Below are positions 1-64,000 of a stretch of 64,000 nucleotides of DNA, piece by piece. The notes below the pieces were generated by a model. The model made no database searches. It was not told where the DNA came from and worked only from the letters and a program-made list of their open reading frames with translations. The stretch covers positions 54,760,029 to 54,824,028 of the forward strand of contig OX579633.1 of assembly GCA_951230915.1 (NCBI GenBank), read 5' to 3'. The position numbers and the translations under genes were made by a program. Source of the stretch: Antitrichia curtipendula (Eukaryota > Streptophyta > Bryopsida > Hypnales > Leucodontaceae). Each line of letters opens with the position of its first letter. Positions within the stretch are counted from its first letter, which is position 1.

Positions 1-2433
1 GATGTAAGCGGAGCTAAGAAAGACATTACATACACGACAAATATGATGGCCAGATATATAGAGCAAGTTGGCCCTCAAAACGTTGTCCAAGTCTGTACTG
101 ATAATGCGGCTGTGATGACAGGGACCCTCTCCAAATTGGTAGAGAAATATCCTCACATGTTTAGACAAGGCTGTGCAGCTCACATTATGGATTTGCTCAT
201 GGAGGATTGGGGAAAGGAGAAGCGGATTTCTAAATTAGTAACGAAGTGCCAAGCTATCATGAAGTTCATCAAGAAATACCATCATATGTTGGCTGTTTTT
301 CGGAAGTACTCACCGAATTTGGCACTGCGACTTCCTCCACAAACACGTTTCGCAACGAGCTATCTCATGATAGACCGTGTAGTGGAATGTAGGCAAGCAT
401 TGTTATCTGTGATTACGGACCCCTCATATGATGAGTTTGAGAGAAGTTTATTTTATTGCAGGAATTGTGGTGATGCCCGAATGCGTGCCCAACGTGCACG
501 GGAAGACATCCATTCAGATATTTTCTGGCTAGAATGTGTAAATTTCTTGTACTTGATGAAACCGGCTATTGTAGCCCTTCGAGTGTTTGATGGGAAAGTT
601 CCAGCAATGCCACAAGCTTGGATGGTAATGCACCAGCTCAAGCTTCATGTGTACTCTCTCAAAGAAGACCCATTTTTCCTGGACGATGAAACGGCGGCAA
701 AATTTGAGAAGCAATTTGACACTCGATGGAAATTGATGCACACTGACTTGCATTTTGCCGCTGCAATGCTGAATCCATATTTGGTGGATGTACCTGTCGT
801 TCAGCACAATGGTGAAGGCAAGCGTGCCTTGAATCGAGTAATAAGAAAATTGAGCGGGCCACTGGGAATATCAGAAGATGAGGCAATGAGCGAGCTCATG
901 GAGTTTGAAGAGAAGACCGGCCCGTTTGACCCATTGCACGAGGCACCAGATATAACCCGCAGTAAACTATTGCCTCATCAGTGGTGGAATCGTGTAGGAG
1001 GGAACGCTCTCCCCAAAATTGCTAAGAGGATTTTGTCATTGACATGTTCGGCATCCTCATGCGAAAGGAATTGGAGCATGTACTCGTTTGTGCACGATAA
1101 AGTGCGAAACCGCTTGACTTCATCCAAGGCAGAGGCTTTGGTGTATATTTATGCCAATAGCAAATTGAGTAGGGAAAAACATGGAAAAAATCCAACTATT
1201 TTTTACGAGAAGTACTTGGAGGAAGGAGATACGGATGAAGAGAACGAGGACCCATTGTTCTCAGATTCTGAAGAGGATGAAGATATACTGGGGACCCTTC
1301 AGCGAGACGCCGATTATCAAAGGGAGATGCTACAACGACTAGATGGAAGTGCATGGGTTGAACTGGACCCAGTACTAGAGAGAGAAGTACGACAGGAACG
1401 ACGATGTGTGAACACATTTGTTGGTGGCGTTTGCGAGAACAATTCATCCGAGGAGGAAGAGACCCGAACAGACGACCATGCTTGGGACCCATTCTCAACC
1501 ATAAATTCACAACTATTAAGGGCAAGAACTCCAGAATTGAATGAAGAAGCTCCGGATGTCTCATTGTCCCCAACCGTAAACCATGCCATACCTTGCACGC
1601 CGTCTCTCCCATCTATGATTGCAGAGGCGGTTGAACACAACGCAGCAACGGTTGCCATACCAATTATAGTAGAAAGCGAAAAGCAAGTGGAGGCAATTGT
1701 AGAGGAAGAAGTGATTGCAGTCGTAAGTTCTCCAGTGGTTGCTGTACATAGCACTCCCAGGACTTCTGGATCAGATGATGATGACAATTTGCCATTGGGA
1801 AGTTTGCGAACCTTCATGCACAAGCAGGTAAACCCGCCTTCCAGGCTCCGGGGAGTCACCATAGCCGTTGCTAGCGTTCGAAGGTCTATCCCAACAAGTC
1901 CAATAGCAGCACAGGCGACTAACAGTCCCGTGCAAACCGTTCATGAAGGAGAACGTGGCTCTGCCCCTCAACCCACTCAGCAGTCAATACTTCCTGTAGC
2001 AAGGCAATCCTCACTGGGAGGACATGGCCGTAAGTCAAAGAAACGTATCAGGAAAACAAATGACAAGCCCACGCGTAATCGTAGACGCATGATCGAAGTT
2101 TCTGAACCCTTTATCATGGGTGGTAGTAACTCCACCATAACCCTTGGACAATCAAGCGGTGGAGCTTCGCGACACCCACGATCCAACATTGATGGAATCA
2201 ATGATACAACAAGGGTAACAAAACGTTTGGTGTGCACACAAGTAGGAGAGAGTGTAGACACTGAGGTGCGGAACCTGAACTCTGCAGTGGAGGGAGAGCT
2301 GAGGCGAGTATCAAGGTCCAGAGAAGAAGACGAGAACCAGAGCTCCGGCGATGAAGCAAGTACAGATTCACCGCGCGACGACACGGATCCTGATGTAAAC
2401 GAAGCACCAAGCGATGATACATTCACAGCTTAA
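1..2433 (+). CDS. hAT transposase, DUF659 type, 5' end outside window
   Basis: The frame is open from base 1, so the first ATG at 43 is internal and the N-terminus (usually BED zinc finger plus the first catalytic Asp) lies upstream of the window. Numbering from that ATG, residues 1-130 match the DUF659/RNase H-like part: VCTDNAAVM carries the second catalytic Asp (D20), followed by CAAHIMDLLMEDWGK. The hAT dimerisation domain is around residues 310-375 (HQWWNRVGGNALPKIAKRIL, CERNWS, VRNRL); E341 in CERNW is the expected catalytic Glu. The last 420 residues form an acidic, Ser/Pro-rich, probably disordered tail with a basic patch (GRKSKKRIRK), much longer than usual for the family. No frameshift or stop is seen, so the visible part could be functional. 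It would excise and reinsert hAT DNA with 8-bp target duplications. Confidence 0.93.
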   Translation, partial: DVSGAKKDITYTTNMMARYIEQVGPQNVVQVCTDNAAVMTGTLSKLVEKYPHMFRQGCAAHIMDLLMEDWGKEKRISKLVTKCQAIMKFIKKYHHMLAVFRKYSPNLALRLPPQTRFATSYLMIDRVVECRQALLSVITDPSYDEFERSLFYCRNCGDARMRAQRAREDIHSDIFWLECVNFLYLMKPAIVALRVFDGKVPAMPQAWMVMHQLKLHVYSLKEDPFFLDDETAAKFEKQFDTRWKLMHTDLHFAAAMLNPYLVDVPVVQHNGEGKRALNRVIRKLSGPLGISEDEAMSELMEFEEKTGPFDPLHEAPDITRSKLLPHQWWNRVGGNALPKIAKRILSLTCSASSCERNWSMYSFVHDKVRNRLTSSKAEALVYIYANSKLSREKHGKNPTIFYEKYLEEGDTDEENEDPLFSDSEEDEDILGTLQRDADYQREMLQRLDGSAWVELDPVLEREVRQERRCVNTFVGGVCENNSSEEEETRTDDHAWDPFSTINSQLLRARTPELNEEAPDVSLSPTVNHAIPCTPSLPSMIAEAVEHNAATVAIPIIVESEKQVEAIVEEEVIAVVSSPVVAVHSTPRTSGSDDDDNLPLGSLRTFMHKQVNPPSRLRGVTIAVASVRRSIPTSPIAAQATNSPVQTVHEGERGSAPQPTQQSILPVARQSSLGGHGRKSKKRIRKTNDKPTRNRRRMIEVSEPFIMGGSNSTITLGQSSGGASRHPRSNIDGINDTTRVTKRLVCTQVGESVDTEVRNLNSAVEGELRRVSRSREEDENQSSGDEASTDSPRDDTDPDVNEAPSDDTFTA

Positions 2434-3283
2434 TTAGTAGAATGATAGCATTATACATGCGAAGGTAGTGAGTACAATTGTTAGCATCAACATATTTATG
2501 TGTCGATGCAAATATATATAGCTATAACCCTAAACCTAATAGCATATGTTGGGTTTTTTGTCATGTCTTCTTAAGCATTGCAATGCCATAATTAAATAGC
2601 AATGATAAGATTTTTGTTTATTCGATTCTACAAATGTAAGAGTGTTGATTGCTGAATGCAAGAAAGATTTTTGAAACTTGCCCAATTTCTGATGCCCTAA
2701 ACGGCTAAACCCACCTTCCCTTCTGCTAATATGTATGAGGAATTACAGTTTTGGAAAATCTGAACCTTGTAGTCTCAAACATCCCTGTTGCTATCATTGA
2801 ATTGATGCATTCACTTAGTTTCAAGCTTAACCACTAGGTCTTCACCTAAAATGAGATGTTAACATTTTGGAAACTATTCAAGGTGATAATACAACGAGGA
2901 GTGCGTTGCAAATGCTCTTGTAGTCCTGTGCAGGCACAAGGAAAAACTGTACACGACATTTATTTCGGCAGTAGCCCCTAAACCAATGTCCAAGAATTTT
3001 TTTGGACTTTGCCAGCTAAAAACCGGCAGTTTTTGCACTAAACCAGTATTTTGCCAAACTGTGCCCCATATTTTTCTAAATTTACATACCAAAATACTAT
3101 ATTTAGAAATCTGAGTAAAATATAACCGGCTTTTTTGCTGTTAATTTCAAAATACAACCAGTTTTTTTACCAATTCCACCGGCTATCAATGAACTAGTAG
3201 CCGGTTTTTTCCACACACTGCCCCAAACCCGTTGGACCCTAATCCGCCTCCCAGCCACAGAAGAAATCGCCCCACCCTAAACC

Positions 3284-3484
3284 CGCAGTCGCCCTTCACC
3301 CTCGATGCGCAGTCGCCCTTCACCCTTGAACCGCAGTCGCCCTAAAACCCAAAAAACCGTTGTTGCCTAGACGCGGTCGCCCCACCCTAACCCGCACTCG
3401 CCCCAGTGATGGGACCCGAAGTCGCCCTAAACCAAAACCCGCGGTCGCCCAATTTAAAGCCGAAGTCGCCCTTCGCGACATCGG
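3284..3484. repeat. Degenerate GTCGCCC minisatellite in hAT 3' region
   Basis: The heptamer GTCGCCC recurs about seven times, often preceded by CCGCA or CCGAA and followed by CCACCCTAAACCC-like spacers. Spacing is irregular: about 24, 24 and 40 bp in the first copies. The repeat is C-rich in otherwise AT-rich DNA and lies inside the hAT element, between the stop codon and the right end. Confidence 0.7.
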
Positions 3485-3650
3485 CCACGTAGGACAAAAT
3501 TGATTTACCAAGGGGGTAAAAAATTACCCAACCCTAAAACCTTACTCGACGACGTCGTCTACTAAACTCGACATTTGTCGAACACGGCATGCGACATCAG
3601 ACGGACAACTCGACACCAAAACCCAAAATATGTCAGACAAGACAACCCTG

Positions 3651-4200
3651 CCAGAAATCCACAAGAGACCCATATTATGCTAGAGTGTGGTTGAAGAAAT
3701 GTGGCAAAATGATACAAATCTTGATAGAGAACTGGGATTCAAGCCCTCCCTGGCAGATATAGTCAATATTGACAATAATGCTGAGAAGCTTTTTTTATAA
3801 ATATTCTGGTGTCGAAACCATGTAATGGTGGCCCGGAAAAATATCTCAGAGAGACGTTGCTGTGGCTAAAGATGGTACTCATCTGCCAGCAAAATATCCC
3901 AATAAATATGCATTATAATAGAATTCATACTTGCACTTTACAAGAGGAGGAAAGTGGGACAAAAAATCTGTGTGAATTGTCCAATGATAGTTTGGGGTTG
4001 GTGAAAAACATTTTCAGCAATGACCTAAGGATTAGCAAGGAAAATAGACAATGAAAGTGAATCAAGGAGACTAAAAGGGTATGTGTAGTCCTGTCAATAG
4101 ATGCTGTAGAAAATCTCTAAGTGAACCGCCTTAGGAACAGGAACTAGAATTTAGTAGTGCTTCAGTAATGCACTCCTATGTAAAACCAATAAATGGATTA
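3651..4200. other. No gene seen
   Basis: AT-rich DNA with only short chance reading frames. No domain, RNA gene or complete element was recognised. Confidence 0.5.
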
Positions 4201-4527
4201 AGGTGGGAACACCCATAAGCGTGAATTTAAGGGTTTTGAACATAATGACTATTAACAAACATTTAGCAAAAATTTACATGATCATCTGAGCAACAACGAA
4301 ATATTGAGTTTGCACTTTTGAATGTACTATTTGGATACTGTAAGAATAAATTGTGAATGTTTGAAGAGCAAACTACCATTGCACCTATAAGTCCATAACC
4401 AATACTAAGGTATCATGTTCGCATGTTGTACATTCTTAAGATTACATCTATTTATTTCCACTAATTTTCCAAGATTTAAGAGGTGACGGTTACGAAAACC
4501 CTAAACACTTATGGGTGAACCCCACCT
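4201..4527. mobile_element. Stowaway-like MITE, family B copy 1
   Basis: The termini AGGTGGGAACACCCATAAGC and CTTATGGGTGAACCCCACCT are inverted repeats. TA precedes the left end; the right flank is AA, so one target base seems mutated. Two related copies (28819-29130 and 46629-46951) have intact TA on both sides, as expected for Tc1/mariner-mobilised elements. Confidence 0.7.
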
Positions 4528-5756
4528 AAAGTATCAAGTCGAGTGCACTCATGTTTTGTTTGTAGCCTGCATGACCAGCTTAGTGAAGGTAAAACAATTG
4601 CATGAGGTCAACCTCTGTATTCCATCAATGCCATATTTTGAATTGCTGCATAGATTGATTTCTAGTTAGTCGGACAAAGAATGGGAACAATAGCACATGA
4701 ATGTCATACACATACATCGGAAAGTATTACATAGCTCCGCGTAGTAGCTGATTGTACTTTTGTGTTTGTAGCACCCATTGGGAGTTGGAGAGATTGCATT
4801 GTCACACGCATCATTGTATGCGCCATATGTAGAGAATAGTGCTGAAGAGTAGAGTGTGGAACAATGGAAAATGCTCAAAACAAGCCCCGGAAGACACCAT
4901 TTATCAATGCATACTACATTTATGGCGAATATCATATTCATTGCTCTTCCAATCTCAACCCGTCATCTACAGTTAGCAACCAGGCTTCGGTTCACAATGG
5001 ATGGTAAACAACCTTTTTCTAAGGTGAACACCATATTCATTATAATGAGAGAATGGGAACCTCTCAAATAACAACAATTTTTTTTGAGACAAGGATTGAA
5101 GTAAATGGGTTGTCATTTAGCTCCGAGTTCACTAATTACAGTAGTTTAAAACAACAGTTTCTATTTAATTGAGAGGTAAGCAAAACTTAGACATTGCTCA
5201 AACGAGGTCACATAATATGATATTAATAATTCAATGTACTTAACAAACAAATCAAAATATAATCTAATATTTACGTGTTGTTGACATTGCAATTGCAATA
5301 GAAATATCACAAACTCATTCTCAAAATGTGTATACCTAAGTACATGAAAATTATATAATCATTCTTCCAATATATTATCAAAGCAAAAATAAAACATACA
5401 TACTTAAATATTATATGAAGCAAATCAACCTACTTGGTCTCAGGTTTACCATTGCTATGCTAGTGAATTATATAAAGCCAAACTTTCATGAATGACTTGA
5501 ATTTGAGTAGTGGGAACATTAATTGTGCACTCTACTATGCTTTGTTTGATTCTAGACTTCTACACTATCATCAAACTAGTTGTCTCTTCTCACAATAGAG
5601 GTTTGATTTCATCAACCTTCCACCACAGACCTTGTATAGCATCCTATCTTGTGTAGTTATTTTGATTATCTTGATTTCTTTATGTTGAACTAAAATATTG
5701 AATGAAGGTGAAATTTGGTTTCTTTGGTTGGGTTAGACAATATCCTTGCAATCCAC
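4528..5756. other. No gene; one element end
   Basis: No coding region is supported. At about 5029-5072 CACCATATTCATTATAATG resembles the terminus of the TIR family complete at 45707-46033 (family E), but no matching second end was found nearby. The rest is AT-rich filler. Confidence 0.4.
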
Positions 5757-6341
5757 CATTAGGAGGGATCAGGGTTGTCTTCCCCGACACGGCGACAACT
5801 CGACAAACTCGACGTCATAGACAGACATCTTAACATATTCATGTTTCATTTTATTGAAGTATCTCATTTCAATATTCACTTACTAGATTCTACATTTGGA
5901 GTCATGTTTAAAGTAGATTTCAAAATTATCCTCAGCTGATAAATAGGGCCTTATGAGACAAGATTGTCACTCATACTCAACATTTGTCCAACACGACATG
6001 CGACGTTAGACAGACAACTCGACGCCAAAACCCAAAATGTGTTAGACAAGACAACCCTGGGAGGGATTTGAGCCCATGAAAGGGTCCCTTCCCCAAAATC
6101 ATGGAAACTTCTAGTCCATTCTCCCATGCGCATATTGAGCTGGTTGAAGATTGACTATGTTGGATATTATTAAATTTAGAAAGAAAAAAAAATAAAATAA
6201 AATAAAAAAATCTTATTTTTTCCTAAGACTTTTTTTTTTTTTTTTTTAATTAATTATTTCTGACAACCAGCAAGGGTTGGTTGCGAATATTGGAAACAAC
6301 CAAACTCACAGCCCCTTGGAGGGCTGAATTTCTTCCTAATG
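5757..6341. mobile_element. TIR MITE family M copy 1, interrupted
   Basis: The left part (5757-5769, CATTAGGAGGGAT) and right part (6068-6341, ending TTTCTTCCTAATG) are the two pieces of a family M element. Family M termini are CATTAGAAGGGATTTGAGCC-like inverted repeats, also seen at 7690-7949 and 23196-23482. The hAT MITE at 5770-6059 splits this copy and duplicates GGAGGGAT, so the M element was already here when that MITE inserted. Confidence 0.7.
5770..6059. mobile_element. hAT non-autonomous MITE with exact 8-bp TSD
   Basis: It starts CAGGGTTGTC and ends GACAACCCTG. The 8 bp on each side are identical: GGAGGGAT at 5762-5769 and at 6060-6067. Its right end is closely similar to the right terminus of the hAT element at 1-3650, and both carry ACTCGAC subterminal motifs. 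This fits cross-mobilisation by that transposase or a close relative. Confidence 0.88.
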
Positions 6342-7242
6342 ATAAATCAAATGTTACCATTTGGTCAAATTGCAACATAGTAGCTTTCATACAAATTCCA
6401 ATCCACTCTAAATGACAAAAATGGACAACCATGCAAAGAGCCTATGTAGGTATCATCCTCTCTAAACTCTTCAAGGTCATTGCCATCGTCTGCAATTTGA
6501 TTTGCCAAAACTATTTGACTTGGCTAAATGGCCAAAAACCATCTTTTAAGACATTAGAGTTTGGTAGAGAGTCTTGTAATGCTACCTTTACTGCTCCTCA
6601 ATACTGCACTAATTGCTTGTGTTGTCTTTTGTACTTTCCAGTCTCATCTTCATTGCACATGTTCTCCCATTACTTTTGAACCTAGATAAACGTTTTTGAA
6701 TGTTGTCCATGTTTCTCATTGGATTTTGAGTAATTGCCTGCATGTGGTACATCACAAGACTACAAAAACTGTGTCCCTCTCTGAGTCTTCTTTCTACATT
6801 TTGATGTCCCTCCTATTCTCTTCTAACTACTTTTGATTGGTGCACAAAAGTTTATATTTCATAACTGGATATCCACTCAAGTCTAGATAGAACTTTACTT
6901 GTGGCTTCATGTGTCCAACTAAAATATCATCACCATCATGAAATGTATTTGCAATAAAACCCTTGAAATTAGACATTCCCTCTACAAGGTGAAGGAAAGG
7001 AGAAATGAATTCTACATCCATGAAGGACTTCATAAAGACAAGAATTGCGGAATAGTTTTTTTTCTTCAAAAGCATGCTTCATCTTCCAAATAATACAACA
7101 ATGTTGTCATGCATATGATCCATTATTATCAGAAGTTCACAAACACCTAATGGAATATCTTTTTTGCAACTAATAGGGACAAAAAACAGATAACGTATCT
7201 ATGTTTATTGTCCTTAGTGGCATTGTCCATTTGCACATGTAA
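6342..7242. other. No gene seen
   Basis: Short reading frames only, no recognisable domain, no clear paired termini. Confidence 0.45.
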
Positions 7243-7496
7243 CATCATATTCATTAATTTGGGAGAAATAGTACATTTTGGGACTTTCAGAATGGCTTTC
7301 AGGAGTTTGAGGTGATCTTCTCAAACCGAGCTCAACAGTTTTTTTTGTACACTTGCTCTCACTTGAGAGGAGGGATTCACAAGGAAAAAAATCTTGGTAG
7401 CTCAGACTAAATTTGACACCTTTGAATTTAACTTTCTGGGTTTGAGGGGGAGTAAAAGTTGAAACACCTATTTTTCTCAATTTAATGAATATAGTG
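7243..7496. mobile_element. TIR MITE family D copy 1
   Basis: The ends CATCATATTCATTAATTTGG and CAATTTAATGAATATAGTG are inverted repeats of about 25 bp. Related copies are at 48039-48250 and 48371-48620, with fragments at about 9798-9886 and 40400-40575. All share a central CTCACTTGAGAGGAGGGATT-like block. Confidence 0.6.
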
Positions 7497-7689
7497 TTAT
7501 GTAGAATAGGTGGCAATTGTATTGTTGGAACTAAGTTGACTAGCCGTGGCAGTAATAATCTTTTACATATTTCTACACCCACTAGTATTACATCAAACAA
7601 TGACAATGACTTGAACCCTATAAACATTTCCCAAGAAAAGGACTTTGGTGACAACTTTAAATCTCCTAATAGTCTTGCTATAGAGCCAA

Positions 7690-7949
7690 CATTAGAAGGG
7701 ATTTGAGCCCAAAAAGAGGCCCCTTCCCCCAAATCCAATATACCTTTGGGAACACCTTCCACATGGGCATTCTGCAGCAGCACATGTTGGCATTAGGGCG
7801 ACCATGTTAGCCTGTATTATTTTAATATTATTTTTTCTCAAAAAATAATAATTCATAATTAATTTTTTTGATGACCACCAGGGGCCGGTTCCCAACATTG
7901 GGAACAAAAAAGCTCACAACCCCTTCTTGGGTCCAAATTCCTTGTAATG
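7690..7949. mobile_element. TIR MITE family M copy 2
   Basis: Complete 260-bp copy. The left end CATTAGAAGGGATTTGAGCC and the right end GGGTCCAAATTCCTTGTAATG pair as a TIR of about 30 bp. No convincing target duplication was found. Confidence 0.7.
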
Positions 7950-9164
7950 TGGGTTTCACTACAAAGAGAATATGGTCCTAATTGATACAAAGTTGACATA
8001 ATTATGTCAATTATTGTATTTTTTAAGATGTGGTGATGAGAACGTCCTTTTTTATACAAATGATGTTAATTTTCACAAGAAAGTTGACATAATGATGTAT
8101 TTACACTAGTAAAAAAGTTGTTAGAAAATCAATTGTTTTTTTGTTAAGTTTTTCTCAACAAGTTTTGTTTGGAAAAAAATCTATGTGTGAAAAATTCAGC
8201 TCTAAATCTAGCCAAGTAGATTGGCCCCAGCCATAGTGTGAGTCTTGGATTTAGCACTAGAAGTTCTATTATTTTTTTTTGCTAAACCTTACTTAGAATT
8301 ATTTTTAATAAATATGGAATAGCCATTTATGTTATTGTAGAATAGTTAGACCAAATGATTAGCGATACACTATTTATCCTACTCCATTTGGTAAGTCAGT
8401 AAAGTGATCTTGTGAGAATTAGTAGTATTTAGAGTGTTCAAGTGAAATCTGACCAATGGGGCTTGGGATCCTCTCTAAAGTCTCTACAGCTTAATGAGAG
8501 AAGGTTGATTTAGGAGTAGATTAGAATATGGAATAGCCAAGGGGCCACACTATTTTGCCCGTGACTCAACAAACATCCTCAAGAAATTATGGAAGTATGG
8601 TGCATCTATACATATATTCTTGGAGCCTTCCACTTCTTGGAAGGTGTCGTTCCAAGCGGTTGACCCACCCAGAAAATTTGCATTTGACAGTAAAATGCCA
8701 CCAAAATTCATGAATCCAAAACTTTGTCCCAAATTTGAAGTTGTTTTGATAGTGGCAAGACCTTCAAACAACATATTGTTACTAGTGCTAAGAAATCCAA
8801 GCTACAACAACTTGCGAGATATCATACACGAGAGTCCAATTGACAAGCCAAGAGTGTTTTTTGACTCTCTTGACAAATTCAGAGAACCCCAGGAAGTCAA
8901 ATCCATGGAAGGGAATAAAGTCTCAATTCTGGGATTTCATCCATCCATTTCTAAACCTTTTGAATTAAATTCCCAATGACTTGCATATTAGAATTAGAAG
9001 TATAGCATACCAAAATCAACTATTTTGAGCCATAGAAATCCAATGGCATTGTTTGTTTGTCATTTGGAGCTAAGCTCCAAAAGTCACCAAGTTTTCATTG
9101 AGATTTCATCCATTTTGAGTTTTCATTTAGATTTTAGGTAGATTCAGAGGGATCGACATATTTC
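7950..9164. other. No gene recognised
   Basis: A plus-strand frame at 8620-8979 opens with TTG, not ATG, and has no recognisable domain. I treat it as chance. The remaining sequence is AT-rich with no paired termini. Confidence 0.4.
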
Positions 9165-9167
9165 TTA

Positions 9168-9530
9168 GAGTATCTCTTGCAACATGCCAAATGAGGCCCT
9201 TAGAAACTAGGTTTGGAAGTGGACAGAAGTAGTAAGTAGTGCAACAGGAGTGACGTTCTTGTGGAGCCTAAAGGTTTCATGGCATGTAGTGTATAATGAA
9301 TTGCAACAAGTTGCACTTGTACATCTAGCTACAAAGTGATGTTGCAACGTGAACAATGCACATGGATTGTGAAGGGGCCTGGAGAAAGCTCAAATTCGAC
9401 ATGAAAGTGTGCAAGCCTAAAAGACCCAACTCCTGCACATCAACAAGTATAGTGCTCTTGGAGACTTGATTGCAAAAGCCGTTACGAGTGAAACACAAAA
9501 GCCTCATTTGGCGTACTGCAAGAGATGCTC
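9168..9530. mobile_element. Tourist-like (PIF/Harbinger) MITE
   Basis: The left end GAGTATCTCTTGCAACATGC and the right end GTACTGCAAGAGATGCTC pair as a TIR of about 30 bp. TTA flanks both ends (9165-9167 and 9531-9533), the target duplication expected for PIF/Harbinger. Confidence 0.7.
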
Positions 9531-9534
9531 TTAG

Positions 9535-10230
9535 ATATGAGGTCAAGGTGGCCTTTTGGAAATGTATAAAGGGAGGCCCACTTCCTTTCAAACAACAAAT
9601 TTACACTTTGTCGTGTATTTGAAAACCATCTCAATCCATCACCTTCACTTGTCCTTCACATTCCTTTCCTTAGCTCTTGGTGGCTAAACTCTAGGAGATC
9701 TCCCTTTGTGTGTTGTTGTGTCCAAGTGTCCCTAGTGGGAGTATAAATTTTTCTTGCAATTAATTAAGAATCTTTGAGCTTAGAAGGTATTGAACCTCAT
9801 ATTCATTAATTTGGGAAAAAACGTACAAAAGAGGACTTTTAAATTTTTAGGTGAAGGTTTTAGGTGATCACCTAAAAGGTTTTAGGCACTACAAGAAAAC
9901 CATGGTCAAATCAACAAAAAGTTGACAAAGATTGTGATCGAATCTACAGTATAGGGTTGGCAAATGTACCAACCCCTTTACAAAAATTTCCTTATTTAGG
10001 CTTGATTTGGAGGGGCCTCTAAGTTTTTTGGAAGTTAGCTAACATTTGATGGGACATATCTAAATCATGCAATGTCCAAACCCAAATATTATTACGTTTT
10101 CAGAGTAATATTTTCAGTTCCTTTCAAATTAATAAAAAATGATGGTTAAATTCCTTGTCTATTTAAAGACCGGACTAAAGTACCGGGACTCTTGTTGAGA
10201 GGCTTCCTGGGGTGCATTGCAGATGCTCTT
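9535..10230. other. No gene; single CACTA end
   Basis: At 9887 the sequence CACTACAAGAAAACCATGG matches the canonical CACTA terminus and the complete mini-element at 25210-25273. A right-hand partner was not found. A GCATTGCAGATGCTC plus TTA end near 10214-10230 looks like a lone Tourist-type terminus. No coding region is supported. Confidence 0.4.
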
Positions 10231-10453
10231 ACTATAGTGCATGACACTTATAACCAACACCTCCCAATTCAAGTGTTTAGCCTAAGGTTTTGTCAAAAAA
10301 GAAAGTTATCAAAAAATCAGGTCCACTAAGATGAAGCTTAAACCTTAAGCTTTATCTTGGTGGACTCAATTTTTTGATAACTTTTTTTTTACAAAGCCTT
10401 AGACTAAACACTTGAATTGGGAGGTGTTGGTTATAAACGTCATGCACCATAGT
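10231..10453. mobile_element. Foldback element
   Basis: Two arms of about 100 bp are inverted copies: the left starts ACTATAGTGCATGACACTTA, the right ends GTCATGCACCATAGT. The short spacer lies around GAAGCTTAAACCTTAAGCTT. It sits 44 bp outside the Copia LTR. No target duplication is obvious. Confidence 0.75.
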
Positions 10454-10497
10454 CTCACTCACGAGCTCAGCTCAGATTTTGCAGCCAATCTTCCCAG

Positions 10498-10864
10498 TGT
10501 TGAGTTCAGGAATAAACGAGCTATGGTGAGTGAGTGTCAGCATCGAGATAAGAGGAGCGTAGAATGAGAGCGTAAACTGTGAACTGTGTTTCCCTGTGGA
10601 GAATACCGTTAATATATTTAGTAACGGCAGGTGGTTACATCCCGTAAGGGTGGTCGGTACAGGTAGTGGGGCGGCCACTTAGATCCATCCTGCCTAGGCT
10701 ACTACGTCAGGCTAGTGTGTGAGTACAAGTACGACTCGTGTGGTTGGGGTTACGCGGCCGTGTAGGACAACGGTACGTGTCCCGCACCTGTACACTAGAG
10801 TCGTGTTGGCACCCGGGAGTTGGCCGCGAGGGCGCTGAAGTTTGAATAGGACATTCTTCTAACA
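10498..10864 (-). repeat. Copia 3' LTR, 367 bp
   Basis: Complete LTR with TG...CA ends on the minus strand, flanked outside by CCCAG. A TATA-like TAAATATA lies near 10610-10618 on the minus strand, plausibly the U3 promoter. A purine-rich tract (GAGGAGGAG on the minus strand, 10865-10873) next to the LTR fits the polypurine primer for plus-strand DNA synthesis. The shared 158 bp differ from the 5' LTR stub at about 7 positions. Confidence 0.9.
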
Positions 10865-10931
10865 CTCCTCCTCGACCGAGGGGCCATCTCGTTAAAAACT
10901 TCTAAATTGGAAAAACCCTGTGGGAAAAATC

Positions 10932-13900
10932 CTACTTAGAAGAAAAGAGTATGGCGCGGGTGGATACATCACGTAGTGTCTTCATGCCGGCTACTCCTAC
11001 AAGTTGCTTCAGCTTGTATGATGGCAGCGCCTTTGTGAGCATGTCAGCTATGTTTCGGGCGGATTCGATCTTCCGTACTGAAATCTGCCCAGATTCGGTG
11101 AGGTCTTGGGTGAAACCGAAAATCTGTGGGCTGATGTGCTTGGTTCGGTCAGCTTTGATAAATCCGCTAGAAACTTGGGCCACGCACGCTGCGTTGTCTT
11201 CAAAGATCGTTGTCGGCCTGACTTCGAGGCGTAGGTCGCAGCTCCCGTTCAGCGTCGCTTCTAAGGTCCGTAGCCAAACTGCGTCTCGTGTTGCTTCGTG
11301 GAATGCCAGAAGCTCCGCATGGTTTGTTGAAGTTGCCGTTACAGTTTGTTTAACTGATTTCCAGGAGATTGGTGCTCCGTTCTTCAAGAAAATATAGCCG
11401 GTCTGGGATTTTCCTGAGGCTTCATCGGTTCTGAATCCGGAGTTGGTGTAGCCGGTGATGTGTGGCGCCGCGGCTCGTTGGTAGTGGAGCCCGAGGTCCT
11501 CGGTGCCGCGGAGGTAGCGGAGGAGATGCTTCACGCTGCACCAGTGCTTCAAGCACGGCTTTTGGCTGTGACGTGCCAGTACCGACGTTGCAAACGCGAT
11601 GTCTGGTCTCGTGTGCGTTGCTAGGTAAATTAGAGCCCCAATTGCGGTGAGGTACTTGGACTTATCCATTTCCTCCTCCTCCTTGCCGCAAGGGGTGTAA
11701 GGATCGTCTCCCGTCCGACTCCGCCCGATCATGGGCGCGGACAGTGGGTTGGCGAAGTCCATGTTGAAGGACTTAAGGAGCTTTTTCGTGTAAGCTTCTT
11801 GGTGTAACAATATGCTCCCATCTGGGAGGTGACATATCTGCAATCCTAAGCAGTATGTGGTTCTTCCTAATAATTTCATTTCGAATGTGGTGGTAAGTAG
11901 TCTTTCTGCGTGTGTGCAAGCTAGTGGAGTACCGATCAGGTTGAGATCGTCCACATAGACTGCAATTATCACAAAGCCGGTGGTGTTCCGGGACGTGAAT
12001 AAGCAAGGTAGTGCGTCATGATATTTAAACTCGTTTTTGAGCAAAAATGCCCGCAGGTGGTGGTACCATGTCCGCCCTGCCTGCTTTAAGCCATAAAGGG
12101 CTTTTTGGAGTTTTAGTCCATTGTATCGGCCTGGCATTTCAGGGATTAAATTCGATGCATAATCAGGTGGGGGTTTGATGTACAGCTGCGTGTCTAGATC
12201 ACCGTAAAAGTAAGCGGTGACCACGTCAAGCAGGCGCGTTTCAAGCGCAAGGTGTACTGCTAGACTTAGTAAGTATCTGAATGAGGTGCTATCCATAACG
12301 GGGGAATACGTCTGATCGAAGTCTATTCCTGGGTGTTGGCTAAAGCCTTGTGCCATAAGACAGACTTTAAATCTGATGACCTCGTGTTTCTCGTTTCTTT
12401 TCTTGGTGAATATTAGCTTGAATCCTATTGGTTTGGTTGTCAGGTTTGTTGCTAGCGGGCCAAAGACGTGCCGCTTTTTGAGCAATGCGTATTCAGCTTC
12501 AAGTGCAGATCGCCAATTGGGCCAGTTGGCACTAGCCTTAGCCTCATCTAAGGAGGTTGGGTCTGATTCGTCATAGCTAGTGGCGAAGGCGCATGTGACT
12601 GATTCTGGTTTGTTATGCTGAAGCGGCCGCGGCAACTTGGAGGGCGTCGTTGTGGTGGCTTGCTTTTGTTTTCTAGGTTGCGATGCTGGAAGGGAGTTGC
12701 TAGTTCCTGGTAGCGGGTTACGTATGATACGCGGTCCGGTACTAAAGCCATCGGGAATTTTATTTGCTACTGACTGAAGATGCAGAAGTTTGGCTACTTC
12801 TGTTTCTCCTAGCGATGTACGCGGATCCAGGTTACGGGTGAGCGTTTCTGGTGCTCTAAAGTTTACTGATGAATCTGGTTGTTTGTGTGTAAGCAACGGG
12901 AACTTGTTTTCTACAAATTTACAGTTGTTGAACCTGGCTCTGAGTATCGTTCCTGTCTTTGGGACTAGATAGCGGATTATGCTAGGGGAATTGAAGCCTA
13001 GGTAGAGGCCTTCTTCTCTATGAACGCTGACTGTTTTCATGCTAGGTTCGGGTACAGGTACCCAAACCTGGCAAGCGAACACTCGCAGGTGTGAGATATT
13101 CGGCACTCTACCAGAGAGCAATTCTAAGGGAGTCTGGGTATTCAGTAAGGTTGGGCGCAGCCTTAGCAGGGTCGCGGCGTGCAACACGGCGTGGCCCCAC
13201 ATTGAGGCTGGTGATTTGGCATGAATTAAAAGAGGTATAGTGATAAGCTGGACCTTTTTAATGAATGCCTCGGCTAAGCCATTTTGAGCGTGTTCGTAAG
13301 GAACCGAGTATGTTAACTCTATTCTTGTTGCTACACAGTAATCTTCGAACGCATGAGATCTAAATTCTTGTGCGTTATCCATTCTCAGAAACTTGACTGG
13401 AGTTTCAGGAGAATGGTTTCGAAATTTTATTAGCATTGCAAGCAATTTCGGGAAAACCATGTTTTGAGTTGTAAGTAAGGAAACCTCCGCGTGTGACCCG
13501 AAGGCGTCTATTAAAACAAGAAAGTATCGGAACTGACCTGCTGGTGGTGTGATGGGCCCGCACACGTCGCCGTGGAGTTGATGTAGCGGTGGCGGGAGCT
13601 CCAGCGGCAGTTTCCATTGCGAAGGGCGCTTCACATATTTTCCTTGTACGCAAGCGTCACACGTTGGGATCTTGTCTGCATCGCTGGTGCAGACCGTGTG
13701 CCCTTGCAGGATTGGCAACATCCGCCGGAAGCGCGTGGTTCCGGGATGTCCCAGCCTCTGGTGCCACATCTCGGCTTTCTCAGAGGTAACCATGAAGGTC
13801 GCGGTCCTTGGACCGGACGAGTTGCGTGCCCCAGTCGCGGGGCTCATCCTTCGCGTGGCGTTGCTAACTCCCTCATCGTCATAAGCAACGTGGCTACTCG

Positions 13901-14454
13901 CGTTTGATTTTATGGCAAGTTCGTATAGGCCGTTGGCTCCTGCCGCGGCAGTGGCGAGGGACCGCCGCCCCTGCTTGAGCTCCAGTGCCTCCTCACAATT
14001 TTCCATCCTAGTGGAAACGTGGATACCTTGTGCCCGAAGGTCTCTGTAGCTGATCAGGCTACGAGGGGCATCGGGAGCAAACATTGCTCCCTCACATTGG
14101 AGGGTGAATCCTCCCGGCAATACGATTGTCGTCCGGCCCTCTCTGAAGCGAAAGCTTCTTGTCCCAGCGATTGTGACTAAATCACAGGTGCGCCATGGGG
14201 TATTCAGATTCTTGAAAAATTTCTCATTTCTCAAGATCGTGTGTGTGGATGCGCTATCGAGCAAGGCTCGTTCAGCGCTAGTGGGCAGCGTCTCTGCGCT
14301 GATCATGTAATTTTCTGGACTTAGGTCCGTGAATGATGGTGCGTCGAGGGTGTATACCTCTCGCGTCTCACCTTTAAGTCTTTGTAGTTCTTTATACATT
14401 TCTATGAAATAGCTAGGTGTCCTACATTCTTTCGCAAAATGGCCCTTTCGTACT
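10932..14454 (-). CDS. Copia pol polyprotein (PR-INT-RT-RH), 5' truncated
   Basis: The open frame continues right to an ATG at 14684, but the first 76 codons come from inserted DNA; true Copia sequence starts near residue 78. Using that 1250-residue frame: zinc-knuckle remnant RKGHFAKEC (79-87, first CxxC lost); protease LLDSAST (D143); GAG-pre-integrase MWHQRLGHPG (306-315); integrase catalytic D373, D436 and E472; reverse transcriptase 700-960 with YVDD at 910-913; RNase H 1075-1225. No stop interrupts pol. In RNase H the usual first catalytic Asp appears as Asn (GYTNSGF, N1081), while E1124 and D1163 are kept. It would make and integrate cDNA if intact, but gag is gone and the frame now begins in foreign DNA. 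Confidence 0.93.
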
Positions 14455-14607
14455 AGAGAAGCTTCCGCCACATGCGGATTCTGCAGTGTGGTGAGGCTGT
14501 TGGCGAGCATGCGGATTCTGCAGTGTGGTGAGGCTGTTGGCGAGCCCGGAGGGCGAGCCAGCTGGCCGAACCACATTGCAGAATCCGCATGTGGCGGAAG
14601 CTTCTCT
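14455..14607. mobile_element. 153-bp hairpin element between Copia and recombinase element
   Basis: The ends AGAGAAGCTTCCGCCACATG and CATGTGGCGGAAGCTTCTCT are perfect inverted repeats, and the pairing extends inward through GCGGATTCTGCA to about 36 bp. A 37-bp block (14472-14508) is repeated exactly at 14509-14545. The hairpin abuts the Copia zinc-knuckle codons on one side and lies 2 bp from the terminal repeat of the recombinase element on the other. It carries the GATTCTGC core found in that element's ends, so it may be a small relative mobilised by the same recombinase (inference). Confidence 0.75.
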
Positions 14608-14761
14608 GGCGTTAAAAGTTGGGAAGTACGATTCTGCATACGGGATGGGACCGTATAATACGGAGATTGAAAATTTCCTTTCAAGTTTTGTTAATATCTC
14701 CGTGAAGAAGTTTTGCTTTCAATTTAGTTTGTTTCTTCTTGTTTTATGCTGATCGTCAACG

Positions 14762-16907
14762 ATGATGTCAAGTAACCGTATTCCATTGAAGGATTTGTCT
14801 AATGCTATCGCAATTACACCTGCGATTTTGGCGTCAGGTGCGGTGAACCTTGGCGAACCAACGGAGGAGCTTCACATTGATAACATTGTTTCTGAGTCTA
14901 TTTCACAAGATCCCGGGGGTTTCTGGCGCATTTCTGGTGAACATAGTGTTGTTGGAGCGATTGATCCAATCGAGGATCCTCTTTGGCTTGTTGATGGAGA
15001 AGTCGCTGATATCTTAAGAGGCGAGGTAGATATTTTTGAGATTTCATCAGATGCGACTCCAATTGATGTTAAAGTTCTTGAGCCAACTTCTGACGCCGCT
15101 TTGGAATATCTTCGGAAAGGCTTTAGGCAGCTTGAGAAGGAAGAGGTTGATATTGTTGCCAAAGGTGGTCACAGGAAGTCTGTATATCTTGATACCTGGG
15201 CTCGTAACCGATTTAACGATTGGAGGAACATTTCTGGCATCAACAGCCAAGATACTATTGAAGACATGTTCGAGAATTCATGTGCCTTATTGAATGAGCA
15301 ACTGTCAACATTTTTCCTTCAAGTCCAACGTAGAGATGGAAAGCTATACCCCGGTGAAACGCTTGTAGGACTTTTGCGAGCTATTGGCCGAATCATCCGT
15401 GCGAGATGTTGCCAGAGAAGCGTAGAGACTTCCAAACCTCAAGAGGAGTTTTATATTTTGGAGGATCCTCGGTTTACAAAAGCATGTGTTGCGTGCATTA
15501 CATCGGCACAACGTGCAGGAAAGGCTGGTGTAGGACGTAAACGAAGAGTTACTGCAGCACTCACTCCTGAGCAGGATGCTAAAATCTTAGCCCAAGCTTT
15601 TATGTCCAGATCAGACAGGCGTGGTTGTCAACTCCGACTAGCCTTCTACATTAGTGTGAATTTTTGCGTGAGAGCTCAACAAGAATTGTATAATCTGTGT
15701 GACATTGATTTTGAGTTTTCTGAGGATCGCTTTGGCAGATTCATTCGATTTGATGAGAGATCATCTAAAAACCACAAGATCGATCTTAAGCATTGTCAAC
15801 CTGAGAAACTACGGCGTCCAGTTGTATGCTACTTACCAGATGTGGTCTTGACTTTTGATACTTACTTTGCACACCTCCCTAAGTGGCTTCCTAATGAGCC
15901 AAGGCCTCATCCGTTATTCTTGCGACCAATAGATGGCATCCTACGCAATCCCGGGGTTGTAAGTCTTTCAATTTTGTGTTTCTTATTTTTTGCTTTAAAA
16001 TCATGTGTAGTAATTGGTAGATCCAGTTCATTACGATTTTGCTCTTCTGAATATGTAGATGATTTAATTTTCTATATTGATTGGTTGTTTCCCTTCATGT
16101 GATGATTGATTTTTTTTTTTATTATGTTTGAAGTGGTACTCCAAATCTCGCGTTGGAGTAAAGACTGTTTCAAAGTGGCTGAAGCAAATGGTGCAAGACA
16201 TTCCAGGTTGTGATGTTGGATGCTTCTCCAATAAGACTGCTCGGGTTACCACTGTTAGCCGCTTGAATGCTATGGGAGTGCCAGCCGAAATAGGAATGAA
16301 GCTCACCGGACACAATTCTCGAGAAGGTTATATGCGCTACAATACAGACGAAGATGGAATAGAAATGCGTGCTCTCCAAAATGTAGCCAGTGCAGTCTAT
16401 GGTACCGGTGGTGATATTTCTTGGCAAGCAGCTCTCAATTACGAGCGGCAAAGATTTTATCAGGCTCAAAACAAGCCATCTCAGTTGATTGAGCCTTTAC
16501 TGTTAGATTCTTCTTCAATATGTGACATTGGAGATGTATCTAAGATTGTTGTTGACGAGGATCATGCAACGCGTGCTCCACTTATTCAAGCATCTGGAAT
16601 TGTTGTCGACCAGGATAATGCAATGCGTGGTCAACTAATTCGAGCATCTGATGTGAATAGCAAGCGCCAGATGATTGACGAAGACGATTGGTGGTCCAAT
16701 TCTAATGTTCAGCAAGAGATTGAAGCCCTAATTACGTCCAAGAAGCAGAAAGTTGAAATTTCTCGTGTTAAAAACATCGGTAATGTCAGCAATGTATTCA
16801 ATGGGAATATCAGTAATTGTACTATTCAATTGAATATTCCAGATGCAGCCTCAGCAACAGCACTTTTCAACTCTTTATCGAGCATCAAGAACGATTCACA
16901 GCAATGA
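14762..16907 (+). CDS. Crypton-like tyrosine recombinase, two exons
   Basis: Exons 14762-15958 and 16134-16907 join in phase 0 to give 656 aa ending in TGA. The N-terminal domain (about 125-250) resembles the DUF3504/ZMYM-type recombinase core-binding region (WARNRFNDWR, RRDGKLYPGETL). Catalytic candidates: R304 (NFCVRAQQEL), K433 and R436 (SNKTAR, the HxxR box with Lys for His), H459 (LTGH) and Y468 (MRYN), nine residues after H459 as usual. The splice joins PGV to WYSKSRVGV, the motif expected before the C-terminal catalytic half. An imperfect tandem repeat (IVVDEDHATRAPLIQAS, IVVDQDNAMRGQLIRAS) and a C-terminal SNCTIQLNI follow; similar NCTI-type tails occur in related eukaryotic proteins. 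All key residues are present, so the enzyme may be active. It would cut and join its own element ends without a DDE reaction. Confidence 0.88.
15959..16133 (+). other. Intron of the tyrosine recombinase gene
   Basis: The donor GTAAGT at 15959 fits the consensus. The acceptor TTTGAAG at 16133 follows a long T tract. The intron is 175 bp, phase 0. Removing it restores the conserved GVWYSKS junction, which supports the boundaries. Confidence 0.9.
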
Positions 16908-17060
16908 AATAGATTTAGTGAGATGAGTTCAAAGGATTGGAGTCAATGATACATTTAGTAAGATCAATTCAAAGCCATGATGGATTTATTGAGACGATTC
17001 AAAGCCATGGTAGAATTAGTGAGACGATTTGAACAATGATAGATTTAGTGAGAACCATTC
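16908..17060. repeat. Tandem ~30-bp repeat in recombinase 3' region
   Basis: Five imperfect copies of a unit like AATGATAGATTTAGTGAGA plus CGATTCAAAGCC follow the stop codon directly. Spacing is about 28-38 bp. Role unknown; it could be a 3' UTR repeat or subterminal recombinase-binding array. Confidence 0.7.
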
Positions 17061-17308
17061 CAAACTGTGTAAGAGATTTGAAGTGGCCAAGGCTTTTGCA
17101 GTCACAATTTAATAATTGTGAACTTAAAAGCTATGTGAATTTTTGTGATTAGTTGTATTGTACTTTGGATGTTTTACTTTAAGCTTTGGTTTTGATTCGT
17201 GATTGGGACCACGGTGATTGAATTTCAAGGATGAGAAGCTTTTATTACACAAAGTTGATATAGAATATTTGTTCACCGTCATTGTGACACAATTAAAAAA
17301 ATTCAAAT

Positions 17309-17370
17309 GGCAGTTGTGCGGCAGAATCGGCAGGGCCGGCCGATTCTGCCTCACAACTGCCGATTTTGCC
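17309..17370. repeat. Right-end hairpin of the recombinase element
   Basis: GGCAGTTGTG, C, GGCAGAATCGGC pairs with GCCGATTCTGCC, T, CACAACTGCC around a 4-nt GC-rich loop. A further GATTTTGCC follows. The GATTCTGCC core occurs in both arms and again in the terminal repeat at 17396-17405, so this end carries three or four copies of one motif. Confidence 0.8.
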
Positions 17371-17420
17371 AAAAATATTGACATGGAAAAAGGCAGAATC
17401 GGACTTCCCGACTTTTAACG

Positions 17421-17578
17421 TAAGGCCAGTGTGTGAGTACAAGTACGACTCGTGTGGTTGGGGTAACGCGGCCGTGTAGGACAACGGTGCGTGTCTCGCA
17501 CCTGTACACTAGAGCCGTGTTGGCACCCGGGAGTTGGCCGCGAGGGCGCTGAAGTTCGAATAGGACATTCTTCTAACA
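17421..17578 (-). repeat. Truncated Copia 5' LTR
   Basis: The first 158 bp (minus strand, from TGTTAGAAGAATG) of the 5' LTR, ending at the recombinase element. Outside lies CCCAG (17579-17583), matching the far side of the 3' LTR. Homology to the 3' LTR runs to ACGTAAGGCC at the junction, where ACG is shared with the end of the recombinase element. Confidence 0.9.
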
Positions 17579-17583
17579 CCCAG

Positions 17584-17812
17584 CTTCCTCCTTGAGCAGG
17601 AGCTCGGATCCTACGCGGCGTGACTAGGAGCTCTAATCAGCAGCGGCAACCCTTGGCCCATCGCTCGTACCCGGCAGAGACCCGGCAGTACCAGGAAGAG
17701 ACCGGGCTCCCCCCCTGGCCGTTCCTCCTTGGTCCAAGCTCCAGCACCCCTAGTCCAACCCCTCAGGCCAATTTAAAGCCAGGACAAACAAAAGGGAAGG
17801 GAGGTGAAAACC
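17584..17812. other. GC-rich stretch, no gene assigned
   Basis: This DNA is markedly more GC-rich than its surroundings and was the Copia target. A 67-codon proline-rich frame (17620-17823) has no recognisable domain and ends in the next repeat. It may be a piece of an older retroelement or host exon. Confidence 0.3.
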
Positions 17813-18492
17813 TTAACCCTTAAACGCTCCCTGGGAACCGTACATACGCTGATGTATAAGTGTTGTTTGCTACTAATTAGAAATTTCAATTTGGGATTTC
17901 AAGTAGCTCACTAGAACCGCATTGATCTATTCTCCAATTTCTTTGTTGGTCTCAAATGTAATAGAGGTGTCAATCCACTTCAAATACAAGAAAAATACCC
18001 CGTATTGTACTGGTCGCAAAGGGTCATTGAAACGTTTAGGGGTTAAACGTCCCTAGGAAACCGTACATACGCTGACGTATGAGTGTCACTTGATAGCGAT
18101 AAGAAATTTTAATTTGGGATCACAAGTAGCTCACTAGAACCACATTGATCTATTCTTCAACTTCTTTGTTGGTCTCAAATGTAGTAGAGGTGTCAATCCA
18201 TTCCAAATACACAGAAAATACCCTATATTGTATTGGTTGCAGCAGCAGGCTGGGACGTTTAAGGGTTAAACGACGAGAGGGCATTGTATATACACTGCTG
18301 TATAATGGGCCTTTGCTACCAATAAAAAGTTGTAATTTGGGATCTCAAATAGCTCACTATGTCTGCATGGATCTACTCTCCAACTTCTTTGTTGATCTCA
18401 AATATAATAAAGGTGTGAATACACTCCAAATACAAAAAAAAAACATTATATTACATTAGTTGCAAAGGGTTGCCTTGTCGTTTAGAGGTTAA
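17813..18492. repeat. Tandem array of three 230-bp TTAA elements (family A)
   Basis: Units 17813-18046, 18043-18269 and 18266-18492 are in the same orientation and share the TTAA at each junction. Outer ends are TTAACCCTTAAACG and GTTTAGAGGTTAA. Each unit holds CGTACATACGCTGA-like and GTAGCTCACTAGAACC-like blocks. Single copies occur at 29133, 52495, 53981 and 54370. Inner junctions lack the CCCTTAA start, as if joined at the second TTAA of the terminus. Confidence 0.85.
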
Positions 18493-18550
18493 TGCTCTAC
18501 CAACTCTTTTTGGCCTAATTGAAATCATTTAACAAAAACAAGGAAGGAGT

Positions 18551-18669
18551 TAGGGTTCTTTTTTTAGGCGACAACATGTTGATTCTAGCCACCTGATTGG
18601 AGGATATCTGGAGGGAAGACGTCCTAGTGGCTAGAATCGACATGTTGTTGCCTTAAACAAAGAACCCTG
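18551..18669. mobile_element. hAT-type hairpin MITE, family F copy 1
   Basis: The arms AGGGTTCTTTTTTTAGGCGA and its inverse (GCCTTAAACAAAGAACCCTG) enclose a 119-bp foldback. Flanks GAAGGAGT and AAAGGAGT are a near-perfect 8-bp duplication. A sister copy at 51006-51132 has an exact 8-bp duplication. Confidence 0.75.
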
Positions 18670-18833
18670 AAAGGAGTAGGAGGGGATCTCATTGACTAGA
18701 CTACCTTCAGAAGTACGAGAATATTTCTTTTCTCCAAGAGTTGGTTGAGTGACTTGAGTCATAGCTTGTGATAGAATAGCGAACCAGTCCTAGTTTACTT
18801 ATTGGCTGGACAAAGGGTTATCTAGCGTCATCC

Positions 18834-19738
18834 TTAACCCCTAAAGGACCAAGCACAATTTTTATCAAAAACTCTCAAAAACTGTCATTTTTAAAGCATC
18901 GACCAAATCTGAAAACAAAAATGCTTTTTGGCATATGTAGCTGCAAGATTTTGTAGCGCAATATTTTTAGAAGATATGGAGAAAATTTCAGATTTTTTCA
19001 TCGGGTGGATTGGAAGATAGAACAATTTGAAAAGTTTCTTTTTTCATGTGGAAAACCGGGCAGCTACCTTCAAAAGGTGAAATTCCTAACAGGATAAGGC
19101 CATGTTAGCGGTACTTTTCTAGATTCCATATTTTTTAGGTGCCTATCAAAAAAAATTCAAACCATTTGGAATTGTAAGACACTTGGGAATAAAATAGGAA
19201 GTAGAAAGAAGTAGAGAATGATTAAAAACATTAAATCCTAATTATTTAATTTTGGAAATAAAAATATCCAGTCTCAACAGTTGTAACATTGTGAGTAACA
19301 ATTTACAACCTTTGACTTACATGTTTTCTAAAGTATTGAAAATTGAGTAAAATAAGAGACTTCAGAGTTTATTTTAGAGTAGAAAATCCATAACTGCCCG
19401 CAAACAAAACTCCTCATAAAGTTCATCTCATCAATCCAAATGGAATGATTTAAAGATTTCCACATACATAAAAATCTCTTGATCCAATTTCAAATTTTAT
19501 TTTTTGAAAAAATAAATTTTTAGAAACTGCCCAAGCTACCTGCTGAACGTAAAAAACAACATATTAGACCATAACTTTTTGCTCACAATTCCAAATATCA
19601 TGAAAGTTAGTGCAAATGAAATATATCATCCCCACCTTTTATTAGAACTTCAACCTAAAGTACGAAAATCTCCAATCATAGGTACCTGCCCAAAAATTCT
19701 ATGTTTCCAAAAAGGCAGCTTGGTCCTTTAGGGATTAA
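18834..19738. mobile_element. TTAA element family P1, full length
   Basis: It starts TTAACCCCTAAAGGACCA and ends TGGTCCTTTAGGGATTAA, 905 bp. No coding region inside. P1 is the main dispersed family here. Its TTAA ends followed by CCC fit piggyBac-type target choice. Confidence 0.75.
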
Positions 19739-19749
19739 ACACTATTGTG

Positions 19750-20100
19750 CAAGGTTGTTAGTTTAGCCTGCCGGACACCACAAACGGGCAGACAAATTGG
19801 ACCGGATGGGCGGCTGGTCACGTAATTTAGGGCATTTTTAGGGTTTTTGACCTAAAAATGGAAGAATCAAATTACAAACTTTCATTTTTATTACATGAGA
19901 TGGCTTTGAATCTCCCTTTTGACTTCATGTTGGCAACAACAAGTGTCACTTGCATATACAAAGTAAGTTTTTTTTTATCATTTTGCACCATTTTTTACAG
20001 TCAACTATGAGTTGACTTCACCAGACGGACCATGACCTCAATCGGGCACTTCGAACATATAGGCGGGCAGGCGGACGGACAGCCCAATGTGACAACCATG
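19750..20100. mobile_element. hAT-type MITE with exact 8-bp TSD
   Basis: The ends CAAGGTTGTTAG and GACAACCATG form short inverted repeats. CTATTGTG flanks both sides (19742-19749 and 20101-20108). The interior has GGGCAGGCGGACGGACAGCC-like inverted blocks. 351 bp, non-coding. Confidence 0.8.
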
Positions 20101-20230
20101 CTATTGTGATCCTATAGAAGTGGCTACGGTCATCTCTAGTCCATTTTTGGTAGGCCTAGTATGTTGTGACTATTTGTCACAATCACGTAGTAGAAACCAT
20201 CCCATTAGTGGGCTTTTACCAAGTAACCCA

Positions 20231-20790
20231 TTAATCCCTAAAGGCCCAACTATCCCCTCAAGGGACAAGTGGATTTTGGGCATGTATCTATAGCTAAATT
20301 GTTTTTTGTAATTTTTTGAAATTTATATTGAAGGTGGGAGTTCCAAGACCTACGTGGGCATCAAAAAAATTCTTCATTTTGACTTTTGACAACAAAGTTT
20401 TGCAAGAATTTCTGTTATCCAAGGGAGGGAGGGCAATTTGGGCAACCCAAAAACTTCTTTAAACCCTAAAGGCCCAAGCCCTTTTTTCTGTGAAAGTCAC
20501 CTAAAACTGTTACTTTTGGGGGAATGATTACAAAAGTAAGAAAAGTTTTGTTTTGTTTTTGAAATCCAACCGTAGGATCTTGCCCTAGACTATGGGAGGT
20601 ACTTGTGTGGAAAAAAATCAGCTCATTCTAGTTGTAGAGGAGTGAGATATTGACATCTAAAGTGCAAAAGAAAGCATTTTTCCTTGCTGCCCAAAAATTT
20701 CAAAAGCCTTTGACAACTCTTAAATCAAAAAAATTGCTCTATGCAAAACTGAGGTTTTTTTTCCCATATAGAAGACCAAGTTAGGTATGT
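20231..20790. mobile_element. Two broken P1 halves
   Basis: 20231-20460 starts TTAATCCCTAAAGGCCCAAC and continues like the left end of P1 copies with GGGATTTTGGGCATGTACC. From 20458 a second terminus (AAACCCTAAAGGCCCAAGCC) begins, resembling the opposite end of P1 copies. Neither has a matching partner end. Confidence 0.5.
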
Positions 20791-21644
20791 GTGGGACAGA
20801 GGGAGTATCTACCAAGCCATGCCATATCCTCGAGTTTGAAGAACAAAGACCACATGTTTTGATCATGAAAGATTCTGTTGCTGAACATAAAGTACTTTGG
20901 CATCTCTGATAACCGTACTGTTGTGGTGGGGTTCTTACACTTCCAAAATTCAAACCATGGGTCATGATCGAAACTGTTGAGCTAAAGGCCAAAACTACGA
21001 CAGTGTAGTCAATGTTCAAAATCCTTTCCATAATGTATATTCCTTCTTGAGTTCTTCGCCACAACTTACGATTTATGTTTTATTTGTTTAAATTTTCAGA
21101 GGAAATAATGAAACCGTGAATCACACGTCTCCTTTGTCACGTATCCTTTGTCCTTTCAGAATTTTGGAAATTATCAGAGAAATTACTATCGATAAAGTTG
21201 CAAAAGTTCATATAAATTAAAATATGAGTAAAATATCTAATCCATGTTGTAAAACATCATTCTGCAAACCAAAATTTCAAGTCATTAGAAGCATGGTCGC
21301 AGGTATTTAACTTGTTGTCTCTAAAACATAACAACATATTTATAAAAAAAATCTTAAATATTGCTCACAAGCAAAAACAGAATCAAATAGATGTGTGCAC
21401 TATCTATATAGTATAAAAAAATTGAAAGTGTGTGTTGATTTGGTGAACCATTTTCAGCTTGCTCTCCACTTAAAAGTAGGCAGAGTGTAATTAAAGTAAA
21501 ACATTTAAATATAAAGTGGAGTACAAGTTTGGACAAAAATAAAAATGCAAAAGCTATAAATAGAACAAGTTTGTAAATCCATTTAGCTTTAGTTAAATGG
21601 GTTGATAAACTTGTCTCTATTTAGAATAGAATTCAACATTTTCC
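20791..21644. other. No gene seen
   Basis: A minus-strand frame at 20720-21064 shows no domain. Composition is AT-rich throughout and no paired termini were found. Confidence 0.4.
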
Positions 21645-21648
21645 ATAT

Positions 21649-21849
21649 ATAAGCAATCCTTTCTATATATAGCCTTTTGAGCAACATACTTTGATTGGCT
21701 AACAGAGTGTTGTCATGGAACTTCTAGTTACCGCCTTTGTTGCTTAAAAGTCAATGTAAAAAAAGAATGTACACACTAAAGCACTCGTTGGTACAATAGG
21801 TGCATGTACTAGTATATACATATGTACATACATACATATGTGTGAGTGT

Positions 21850-21910
<61 letters not shown>

Positions 21911-22318
21911 TTTACGTATCTGTTGTACCAACGGGTGCAAAAGCAATCTTATCACAAAATATGGCCACTAAAAGAGACACGCAATCTACTTAACTCGCAA
22001 ATGCTAGCAACTTAATTCATTTATAACTTTACATATCTTTACTTTTGTTCCAAATTTATAGTTTAATTAAATTTATACTCTTCTTGATGTACAAATTGGT
22101 CAATGGGGTGATGCATCAATTCTATGCCACATCACAGTCAATCCCTCTGCCCTACCGTTATGCCCATGTTCCCATGCCTCCCTTCTCTAGTGCTTCTCTT
22201 TCACTATGCCCCCCTTCCTCCTAATACCTTTGTCTCCATATCCATGTAGTACCACGACAACATTCTCTTAGCAAATCAGAGTGAGTTGCTCAAAATGCTA
22301 TCTATAGAATATACTACC
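21649..22318. mobile_element. Inverted-repeat element (family H) with nested insertion
   Basis: Arms 21649-21718 (CCTTTTGAGCAACATACTTT within) and 22258-22318 (AGTGAGTTGCTCAAAATGC within) are inverted copies of about 60 bp. A related right arm lies near 25045-25110. The element at 21781-21938 sits inside. Confidence 0.5.
21781..21938. mobile_element. Small TIR element containing an (AT)n tract
   Basis: GCACTCGTTGGTACAA at the left pairs with TTGTACCAACGGGTGC at the right. Between them lies a pure AT dinucleotide run (about 21857-21907). 158 bp, nested in the family H element. Confidence 0.6.
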
Positions 22319-22356
22319 TTTTTCATATATAAGCAATCCTTTTTATATATGGCCTG

Positions 22357-22995
22357 TTAACCCCTAAAGGACCAAGCAGGGTTTTTTGGAAACATAGATT
22401 TTTTGGGCAGGTACCTGTGACTGTAGATTTATGCACTTTGGGCTGAAATCTTATTTGAACGTGGGTACGACAAACATCTCTCATTTGCACTAACTTTCAT
22501 GACATTTGGAATTGTGAGCAAAAATTTATGGCCTAATATGTTGTTTTTTACGTACAGCGGGCAGCTTGGGCAGTTTTTTTTAAAAAAAATTCCTAATATC
22601 AAATTTAAAATTGGTTCAAGACACTTATGTGTATGTGGAAATCTTGAAATCATTCCATTTGGATTGATGAGATGAAAGTTATGAGGAGTTTTTGTTTGCG
22701 GGCACTTATGGATTCTCTACTCTAAAATAAGCTTTGAAGCCTCTTATTTTACTCAATTTTCAATTTTTTTGAGAATATGTCAAACCAAAACTTGTAGATT
22801 GTTACTCACAACATTGCAACCGTTGCGATTGAATTTTTTTATTTCCATAACTAAATTATTCATATTTAATGTTTTTGATCATTTTCTACTTCTTTTTACT
22901 TCCTATTTCTTTCCCACATGTCGTGCAATTCCAAATGGTTTGAACTTTTTTTGATAGACACCTTACTTAGTAAGAATATGGAATCTAGAGAAATA
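22357..22995. mobile_element. TTAA element family P1, cut by assembly gap
   Basis: It starts TTAACCCCTAAAGGACCAAG followed by GGGCAGGTACCTGTG, the inverse of the right end of the copy at 18834-19738. The right end is lost in the run of N. Confidence 0.6.
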
Positions 22996-23195
22996 NNNNN
23001 NNNNNNNNNNNNNNNNNNNNNNNNNNNNNNNNNNNNNNNNNNNNNNNNNNNNNNNNNNNNNNNNNNNNNNNNNNNNNNNNNNNNNNNNNNNNNNNNNNNN
23101 NNNNNNNNNNNNNNNNNNNNNNNNNNNNNNNNNNNNNNNNNNNNNNNNNNNNNNNNNNNNNNNNNNNNNNNNNNNNNNNNNNNNNNNNNNNNNNN
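22996..23195. other. Assembly gap, 200 N
   Basis: Exactly 200 N, a typical fixed-size scaffold placeholder, so the real distance is unknown. Frames crossing it are artefacts. Confidence 0.99.
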
Positions 23196-23482
23196 GGGAT
23201 TTGAGCCCCAAAAGAGGCCCCTTCCCCAAATCCAATGGAACTTTGGGAACACCTTCCACATGGGCATTTTGCAGCAGTACATGCTGGCATTAGGGCAACC
23301 AGGTCAGCTTGTATTATTTTTTGTTTTATTTTTTTTGAAAAAAAATCCAAAAAAATTCTTATTTTTTTCTATGAGTTTTTTTTTATTTTTTTATTTTTTT
23401 TAAATTAATTTTTCTAACGACTAGCCCCAACATCAGGAACAAAAAAACTCAGCCCCTTCTTGGGTCCAAATCCCTTCTAATG
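23196..23482. mobile_element. TIR MITE family M copy 3, left end in gap
   Basis: It begins at the gap with GGGATTTGAGCCCCAAAAGA and ends GGGTCCAAATCCCTTCTAATG, the cleanest right terminus of family M. Confidence 0.65.
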
Positions 23483-23680
23483 AATCTTCTTGGAGCACAA
23501 ACACCCAACTACCCAACTAATAGAGATTGTGTTCTATTATAGAAAAAAGAATATACGCCACATAACAGTGATTTAATCTTCTTGGAGCAACACCCAACTA
23601 CTCAACTAATAGAAACAAGACTAATATATATACCAACAAAGACTATAGGAATATTCTTGCAGTAAACAAATTCTACGCTA

Positions 23681-23830
23681 GCAATATTATCACAAACTAT
23701 GGTCAATTCTAAATTTTAAACCATAAGTGAGCAATATTATCACAAACTATGGTCAATTCTAAATTTTAAACCATAAGTGAGCAATATTATCACAAACTAT
23801 GGTCAATTCTAAATTTTAAACCATAAGTGA
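23681..23830. repeat. Three perfect 50-bp tandem repeats
   Basis: The 50-bp unit starting GCAATATTATCACAAACTAT occurs three times without a mismatch. There is no spacer, so it is not a CRISPR-type array. It directly precedes a P1 element. Confidence 0.95.
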
Positions 23831-23834
23831 TCAC

Positions 23835-24767
23835 TTAACCCCTAAAGCACTGGACCCCCTTTTTTGACAACATAGCAATTTTGGGCAACTCACTACCAAT
23901 GGAGTTTTCATTTGTTTCCTTTTAAATTTTCACACATGATGTGTCCAAGGAGTAGCTTAAAGGCCCAACAATTTTCATAACTTTTGGCTTCATGGTTCAA
24001 AAGTTATTGCATAATATGTAGTTTTGTTTGCTCTGCGGGCAGCCAATTTTTTTTTGAAAAATTACATTTTTTGTTTTTTGTTTTTTGGAAATTGGTTCTT
24101 TAGATTTATACATATTTGGAAAGCTTTTAATCATTCCATTTTGATCAATGAGATGAAAGTTATGAGGAGATTTTGTTTGCGGGCAGTTATGGATTCTCTA
24201 CTCTAAAATAAACTTTGAAGTCCATTAATTTACTAAGTTTTCAATATTTTAGGAAAAAATCAAAACCAAAAGATGTAAATTCTTTACCACAACATTGTAA
24301 CCATTGGGATTGGCGTTTTGCATTTTTGTAATTAAGTTATTAACAATTTAGTGGTTTGAATCATTATCTACTTATTTTTACTTACTACCTTTTATCCATG
24401 TGTTTTACAATTCCAAATGTTTTGAAATTTTTTATGTGTGTACCCAACTTGCTTTGAAGAACAAATCCAAAAAATTACAATCATTTTGGAGTTTTCTTCA
24501 TACAAATATGACCTTGTGAAGTGTAGCTGCCCGGATATTTGCAGAGACAAAAAATGACTTTTTGTCAATTCAAACTGAAATATCTAACAATGTACATGGT
24601 GAAAACTCCTGGATTTTTTTTCACATCTTTTGATACTAGTGTAGTACAAGATCTTACGGCTACATTTGTCAAAAAATGTTTTTTTTGTAAGATTTGGTAC
24701 TTGTCCTAGCAATGGCAATTTTGGAGCGGTTTTGGTGAAAAAATGAGCTTAGTACTTTAGGGGTTAA
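23835..24767. mobile_element. TTAA element family P1, full length
   Basis: It starts TTAACCCCTAAAGCACTGG and ends TAGTACTTTAGGGGTTAA, 933 bp, non-coding. Inner block CTCATCAA/TGAGATGAAAGTTATGAGG is shared with other P1 copies. Confidence 0.75.
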
Positions 24768-25209
24768 CTCACAAATGCCATCAACTTCATTCAAAGTAAA
24801 ATCTCAACATAAACCACCTTATGCATGTATCCTTTCTCCACTTTATGCATTATGAAACCCTTAAACCCTAATCAACAACCAAGGTTTTTAAAAGCATTTA
24901 AAAAATAATCAAATCACCTTGTTGCAATTGGGTACCATCAAAAGACAAAGTTTCCAAAATGAGATAGCACAAAAAATGCTTGACGTGCATCCAAATAAAT
25001 TAACTTTCCTCCTCTTCATTAACTTTCAATGCAAGAGTTCTACCACAACACTCTTTCAACCAATCACAGTGAACTGCTCAAAAGGCTGTATATAGAAAGG
25101 GTTCTATTCTTGGTTGTATTATTTTGTATGTAGAAAAGGTTATATTCTATTATTTATAACAATTAGGGTATGTATAAACATTAGGTGATAGGAATTTTTA
25201 CTAATAATT

Positions 25210-25273
25210 CACTACAAGGAAACCATGGTTTTTATCAACGTTTTGTAGATTTGACCATGGTTTCCTTGTAGTA
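25210..25273. mobile_element. 64-bp mini CACTA-like hairpin
   Basis: The left end CACTACAAGGAAACCATGG pairs with CCATGGTTTCCTTGTAGTA at the right. ATT flanks both sides (25207-25209 and 25274-25276), the 3-bp duplication expected for CACTA elements. The last base is A instead of G. Confidence 0.75.
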
Positions 25274-25276
25274 ATT

Positions 25277-26439
25277 AACCTTGAAAATATGGGTTGTGAA
25301 ACTCCATAGTACTGCTTGTTGCTTTCCATTATAAACTATTTGAAACATGTGCCATAAAATTGAGGAATATTTAGAACTTGATAATAAGAATTGTCACTTG
25401 GACAATGACCCTTTGATTCATATGTTTATTATTGGTTTCATGGTGTATATCATATGTGTATATGTAATAGAAAGAAAGATTTTTTTTTGAGGAATAGCAA
25501 AGATAGGATCAAATTGGACAAGTATATTTTATACATAAAACAGCCCCATTTAAAAACCAAATGAATTAATTTACAAAAAAACATAGAATACTAGAAATGT
25601 GTCATGCGGAGATTTTTATAGCAAAATATGGTCATTTTAAATACCAAATTTTAGATAATTAGGCCTACATTAAAAACTCTCTTTACTCAAGTGTATACCA
25701 TAAAATTACAAAGGGTGATCTTCCTAAGGAATACTGCCAATTTAACATAATTAATAGTAGATGATTTGGAATATCTAAAACTAACGTTTAAAAGAAAATT
25801 ACCAATTGTGTCAAGTTATAATTTATTAATATTCCAACTTTCCATTTTGTCTTCTGTCAATATTCATGCCTTAGTGGTATAATGTTCACAAAAGTCCAAT
25901 TTTTGTTTGTGAATTAGAAATGATACAAATTTTGGATTTACAATGTGCAATTTGAATTGCGCCTGAATAATTGCACATCACAAAGTTATCAAAACTAGCA
26001 TCAAGCAATGGCACAATTAGGGTACCCCAACAACACAGTATGGAGTGCCAAAAAGGACCTCAAAACCACCTGAAATCCTCATTTCAACATTTACCCAATA
26101 AAACATAACATTTAATAGCGCTACCATACCATGCCCTCTCTTCAATGGAATGGCTTGGAATATTCCACACCATTCCATCTAGCCAGATGAAATGGTGTGG
26201 TATATTCCACACCATCTTTAGCTATGGGGACACTTGTCAAAATTTGTTTAAGAGTTTATGAAAAAGAGGCTTAGTTTAGTGCACAAATGTCAATGTGGGG
26301 CCCAACCATGTCAGAAAATAAAAATTAGAAAAAATAAAAATAAAAATTGTTTTTTGTTTTTTGTTTTTTCGGTCAAGATGAAGTTTGTGGATGATACCTA
26401 AAGAGAGGGAAAGGCAACATCTCTTTAGGCTACTGAATG
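25277..26439. other. No gene; one local hairpin
   Basis: AT-rich, no supported coding region. Near 26150-26207 GGTGTGGAATATTCC-type sequences form an imperfect hairpin (AATATTCCACACCATTCC against GGTGTGGTATATTCC). Confidence 0.4.
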
Positions 26440-27352
26440 TTATGAAGGGCATGTACCTATGGCTAAACTACTTTGTGTGATTATTCAAAACTTTTATTGA
26501 AGATGGAGAATTCAAAGACCTACATGGGCATCTAATTTTTCCTTCATTATGACAATTATTGAAGAAGTTATGCATGAATTTCTGAAAACATGCAAGATTG
26601 GGCAGCCAAAACTCAAGAGCCACAAACTTTTTTAAAAACAACTTTTTTTCAAAATAAAGATCTGAAGTTGGTTCTTTAGATATATATATACGTGGGGAGC
26701 TTTGAATCATTCAATTTTGATATATGAGTGAAAAGTTTTTGTTTGTCGGCAGGTCCGAGATTCCCATACCTCCATTTCTTTTGCCTTTGGTACTTTACTA
26801 TTTTGTGCTCTTTATGAATTTGTTTTTTTACTTCTTTTTTTCCAGGTTGTATTATATTAAGATTCCTTGGTTTTCACCATTTGGGTCAACGTAATTCATA
26901 TTTCTCAATTTTACATAAATCCTCCAATTTTGCCTAGTGTATATGCAAATTTCATGGCCTTCCCGCATTGCAAGATTTTACAAAGTATGACACACACCTC
27001 TAATTCATTTGAAATTTCTCCCACACTTACCTAACCTGGTCTTCTACATGGAAAAAATAAACCTCAACTTTGCATAGAGCAATTTTTTTGATTTAGAGGC
27101 AATCAAAGGCTTCTAATAGTTTTGGGCAGTAGGAAAAAAACTTTTTTTTTTCACTTCAGATGTGAATATCTCACTCCTCTACAACTAGAATGAGCTGTTT
27201 TTTTCCCACAAATACCTATCATAGTCTAGAGCAAGATCTTACAGTTGGATTTCTAAAAATAATTGTTTTTCCTCCCAATCTACTCATTCCCCCAAAATTG
27301 GCAGTTTTCACTAACTTTCAGTGAAAAAAGGGCTTGGTCCTTTAGGGGTTAA
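26440..27352. mobile_element. TTAA element family P1, left tip missing
   Basis: The right end GGCTTGGTCCTTTAGGGGTTAA is intact. The left side begins inside the conserved GGGCATGTACCTATGGCTAA block without the terminal bases. Confidence 0.55.
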
Positions 27353-28016
27353 AAATAAGATTGCAATTCTTCATTGTTTTTATTAGGCGTGGAAAAACTC
27401 ACTCTAACTTATTGATAAAAGAATTCATAACAATTAATGTCTAGTACTTTGTGGGAAAATACAGTTTAAGTATTTAGACCATTCATGATTGTACATCTAT
27501 AATCCCATTTTCCCAATTCCTATTAGACAAATTTGTAATCCAAATGAGTTCTTAACTTCAATTTGTTGCAAAGAGACAATTTTAGAATTTCTCACAAAAA
27601 CCCTCATTTGAACATGATAACATTCCTCATTTTTTAAAAGAATATTATTTCTATTCTTCAAGTTCTAAAGTATGTTATTTCAAAAAGCCAACATTACATT
27701 ATTATTCATTAAACCTTAATAAATAGGAAAAATATCATAAGTAAGGTCAAATTGCAATTAAGCAGTTCTTTTTGGGTACCATGATTGTACCATCGCCTTG
27801 TTATCATTTCGTTTATTGAAACCTCAAAGTGCGAGTGCGAGCCCATGAATGATACCCTAGCCTCTGTCAATTTGCAAGCTAAACTTTGTTCTATTAAATG
27901 TGGGAGTTTCAACAACATCAGTGCAGCCAAATTAATGAGGTCTATTGTATTAATTATATAAATTACAGGGATCCTAGCTTTTGGAGGGACTGAATATTTA
28001 CCACTAAGATTAACCT
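27353..28016. other. No gene seen
   Basis: Short frames without recognisable content and no paired termini. Confidence 0.4.
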
Positions 28017-28799
28017 TTAACCCCTGAGCTCCTAAGGCACAAGATCCTGTCTTTGGGAATTAGAAAATGAAGGTTGGAGGCTGCAGATGGGGTTGTAGAT
28101 GGGGTTGTACTGGCAATATATTTGGATATAGTTATGGAGAGGTGGGGTACTGAGCATACTTGATTATTTTTACTTGATGGGGGAGTTGATGTACGTCAAT
28201 TTCAACAATTCAAGGGGAGGCAGCTGTTGAATTTGCTGTTCATTGTCAACCGGAGTGACCGGGGCCATTGGCATTGGTTTCGGAGTTGAGTTCTGCGCAT
28301 GTGATGGCCAAGGTGGCAAATTTGGTGCAAGGCGTTAGGCCGGACTTGTACACTGTGTCAGTCTTGTCCGTATCAAACAATTGGTGCACCTGTTGCAGCA
28401 CCCCTTTCCTTCCACACATTCATGTTTTGTTGTAGGTGATGTGGAGGACGCCTATAGCTGAAAATTTGGGGAGACATGTATTCCACTATATCCAAAATCC
28501 TCTCCAAAAATCAGCCTCTGAAACCTAAATTGTCAACCAAAGCAGACCTCAAAAGCAAAGAAAACCTCAAATTTGGCAGCTTCCCAAATTATTCAACGGA
28601 GTTTGACCACTCAAATCTCTGAGATTATACGGTGGAATCAGTCAAAAAAAAATCCTAAACCTTGCGCACCTAAGCCCTACACCCTTTTGTATAGTGAATA
28701 ACATTGGATCTCAATTTTCATTTTGTTGTGTGCCCTCAAGTGGAAGCACTCCGCGGCTGGACCACTTCCCCCGTTCAAACTCTAGGCACTCAGGGTTAA
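28017..28799. mobile_element. TTAA element, separate family (TTAACCCCTGAG)
   Basis: It starts TTAACCCCTGAGCTCCTAAGG and ends CTCTAGGCACTCAGGGTTAA. The ends are inverted over the first 11-12 bp and similar beyond. 783 bp, less AT-rich than P1, no domain found. Confidence 0.5.
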
Positions 28800-28818
28800 G
28801 TGACCATAGGGCATAGTA

Positions 28819-29130
28819 AGGTGGATACACCCATAAGCATTAGTGTTTCCATAACTGTCACCTCTAAAATCTTGGAAAATCTGTGCAAGTAAATAGATGT
28901 AATGTCAAGGATGTACAACATGTGAACATGAAACTTTAGTGTTGGTTATGGGTGTAACAACATTTTTCTCTTCAAAAATTCATAATTTAATCTCACAATA
29001 TCCAAATAATACATTCCAAAGTGCAACCTCATTTTTTCTGTTCCTAAAAGGATCATACAATTTGCTAGATATTTATTAACAGTCACCATGTTCAAAACCC
29101 TTAAACTCACGCTTATGGGTGTATCCACTT
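28819..29130. mobile_element. Stowaway-like MITE, family B copy 2
   Basis: The ends AGGTGGATACACCCATAAGC and GCTTATGGGTGTATCCACTT are a 20-bp TIR with one mismatch. TA flanks both sides (28817-28818 and 29131-29132). Confidence 0.8.
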
Positions 29131-29132
29131 TA

Positions 29133-29336
29133 TATGTTGCCATACAATTGGCATTTGCTACCAATAAGAAGTTTTAATTTGGAATCTCAAGTAACTCACT
29201 AGAATTGCTTTGATATATTCTCCAACTTCTTTGTTGATCTCAAATTTATTTAAGGTGTTAAACTATACCAAATACAAGAAAGACATCTCATATTGTGTAT
29301 TGGTTGCAATGGCATGCTCAAGCGTTTATTAATTAA
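29133..29336. mobile_element. Family A 230-bp TTAA element, left end lost
   Basis: It contains GCTACCAATAAGAAGTTTTA and ends CAAGCGTTTATTAATTAA. The left terminus is missing; this side abuts the family B element at 28819-29130, which may have replaced it. Confidence 0.6.
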
Positions 29337-30868
29337 CCCTCTTGTTGCCAAGCCTTACAACAGAAAAAAAATTGAAGTAGATTGGGGGTATTAAAATATG
29401 ATAATGCACACAATTGGTAAACAAAATGAATCCCTAAATGCAAGGTGTTTTTCTTGTTTTTGGAAGGTGGTTTTGAAGATTTTGAGTTCTCCTTGTAAGA
29501 TCATTTTTAAACATCAAAACAAAAGTTTAACCATAGAATCTTAAACTTCAAGGCTTCTAGATGACGTCATGGGGCTATCCGAAAAAACTATCCAACATGC
29601 CACGCAGATTTTTAAACATTTTTGATTGAATGTGGATGAATATAGAATTTTTTGTTTTTTTGGAGCTTCCCAAAATTTCTAATGTGAATTGTTGACTTTT
29701 GGATACAAAATTGGGAAAAAACCACTTAAGATGCTTTATTTTATATTGTTGTTAATTGAAAACTAATGGCCCTCCTTCCAAATCCATGACAACTGTTTCA
29801 CAAATGAGCTTGCAACGCATTTGTCAAAATGCAATTGCCCAATACAAAGAAATTTTCTAGTTCCTATTATTGACCAAAAATCATTTTGAATGAAAGAAAA
29901 TTCAATAATGAATGAATTCTAGTTTTTTTAACAAAGACATTCTAGTTGAATTAGTTCAAAAGCACTTTTGGATTTTGTTAGATGACAAAATCCTAGTAAA
30001 AGGGTCCTTATATCTTAGTGCCCAAGGGAGTGCCCAAGGGAAATCTTTACATTAGAGGAAATATGATCTCAACAAAAGGCCTTCCAATCTTGACACACTA
30101 CCATATATGTTGAGGTAGGAGAAGCATAGGTAAGGTACCTACACAAGGGTCCCTACCTTGTGCAAAGCAAGGTTTGGGAAGAACATGCAATTAGTGTAGC
30201 GGCAGCTGATTGAAATTGCAAATAACCTAGTTGCAACCTCAAACTACCAAATGAAAAACCAATTAATTCTCCAAAATATCTAAATATAGTATATTTATTG
30301 TTTGAATATATGAGTTTTACGTAACAAAACTAGTGCATTGTGCATGTGAGTGAAAATCTGGTTGAAATTGGGAAATGCCAAATTTTAGCCAGTGAAGCTA
30401 AAATTTCTCCCCAAACACTAGTGTGAAGTACTCAAATTTACCATGCTACATGACAAAAGGATGTAATGATGTAAAGCAATATAATAACATAACAATTGCT
30501 AATGCAAGGACCTCCAATGGCACACAAGAATAAACTACAATTAGAATTCCCAATCAAACAAAGACACTCATCAAATAAGAGAGTATAATATTGCAAATAT
30601 AAATTATCTTCATGAAGTACTATGCAAGTATGCATCATGAGTTGCAAGCGGGTATAGGGCATTAGTTTCAACTTACTTGAAAAAGAACATTACATTTAAA
30701 TGCTTTTGATTCCTCTAGCCACCTCCCTTTAAGGCCTTCTCTTCATATCATTTTTCCTCTACGGCTTTTTTCTCAACTTGATGCTAGTATTTTCAATGTG
30801 GCAACTTATCATAGGCTATGTGACACTATTCACAACACTATTCATGACTCAAAAAGAAAAACTTGTAG
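29333..30868. other. Lone TTAA element end, otherwise no gene
   Basis: TTAACCCTCTTGTTGCCAAG at 29333 resembles the terminus of the family at 39413-40393 but no partner end was found. The rest up to 30868 is AT-rich with no supported coding region. Confidence 0.35.
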
Positions 30869-31440
30869 TTTGACCCCAAAAGGACCATTGTCCATACGTA
30901 TAGGGGATAAATGGGATTTTGGGCAAGTACCTACAGCCTCCATTTTTTTCTTGATTTTTTGAAACTATTTTTGAAGATACACTAGTAGGAAATAGAGATT
31001 TTACAATTGCAAAGATGTGACTCCCCGTAGTCACGCCGTAGTTGTTTTTGGCCAAAAAGGTCCAACAACAATTGCTGGAGTCACATTTTGTAGTCGTAAA
31101 ACCCCCTATTTCCTACTAGTGATAGAAAATCACACTAGCTTTTGGGGAATATCATTTTTATTCCAATCAATGCCAAGGAGCAAAATTTATGTCCAAATAA
31201 GCACAAATTTGGGGAGTTTGAGCAGCAATTTTTTTACAAAAGCTTAATTTGGTTTTCTCAAAGGTTATATCTTTGTTTACATCCAAAGCTTTGATTCATT
31301 CCATTTGGACTAGTTATGAGAAAGTTATGGACAATCTTGTTTTTTGGGCAATTCAAGCATCTTCTTAAAAAAATAACTTGTAAACTTCATTTTTTAATGC
31401 AAGTGTAACATTTTTTAAGAATTAGTCAAATATGATTTAC
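30869..31440. mobile_element. P1-type element, right part lost, with nested insertion
   Basis: It begins TTGACCCCAAAAGGACCATTG and runs through GGGATTTTGGGCAAGTACC as in other P1 copies. A 142-bp CACTA-like hairpin sits inside (30980-31121). The far end cannot be defined. Confidence 0.5.
30980..31121. mobile_element. 142-bp CACTA-like hairpin MITE with 3-bp TSD
   Basis: The left end CACTAGTAGGAAATAGAG and the right end CCCTATTTCCTACTAGTG are inverted, and the imperfect pairing continues for about 45 bp (GTGACTCC against GGAGTCAC). ATA flanks both sides (30977-30979 and 31122-31124). Confidence 0.8.
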
Positions 31441-31778
31441 ATTATGCAAACTCTTTGATTGGCAAAAACATGTGGTATGCATGTTTGCTTCAAGGTACCG
31501 TACATGTCTTCACGATATGCAAAATAATATGTAAAAAATATTTTTTGAATAGCAAGTAGAAAATGGAGACAATAAAAAAGATAGACTGAGCAATTCCCAA
31601 ATTCCAAGTTGGCCCTCAACCTTGAACAACTAGAACAACAAATAGAGGACTTGGAGCAAGAATAGCCAACTTCCAAAAGTAAATGACAACCTAAAGCCAA
31701 CCATGTTTATTGTAGAAATAAGTAAAGTCTAAAAAGTTATTGAACACTTTGAATATGCCACTCACAAGGCAGCATCAT

Positions 31779-32722
31779 TTAACCCTAAAGGACCACGGCC
31801 TTTTTCTTGTCAAAAGACACTCAAAACTACCACCTCTATGGCAAAGTGTAAAAAAGTTTGAAAATTAGGTATTTTGCATATTTGACAGTAGGATCTTGTA
31901 TTAGACTAATATAAGAATGTGTCATACAAAACTCAAGAACTTTGACCGCATAGATTGAAAGATATTTGCATTCAAAGTGTCAAAAAAACTTTTTTTGCAC
32001 CTTGCTTAACTAGATTATTTAACTTTGAACTTTTATATATATAAAAAATAGAACCTTAGAGATGGAGTTTTATTTTATTGTGGTGGAAAGTTGAGTTGGG
32101 AATCCTGGAAAAAATCTACAACAAAAAAATACTTAATCTTCATACTTAAAAAAAAATTAGGTAGACAAAGGTATGAGACTGAACAAAAACTTAAATTGCT
32201 AATAACCTTGCCATGGAACTGAAATGCAATAATCCTAATGGTGAGATTGTTTCAAAAAGCAAACTTCACCCTCTCCAACAATTTTTGTTGAGAAAATATT
32301 AAAAATTGCATTCAAAAATGAAGTTTATAAGTTATTTTTTCAAGAAGATGCTTGAGTTGCCCAAAAAACAAGATTGTCCATAACTTTCTAATAACTAGTC
32401 CAAATGGAATGAATCAAAGCTTCAAATGTTTACAAAGATATAATCTATGAGAATATATATATATTCTCATAGATTATATCTATATATATTTCAAGTTTTT
32501 ATAAGAATTTTTTTTGTTGCCCCTCAAAGCCCAAAATGTGCTTATATGGACATAACTTTTGCTATCCTAGTATCAATTGGAATAAAAATTAGATTCTCCA
32601 AAAGCTAACGTATTTCCTATCTTCAAAAAAAGCTTCAAAAATGAGGACAAAAATTGAGGCCATAGGGACCTGCCCGAAATCCCAATTGACCCCCGTAGGG
32701 ACAATGGTCCTTTAGGGGTTAA
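31779..32722. mobile_element. TTAA element family P1, full length
   Basis: It starts TTAACCCTAAAGGACCACGG and ends CAATGGTCCTTTAGGGGTTAA, 944 bp. An internal TCTCATAGATTATATC/ATATAT palindrome near 32440-32480 is specific to this copy. Confidence 0.75.
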
Positions 32723-32939
32723 TACTTTTAGCCAAAAAAAGAAAAAAAAAGAGGTATCTTGGGTCTAATTTTTTCTCATCAATGGACCTACTTTTCTAAA
32801 CTCTATAGTTGTTTGAAGATATCTCATGGTTTTTTGTACCCTATGATATAAAAAACCAAATTATGTATTTAATCTCAAATTATTTTAGGCACCCTATTGT
32901 TTGTTTGCACACATTATTCTATTGCTATCTCTCAGTGCA

Positions 32940-33516
32940 CCCCTCAAGGTCAATTTAGCTCCAATCAAGCTTAATTGACCTAAAACCCTTCAATTTTAGA
33001 TCAATCTAAAAGTTTTTATATCAATTCATCTCAATTTGAGTTGAATTGACCTATAACCTTTTATCAAATTGACCTTTAAAAAAAATTACCTCTCATTTCA
33101 CTAGAAAGCTCTCATTATAACAAATATGGTGATTAATGTTCTATTGAAGAATGAAAATTAAGTTCTTTTAGTTTTGACTTTTTTCCAAAGATTCTCAACT
33201 CCAATTCCCACCATGCAAAAATAAAATTCCAAACTCTACGCTGCAAATGTTTTAAGCTGAAAAGTTCAAAGTCAAAGAATCTAGTCTTGCCGGGTGCAAA
33301 AAGTTTTCTTTTTACCCTTCAAACACAAATATCTTGCAATTTGTGTAGTCAAAGTTTTTGAATTTTTTTGAACATTCTTATACAAGTCTAGTACAAAGAT
33401 CCTATGATTACATACAAAGAAAGACCAATTTTCAAACTTTTTTACTCTTTGCCATAGAAGTGATAGTTTTGTGTGTCTTTTTGACAACACAAAGGCCATG
33501 GTCCTTTAGGGGTTAA
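32940..33516. mobile_element. Two element fragments (family E end, P1 end)
   Basis: 32940-33135 carries repeated AATTGACCTAAAACC-like blocks and ends CTCTCATTATAACAAATATGGTG, like the right end of family E at 46033. From about 33180 to 33516 the sequence is an inverted copy of the left third of the element at 31779, ending CCATGGTCCTTTAGGGGTTAA. Confidence 0.5.
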
Positions 33517-33608
33517 TTTCCACCAAATCAATTGGAATAAGATAAGAAGAAAATTGAATTTGATTACAAAAGCTAACTTCAACATGCAACTTCTCCAAAA
33601 AAAAAACC

Positions 33609-34537
33609 TTAACCCCTAAAGGACCAAGCCCTTTTTTTAGTGAAAGTTACTGAAAACTGCCACTTTGGGGGGAATGAGTAGATTGGGAGGAAAAACAATT
33701 TTTTCTAGAAATCCAACTGTAAGATCTTGCTCTAGACTATGGAAAGTACTTGTGGGAAAAAAATCAGCTCATTCTAGTTGTAGAGGAGTGAGATATTCAC
33801 ATCTGAAGTGAAAAAAAAGGTTTTTTTCTCTGCTGTCCAAAACTTTCAGAAGCCTTTGATTGCCTCTAAATCAAAAAAAATGCTCTATGCAAAGTTGAGG
33901 TTTATTTTTTCCATGTAGAAGACCAAGTTAGGTAAGTGTGGGAAAAATTTCAAATGAATTAGAGGTGTGTGTCATACTTTGTAAAATCTTGCAATGCGGG
34001 AAGGCCATGAAATTTGCATATACACTAGGCAAAATTGGAGGATTTATGTAAAATTGAGAAATATGAATTATGTTGATCCAAATCGTGAAAACAAAGGAAT
34101 CTTAATCTACCACAACTTGGAAAAAAAAGAAGTAAAAAAAAAGGATTCACAAAGAGCATAAATTAGTGAAGTACCAAAGGCAAAAGGAATGAAGGTATAG
34201 GAGTCCCGCACCTGCCCGCAAACAAAAACTTTTCACTCATATATCAGAATTGAATGATTCAAAGCTCCCCACATATATGTAAATCTAAGGAACCAACTTC
34301 AGATTTTTATTTTGAAAAAAAGTTATTTTAAAAAAAGTTTTTGGTTGCCCGATCTTGCCTATTTTCAGAAATTCATGCATAACTTCTTCAATAAATGTTG
34401 GAATGAAGAAATAGAAGGTCTTTGAGTTTCTCACCTTCAATAATAGTTTCAAAAAATCACGCAAAGTAGTGTAGCCATAGGTACCTGCCCGAAATCCATT
34501 TGTCCCCCGAGGGGACAGTTGGTCCTTTAGGGATTAA
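33609..34537. mobile_element. TTAA element family P1, full length
   Basis: It starts TTAACCCCTAAAGGACCAAG and ends GTTGGTCCTTTAGGGATTAA, 929 bp. Very similar along its length to the inverse of the copy at 26440-27352. Confidence 0.75.
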
Positions 34538-34539
34538 AA

Positions 34540-36217
34540 CAATCACATATGTGTCTTCAAATAATGTCTCAAACTTTTTTGAAATTTTTGGAACACCAAA
34601 ATGTGGTGCCTTGGGCATTTAGAGATTCAGAGAGCATCAAAACTGGACTATCTCCAAGCTGGGCAAGAAAATTACCACTTCTTAATCCTGACCAACTCAA
34701 GGCTAGCTTCTGCCACAGGTGCAACTCAACCTTGGAAATCTCCTTTTTGCTCGAGCCGAAAAGTAGCTGCTTCGCTGCTTGTTCATACGCCATTGCGATT
34801 TCATGGGTATCGGTATTGGATTGTTGGTGGTAATCCTTATGATTGCGTCACGTGAGTTTACCTGATTCTAAGTTTGTAAAACGAAAATTCACGTTTGAAA
34901 AGTTTGTGTGCATAGTCATAATTAATAGGCTATGGCCTTGCACTTGTTATTGCAAAATTCACCTAAACTTGTGCTAAGGTAGAGATGCCCGTTCCCAACC
35001 GGGGTTCTATTCCCAACCACTAGGGTGTTTTGCGCCCAACCAGCCTATTTCTAAGTCTTGGAATGTGAATTTTTTTCTTTTTAAGATTAAGACTTAAGAC
35101 AAATGAAATCATGACATGTGTCTCAAAAAAGGTATGAAGTAGTGAGGAAGAAGTGTTTTGGCTATGATTGGATTAGGAGTGTCTAGTGATTGGATATGGG
35201 TTCCGAACACTTTATGCACTTCAAAAATTTGTATAAAATTCAACTTTGCATGAAATTTTTTGAATTTTTTTGTGTTGCAACATTTTGTTTGAAGCCACCA
35301 AAAGAAAAATTTACGCCACATTGTTGCTCTAATGTGCTATCTTGTAGGAGCTTAAATGATTGGGTATGGACTCCTCTACCTTAGCATTGAAAAATCTCCT
35401 CCACAGGACAAGATGACCCAAGAGATGGTAGGGGTTAGCTAATCAACCAAAAAGCGGGAGTGACTATTTTTTGAGCATAACTTTGTGAGCCGTGAGCGGT
35501 GAGCACAGATTTTGTGAGCAGCGACAAATTTTTTGATGATAATCAATGACTGTTTCTTGAATGAATCTAAAATTCTTAAGAAAGGGGTCATTAAAATTTT
35601 AAAAATGAGAATTCTAAAAATCAAAGTCTCCTAAGACCGTGAAAATATAGTGCCTATGACCATGGGTGGAAAGCAAGATATTCTTTGAAGTGGGAGAAGA
35701 CATAAAAATGATGGTTTAGGGTCTTGATGAGAATGCTTGTAGGATCTATTGCTTGGAAGGGGCTAACCAATTGGACTTGCAAATCTAGAAGTCAAATTTG
35801 GACTAACAAAAAGTTAACCAATGTGAAAAAAACTGAAAGTCTTATTAGGACTAATAAAATGATAGACAATTTGGGCAAAATTGAAGAGTCTAAATATAAC
35901 AACAAAATCTCAACCAATTTAGACTAAAGTAAAAGTCTTATTAGGAGTAATATCATGTCAGCCAATTTAGGCAAAACTAAACATCTTATCAAGATTAAAT
36001 GAAATAACATCTAATTTGTCCAAAAACTAAGAGGTGCATGGAGAAACTTTCAAATTGATCAACTTTTCATTTGGAAACAACCACATAGTAACAAATTCAA
36101 ATCCATTGTTTCACAAATGGTGTCACTGCAAAACAAATCTTTGCAATGAACTAGAACAAAAACATCATAAGAAATCTATGAAATCTTATGAGGGTCTAAC
36201 AAAGTTCAAGGTAAGCA
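34540..36217. other. Possible exon at 34569-34793, otherwise nothing
   Basis: A more balanced stretch (about 34590-34860) holds a minus-strand frame with a plausible coding look (EISKVELHLWQKLALSWSGL) but no family match. It could be an exon or relic. From 34861 to 36217 the DNA is AT-rich with no supported feature. Confidence 0.25.
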
Positions 36218-37673
36218 TCACTCAAAAAGTCCAGGGCTTAGCAGCACACGCTTGACTTTAGAGAAACTAAATAATGGAGCATGGATGAAGATGTCCACAT
36301 CTGGATCTAGTTTGCAAACAATTAAAAAAAGGAAGTATAAGTGTTTGCAATATGCAAATTGTCCACGTCTTCCAAATGCCTTTGAATGCATTTCCATGAA
36401 GTAAGGACAAGAGCAATGAGGAAAAGAACCAATTGTCAATATGTAGTTTTGGATCCCACTATTGGATTCAAAATCAAAAGATATGACGCATCCAAACCCA
36501 AGGTGATGAACCATTGTAACTTGACAAGTATGACCAAACACAATGTGAGTTAAAGCACAGTTGTTAGATTGTTTGGTTGATGGGCCATTCATATTGTGTC
36601 GTACTGCTTTAACAAAGCAAACTTTAGGATAATCATGAGGCAACTCTGGAGTAGGAAAGAATAAAATACTGACAGGTATAAAACTTTCATTGAATAGAAT
36701 ACAAGGAGATACTGGCCGTCGCTATGGGAGCTAGAAGCTTGCATCTTCTAGGGCCAAAATTTCCTTTGGTAATAAATTTGTACCTGATTTTATAAGCCAC
36801 ACTTGAAGCGGAGTTGGGCAAGAGATAAACCCACTTACGCTTGGTGCCCATTACTTGTTATCACTGCAAAAGAAGAACTGCATAGTTTCCACTAAATTAT
36901 TCTTGTAGTTATGCATGCCACATGTGTAGGTAGGGGATGTTGTGCCCTTATTATCTTGAACAATCTTGGCTGCACATTTCTTCTTGGTATTTGCTTGTTG
37001 AGCAAAGCATGCTTTTGCAAAATTACTGGGTAATTGAGCAATGTGACATTCAGTCTCATCACAAGCACTTTCCTAGATGCTAGTGACATGTAATACCAAA
37101 GAGTTTGGTAAGAAGTTCATAGCATGCTTTGGTGGAATAAAAATTGTAACATCTGGGCTGAGATTTGAGGGCTCTTCAAGTCAAGAATGAAGGGTGCCAC
37201 TTTGATTGAACATGAAGCATTTCTAAGCTCCATTCTAGGCCTGGAATAATTGACCTTGTCAAGCCAGTGCAATTCACATTTAGAACCAAGTGGCACCCTT
37301 GCCTTTTGCTTTAGAGATAAAAAGACCTCTTCTCTTTCAAAATGGGGTGTTTGATTACAAAACTTGTTTCCACCCAAAACTTCATTGATAGCCCTAGGCC
37401 CCTAGCTAATTTGGATGGGTCACCCGTGCGCACAATAGTTTGGTGGGCCACTCTCATTTGAATTTCCTCTTTTCCAAGACCACAGTCATTGCGATCACCG
37501 TGCAAGAAGCGTTGATAATATAGTACCTCTTGCAAGAAAGCGCAGACAAAGTCATCCACAATGGCTACATAGAGATCGCCTCCTCTATTACTGGACTGCT
37601 TATTCCATCTAATACAAACAAACTTTGTCAAACTGCAAGAGGGCATCTCAAATTTTTCTTCATCATTGAGCTT
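36218..37673 (-). pseudogene. SWIM zinc-finger gene, multi-exon or degenerate
   Basis: Three pieces read on the minus strand. The first (from 37673 after a TTTATTTAATTGCAG acceptor) gives MPSCSLTKFVCIRWN and SSNRGGDLYVAIVDD. The second (about 37088-36895, another frame) gives CDETECHIAQLP and YTCGMHNYKNN, a Cys/His-rich module. The third (36643-36218) contains a SWIM-type finger, CSCPYF then YCKHLYFLF (C-x-C-x19-C-x-H), followed by FIHAPLFSFSKVKRVLLS. SWIM fingers occur in MULE transposases and in several plant regulatory proteins. The frames are not contiguous, and I did not find splice sites joining all pieces, so this is either a multi-exon gene or a decayed one. No transposase core was seen. 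Confidence 0.5.
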
Positions 37674-38075
37674 CTGCAATTAAATAAAGAAGAGTCAATA
37701 TAAATAAAATAAATAAATAAGAGTATGATATTGGGAATCACCAAATATGAAAGGACAATGCAAAATGGGTTTAGCAAAAAACTGTAACCACACATTAACA
37801 AATAAAAATAGTACTTCAAACTTTGTGCACATATCATGAACATTCAGCACCAAAATAGACAAATAAATAATCAGAGTCAATAAACATTATACATACATAT
37901 TGGTCAATATTTTAACTCATAATTTGATAGTGATTGATTTATATAAAATTGCTTTAACAAATTTCAAGAAAATCTACCCCTTGCTGAATAAAAAAAAGTG
38001 AAGTTGAGTAAATGATAAGCAAGACATGACATATAGTCACAAAATTTGGTGCCAACAATTCCAACAACAATAAAA

Positions 38076-38420
38076 AAAACATGCAAAAAAGTAAGGCCTT
38101 TTTGGCCTTTCGGTGCTGAAACAACACTAACTACATTAAAAAACTAAGAAAGCTAGAAAGCAAAACAAGCCATTCGGTACCGATAGTTCTAGCAATGACA
38201 AAAAAACATGCAAAAACGTGAGACCTTTTTGGCCCTTCGGTGCTGAAACAACACTAATTGCATTAAGAAACTAAGAAAGCTGGAAAGCAAAATGAGCCTT
38301 TCGATGCCGATAGTTCTAGCAATGACAAAAAAAACATGGAAAAAAGTGAAACCTTTTGGGCCCTTCGGTGCCGAAACAACACTAATTCCATTAAGAACTT
38401 GCATTGAAAGGTGCAAGGTG
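38076..38420. repeat. Three ~127-bp tandem repeats
   Basis: Copies begin near 38079, 38206 and 38334 with ACATGCAAAAA-like sequence. Each contains CCTTCGGTGCTGAAACAACA and CCGATAGTTCTAGCAATGAC. Divergence between copies is modest. 127 is not a multiple of three, so this is not coding. Confidence 0.8.
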
Positions 38421-38548
38421 AGCCCGGAGCAAGATGTGCTAATGGGTGGCAACCATGGGATCATAATTTGTTTTGAGAATTTCTAGTTGTGGGGTTTTTC
38501 TAGTGTCGCTTTTAATCTTTTAATCTTCGAATATTGAGGGTATTGAGT

Positions 38549-39030
38549 TGCCTTCGGTGCTGAATGGTGCAAGTTAGTTTGGATTTTGCTTTGCAAGTGG
38601 CGACATGCTCAAGATGGAATGGGGCTATGGGCCATGGGATGGAAGCATTGGCCTTGCAATGGGGGCATGGGCCATGAGATGGAGGCATGGGCCATGGGAT
38701 GGGGGTATGGGCCATGAAAATGGGGGCTTCGGTGCCGAAGGGTGCAAATTAGTTTAGATTCTGATTTGCTTGGGATGGAGCCATGGGTCATGATGGGGGC
38801 ATGGGCCATGGGATGGAGGCTTGGGCTATGGAAATGAGGGCGTGGATATGGGATGGGGGCATAGGCCATGGAAATGGGGGCTTCGGTGCCGAAGGGTGCA
38901 AATTAGTTTAGATTCTGATTTGCTTGGGATGGAGCCATGGGTCATGATGAGGGCATGGGCCATGGGATGGAGGCATGCGTCATGGGAATGGGAATGGGGG
39001 CGTGGATATGGGTGGAGCTGATCACATATC
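38549..39030. repeat. GGGCCATGGGATGG minisatellite with 154-bp repeats
   Basis: A G-rich array of GGGCCATGGGATGGAGGCAT-like units is organised in larger repeats. GGGGGCTTCGGTGCCGAAGG starts at 38722 and again at 38876, 154 bp apart, with near-identical following sequence; a diverged copy starts near 38549. Not coding. Confidence 0.85.
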
Positions 39031-39412
39031 GCGTTTTGTTAGTACTAGTCCCAAGCCTAATTCAGATCCAGAAGATTGATTTCATGGATTAGTCTTTCAA
39101 AGTTCTCCCTTCGGTGCCGAAAAGGTAGCTCTTGTCAAATTTGTATAGTTCTAATTATTAGAAGTTGTCCAAGATTATTAGATTTGTCACTAGTCTTGTA
39201 TTCTCTTGAGATTACTTTATCTTTACTATTTATGACTGTTGGCACTTGGCAGTATTGCTATGATGATAATACATAATCTAATTTTGATATCTGTTTCTTG
39301 CTTACTGCTTCAAGACGCGGCTATAGCACTTTACACAACGAACACCATATTTGGTAAAATGGGAAAAACAGAGGTCCCATTTTGTACTCCACCTTAAACC
39401 CAAAAAGTCACC
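39031..39412. other. No gene seen
   Basis: AT-rich, with one more TTCGGTGCCGAA at about 39110. Confidence 0.4.
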
Positions 39413-40393
39413 TTAATCCCTCATTGCCTAAGGTTCAAATTGCTTTTACTCAACATTCTTGCTTTTCAAGCGTTATAAGTCTAGAGATCAATAAAGTATG
39501 AAAATCTTAACCATACAATTTTGTAGTGTGCATGTTGTTGATGATGTGAATCAAATTTTGGGTCATTGAACTGCATAGATTGGAAGATTATAATGTTTTG
39601 GTGTTGAAAAATGATGTTGAAATTTTCCTAAAAATACATTTGGAGGTGAAATTTGATTTCTAGACCTACCTAAATGAAAAAAATCTAAAATGTGAAGTGA
39701 TTCAAACCAATATGCAAACACGTTGGTGAAAGAAAATATCCATCAACATACTCATTTTATTTGCAAAATTGTTTTGAAATGTCAAAAAGCAGTGAAAAAA
39801 GTAGCAAAAAATCACATCTATAGCTAAACCTTCCTTTACTAAAATGCTTTTCATTCACTCATAACTTCTTGGACTGACATAAAATTTTAACCGCAAGAAT
39901 AAGACTAGTATGCGCAACTTTTCCAATGACAAACATCAAAAACAATGTTTCTGTGAAGAAGTTATAAGCCACCAAAGTTCATTGTTATTGAAAAATTAAG
40001 TGAATTTTGAACATTGAGTTGCTCCCAAAAATTCAAGAATACTTGATTTGACATGAAAATTTTACCAAGATTACTAAACTTAAAGGGGAACAAAACCCAA
40101 CTAGTTTTACCAAGAACAAACATTTAATGAAAAAGATACAAGCCTCCAAAGTTGTAGCTATCATGATGTAGTGTGGTGAATGCAAATTGACCTGTGAACT
40201 TTGAATGGCTTTTACAAACTAAATATGTCTTAGATTGATCTGAAAAGCCTATCATAGAAACTAGACTAGGATGTGCAACTTTATCAACAAATTTTAATGG
40301 ATTTGAACATTAAACGCAAAAGTTACAGCACTTCAAGTAGGAGGTTGAGATGGTGAAGAATGCTTTTTGTCCCCTTTGGCAATGAGGGGTTAA
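39413..40393. mobile_element. TTAA element, family with TTAAYCCCTCATTGCC ends
   Basis: It starts TTAATCCCTCATTGCCTAAGG and ends TTTGGCAATGAGGGGTTAA, 981 bp, non-coding. The TIR of about 20 bp differs from P1 after the shared CCC. Confidence 0.75.
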
Positions 40394-40399
40394 CTAGAT

Positions 40400-40575
40400 T
40401 CAAAGGTATTGGATTCAATTTGAGCTACTAAGATTTTTTCCCTCCCAAATTCCTCCTCTCAAGTGAGAGCACGTGTACCAAAAAAATGCTAAAGCTTGGA
40501 TTAAGGTGGTCAACCTAATCCTTTAGAAGTCCCAAAATGTACTGTTTTTCCCAATTTACCTATTATGGTGTTAAT
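40400..40575. mobile_element. Family D fragment, reversed
   Basis: It contains AATTCCTCCTCTCAAGTGAG and AGAAGTCCCAAAATGTAC, the inverse of family D copies at 7243 and 48371. Confidence 0.5.
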
Positions 40576-41688
40576 GGTTGTTTTGGAGGACTACATAGGA
40601 TAGATATGGATGTCGAAGAGAAACTTTTGAATGTTGTTGTCTACATAGAAGCATGGAAGATCAATATTTGGGAGTTTGATTTCTTATTCATTTCATGAGG
40701 GTCTCTTCTTATGTGAAGCCTTCACCATTTTAGAAGCAGTCAATATTGATCTTTTTGTCAAACAAGCAATTTTCTGGTAATTGCTACTAGTGCTGGAAAC
40801 CTTTAGTACTTTCAATTTCTTTCTTTTGATGTCTTGCAATTTTGATCTAATTCTGTTGTTGCCATCTTTTTCATTTTAAAAATTTGAAGTACAATTTGTT
40901 CACCAAGAATGCTATAAATTTGTTTTTGTTTCTTTGCACTTGGATGGACCCCCATGCTAACGGGTGCATGTACACCCATGCCCAAATTTGAACTTGGTCC
41001 ACTTCCCACCTTAACGCCAAAGGGTGGTACCTTGATTGATATATGACAAATGTACCCAAAGAGGAGAAGAGAGGAAGGCATCCATTGAAGAAGTGGATTG
41101 TCGTGGGGAGATTATGGCAGTGAATGATAAGGAGGGTGATGTTCTTGGAGTGGAGGACCTCTCAAAGCTTGACCCGAAAGCTGCTAAGAAGCTTATGGCT
41201 GAGAGGGCAAAGATATTGCAATACCAATCAAGGATTTACTTGTGTTTTTCATATTTGCATCACATTTTATAATGTTACTTTGTTTCTACTTTATAGTTTG
41301 TTTGTTTCAAGAGTTATACATATGACTCAGTTTTTAGTCTAATCAATATCTTATGCTTAAATTAACCATTTGATATTTAATTCTTATTTGCAAATTTTCC
41401 TATGATGAATTTTGTTTTGTTTTTATGTCTTTTTGGATTTCCAAGTAATTTTGTTTGCATTACTTGAGAGAGTGAAGTTTAGTGTTTTTCTTGTTTTTCA
41501 CTTGAGAAATCTATAACTACAAGATTGAAATGCAAGAAAATTTGAGCATGGTTTTTAAGTGATTTACCACGGTCATAGGTTTTTTAGTTTTTCTTTAATT
41601 CATTTTATGCTGACGGTTGACGGCTCACAAAGTTATGCTCACAAAATAGCATTCCCCTATAGTACAAAATGCAATAATGATACTACAA
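40576..41688. other. Mostly no gene; contains a possible exon
   Basis: Apart from the exon-like stretch at 41066-41221, this is AT-rich sequence with no supported feature. Confidence 0.4.
41066..41221 (+). pseudogene. Exon-like stretch, weak bZIP similarity
   Basis: A purine-rich stretch with a coding look encodes EERKASIEEVD, EDLSKLDPKAAKKLMAER and AKILQYQSR. DPKAAKKLMAER resembles the start of the basic region of VIP1/RF2-type plant bZIP factors (usually DPKRAKRI-AN-RQSA), but the invariant Asn and the rest of the basic region are not kept. No leucine zipper follows in the window. It may be a captured or decayed exon, or unrelated. Confidence 0.3.
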
Positions 41689-42632
41689 TTATCCCCTAAA
41701 AGATCATTGTCCCTTCATGGGGCAGGTTGGACTTTGGGCATGTACATAATTACCTATGGCTAAACTAATTTGTGTGATTTTCTAAAACTTTTATTGAAGG
41801 TGCAAAATTCAAAGATCTATGTGAGCATTCAATATTTTTGTCATTTTGACAATTGATGAAGAAGTTATGCATGAGTTTATGAAAATTTGGGGAGGACTGC
41901 TTATGTGGGCAGCCCAATTTCTTTTCTAAATTACATTTTTTTAAATCAAAAATTAAAATTGGTTCTTTAGATTTTTTTGTACATGAAAAGCTCTTAATCA
42001 TTCAATTTCAATCGATGACTTGTAGTTATGAAGAGTTTCTGCTTGTGGGCATTTATGGATTCTCTACTCCAAAATAAGCTTTGAAATCCTATGTTTTATT
42101 CCATTTTCAATATTTTGGAAAAAGAACTTAACCAAAGGAAATAGATTATTTATCACAATATTATAACCATTGGAATCTGCATTTTTCACTTCAATAATTA
42201 AAATTTTAATAATTTAATATTTTAACTCATTCTCTACTTCTTTTTACTTACTAGGTTTTCCCATGTGTTGTATAGTTCCAACTGATTGGAAAATTCTCCC
42301 ACACATACTTGACTTGATCTCCTACATGGAAAAAATTAAGTGGCCACTTTGGGTAGAGCAATTTTTTTTTATGAGAGTGGTCAAAGGCTTTTGAAATTTT
42401 TGAGCAACATGGATTTATTTTTTATTTTTTTTCACTTTTGATGTAAATATCTTATTCCTCTCCATCTAAAATGAGCTAATTTTTTTTCCACAAGTACCTC
42501 TTCTAGTCTAGGCAAGATCCTATGGTTGGATTTTCCAACAACAAAACATATGATCCCTTTTTACTAAACCTCCTAGAAGTGGCAGTTTTTAGTGATATTC
42601 ACAAATAGAGGGGCTTGGTCCTTTAGGGTTTA
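41689..42632. mobile_element. TTAA element family P1, ends slightly mutated
   Basis: The ends TTATCCCCTAAAAGATCATTG and GGCTTGGTCCTTTAGGGTTTA keep the P1 pattern with base changes in the TTAA. 944 bp, non-coding. Confidence 0.7.
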
Positions 42633-42935
42633 TTATAGTTATAAACTTATAAGATAGTATGCTTTGAAACTATCACTGTAAGGGCTAGTTTGCCTTTTCA
42701 TGAATTTTTCAAGAAAAGAAGGTAAGAGAAATTGTTATCAAATGTAATGTAATATTTTCATAATTTTTGAAGCATAAATGAGTTTTTAATGAATATTCAA
42801 AGTTTTCTATAGCAGATGCCTATTTGTGACTCCAGGTTTACCATAAACTTATCCCCTGAGTTTATAAGAAAATGAGGTAAAACACACAAAAAAAAATGGC
42901 CCCTCTTGTAATAAAATACATATTTTTTCTATGAC

Positions 42936-43874
42936 TTAACCCCTAAAATGCCCAAGGCCTATTTGAGCTTCTTGGAATTTTCAAGAAACCAAACAACCAA
43001 TCAACCTTTTTATAAATTTCATCAAGTTCTTTTCAATTGTAACAATACAAATTTAAACTACACATATTAGAAATTACATGAAAAAAGAACGGGGAAATTA
43101 CAAAATGAGTAACAAAAACCAAAGAAATTACAATTTGGGTAACAAAATCCAATGACTTTCATGGATTTTGCAACTATTGAGGGTGCAAGTTGCTGAAGCC
43201 AGCATCAACTCCATTGCCTACATGTCATTGCTGCCTGCTTCAACAACTTACACCCTCAACAGTTACAAAATCCATGAAAGTTATTGGATTTTGTTACCCA
43301 AATTGTAATCACTTTCAAATCATTACCCAAAGTGTAATTTCTTTTGTTTTCGTTACTCATTTTCTAATTTCCCCAAAAAGAATACACCAATATCACTTAT
43401 AGTTTGAAAGATTATATTGTTTGCACATGAGGGTGTTAAAACTACAAATGCGACTTGAAGTCTTACAATCCTCATTTCACATGACAAATCTAAAAAATTG
43501 TTCACCAAAAAAATATGAGGTTTGAGGCCATTACGTGTCTAGTTTTTACTAAATTTATAGCTTTAATCATCTAATCTTATATACTTAAATGGATTTCTAA
43601 TGTGAATATTTTTCCAAGCTCTAGTGCATTTGAGGCCCATTTTCCAAATCTTCCAACACTAGAATATTCAAGATTGCAATGGACACCCTTGTACAAAATC
43701 TTGAATAAAAAAATCATCAGCTTTCATTTTCAAAATCAGATTTTTGATGTTCAAAATATATTTTAAACTTATATTGATAAAAAAAGTACTGAAAATAGTG
43801 ATTTGATAAGGATTTATTCATCTTCAAAGTTTTGTAACGATCCAAATTTGATTGCTTGGGCATTCAAGGGTTAA
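42936..43874. mobile_element. TTAA element (TTAACCC..ATGCCC family) with nested foldback
   Basis: It starts TTAACCCCTAAAATGCCCAAG and ends CTTGGGCATTCAAGGGTTAA, a TIR with a few mismatches. The 285-bp foldback plus its 8-bp duplication (43090-43382) sits inside, so the original was about 646 bp. Confidence 0.7.
43090..43374. mobile_element. 285-bp foldback with exact 8-bp TSD
   Basis: Arms of about 110-130 bp are inverted: CGGGGAAATTACAAAATGAG at the left, CATTTTCTAATTTCCCC at the right, with an extra repeat unit in the right arm. AAAAAGAA flanks both sides (43082-43089 and 43375-43382). The 8-bp duplication suggests hAT-type mobilisation, although the termini lack CA..TG. Confidence 0.8.
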
Positions 43875-44154
43875 AGAGGTCCATTGAATGGACCACTTTG
43901 TTAAATTTTGTGAGCTAATGGTACGTACACACCTAGACTTAAGGGGTTGTGCTTAGTGTGGTTTTACACTAAAACCACAATGCGTGTTCAGACTTGCAAC
44001 TTTATATAATGCCGAGCCTACTTGGACAGGCACTTTGGCACACAATAATATATTAGTGGTTAGTAAACAAAATGAAGATTTTGTTACAACGCTAATGTGC
44101 TATCTTAAAAGTTGTATGTAGCATTAAATAAGAGAAATTGAAGACTTCAAGACT
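43875..44154. other. Short interval, no gene
   Basis: No coding region or paired termini. Confidence 0.4.
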
Positions 44155-44590
44155 TTAATCCCTAAAGGATCAGACTCCCTTTTTTAGCAACATAGCAATT
44201 TTGGGTAGGTACTTGTGATTGGAGCTTTTTGTATTTAGGCTAAATTTTTAAGAGAATGTGGGAATGAGGTTTATCTTTCATATGCATTAAATTTCATAAC
44301 ATTTGGGATTATGAGTAAAAAGTTATGGTCTAGTCTGTTGGTTTTTCACTTTGAGGGTAGCATGAGCAGATTTTTAAAAATCACTGTTTTAGAAACAATT
44401 TAAAAAAAATTGGTATAGGAGACTTATGCAAATGTAGGAAGCTTTGAATCATTCCTTTCTTTTATCAACAAGATGAAAGTTAGGAAGACTTTTTATTTGC
44501 AAGTAGTTATGGATTCTCTACTCTAAAATAAACTTTTAAGTCCTTTATTTTATTCAAGTCATAATATTAAAAAAAACATAACAAAACCAA
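44155..44590. mobile_element. P1-type element, right half lost
   Basis: It starts TTAATCCCTAAAGGATCAG and continues with CCCTTTTTTAGCAACATAGC and CTCTACTCTAAAATAAACTT as in P1 copies, then loses similarity. Confidence 0.5.
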
Positions 44591-44742
44591 AGGATTGGTA
44601 AGAAAAATCAAATAAACAAGAACAAGACAAAGAAACAAAACTAACATTTTGATTAAATTTTGGGTCCAATTTAGCATAATCACTTGTTCCAAGTGTGATC
44701 ACCCTAATATTATCTATTCATTGTAGCCTAATTTGGCCTTAT

Positions 44743-44896
44743 CACTAGTAGAAAACTTTGTTGGAATTTACTAAAAAATGTCAAGTAGTTTATGTTGAGT
44801 TCCATGTTTTCAACACAAAATTTTGCGTTGGAAACATGGAACTCAACATAAACTACTTGACATTTTTTAGTAAATTCCAACAAAGTTTTCTACTAA
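44743..44896. mobile_element. CACTA-like snap-back hairpin
   Basis: It starts CACTAGTAGAAAACTTTG and ends CAAAGTTTTCTACTA. Arms of about 65 bp are almost perfectly complementary around an AAATTTTG-rich loop. The start matches the 142-bp element at 30980. The last three bases of the right end differ and no 3-bp duplication is seen. Confidence 0.7.
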
Positions 44897-44965
44897 TTAC
44901 ATTTAGCATATTATTATCATGTGTGGACATGATCCACAAATTTATTATTAGCATTCTTCCTAAAC

Positions 44966-46206
44966 TTAACCCTTTAAAGATCACGTGACCATAGTTTGGT
45001 TGCCAGGAGTAGTTTTTGGCCTATATATCAAAATTGCTCAACAATTTGAAAATTGGTCTTGAAGAATGCTTGTGATCACAAGAATTTTGCATCCATCTAA
45101 AAAATAACAATGAAATAGGGTATGTGAGTTGAAAATTAATGGTGTTTATATAGCATGGCTTCAAAATATGTATCCATTTTTTTGGGTAAAAAATGGATAA
45201 AAGCAACAACACACAGCATCAAATCTACAAGAAGAATGTCAAATTTCAGTTGCACAATCCTAAAAAATTTCAAAGTACGCTTGTATTGTTTTCCTATACG
45301 GTAGTAGTACAATTGTAGTGTTCAAAGATCTATTGAAATGGTGTTGTCATTTCGTTTTTTAAATTAGTCATCCTACACGTAAGGCCAATTCTTGATTGTT
45401 TTCACCAAATCAGATTTTCTATAACAATTATCAAATTTCTTGTAGTATAGTTTAAGGGTAGCCAAGAAAGTGAGATTTTTGACCTTTTTTGTCCACTTAG
45501 CTACACTTTGTGATTGCTATTTTTGTCTATTTTATGTGAAACTAGTCTTCTTGGAAAGGTGGGAACCATGGCTTTCTAGAAATGTAAGGCCCTTTTCAAT
45601 CAAAGCTTGCATGAAGCATTAACATCCAAAACCACACAAGCATGAAAAACTAGAGATTCTCCACATATGGCTCACTCAATCATTATAATCTATCACCTCC
45701 AAAGAACACCGTATCCATTAAAATGGGAGATTGGGGACCTCTCAAAATAAATCATGTCGATGTTGACCTAAATCAGGAATTCCATTCAAATGAGAGTTTT
45801 GAGCTAAATTGACATAAAACCTTTCATATTTGACGCTATTTTGAAAGGTTTTACTACAATTTAGGTCGGCTTGACCTAAATTGCAATAAAACCTTTCAAA
45901 ATATCGTCAAATCTGAAAGGTTTTATGTCAATTTAGCTCGACTCAACCTAAATTGCAATAAAACCTTTCTTCAAGTTTTTTTTTAATTTACCTCTCATTT
46001 CAATGGAAAACTCTCATTTTAATGAATATGGTGTTAAAGGTAGATCTAGCTGAAATTTTGATATGTGACAACAAACAAATTGTCCTTCACTTTGTATGGT
46101 TGGATTGTTCAATTTGGGTCCATATTTGATTCAATTGCACATCCAAATTTGTCGTCCTTGTTTTCAATGAGTTTTTTGAAAAAGGGTGTGATCCTTAAAG
46201 GGTTAA
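44966..46206. mobile_element. TTAA element (TTAACCCTTTAAAGATCAC family) with nested element
   Basis: It starts TTAACCCTTTAAAGATCACG and ends GTGATCCTTAAAGGGTTAA. It is 1241 bp, of which 327 bp (45707-46033) is a nested family E element; without it the length is about 914 bp, near the P1 size. No supported coding region. Confidence 0.75.
45707..46033. mobile_element. TIR element family E
   Basis: The ends CACCGTATCCATTAAAATGG and CATTTTAATGAATATGGTG are inverted repeats of about 23 bp. The interior repeats AAAGGTTTTATGTCAATTTA-like blocks in both orientations. No target duplication is evident. Confidence 0.65.
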
Positions 46207-46273
46207 AATGTAAAACTATAGAACTTCCAAACCTAAAAGTTTGTTTTCCAAACCTAAAAATTTGACCCACTCT

Positions 46274-46338
46274 TTAACTCCTAAAGGACGGGCTGGTCCT
46301 GCGGACGATTTTCGGCCTCCTCGTCCTTTAGGGGTTAA
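46274..46338. mobile_element. 65-bp minimal TTAA element
   Basis: TTAACTCCTAAAGGACG and CGTCCTTTAGGGGTTAA enclose only about 31 bp (GGCTGGTCCTGCGGACGATT and CGGCCTCCT). It consists of little more than P1-type terminal repeats. Confidence 0.75.
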
Positions 46339-46628
46339 TGCAAGCATTATTATGCTGTAACTCCCCTTATTACATAAGCCCAGGTGTGTGTACCGTAAGC
46401 TACCTATGAGACGCTTTATGTGGAGGGGTAGTAATTCAAGCTACCTACCGGGCCTACCTTACCTAAAAAGTAAATCCGCCAGCTGACGTTAAAAGCGGCA
46501 TAATCGGTATACAGTAGTCAGAGAATCAACGGCAGCAAGGGCCTTCACTAGTCATAAAAAAACACTCTCTTCATCTCGAGTGGTCGAGTACCAAAGTTGA
46601 TCGAATCCTACACCGGTATTGGCATGTA
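46339..46628. other. No gene assigned
   Basis: Composition is more balanced than nearby repeats, possibly host DNA flanking the gene region at 47-50 kb. No domain or complete frame. Confidence 0.35.
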
Positions 46629-46951
46629 AGGTATGTACAATTGTACACCCATAAGCGTCCTTGTCCGCATAACCGTCACCTTTGAAATTCTTGAAAAATC
46701 TGTGAAAGTGAATAGATGTAATAACAAGGATGTACAACATGTGAACATGAAATCTTGTGAATGGTTATGGTTGCAATGAGAGTTTGCTCTTTAAAAATTC
46801 ACAACTTATTCTCATAGTATCCAAATAATTCATTCTAAATTGCAAACACATTATTTTTCTGTTCCTGACAAGATCCTATAATTTTCCAACTGTTTATTGG
46901 TACTCATCATGTTCAAAACCCTTAGTTTGATGCTTATGGGTGCTCCTACCT
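46629..46951. mobile_element. Stowaway-like MITE, family B copy 3
   Basis: The right end GCTTATGGGTGCTCCTACCT matches family B. The left AGGTATGTACAATTGTACAC then CCATAAGCG has a small insertion. TA flanks both sides (46627-46628 and 46952-46953). Confidence 0.75.
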
Positions 46952-47109
46952 TAATCATTAACTACATTTCAAGCAACAGTAAATCCTACCCTTCTTCTCC
47001 GTCTCCTTCCAGTATTACTGGAATTATTCTTTACTTTTGCGCCACAGTTGACAGAGGCGTCCTGCTTTAACCCAAAATTCATGCGATTCTCAGTTTGTGG
47101 ACTGAAATT

Positions 47110-47902
47110 AGACCTTGATGAAGATCCAATTCACAATCTCTGGCGCATGGATATCCATCCCTAGTCCAAAAAAATTAATATTGTATACGATAACCACCAC
47201 TTGCTGGTTATTCCTAATTTCGATTCCTATATCTGTCTACAGGATCATCGACTCGAGGGTTGAAACAAGAGGCCTCAAGCCAGGACCAACACAATCTTCT
47301 CCTTGGTATTCTTGTGACCACTGCAATTCATCTCGAGTGTCAAAACTCAGAACTTGCAGCAATTCAGCCTCAGACGGAAGGGTCAGGACCCGTGTAGTTA
47401 AAGATTGAGGGTGAAGAAGTCCCTGGAAATCTAGAGAACTGGGCATCCGTGGCCCTAGCTTGCCCTGCGGGGGGCATTTCTGACCATGAACAGCAGTCCA
47501 CGAAGCCAAGGAGCTGGTCACTCGCGTGGAGCAAAGGCCCCCTTTTGCACTCGATGTTCGCTGCTGAATCTGCAGGCAAATATCTCGCTCTAGCTCTCTC
47601 GAGCAATTCTTCCATGCTTGCGATTTTCAATCACCTTCTCATTTTCAGTCAAGGCGCCACTTGTTTTTCTCATGTGAAGTTAGAGTGGAGAGACTAAATT
47701 GCTATCGCTGATCGCAAGTCTTTTTGTACTTGAACAAGTGAGCAGTTCCCTACTCAAATCGGACCTACAATCTTGCTCCATGTGTCTGGAGCGTCGACAT
47801 TGTTGTATTGCTGTAGAATCAATCAGGATAGGGACAGTTTTCAGGCAGTTGTCTGCTAACCTTGAACTATATTTTCCTAGTTTGAGAGCTTTAGGGAGGT
47901 GA
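47110..47902 (+). other. Exon-like region, possible PGG-type membrane segment
   Basis: The composition is clearly richer in GC than its surroundings. After a TCTGTCTACAG acceptor-like site at 47251, one plus-strand frame runs to 47697 with a single TAG at 47395. It encodes KQEASSQDQHNLLLGILVTT and later CPAGGISDHEQQ and SSNSSMLAIFNHLLIF. This order resembles the PGG membrane domain found after ankyrin repeats in plants, but the match is weak. It may be 5' exons of the gene at 48676-50258, a separate decayed gene, or non-coding. No ankyrin repeat is visible. Confidence 0.3.
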
Positions 47903-48038
47903 ATGTCGCAAATGTCGGTGCACTGATTTGCAAAATAACGTTGAGATGGACTTTTGTGGTAGAACTAGCCAACGTCGAATGATTTCTTCACGTTTAGCTT
48001 TCAGCTGGATAAGACTTAAGAGCTCATTTTTCTTCTAA

Positions 48039-48250
48039 CGCCATTTTCATTAAATTGGGACTAAATGTTCATTTTGGGATTTCTACAGGTTTGAGGTGAT
48101 CACCTTAAACTGACACTTGCCCTCACTTGAGAAAAGGTTTTTTTGTGAGGGGCAAAAATTAAGTGGCTCAAATTGTTTAAGGTAACTTTTTGGGTTGAAG
48201 ATGAAATGCAATTTGGGAATCTTGTTTTACCAATTTAATGAATATAGCGT
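48039..48250. mobile_element. Family D MITE copy 2
   Basis: CATTTTCATTAAATTGGGAC at the left and CAATTTAATGAATATAGCG at the right pair, with GTTTGAGGTGATCACC and CCCTCACTTGAGAA inside as in the other copies. Confidence 0.55.
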
Positions 48251-48370
48251 TTTCTTCTTTAAAAAATATGGACAATTAGTATTACAATTTGTCATATAGA
48301 AATTATACCAGTATGTTGTCCTACTTGTCCAAAGGATAATCAATTTCTAAAATTCCTCTCAAGGAAAAAA

Positions 48371-48620
48371 CACCATATTCAATAAATTGGAAAAAAGGAC
48401 ATAATTTGGGACTTTCAGACTTGCCTTCAAAAGTTTCAAAAGTTTGAGGTGATCTAGTCAATTCAAATTCAGCGTGTTTTTTTGTAGACATGTCCTCACC
48501 TGAGAGGAGGGATTTGCAAGGAAAAACTCTCAATGACTTAGATTGAATGTAATCAAATCTAACTTGGCAGAGGGAGTACAAGTTGGGACACCTGTTTTTC
48601 CCAATTTATTGATTACATGG
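48371..48620. mobile_element. Family D MITE copy 3
   Basis: CACCATATTCAATAAATTGG and CCAATTTATTGATTACATGG form the TIR. It ends about 55 bp upstream of the membrane-protein exon, so it lies in the putative intron or promoter. Confidence 0.6.
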
Positions 48621-48675
48621 TCTTAAAAACGTCTACTCGTAACACTGATAAACCATCCTTGTGTTTGTTTGGCAG

Positions 48676-50258
48676 GGTGCTATCTTGTTTGTCATTCTTT
48701 CGACCCACTCTCAGTCGGTTGGAGCGATCCGTGACATGAGCCTAACTAGTCCCGACACTATCGGTCCATGGAGCAAAGCTTTCAAAACAGAACGTCATTG
48801 CCAGGACTTTCATCCTGAGAATGAATCAGCATTGTATTTCTATTGGCCTGAAGACGATCCTGACGCTCATTTTGATTATTGTTGCTCTTATGAAAAAACG
48901 ACCCTTCAAATGTATACGCATGGAGATTTCGGACCAAGCTTGCTCTTGGGGCCGTATTATGACCTTGGCCTGCTCGACAAGTGCTTGCCGTACTGGAGAT
49001 GCAATCAACTGTTTGAATCCAATACTAAAGCTATCACATACTACACAACTCACACATACTATACTTATTGTGAAGTGAACGACTTACGGAAACTGTACAA
49101 ACGGAGATTCTTGGTTGACACAGTGCTAAGACATGGTCTGCTTGAATCGGCGATCCCCTTCATCCTCTCCTCGGAGATTCTTACGGTTATCTCCGTTGCC
49201 CTCTATTGGTGCATATGGGGACGACGTGCTGATGGATCAAAAGTTATGAAAGTTTGGTTTCAACATTCTCGTAAGACGATCTTCAAAGACTGGACCCATT
49301 TGTGCCTTCTGGCAATAGTAGGCAATGGTCTCATTGAGGCGGTTGGACGTCAAAACCCTTATACATCACAGTCCAAATCGTTTTACAACTATGCCCAGCT
49401 ATATGTAGTGCTTTCCATTCTGGTCTGGTACTCCTCCGTTCTGCTCCAGGTTACCTACTGGATAGCCGAGATGGAGATGGAGCTGGAGTCAGCAGCAGCA
49501 GCAGCAAAAAGTAGAGCTGCTTCAGGTCATTAGGATACACAAGATACTAACTTGGCAGAAGGGCAAAATCTACCCAGTCAAAAACGTGGGATACCGAAAC
49601 TGGAGGAAATATTTGAGCTGAACGACGACTGGAAATGGCAACCTATAGCCGCCCATATAGGGATATTATTTTGTCTCTGGGGATTCCTGACTTATAGTAT
49701 TGACAAGGATGACGAGACTACTGGATCCGTGTTCGGGCTCATCGTATCCGCGGCGTGTCCCTGGAGTGGCTTGTACGCTTCGAAGATCATAGTCCGCGCA
49801 TCTCCATGGCTTCTGAAAAGGCTCCAACGTCACATTCTCCGCAAGCATCAGGGCACTACAACAGAAGGCAACATTTGCAATGATTTATGCAATACTTTGC
49901 AATGTCCATAAAAAAAAGATTCAACATTTGTGCAATGGTTTTGATATAATTTTGCATTATAATTGAATGACTACACAACTAGACTACAATTTGCAATTCA
50001 TTTGGAACAGTTTTGAAACAAAATAGTATGGATTCCGTAATACATACTTTTGCATTGTCTTGACAAGAATTTTGCAATGGTTTTGCAGGTGTGAACCAAG
50101 TTTCTTTGGACATCGAAACATCGCAAAATTATGGCAAATCTGTTTCTCTTTCATCGCAACGGAGGTCTTCTGTTGCAGGGCATCACCCTGCACGAACACG
50201 ATCGGCCAGACAGCACGACTCGGGCACGCCAGAGCTTCAGTCCATGAAGGAGCCATGA
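48676..50258 (+). CDS. Multi-pass membrane protein, unknown family, in-frame TAG
   Basis: A T-rich acceptor (TTTGTTTGGCAG) ends at 48675, so earlier exons probably exist and no start codon is assigned. The frame first gives a hydrophobic stretch (AILFVILST), then a Cys-rich, probably extracellular region (ERHCQDF, FDYCCSYEK, LDKCLPYWRC), then three membrane segments (PFILSSEILTVISVALYWCI; WTHLCLLAIVGNGL; LYVVLSILVWYSSVLLQ). A TAG stands at 49531-49533, but the same frame continues with two more segments (IGILFCLWGFLTY; GLIVSAACPWSG) to 49867. There a GC-AG intron (49868-50088) would join in phase to a tail ending LQSMKEP at 50258. The TAG may be removed by an 84-nt intron (49450-49533, GT-AG, phase 0) or may mark a broken allele. 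No family was recognised. Confidence 0.6.
49868..50088 (+). other. Putative GC-AG intron
   Basis: The donor is ACAGAAG with GCAACA following; the acceptor is GGTTTTGCAG. The intron is AT-rich with repeated TTTTGCAATG. Exons meet in phase 1 (GAA G then GT GTG AAC), giving EGVNQVSLDIETS. A canonical GT donor in the right phase was not seen. Confidence 0.55.
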
Positions 50259-50997
50259 GTTTAGGGGTCTTTTCCACTCCTGACCTCGGATCCATGAATA
50301 CAGACACATAATCAGACACCCTTGTCCGAGTGGGCCATTCTCTCATGCATTGGTTGCTTCCAATAGTGTAAAAGTGAACTTGGGTGTGGTAGGATGGGAC
50401 CAAATTTATGTACAAAAGCAGGTTTCGCCATATCCTCTACCTTTTCAAACCTCTTCTCTCCCCTCACTTTGTAAACAAATTCTGGAAATGACGTTTTAGC
50501 ACTTACAATTGCTACAAAAAGAGGGAAATGTTTGTGTTGAAATTGTAAATGAGTGTACATGTATATAACAGTGGAATATGTTGTAAATACGAAGTATGTG
50601 ATTTTACGAGGAAGTTGGAGACTACAACTGATAATGGTATTTAGTGTTGGCAACACTAATTATGAACCCCAACACTAAATGTCAACAATCCTCATAATGT
50701 TACCAACATTAAATGTCAACATATACACTATTTGTCATCTATAGTAATTTTTGTGAGTTTTTTTTACAAGTTTAAATTTAGTGTTAGAAATTGGTTCATT
50801 TTTATTAAAACAAATAAAATAGAAATAAATTATGATTTGATATTTAGACAATTAACTTATAGCCAAAATCTTAATCTACAAGAGGTTCAGGACAGGAAGA
50901 GGAGGCGACAAAGAGTGATGTGCACAAAAAAGAAGGTAACTCTAAATGCAAACTAGTTGTTCAAATTTTGAGTGACTGAAGTAAAAGTGCAGGTCGT
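50259..50997. other. No gene seen
   Basis: The first part may be 3' UTR of the membrane-protein gene. Later sequence repeats AACACTAAATGTCAACA-like words. A short frame at 50732-50956 has no recognisable content. Confidence 0.4.
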
Positions 50998-51005
50998 ATT
51001 GGTAA

Positions 51006-51132
51006 CAGGGTTATTTTTTTCGGTTCCTTTTCTGTTGCCAGCCTTCCCCATTGAACAATAAATGGCGGGAAACGATTTCAGTAGCCAATTTTGTCACCCG
51101 TTGGCTGTTTATCGCCTAAAAAAAGAACCCTG
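51006..51132. mobile_element. hAT-type MITE, family F copy 2, exact 8-bp TSD
   Basis: It starts CAGGGTTATTTTTTTCGG and ends CGCCTAAAAAAAGAACCCTG. ATTGGTAA flanks both sides (50998-51005 and 51133-51140). 127 bp. Confidence 0.85.
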
Positions 51133-51476
51133 ATTGGTAATGTAACACTACTATACTTGCCGTTTTCAGCATTTTTGTGGCAAAGCATGATGTGGACAGC
51201 ACAACAATTAAAGTAATGGAGTTACGTACAACAAGTTGGATGTACACATTATTTCTTGTTAATTCTGCTGCTGACAGTTGTCAGTCCATCACCTCGATCC
51301 AGGGTTCGAGGAGAACCGGCGGTTAATGCATTGTCAGCCGGTTGATATTGTAAGAAAACCGGTGACTTGGAATTTGAAACTATAAGATGAAAATCCAGTC
51401 ATTTTTCCTAAATAATCCTAGTTATAATATGTTACAGTAGAAAGTTAGAATTTTTACAGGAAACAACAGATGGATG

Positions 51477-52404
51477 TGATCCCCTAAAAGGACCATGACC
51501 GTTATTGTGTCAAAAGACATCAACTGTCACTTTTATGACAAGAGCAAAAAAGTTTGAAGATTGGTCTTTTTGCATATTTAACTGTAGGATCTTGTACTAG
51601 ACTTGTACACGAATGTGTCATTCAAAACTTTGAAATTTTGAGTGCACAAATTGCAAGACTCCTGCGTTTAAAGTGTAAAAAACAAGCATTTTTGCACTTT
51701 GCTTGACTAGATTATTTGATTTTGAACTTTTTTTAACTTCAAATTTTTGCACCATGGAGTTTTGAGGTTTCTTTTTTATGGTGGGATTTGAGTTGAGAAT
51801 CTTCAAAAAAAAAAAAAAAAAAAAAAATACTTAATTTTCATTCTTAAAAATAACATTAAATATAGAAGGTTTGAGATTGAACAATATCTTCCATTGTTAA
51901 TAACTTAGCAATGGAATTGAATCACAATAATCCCAATGGTGAGATTGTCCTAGCAAGCAATCTTCACCCTTTCCAATAGTTTTTATTTGCAAAATTGTTA
52001 AATTTGCAATCAAAAATTAAGTTTATAAGTAATTTTTGCAGAGCAAAACCACACCTACTTGCAAACTAAAACTTCTCATAACTTTCATTTCATTTATTAG
52101 AATTGAATAATTCAAAGCTCCCCACGTCTATATAAGTCTAAAGAACCTAGATCAGATTCTTATTTGAAAAAAATGAAATGTTTAAAGAAGTTTTTGGCAG
52201 CCCAGGGAGCAGCATTTTCTAGATTTTCATGCATAACTTCTTCAATAAATGTTGGAATGAAGAAAAAGTTACATTCCCAAATAGATCCTTGAATTCCTCA
52301 CCTTCAATAATAAATTCAGGAAATCACGCAATGTGATTTAGCCATAGGTACATGCCTAACATCCCATTTGTCCTCCAAACGGACAATGGTCCTTTACGGG
52401 TTAA
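51477..52404. mobile_element. TTAA element family P1, full length
   Basis: The left TGATCCCCTAAAAGGACCATG has a mutated TTAA; the right end is CAATGGTCCTTTACGGGTTAA. 928 bp. It includes a 23-base A run near 51806-51828 and closely resembles the copy at 60909-61839. Confidence 0.75.
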
Positions 52405-52494
52405 GTCCCAATGAAAATAGGGTAAACTGCATGTGCGAGTTTTTACATCTTTGACATCTTTGTTACCTTTGAGATCTTTGACAACTTTGATATC

Positions 52495-52727
52495 TTAATC
52501 CTTAAACGTCCTAGCGTGCCGCTGTGACCAATACAATAGGGGATATTTTTTCTATATTTGGAGTGAATCAACACTTCTACTACATTTGAACTAACAAAGA
52601 AGTTGAAGAATAGATCAATGCGGTTCTAGTGAGCTACTTGAAATCCCAAATTAAAATTTCTTATTGGTAGCAAATGACACTTATAAATCAGCGTATGTAC
52701 GGGCCCCTAGGGACGTTTAAGGGTTAA
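52495..52727. mobile_element. Family A 230-bp TTAA element
   Basis: It starts TTAATCCTTAAACGTCCTAG and ends GGGACGTTTAAGGGTTAA. It is inverted relative to the array at 17813, with CTAGTGAGCTACTTGAAATC inside. Confidence 0.85.
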
Positions 52728-53029
52728 CTTTACTGAAGCTAAGAATGGAAGGGTCCAACACTACATTTTGAAAATTTAAGTACTCATACGGTGCTTTTTA
52801 TAATTTCATAACTTTTGACTCATTTTTCAGATATTCTAAGGAACTTTGCTAAGACATTCATATCCAACACCTCTAGCACTTCTGTGTTCCAAACAAGGCA
52901 CTATACTCTGTATCATACAAACTGACTTAACAGATATCTATAATATTCAAATTGAGATAAGGCAAAAAAAAGAGTTAACATTCATGGTATAAGGGCTCCT
53001 TTCATGCAAGGGGGGTGGGCCGGTAGTAC

Positions 53030-53234
53030 TTAACCCCTAAAGGTCCAAGGGCCCTTTTCTAGGGAAAAATGAGATTTTGGGTAAAAATAAATGTTGGAAT
53101 GAAAAAATAGTTACATTCCCACGTAGATCTTTGAATACCTTACCTTTATTAAAAGTTTCAAAAATCACTCAAAATAATTTAGCCATAGGTACCTACCCAA
53201 AAGTTCATTTGTACGCCGAAGGGACAATGGTCCT
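53030..53234. mobile_element. P1 element, internally deleted
   Basis: The left TTAACCCCTAAAGGTCCAAGG and the right CGAAGGGACAATGGTCCT are P1 ends only 205 bp apart. The right tip merges with a second terminus, TTAACCCTTTAACACTTGG, at 53235. Confidence 0.65.
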
Positions 53235-53531
53235 TTAACCCTTTAACACTTGGTCAACCTTATTTTGGTCGATTTTGACTCTTTTCAATTTGTAGAGAGA
53301 GTATGTCAAGAAATTTGATGACATGACAAAGGAAACGCATTTGGGGAATTAGAAGGTGAAGAGTTTAGGACAATAATCAAGCCAATCTGAGGTGGCATGT
53401 GGCTAGAGGGTTGGGAAAACTAAAAAAGTACTCGCTGAAAATACACTAATAAATGCAAAAAAATGAACATAACAACTAATAATGATCATGATTCATGATG
53501 CATAACACTAAACCCTGCAAGATGCTTCCAT

Positions 53532-53984
53532 TTGTACGGTCAGATCTATGATAGATATCTATTTTCAGTAACCCTAAAATTTCCCCAAAATGAAAATACA
53601 AAGGAATGCCCAACTGAGGAATTGACCAGGATCGTTAAAGGGTTCAGGTTAAGAAATACGAGACATCCCTCTTGCATGGAAGGAGGCCCTAAGTCACTTC
53701 ACATGGTACCTGTATTGGAAAATAACATTCTAACAATTTCTCAAAATAGGGATACTTTGATTCCTACAAATTGGCAAGGATGTTCAATAACTTTCATTAG
53801 AATCAGTCATAAAGATGCAAGAACTTTCAATAGTGCTCTACTGTCAACATTGACACCTGAACGGCTCATTGAAACGTACCATACTAAATCCGACGGTCCG
53901 GCCATACTGCAAAACTTTACTCGGCAGGATTCTATCTACTTACCCTTACGCTCCTGCCTTATCGATCATTTATGCAAGGGTTAA
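53532..53984 (+). other. Hypothetical 150-codon frame
   Basis: An open frame in balanced-composition DNA next to the DOG1-domain gene. It lacks an ATG at its start (opens with TTG), so it could only be an exon or chance. Sequence such as PSCMEGGPKSLHMVPVLENN shows no known domain. It ends in the TTAA junction of the family A element at 53981. The terminus at 53235 (TTAACCCTTTAACACTTGG) may instead make this the inside of a TTAA element. Confidence 0.25.
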
Positions 53985-54214
53985 CCCTTGAACGACGAGG
54001 CAGCCCTTTCTGACCAGTACAATACGATATATTTTTCTTGTATTCGGAGTGCAACCACACCTTTATCACATTTGAGATCAACAAAGAAGTTGAAGAGTAG
54101 ATCCATGCGGTCATAGTGAGCTATTTGAAACCCCAAATTACAACTTTTCGTTGGTAGCAATGGCCCACTATATCGCAGCGTATATATGATTCCCTCTCGT
54201 CGTTCAAGGGTTAA
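53981..54214. mobile_element. Family A 230-bp TTAA element
   Basis: It starts TTAACCCTTGAACGACGAG and ends CTCGTCGTTCAAGGGTTAA, a perfect 19-bp TIR including TTAA. 234 bp. Confidence 0.9.
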
Positions 54215-54369
54215 CCTAATTGCACTGAAACATAATCCACAACCCCTCAGGATTTACTTCTCACTGTACATAAAAGCTAAACTCTTGAGCTTCGATCCAA
54301 AGTAAAAGGATGCCGGACTCTCACCAGACAAGCCCCCAAATGTGACTTGCTCTGTATGACAATTTCTGA

Positions 54370-54604
54370 TTAACCCTTAAATGACCATAGGGAACCGTAC
54401 ATATGCTGACGTATAAGTGCGTTATGCTACCAATAAGAAATTTTAGTTTGGGATCTCAAGTAGCTAACTAGAATCGCATTGATCTATTTTTCAACTTTTT
54501 TAGTTGATCTTAATTGTAGTAGGAGTGTGGATCCATTCCAAATACAAGAAAAACACCTCGTATTGTACTGGTTGCAAAGGGCCTCACGGTCCTTTAAGGG
54601 TTAA
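54370..54604. mobile_element. Family A 230-bp TTAA element
   Basis: It starts TTAACCCTTAAATGACCATA and ends ACGGTCCTTTAAGGGTTAA. Same orientation as the array at 17813. It lies about 180 bp downstream of the DOG1-domain gene stop. Confidence 0.85.
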
Positions 54605-54785
54605 TCATGTTCAGGATCTCTCCCACTCCCAGAAGAAAATCTGAAGAAGAAAGAGCTCCTTCTTACAGTTAATCCTTCGCTGGTACATGTGTTGACGAGT
54701 TAGATTTTAAAAGTAAGAAGAGTCTCCTCCGATTAGGCGAGATGATATTCTCACTCATGGAAATAGCAGAGTTTAAGATTTAGCA

Positions 54786-56357
54786 TTAGGTTTGGCAAGT
54801 ATTTTGGTGACACCACATAGCGGACTCTTTCTGCACAGAGTTCTCTCCTCGTGCGCTGTAATGAACACAACGCGGCGGTGAACCGAAGGACTCAACAGCA
54901 TATGGTAATCTCGAAGGCAAAAGCTTCGAACTGGAGATGGTGCCGGAGCCTGCTCGTACTACTCTGCTGCTCTGATCCGACACACCCAATGCTTGCATAC
55001 TGAAGGCCAACTCAAATGCAGCTATGGCACAGTGGGCTACTTGAACGGGAGTCAGTACCAAAAACAGCTGATGCAGTGTTTGTAGTCGAAGCTGGTCTGC
55101 TTGGATTAGAAGCTTCTTCAGCCGGGATATATAGCCGAGGTTTGAGGACATTTTCTAGATTGTTCTTGTTGGACCTGTCCTGTGAGCTACCGGCACCTCT
55201 CAGAACGGCTGCGATCACATCTTGGTCACAGACAAGCATCTGCAAGAGATTCAGCACGTCTCTTCTTCAGTACATTTCTTACCTTCTAGGCATAACTTCA
55301 CACCAACCACGAGTCAAGGTCATCTACGTTAAGGTGGTACACTTCACAGCTCCAAAATTGTGCTAAACTTCAAAAACGAAGACTGAAATAAATACTAGAG
55401 TTAATACCTGTATTGTTGCTAATTTCTTGGATATCTTTTTTTCTTCATCGCGTGCACGTTTCTGAACATTCTTCAGGTTAAGGAGTTGCGTCTCGGATAA
55501 GACGGCTTCTGAACGAACCATTTTCTTGGTACCAAGTCCAAAACTGTGAACCTCGTCTTGAAGTTGCACTCCCATAAGAGAATACACCAGCAACACTGCG
55601 CATGATGGCCTCCATCCACCCAACCACATGAACGACGCCTCCACCGCTGTGTATTGTCCACCTGAAACCAAAAGACCTCAGTATTTTCGAATTGGCTTAT
55701 TGCATTAGTTCATATTCTAACATTGGTACTTACAATTTAGAGGTGGCAGGCAGCTGCTCCAAGAAGAAAAGATATGTTACATATAATTTACCACTACCCA
55801 CTAACCTCTTTCCATTTTCTCCTCGTTCAAGCATATTTGCAGTTGTTTTGCTTTATACTCTTCAAGGATATAGAGTCTTCCTAGAACGTGCCAAGTACCA
55901 ACTCCAAGCTCAAAGCTTGACTGTACGGGGCTATATTTTCCATAGCAAATATCCAGGTTTATATTACCTAGTGCATCTTGTGGGTATCGAAGCTTGTCGA
56001 GCATTGGATGACGCACAGTAAAGGAGGCAAAGAGAGGTAATATGATTTTACGATCTCCACGACGAGGCTAAAAAAATTGTGGAGTTTGATTTGGAAACAA
56101 CATTAGAACTTTAGCAGCTGAAATCACTACCTTTGACATCCCCTGACGTGTTTGACTTCTAGAAGAGCAATACCTGAGATTACATGAAGCACCTGCTCAT
56201 CCTCGAGAGCAGAATGTTCACGGACGTCAGCCATGTATAAAGAGACACATTTGTGCAACGGCGCTTCCAGAGCTCCAGTTTCGGTTTTAGAGCGCACGAC
56301 TTCTCGGAGAACGCGGACATGAGGTTGGCACCCCATCCACCAGCGCTTTCTCTCCAT
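54786..56357 (-). CDS. DOG1-domain (seed dormancy control) protein
   Basis: Minus-strand exons: 56357-56174, 55661-55408 and 55154-54786, giving 268 aa, a normal length for stand-alone DOG1-like proteins. Exon 1 (MERKRWWMGC ... EDEQVLHVIS) joins exon 2 in phase 1 to make HVISGGQYTAVEASFMWLGG followed by WRPS, the hallmark DOG1 block. LSETQLLNLKNVQKRARDEE follows, then in exon 3 LKKLLIQADQLRLQTLHQLF and LTPVQ, the conserved C-terminal block. Donors CAG/GTATTG and CAG/GTATTA and acceptor GGTTTCAG are good. The exon 3 acceptor (CTAG, 55155) is weak; another at 55240 (CTCTTGCAG) reads a different frame and would need a further intron. No bZIP is encoded upstream, unlike TGA factors. Proteins of this domain act in ABA/dormancy signalling in seed plants; the role here is unknown. 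Confidence 0.85.
55408..55661 (-). other. Exon 2 of the DOG1-domain gene
   Basis: Bounded by TTTTGGTTTCAG and CAG/GTATTAAC on the minus strand. 254 nt, entered in phase 1 and left in phase 0. It carries FMWLGGWRPS, the block that identifies the family. Confidence 0.9.
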
Positions 56358-57317
56358 GGCGACCTAGTTGCAATCTAATTCTGGCAGCCACAGGAAGCTC
56401 GAAAACAGCTCGAAAACCAAGGTGGACACTGTAACAGAACGGCGTCTAAGGCTATCGTGCGAATGCTAACGACAAACTATTCACGACAAGAAGCGTCCAA
56501 CGCCACCAAATGAGGCAACTATTCTCGGGCTAGTCCATAGCGACTTACTCAAATTCCAAAAACTTCAAGCGCACAAAGAGTACGATCGCAATCATGAAGC
56601 AACGACCTAATTCCAGAAAGCATAAACTTGCACAAGCGAACCATAGGGAACGAAGCTTGAAACAATTAGAATGGACGATTCAAGCTCCGTACGCAAAAAA
56701 AAAAAAGATCATAACTCTTGGATATGGCACAAGAAAACCAAATCAGCAAAAATCCGATGTAAACAGGAGCGAGATCTGCAGAAGCGGCTCAAGCCAATGC
56801 ACGATCAAGTGAGGCTCTCATTCTAAGTTGACGAAAACTATGAGCATCGAAATTGGAAGCGACAGAAGCCTCAGCGGCATCGAGTACCACCCCAATCACC
56901 GCGCACTCTATCTGATTTGCATTCTAAATGATACCCAATGTAACTTGGCTGTGCAATTATCTTGCGCTAGAGACGACGGCGTCGCAATTGAAGTAGGCAA
57001 ATCCACGAGTTGGAGAATTGGTAGAGACTGAAGAGGACAGCTCGGAGCCCCCCTGCTTGCCAACTGCCATGACAGTCCGCGTCGTGGTGAGAACGCCCAC
57101 AGGAACTTGGATGGAACGTGATGATAACCGAAAAGGACCGGAGGGAGGTGGCAAGCTTTTAGCGGTTGAACGAGGACGCGTGTCCGCTTTTTATTCCCTC
57201 GGCCAGAAATAGCCAAGAGATATTATTGTAGCAGAGAGATTTTATGTTTGGGAACGTGTACCGTATTCTGATTTGGTGGGCACGGCGTTGGGTCATTTTC
57301 TTAGTAACTTACCTATC
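56358..57317 (-). promoter_or_regulatory. Probable 5' region of the DOG1-domain gene
   Basis: Upstream of the ATG the DNA stays less AT-rich for about 900 bp. A short minus-strand frame near 57070 (MAVGKQGGSELSS) has no clear donor and no domain. I see no defined TATA box or motif that I can assign with confidence. Confidence 0.3.
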
Positions 57318-57320
57318 CTA

Positions 57321-57608
57321 AGAGCATTCACACTCTTACTTGTCAAGTTTGATGTGCTTAAAGTTTACATTTATCTTAAATTAATCCTCTAAATTATTGT
57401 CCTTCACCTTTATTTTTCAAAAATGTTCCATGAATAATCAATTGATCAATCATCAAGTGGAATATAGATAAAGCTTATTAAACTTGAAATGAATAGTGAT
57501 TTCAAGGACCATTGCGTGACTTGTAAGGATTAAGAATTGCAAGAGTATTTTGGGGAGTCCAAGTATGGCAATATTAGACTCTCAATGTCTAGAAGAGTAT
57601 GAATGCTC
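57321..57608. mobile_element. Tourist-like MITE
   Basis: The ends GAGCATTCACACTCTTAC and AGAGTATGAATGCTC are inverted repeats. Flanks are TAA and TAG, a 3-bp duplication with one change, as for PIF/Harbinger MITEs. 288 bp. Confidence 0.65.
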
Positions 57609-57611
57609 TAG

Positions 57612-59011
57612 TGATCTCAATTGTGATTTTCATAGTTAGTTCAAGACCCATTTACCACACTTAACTCCAAGTGGCTAACTTCCATGCTACATTGGAGTTG
57701 GGCATGGTAATTATAACACCCTTAAGTTCCCATTATGTTTGTGAAAAAGTTTCAATTGATTGGTTCCTATTTCCAATTTTGTTGATTTCTAGCAAGTTTC
57801 CATGCATGACTCTTTAACTTGTTTATTGTTTTTCCAACTTTTTGATTCCAATCAAGTGGGAAAGTTGTACCTTGGTACTTGAAGAAACAATGTTGCTAAG
57901 GATGTTAGGAAATGAATTTTAGTAGGATTTTGGACTATACTAAGTTCTTCCTATTTAATTATATGGACCTTCGAGTTGTTGATAATATTGATAAATGTGT
58001 TACTAAATTATCCTTAATATTGTAGTGTCTTGTAAAGAAGAAATTATTAAGTATAATACCAAAATCATTCTCAAGTCTAAAGATTTTGTTCCTGCTACTT
58101 TTTTGAAATACTCAAATAAATTATTACATACACATATGAATATTCCAAAGTTTAATTTTTTATTTTGATCTATACAAAATTGAAGATTTTTCAGAAATTC
58201 AAAAGTAAATAATCTTTTAAATGCACCATTAACCCGTTGTTAGTTGGTGAATGCTTTCATATTTATATTACAATTTATCAAAAACAATGTATAGTATAAT
58301 TGCTTTTATTGTAATATTTAGACTTAGTAATTGCACTATGTTGCAATTCAATATAACATTGTTAGAATGTGCACCTTAGTAGAATTGTGAAAATGAAAAC
58401 AAGTGAAAAAAGACTTCACGTTGACTTAGTATGTAGTTTTTTTGAAGAATACAATTGTAGAGTAATTGAGCAAAAATATTAATAAAAAATTTGATTGAGA
58501 TCATCGCATTTAAAGTCCATTTAAATGAATTCCACACGAATATAATCAATAATTTCTCTGCAATCATACTTGAAAGGAATAGTGAATATAATGAATTGAA
58601 GTTTATAAGAATATGTATATGTCCTAGTGTTGGTAAATCCAATTGTATGAATACATTCTAAATTTCAAATCCTAATATTTTTGTATACAAGTAAATTTTA
58701 TTATATTCCTCCACTTTTCTATTTTTAATGAATTTATACCCGTTTACAAAACAATGTTATAGATGCATTGTATTTGACATTAGCTTTATTCTATCTATAA
58801 TTTTATTAAACAATGCCATTGTTATGTTTGTTAGGATGAAATTCTTCAAAGCTCAAATTTGCATTGTTTATGATTAAATATACCATTTTAATATAGGCAT
58901 AAGTTATATATATTTATAGCATAAAAATATCATATGTGTGTAAATTTTGTTAACAAAAAATACTAATATGTAGTATACATAGTGAATAAAGAAATCATCT
59001 TAAAATCTTAG
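57612..59011. other. AT-rich, no gene seen
   Basis: Very AT-rich sequence with many short frames and no recognisable domain or paired termini. Confidence 0.45.
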
Positions 59012-59176
59012 TATCCTTGATTACAGGCCTAATCAACAAATTTGCATTGCTATTTGTCAAATTTATTTTCCCTTGTTGTGTGTTCCATTGCTAACTAGGC
59101 AAGTGACATTCATTATCGGCATCTTTGTTGATGAATCTTGTAGTGTTGCAGTTGTGGTCGTCACGTTGCACTGAGC

Positions 59177-59390
59177 ATTGCATGTTGTAAATGCTCATTT
59201 TTTTCCTTTGCACTCTATGATGCATGCTATGAATGTAGGTTTTTATCTTTACACAATGTGACTGATGCTTGTTTTTCTCTTTGCACATTGTAAATGTTCG
59301 TTTTTTTCTTTGCACTTTGCAAATGCTTGTTTTTTCCTTTGCCTATTGTAAATGCTTGTTTTTTTCTTTCCGCTTGCATCTGTGCAACAT
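59177..59390. repeat. ~33-bp tandem repeat in mariner 5' region
   Basis: About six imperfect copies of TGTAAATGCTTGTTTTTTTC plus TTTGCACAT lie between the left TIR and the transposase. Possibly promoter or subterminal sites. Confidence 0.7.
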
Positions 59391-59505
59391 CAATCTCTTC
59401 AAAAACGTCAAGCATCAGTTTCCACTATCCTACTTTGCCATGCCATTGCACTGTCCTCTACATAAAATTGATGACCACTTGCATGAGTTGCATTAAACCA
59501 CGATC

Positions 59506-60540
59506 ATGTCAGTTATGAACAAAGGTCTCTCAATTACCATAATTGCACTTCCCCTTGACCTACCTTGCACTACTGTTAATTCAATTGTTGAGTGTTTCAA
59601 AGAAGACAATACAATGACAAAGAAAAGGAATGGATTGGTTGTCCCTCCCAAGAAAATGATTGCTGAAATGGAAGCGTGGTGTCAAGTTCAACTTGACAAG
59701 TCACCTACAAAGATTGTGTGTGCCTTGATAGATGCAATGAATGCGGAATTCAATTCCAACATCTTCTATGCGACTGTGTGTTGCCACTTCAATCACTGTG
59801 CACAAGAAAACCGATATTACTTGAAGCTTTGTCAATATGAGCCAAAGGACTTCAATTTAGACTACTGTTGAGATGAACGTTGTCAATGGTGCATTTGGCA
59901 ATTGGAAGATGGAGTAGTTATGAACAATGCAGTCTACATTGACGAGGTTGGTTTAATTGCCACCTAACGCGCCACCAAGGTAGAGCATGTACTGGTGCTC
60001 GTCCTATTGTTTACCATGCAACCCAACGTGGGCAAAATTTGACTCTTGTTGTTGCCGTGGGTGTTGAACACATCCTAGTTTCCCATATGGAGTTTGGAGG
60101 GTTCACAAGAGCGGCTTTCAATGCCTTCATGGAAGAGAAGGTCATCTCCAAATTGTGGGAGGACAACTAGAGGCGTCCAATAATCCTAAACAATGCGAGG
60201 ATCCACAACAACATCCGTATTACGGCCCTGTTGGTGAATATGGACGCATGTGCTTCCTGCCACCATACTTGCCCTAGTTGGATGATGACAAATGGGTGTT
60301 CTCAAGTGTGAAGTCTTTTGTCAAGAAAAAGACCTAAGGCATAACACATTTAGGCAACATGTACAAGACGACATGAATTGGATAATTGGGGCAATGGCAA
60401 CGAGATGGATCCATTAAGTCAGCAACAACTTTCAGTTGGCATTAGAAGGACAACAATTGGGTCAGATGTTTAGTGTGCGCATCCTTTTGGAGGTTGAAAA
60501 ACAAGATTGAAAATGAAGACGAAGATTAAAACTTAGGCAA
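59506..60540 (+). pseudogene. Tc1/mariner-like transposase, decayed
   Basis: The first 121 codons (ATG at 59506) include a helix-turn-helix-like IALPLDLPCTTVNSIVECFK. A TGA at 59869 interrupts, then the same frame continues to VYIDEVG, the first catalytic Asp block (59941). A frameshift near 59950 leads to FNCHLTRHQGRACTGARP, QRGQNLTLVVAVGV and, after a TAG at 60168, RRPIILNNARIHNN, where the second catalytic Asp (usually DNARIH) reads Asn. Later sequence is too decayed to place the third acidic residue. With two stops, one frameshift and a changed active-site residue it cannot be functional. Confidence 0.8.
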
Positions 60541-60908
60541 ACACAAAAATTTAGGAGATGGCAGCAAGGGATCAGAGAGCGAGGATGGAAATGTATAACA
60601 CAATGAATAGTGTTGTAACTTGACGAGTTACATTAACATTACACGATGACAAAGAATGGTATTTTTCTAGTCAGCGGTAGAACACGCAACAAGGGAAAAT
60701 AAAGATGACGAATAGCAATGCAACTTTGTTGATTAGGCTTGTAATCTAGGATATTGTGTATGTTTTACAATTCGTGACAAAAGCCTCAATTTGGCACATT
60801 TGGTATTTAATAGATTCTTTTTTTGTCACCAAAACATAGCAAAAATATTTGCTAAGGATAGATGTCAAAAAATTGCATTAGTCTGAATACATTTATCCTC
60901 CTCTCACC

Positions 60909-61839
60909 CCAACCCCTAAAGGACCATTGGCCTTTATTTTGTCAAAAGATACTCAAAACTACCACTTCTATGGCAAAAAGTAAAAAGGTTTAAAGATTGG
61001 TCTTTTCACATATCTAACCATAGGATCTTGTACTAGACTTGTATAAGAATGTGTCGTTCAAAACTTAAATACTTTGACCACAAAGATTGCAAGATATTTG
61101 CATTTAAAGTATAAAATACAAGCTTTTTTGCACCTTGCACTACTAGATTAATTAACTTTGAACTTTCATAACTTCAAATTTTTGCACCATGGAGTTTTGA
61201 GGTTTATTTTTTTATGGTTGGAAATTAAGTTGAGAATCGTAAAAAAAAAACAAAAACAAAAACTACTTAATTTTCATTCTTAAAAAAAACATTAAATAGA
61301 AGAAGCTTTGAGATTGAACAAAATCTTACATTGTTAATAACCTTGCAATGGAATTGAGTCACAATACTTGCAATGGTGAGATTGTTCTAACAAGCAATCT
61401 TCACCTTTTCCAATAGTTTTTTAATGCAAATTGAACCTTTTTGCATTCAAAATTAAGTTCATAAGTTATTTTTTCAAAGCAAAACCACACCTGCCCGCAA
61501 ACTAAAACTTCTCATAACTTTCATTTCATCTATTAGAATTGAATAATTCAAAGCTCCCCATGTCTAAATAAACTAAAGAATCTATGTCAGATTTTTATTT
61601 GAAAAAAATGAAAATTTTAAAGAAGTTTTTGGTTGCTCATAGAGCAGCATTTTCTAGATTTTCATGCATAACTTCTTCACTAAATGTTGGAATGAAGAAA
61701 AAATTACATTCCCACGTAGATCTTTGAGTTCCTCACCTTAAATAAAAGTTTCAAAAAATCATGCAAAATAGTTTAGCCATAGGTACATGCCCAAAATCTC
61801 ATTTGTCCCCCTAAGGGACAATGGTCCTTTAGGGATTAA
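60909..61839. mobile_element. TTAA element family P1, full length
   Basis: The left CCAACCCCTAAAGGACCATTG has a mutated TTAA; the right end is CAATGGTCCTTTAGGGATTAA. 931 bp, colinear with the copy at 51477-52404. Confidence 0.75.
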
Positions 61840-62432
61840 AAGAATTTTTATTATTTCAAAAACAAGATTTGCTATGTATTATTGCTCAGTGAAATACTTT
61901 TATGATGACCTTCAAACAAATTTTGTTAACTTTGAAATCAATAATTTTCATACTTGGTCATGTAGGAATAAAGTGACAATTGAATATAAGCTATTTGCAC
62001 ATTTTTTCAAAAATGGTATTTGCTTTAATTCACATCTTCTTTCAAAATTACCATCTCTAAGTACGATATATAAATCCAAAGTATACCAATTATTTAGTAT
62101 GAGGACTAAGAGTGTACAAATAAGATTTGGATGATGAAGTCACATTTTACAAAAATTTGCTACATGGATTGCACATAATCCTTCTATTTGAAATAAGAAT
62201 CTTATTTTAAAACCCAATAAAACAAAATATTCTATAGCCAATTAATGCTTTGGTATCTTGAAAGTAAGTTATTTAAACAAATTTACAAAAGATGGGTGCC
62301 ATTCATGATGATGACTTTTACTCTCAAATCTTTAGCTATTTACTACACTTAATTCAGTATGATTTCCTATTCCAAAATACTAGAACAAAGCTATGCTATA
62401 GGAATTCTTGTAAGCAATTTTTGTACATATCA
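61840..62432. other. No gene seen
   Basis: A plus-strand frame reaches to 62134 but its first part lies in the P1 element, and it shows no domain. Confidence 0.4.
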
Positions 62433-63150
62433 TTAATCCCTAAAAGACCAATTGTCCCCTTGGGGGGACAAGTGGGATTTTGGGCATGTACCTATGGCTA
62501 AACTACGTGCATGATTTTTTGAAACTTTTATGGAAAATGAGGAATTGAAAGATCTACGTGGGCATCTAATTTTTTCTTCATTCCAACATTTATTGAAGAA
62601 GTTAAAAATAAATTTTTGGAAAAAAGTCTAGATTGAGCACCCCAAAAAATTCTTAAAAATTACACTAAAAATAAGTAAAATTATGAAATAGGTTCTTTAG
62701 ACTTATATATAGGTGGAGAGCCTTGAATGATTAAATTTTCATTGATGAGATGAAAGTTATGAGAAGTTTTTGTTTGTGGGTAGGTATGGTTTCTCTCAAA
62801 ATCACACCTACCTGCTAACAAAAACTTCTCATAACTTTCATCTCATCAATGAAAATTGAATCATTCAAAGCTCCCCACCATAAGACAAAAGAACATATGT
62901 CATATTTATTTATTTTTAGTGCAATTTTTAAGAATTTTTGGGTTGCCCAATCTAGACTTTTTTTTCATAAATTTATTTTTAACTTCTTCAATAAATGTTG
63001 AAATGAAGAAAAAATTAGATGCCCACATAGATCTTTGAATTCCTCATCTTTAAAAAAGTTTCAAAAAATCACACAAAGTAGTTTAGCCATAGGTACATGC
63101 CCAAAATCCCATTTTGTCCCCAAAAGGGGGCTTGGTCCTTTAGGGTTTAA
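62433..63150. mobile_element. Snap-back P1 element (inverted dimer)
   Basis: The ends TTAATCCCTAAAAGACCAATT and GGCTTGGTCCTTTAGGGTTTAA. The two halves (about 350 bp each) are inverted copies: GGGATTTTGGGCATGTACCT near the left end reappears inverted near the right end, and TGAGATGAAAGTTATGAGA / CTCATAACTTTCATCTCA meet near 62800. Confidence 0.8.
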
Positions 63151-64000
63151 TATAGTCGGAGGTTTCTCTAACAATAATGCAAAAAACTTATTCAGATATT
63201 TGATCAAGGCATCATCCTCTTCTTGTATGATCTTATGATCCACAACCTAGTACTGTACAATTGACTATCTTCCCTTAAATTTTTTTCTTATTGTATTAAA
63301 AATAATGGTCGACCACAACAAAGTTTTCAAATTTCAACTTTAAAATGGAAAAGCATGTTTAACCCTTAAACACTGAGGTGGACGTTTTTTTGTCATCCGG
63401 CTTGAAAAATACATTTTTTTATGATAGGCTAAAGCCATTTTTCATCTAATTTGTTATCAAAAGTGATTACAAACACATGGTCCATGGTGGAAGGCAAAAG
63501 AGAATTTTGCTAAATTTACTCATTTTTTTTATAACTCAAATTGTGAGAAATTCCAAAATCACGGTGTTAGGTTCTAGGTTGCATTTGCTGCAATTTTCAT
63601 GAGGTCAACAAACACTATTGACTTTTGCAACTTTTAGAAGCAACATCACTGGTGCACACTTGCAAAAACATTGTAGGAGCCAATGTAAATTTTCTTGGCG
63701 ATTATTTGCCTAAATATTACCTTGAAATCGGCGTGATAACTACAACACGGAAAATAATATCTGAAAAAATGGAAGAATTTGCCAAACACCTTCCCAAGTT
63801 TGCAACAAATTCTCCAAACATTGAATGAAAGTTACTAAACTTAATATATTTTATGGATGAACAAGTAAACATCAATGATTCTATCCAATTCTATCCAAAT
63901 TTCCCTTGCCTGCTTGCATGGTGGGGTGTGTGTCGGTCTACCAACAAAAATCCAAAAAAATTGTTGGTAGGAACTTCAAACAAAGCAAGCCTCGGCGAGG
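63151..64000. other. Lone TTAA terminus, otherwise no gene
   Basis: TTAACCCTTAAACACTGAGG at 63359 starts another TTAA-CCC element that runs off the window or is broken; a similar start (TTAACCCTTTAACACTTGG) is at 53235. A frame at 63625-63828 has no recognisable domain. Confidence 0.4.

Follow-up and report, generated by a model that had tools for sequence, protein, structure and literature searches.

An internal region complementary to both termini and a DIRS1-like end plan in a tyrosine recombinase element of the moss Antitrichia curtipendula

The stretch of DNA analysed here (the window, 64,000 nucleotides of the A. curtipendula contig OX579633.1) contains a tyrosine recombinase (YR) gene lying between two inverted arms, which raises the question of whether an element of Crypton type is bounded in this moss by terminal inverted repeats (TIRs), as a sequence-only reading of the window had proposed. 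The arms do exist. Of the 28 nucleotides in 14610-14637, 26 are complementary to 17393-17420, and a search with the 18 nt at the start of the left arm, allowing up to 3 mismatches, matched the window at the two arm sites only (in 100 shuffles the mean was 0.13 matches and 2 were never reached). In the available part of PMC3212892, Cryptons are described as having neither TIRs nor long direct repeats; fungal and oomycete groups show direct repeats of 4-6 bp, and terminal repeats were not found in animal Cryptons. Their listed hosts are animals, fungi, oomycetes and a diatom, and DUF3504 is reported there as derived from Crypton YRs.

The gene between the arms was confirmed as an intact two-exon YR gene with an open frame of 656 amino acids on the forward strand. 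Exon 1 (14762-15958, amino acids 1-399, with a homologue in P0001) contains R304; an intron of 175 nt with GT...AG borders (15959-16133) follows, and exon 2 (16134-16907, amino acids 400-656 and the stop codon) contains K433, R436, H459 and Y468, residues that were compared across relatives. The protein shows the YR catalytic pattern R...K/H-x-x-R...H...Y, and the C-terminal motif N, K, R, H, Y is invariant in the 6 aligned members of the family. The Pfam domain DUF3504 remained below the cut-off for the window protein (E 0.0018) and for the liverwort protein P0002 (E 0.00084). A profile built from 6 family members matched 14 proteins. Two of them come from the liverwort Riccia sorocarpa (P0002, a complete-looking YR, and the shorter P0007) and three, all fragments, from the lycophyte Diphasiastrum complanatum; another, P0014 (E 1.2e-7), combines a DUF3504 with a phage-integrase domain. 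Judged by these sequence matches, the recombinase is probably kin to the Crypton/DUF3504 recombinases, as the earlier reading had supposed. A Cre-like YR fold may be ascribed to the element family on the structural basis of a weak AF2 model of P0002 (mean pLDDT 53.6), with which the best 18 Foldseek matches were Cre or Tre and the 19th was the Tn1549 integrase; PDB sequence searches returned kinesin KIF20A chains only (E 0.017, 0.53 and 0.17). An in-frame 54-bp tandem repeat (two copies, 18 amino acids) was also observed in exon 2, at 16545-16650.

No frame of reverse transcriptase (RT) size was seen outside the YR gene when the frames of four elements were listed, in agreement with the single-gene, RT-free description given before. 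The longest frames outside the YR exons of the window element are of 96-108 amino acids, on the opposite strand, and its largest stretch outside the exons measures 512 bp (16908-17419). Among frames of at least 160 amino acids in the loci L075-L078, L042, L051 and L052, none was RT-like by eye. The intron is kept in all four copies that include this part of the gene and is absent at this place in a related clade (L030, L034, L036 and L042), which could reflect an RNA step in that clade. Its retention in four of four copies and the unseen RT-sized frame both favour movement as DNA. In L075, a more distant YR at 21.8 Mb on C9 with a 136-bp hairpin upstream, a frame on the opposite strand that resembles a Tc1/mariner transposase, judged by eye, overlaps the 3' part of the YR gene.

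The boundaries of the element were examined through its copies, using 14610-17420 as query against the genome (400 Mb, 303 contigs). The 31 matches comprised 3 full-length copies (the window copy included), a copy named C2t covering query bases 878-2811, 4 short copies consisting of bases 1-80 and 2682-2811, and more distant or partial matches. The close copies are thus eight: three of full length, C2t with an internal deletion, and four short derivatives of 334 bp. Seven of these eight continue past the 28-bp left arm, by 160 bp in the window copy and by 123 bp in the six others, and for this reason the left arm has to be rejected as the left bound of the element; homology reaching past an arm is one of the findings that the earlier reading had itself named as refuting its proposal. 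The remaining copy, C2t, starts at the outer left end of the others, and its internal deletion has taken out the arm at 14610-14637. The difference between 160 and 123 bp is due to a perfect tandem duplication of 37 bp (14471-14545) in the hairpin loop, found in the window copy alone, the left hairpin region of the six others being 37 bp shorter. The whole element spans 14450-17419 on the forward strand (2970 bp), starts with GTACTAGAG and finishes with TTTTAAC (the right terminus reads ...CTTTTAAC), the G at 17420 being assigned to the target. These outer ends are common to all eight close copies, whose flanks differ, and one empty site, that of C2t, was found. The locus is therefore a mobile element, as had been claimed, and the proposed check by shared ends with varied flanks held at the outer ends; the right arm coincides with the true right end and the left one was misplaced by 160 bp. 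Of about 2932 sites, 11-14 differ between full copies, and a pair of short copies from separate contigs is identical across 334 bp; the YR frame is open in the window and C1 copies and has a stop at codon 261 in the C9 copy. The element family is young and recently active.

The sequence between the outer left end and the gene explains what the left arm is. From left to right, the element consists of the left end A (14450-14497, an invariant GTA followed by an arm), a loop, the segment a' (14565-14607), the dinucleotide GG, the segment b' (14610-14637, the former left TIR), the gene, and the right end B (17393-17419). An inverted-repeat search showed that a' is the reverse complement of A (40 of 43 positions) and b' that of B (26 of 28). 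The whole segment a'b' (14565-14637) therefore corresponds, in reverse complement, to B followed by A, and it will be called the internal complementary region (ICR); this inverted copy stands about 120-160 bp from the joined-end sequence. At its junction the ICR falls 2-3 nt short of the joined genomic ends, the GTA being missing from it, and it is not a perfect complement of a circle junction. A long inverted repeat between A and B was not found in the window element by the inverted-repeat search, only the short motif GATTCTGC being shared. A subterminal hairpin with the motif GCAGAATC lies at 17309-17361. The GCAGAATC/GATTCTGC motif occurs 7 times in the 64 kb, always in end regions of the element, and could possibly represent candidate arm sites of the recombinase, to judge from this distribution.

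A region of this kind is known from DIRS1-type retrotransposons, in which the ICR consists of a complement of the left end beside a complement of the right end (PMC3266345 and PMC8969392, as far as their accessible text goes). The consulted section of PMC3266345 gives DIRS1-like inverted terminal repeats of 66-316 bp and explains the ICR as aligning the two ends towards a circular (rolling-circle) retrotransposon intermediate. The moss element resembles DIRS1-like elements in having an ICR complementary to both termini, a YR gene and a short junction; the one empty site found would also fit the integration without target duplication known from DIRS1-like elements. It differs in that no RT/RNase H or MT frame was seen, in its size (elements of 3.0-3.8 kb), in its ends, which are only weakly inverted to each other (GATTC motif) instead of forming long inverted repeats, and in the window-type ICR, which lies 5' of the gene and does not contain the full GTA of the left end. 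With Cryptons it shares the YR as sole gene, a probable sequence kinship to Crypton-derived DUF3504 and the short non-autonomous derivatives, and it departs from them by the terminal hairpin and the ICR and by its named relatives, which are land plants. The earlier judgement that the end structure falls outside the textbook types was therefore correct, since neither Crypton nor DIRS fits. DIRS ends had been set aside there on account of the absent RT; DIRS-like termini are nevertheless what the element has, and the two arms correspond to its right end and to half of an ICR of DIRS type.

The end plan recurs in related elements. A scan for inverted repeats covered ten other places with YR genes (in 11 rows, as one place appears twice) and found the full plan in three of them, L018, L034 and L030. 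In L030 it is mirrored relative to the gene, so that the ICR lies 3' of the gene as in DIRS1. A directed search added L019 as a fourth place, in which a change at the junction is matched in the partner (TTAAT with ATTAA). Beyond L019, the inverted-repeat scan did not reveal the plan in six of the ten places (L016, L017, L020, L035, L036 and L032, the L032 piece stopping short of its expected right end). Searches for the b' partners of L075, L078 and the L032 piece found none, with scores not above those of shuffles. Among 13 short loci, the left hairpin was present in 12 and the b':B pair also in 10; the pair was not detected in L056 and L059, which have the hairpin only, or in L065, which has neither. 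Nine more loci were picked for new sequence types among 45 matches to a left-end pattern, and 7 of them have the hairpin, followed directly by the b':B pair in 5. The b':B pairing fails in L071 (9 of 24), and in L072 a second left end interrupts the element. Near position 930 of L021, a left end with a nearly loopless hairpin (GTACTAGAGAACCTTCCGC...GCGGAAGGTTCTCTGGCGT) was observed, which may be the folded end reduced to its minimum.

In the more deeply branching L076 (about 35% protein identity), a 129-bp hairpin is followed by GCGTTAAG, which matches the end CTTAACG with a score of 16, the best of 100 shuffles scoring 13. The L076 clade (support 100/100) stands apart in the tree from the window clade (96/96), which holds two Diphasiastrum proteins; tree rows that carry no ICR label were mostly outside the scan and say nothing about absence of the ICR. 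On this sequence evidence, the DIRS-like end plan appears in two well separated YR clades.

Pairing between the ICR and the ends of the same element was analysed quantitatively. In nine families, the mean identity of A was 0.944 with the reverse complement of its own a' and 0.612 with those of other families, the corresponding values for B and b' being 0.838 and 0.583; in a permutation test, 0 of 20000 permutations reached the observed value for either stem. In 16 representatives, some of them from related families, the paired fraction was 0.856 for A:a' (shuffle mean 0.607, maximum 0.726) and 0.797 for b':B (shuffle mean 0.549, maximum 0.685), with the ICR position taken as the best match within the element, a choice that favours the own value. 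The number of pair types exceeded all 5000 shuffles narrowly (35 versus a maximum of 34 for A:a', 32 versus 30 for b':B). In the repeat searches of the window element, the 10 YR places and the 13 short loci, the ICR was located without such a best-match choice. A chance palindrome as origin of the ICR is ruled out by this co-variation with each element's own ends.

Folding was predicted for single DNA strands of three short elements, beginning with the 334-bp derivative. In the predicted structures the A:a' hairpin abuts the b':B stem, and the 5' and 3' ends are set side by side over the ICR; the z values were -19.3, -13.1 and -17.4, and equally stable folds occurred in 0 of 100, 0 of 200 and 0 of 200 shuffles, respectively. 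The 5' GTA is unpaired in the centroid of the predicted fold, and 6 of the 9 families have a mismatch between T in the reverse complement of b' and G (A in one family) in B. Integron integrases acting on attC also use unpaired bases at or near the exchange point, and by analogy attC is alike in offering a YR a site folded from one strand with unpaired bases at the point of exchange. It is unlike in being bacterial, the fold here uniting the two ends of a whole element, and homology is not claimed. The unpaired bases, as at attC, motivate a reading as a folded single strand without proving it.

The sites of integration were compared at 28 junctions. To the right of the element the first base is G in 24 of them (the other 4 lack it) and the second is T in 18; to its left, position -1 holds C or T in 25 junctions and never G, and A or T occupies position -2 in 26. 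The target therefore resembles the junction of the element itself, TTAAC|GTA. One empty site was identified among 32 sites compared within part of the genome sequence: a paralogous repeat of the same locus, 87% identical, runs gaplessly across the joined flanks of C2t and reveals no target duplication. The termini carry no direct repeat other than the G or GT found at either junction. Two further candidates were rejected as empty sites, the joined flanks of L058 matching L016 only with gaps at 68%, which is too weak, and the match of the joined L064 flanks being the locus's own flank. The flanks of the window copy gave no clean empty site. At this locus a minus-strand element, which we take to be Copia-like from its motifs, flanks the YR element at 10704-14449 and 17418-17579; its pol frame ends at about 14450, the frame of the left flank reads like gag, and an LTR copy identical to 10704-10865 at 155 of 162 positions starts at the right junction. 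The Copia-like element lacks most of its gag, and the locus has therefore likely been rearranged.

The left end was also used as a probe of the whole genome. The pattern GTACTAGAGAA-N16-GATTCT matched 45 times, with 0 matches in a reversed control, and the pattern shortened by its GTA matched 71 times; as judged by eye, these 71 included 18 matches to an unrelated AT-rich repeat, 1 stray match and 3 inner copies. The genome contains about 49 left ends, 45 of them starting with GTA, and most elements with both ends placed are 230-370 bp long. From the shared ends we infer that the 334-bp derivatives, which keep the ends and the ICR, would have moved in trans. The near-identical young copies and the derivatives of 263-334 bp constitute a small substrate for testing the role of the ICR.

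These results are best accommodated, with somewhat more than an even chance of being right, by a DNA transposon with a single YR gene of Crypton/DUF3504 type and termini of DIRS1 plan, which circularises, is integrated by its YR at TWAY|GT-like sites and uses the ICR as a splint or folded site. The YR would join B to A in a circle, and the circle would integrate at a short site like its own junction, TWAY|GT, without target duplication; for this integration step, the ends and the target preference are observed and duplication was absent at one site. In a single-stranded copy, A would pair with a' and b' with B, so that in the predicted fold the ends would meet over the ICR as a nicked duplex that could splint them for joining. 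Alternatively, one strand would present the YR with a double-stranded recombination site, as attC does for the integron integrase. Several observations count against the proposal as a whole: the 4 junctions that lack the G, the single and paralogous empty site, the DUF3504 hit below the cut-off, the shortened junction of the ICR, the loci in which the plan or the b':B pair was not found, and the intronless clade. A bolder and rather doubtful form of this proposal is that there is a class of RT-free YR transposons recombining as folded single strands through an attC-like site, that DIRS ends predate RT, and that early land plants keep this stage.

The element could instead descend from a DIRS1-type element that lost RT and MT, kept YR and ICR in their DIRS role, and is still mobilised via RNA by an RT provided in trans. 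The match to the DIRS1 termini in the part of PMC3266345 consulted, including the short junction and the lack of target duplication, would suit such a descent, and an intronless clade exists; it is made unlikely by the intron in all four copies, by the frames, none of them RT-sized or RT-like in the four elements listed or in the loci judged by eye, by the occurrence of the plan in two well separated clades and by the probable kinship of the YR to Crypton/DUF3504. YRs act on paired inverted sites, and Flp flips replication forks on the 2-micron plasmid. An ordinary Crypton-like double-stranded circle would make use of the inverted copy of the joined ends at the distance found, the ICR serving the YR as an additional, inverted junction, for example for fork flipping, or as a regulatory binding site. 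The spacers differ, the genomic ends having about GTACT or GTA and the ICR having GCC, GCT or G, and this mismatch should hinder exchange between them, while a binding site alone leaves the complementarity to the own ends over 24-29 nt unexplained, unless protein specificity differs between families; we hold this explanation to be distinctly improbable. A cut-and-paste transposon with 28-bp TIRs, or a Crypton fused to a DDE element, could appeal to the real inverted arms and to MarCry-1_FO, a Crypton that obtained TIRs by fusion with Mariner (available portion of PMC3212892). The cut-and-paste reading is refuted by the outer ends of the copies, which lie beyond the left arm, C2t even lacking the arm; the one empty site shows no target duplication and the window element has no further long frame, so that either version can hardly be true.

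The preferred reading, of a transposon moving as DNA, bears on the origin of DIRS elements. Poulter and Butler proposed that YR retrotransposons arose from a Crypton and a Gypsy RT/RH (as cited in the accessible part of PMC6681497), and the present element is relevant to this proposal because the DIRS end plan may predate RT, on the DNA side. A co-varying ICR in elements that apparently encode only a recombinase would mean that the ICR is not merely an aid to reverse transcription, and suggests that the DIRS-like end design does not need a reverse transcriptase. Among plants, DIRS had been found only in green algae until the time of PMC9033089, according to its available text. Within the accessible portions of the open-access literature searched, neither a YR-only element with an ICR nor a bryophyte Crypton was recognised.

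Other features were observed in the window. A 223-bp unit is repeated 2.8 times at 17820-18441, with more copies at about 29.1 kb and at 52.5-54.6 kb. A frame of 796 amino acids at 43-2433 has a middle part that resembles the dimerisation region of hAT transposases.
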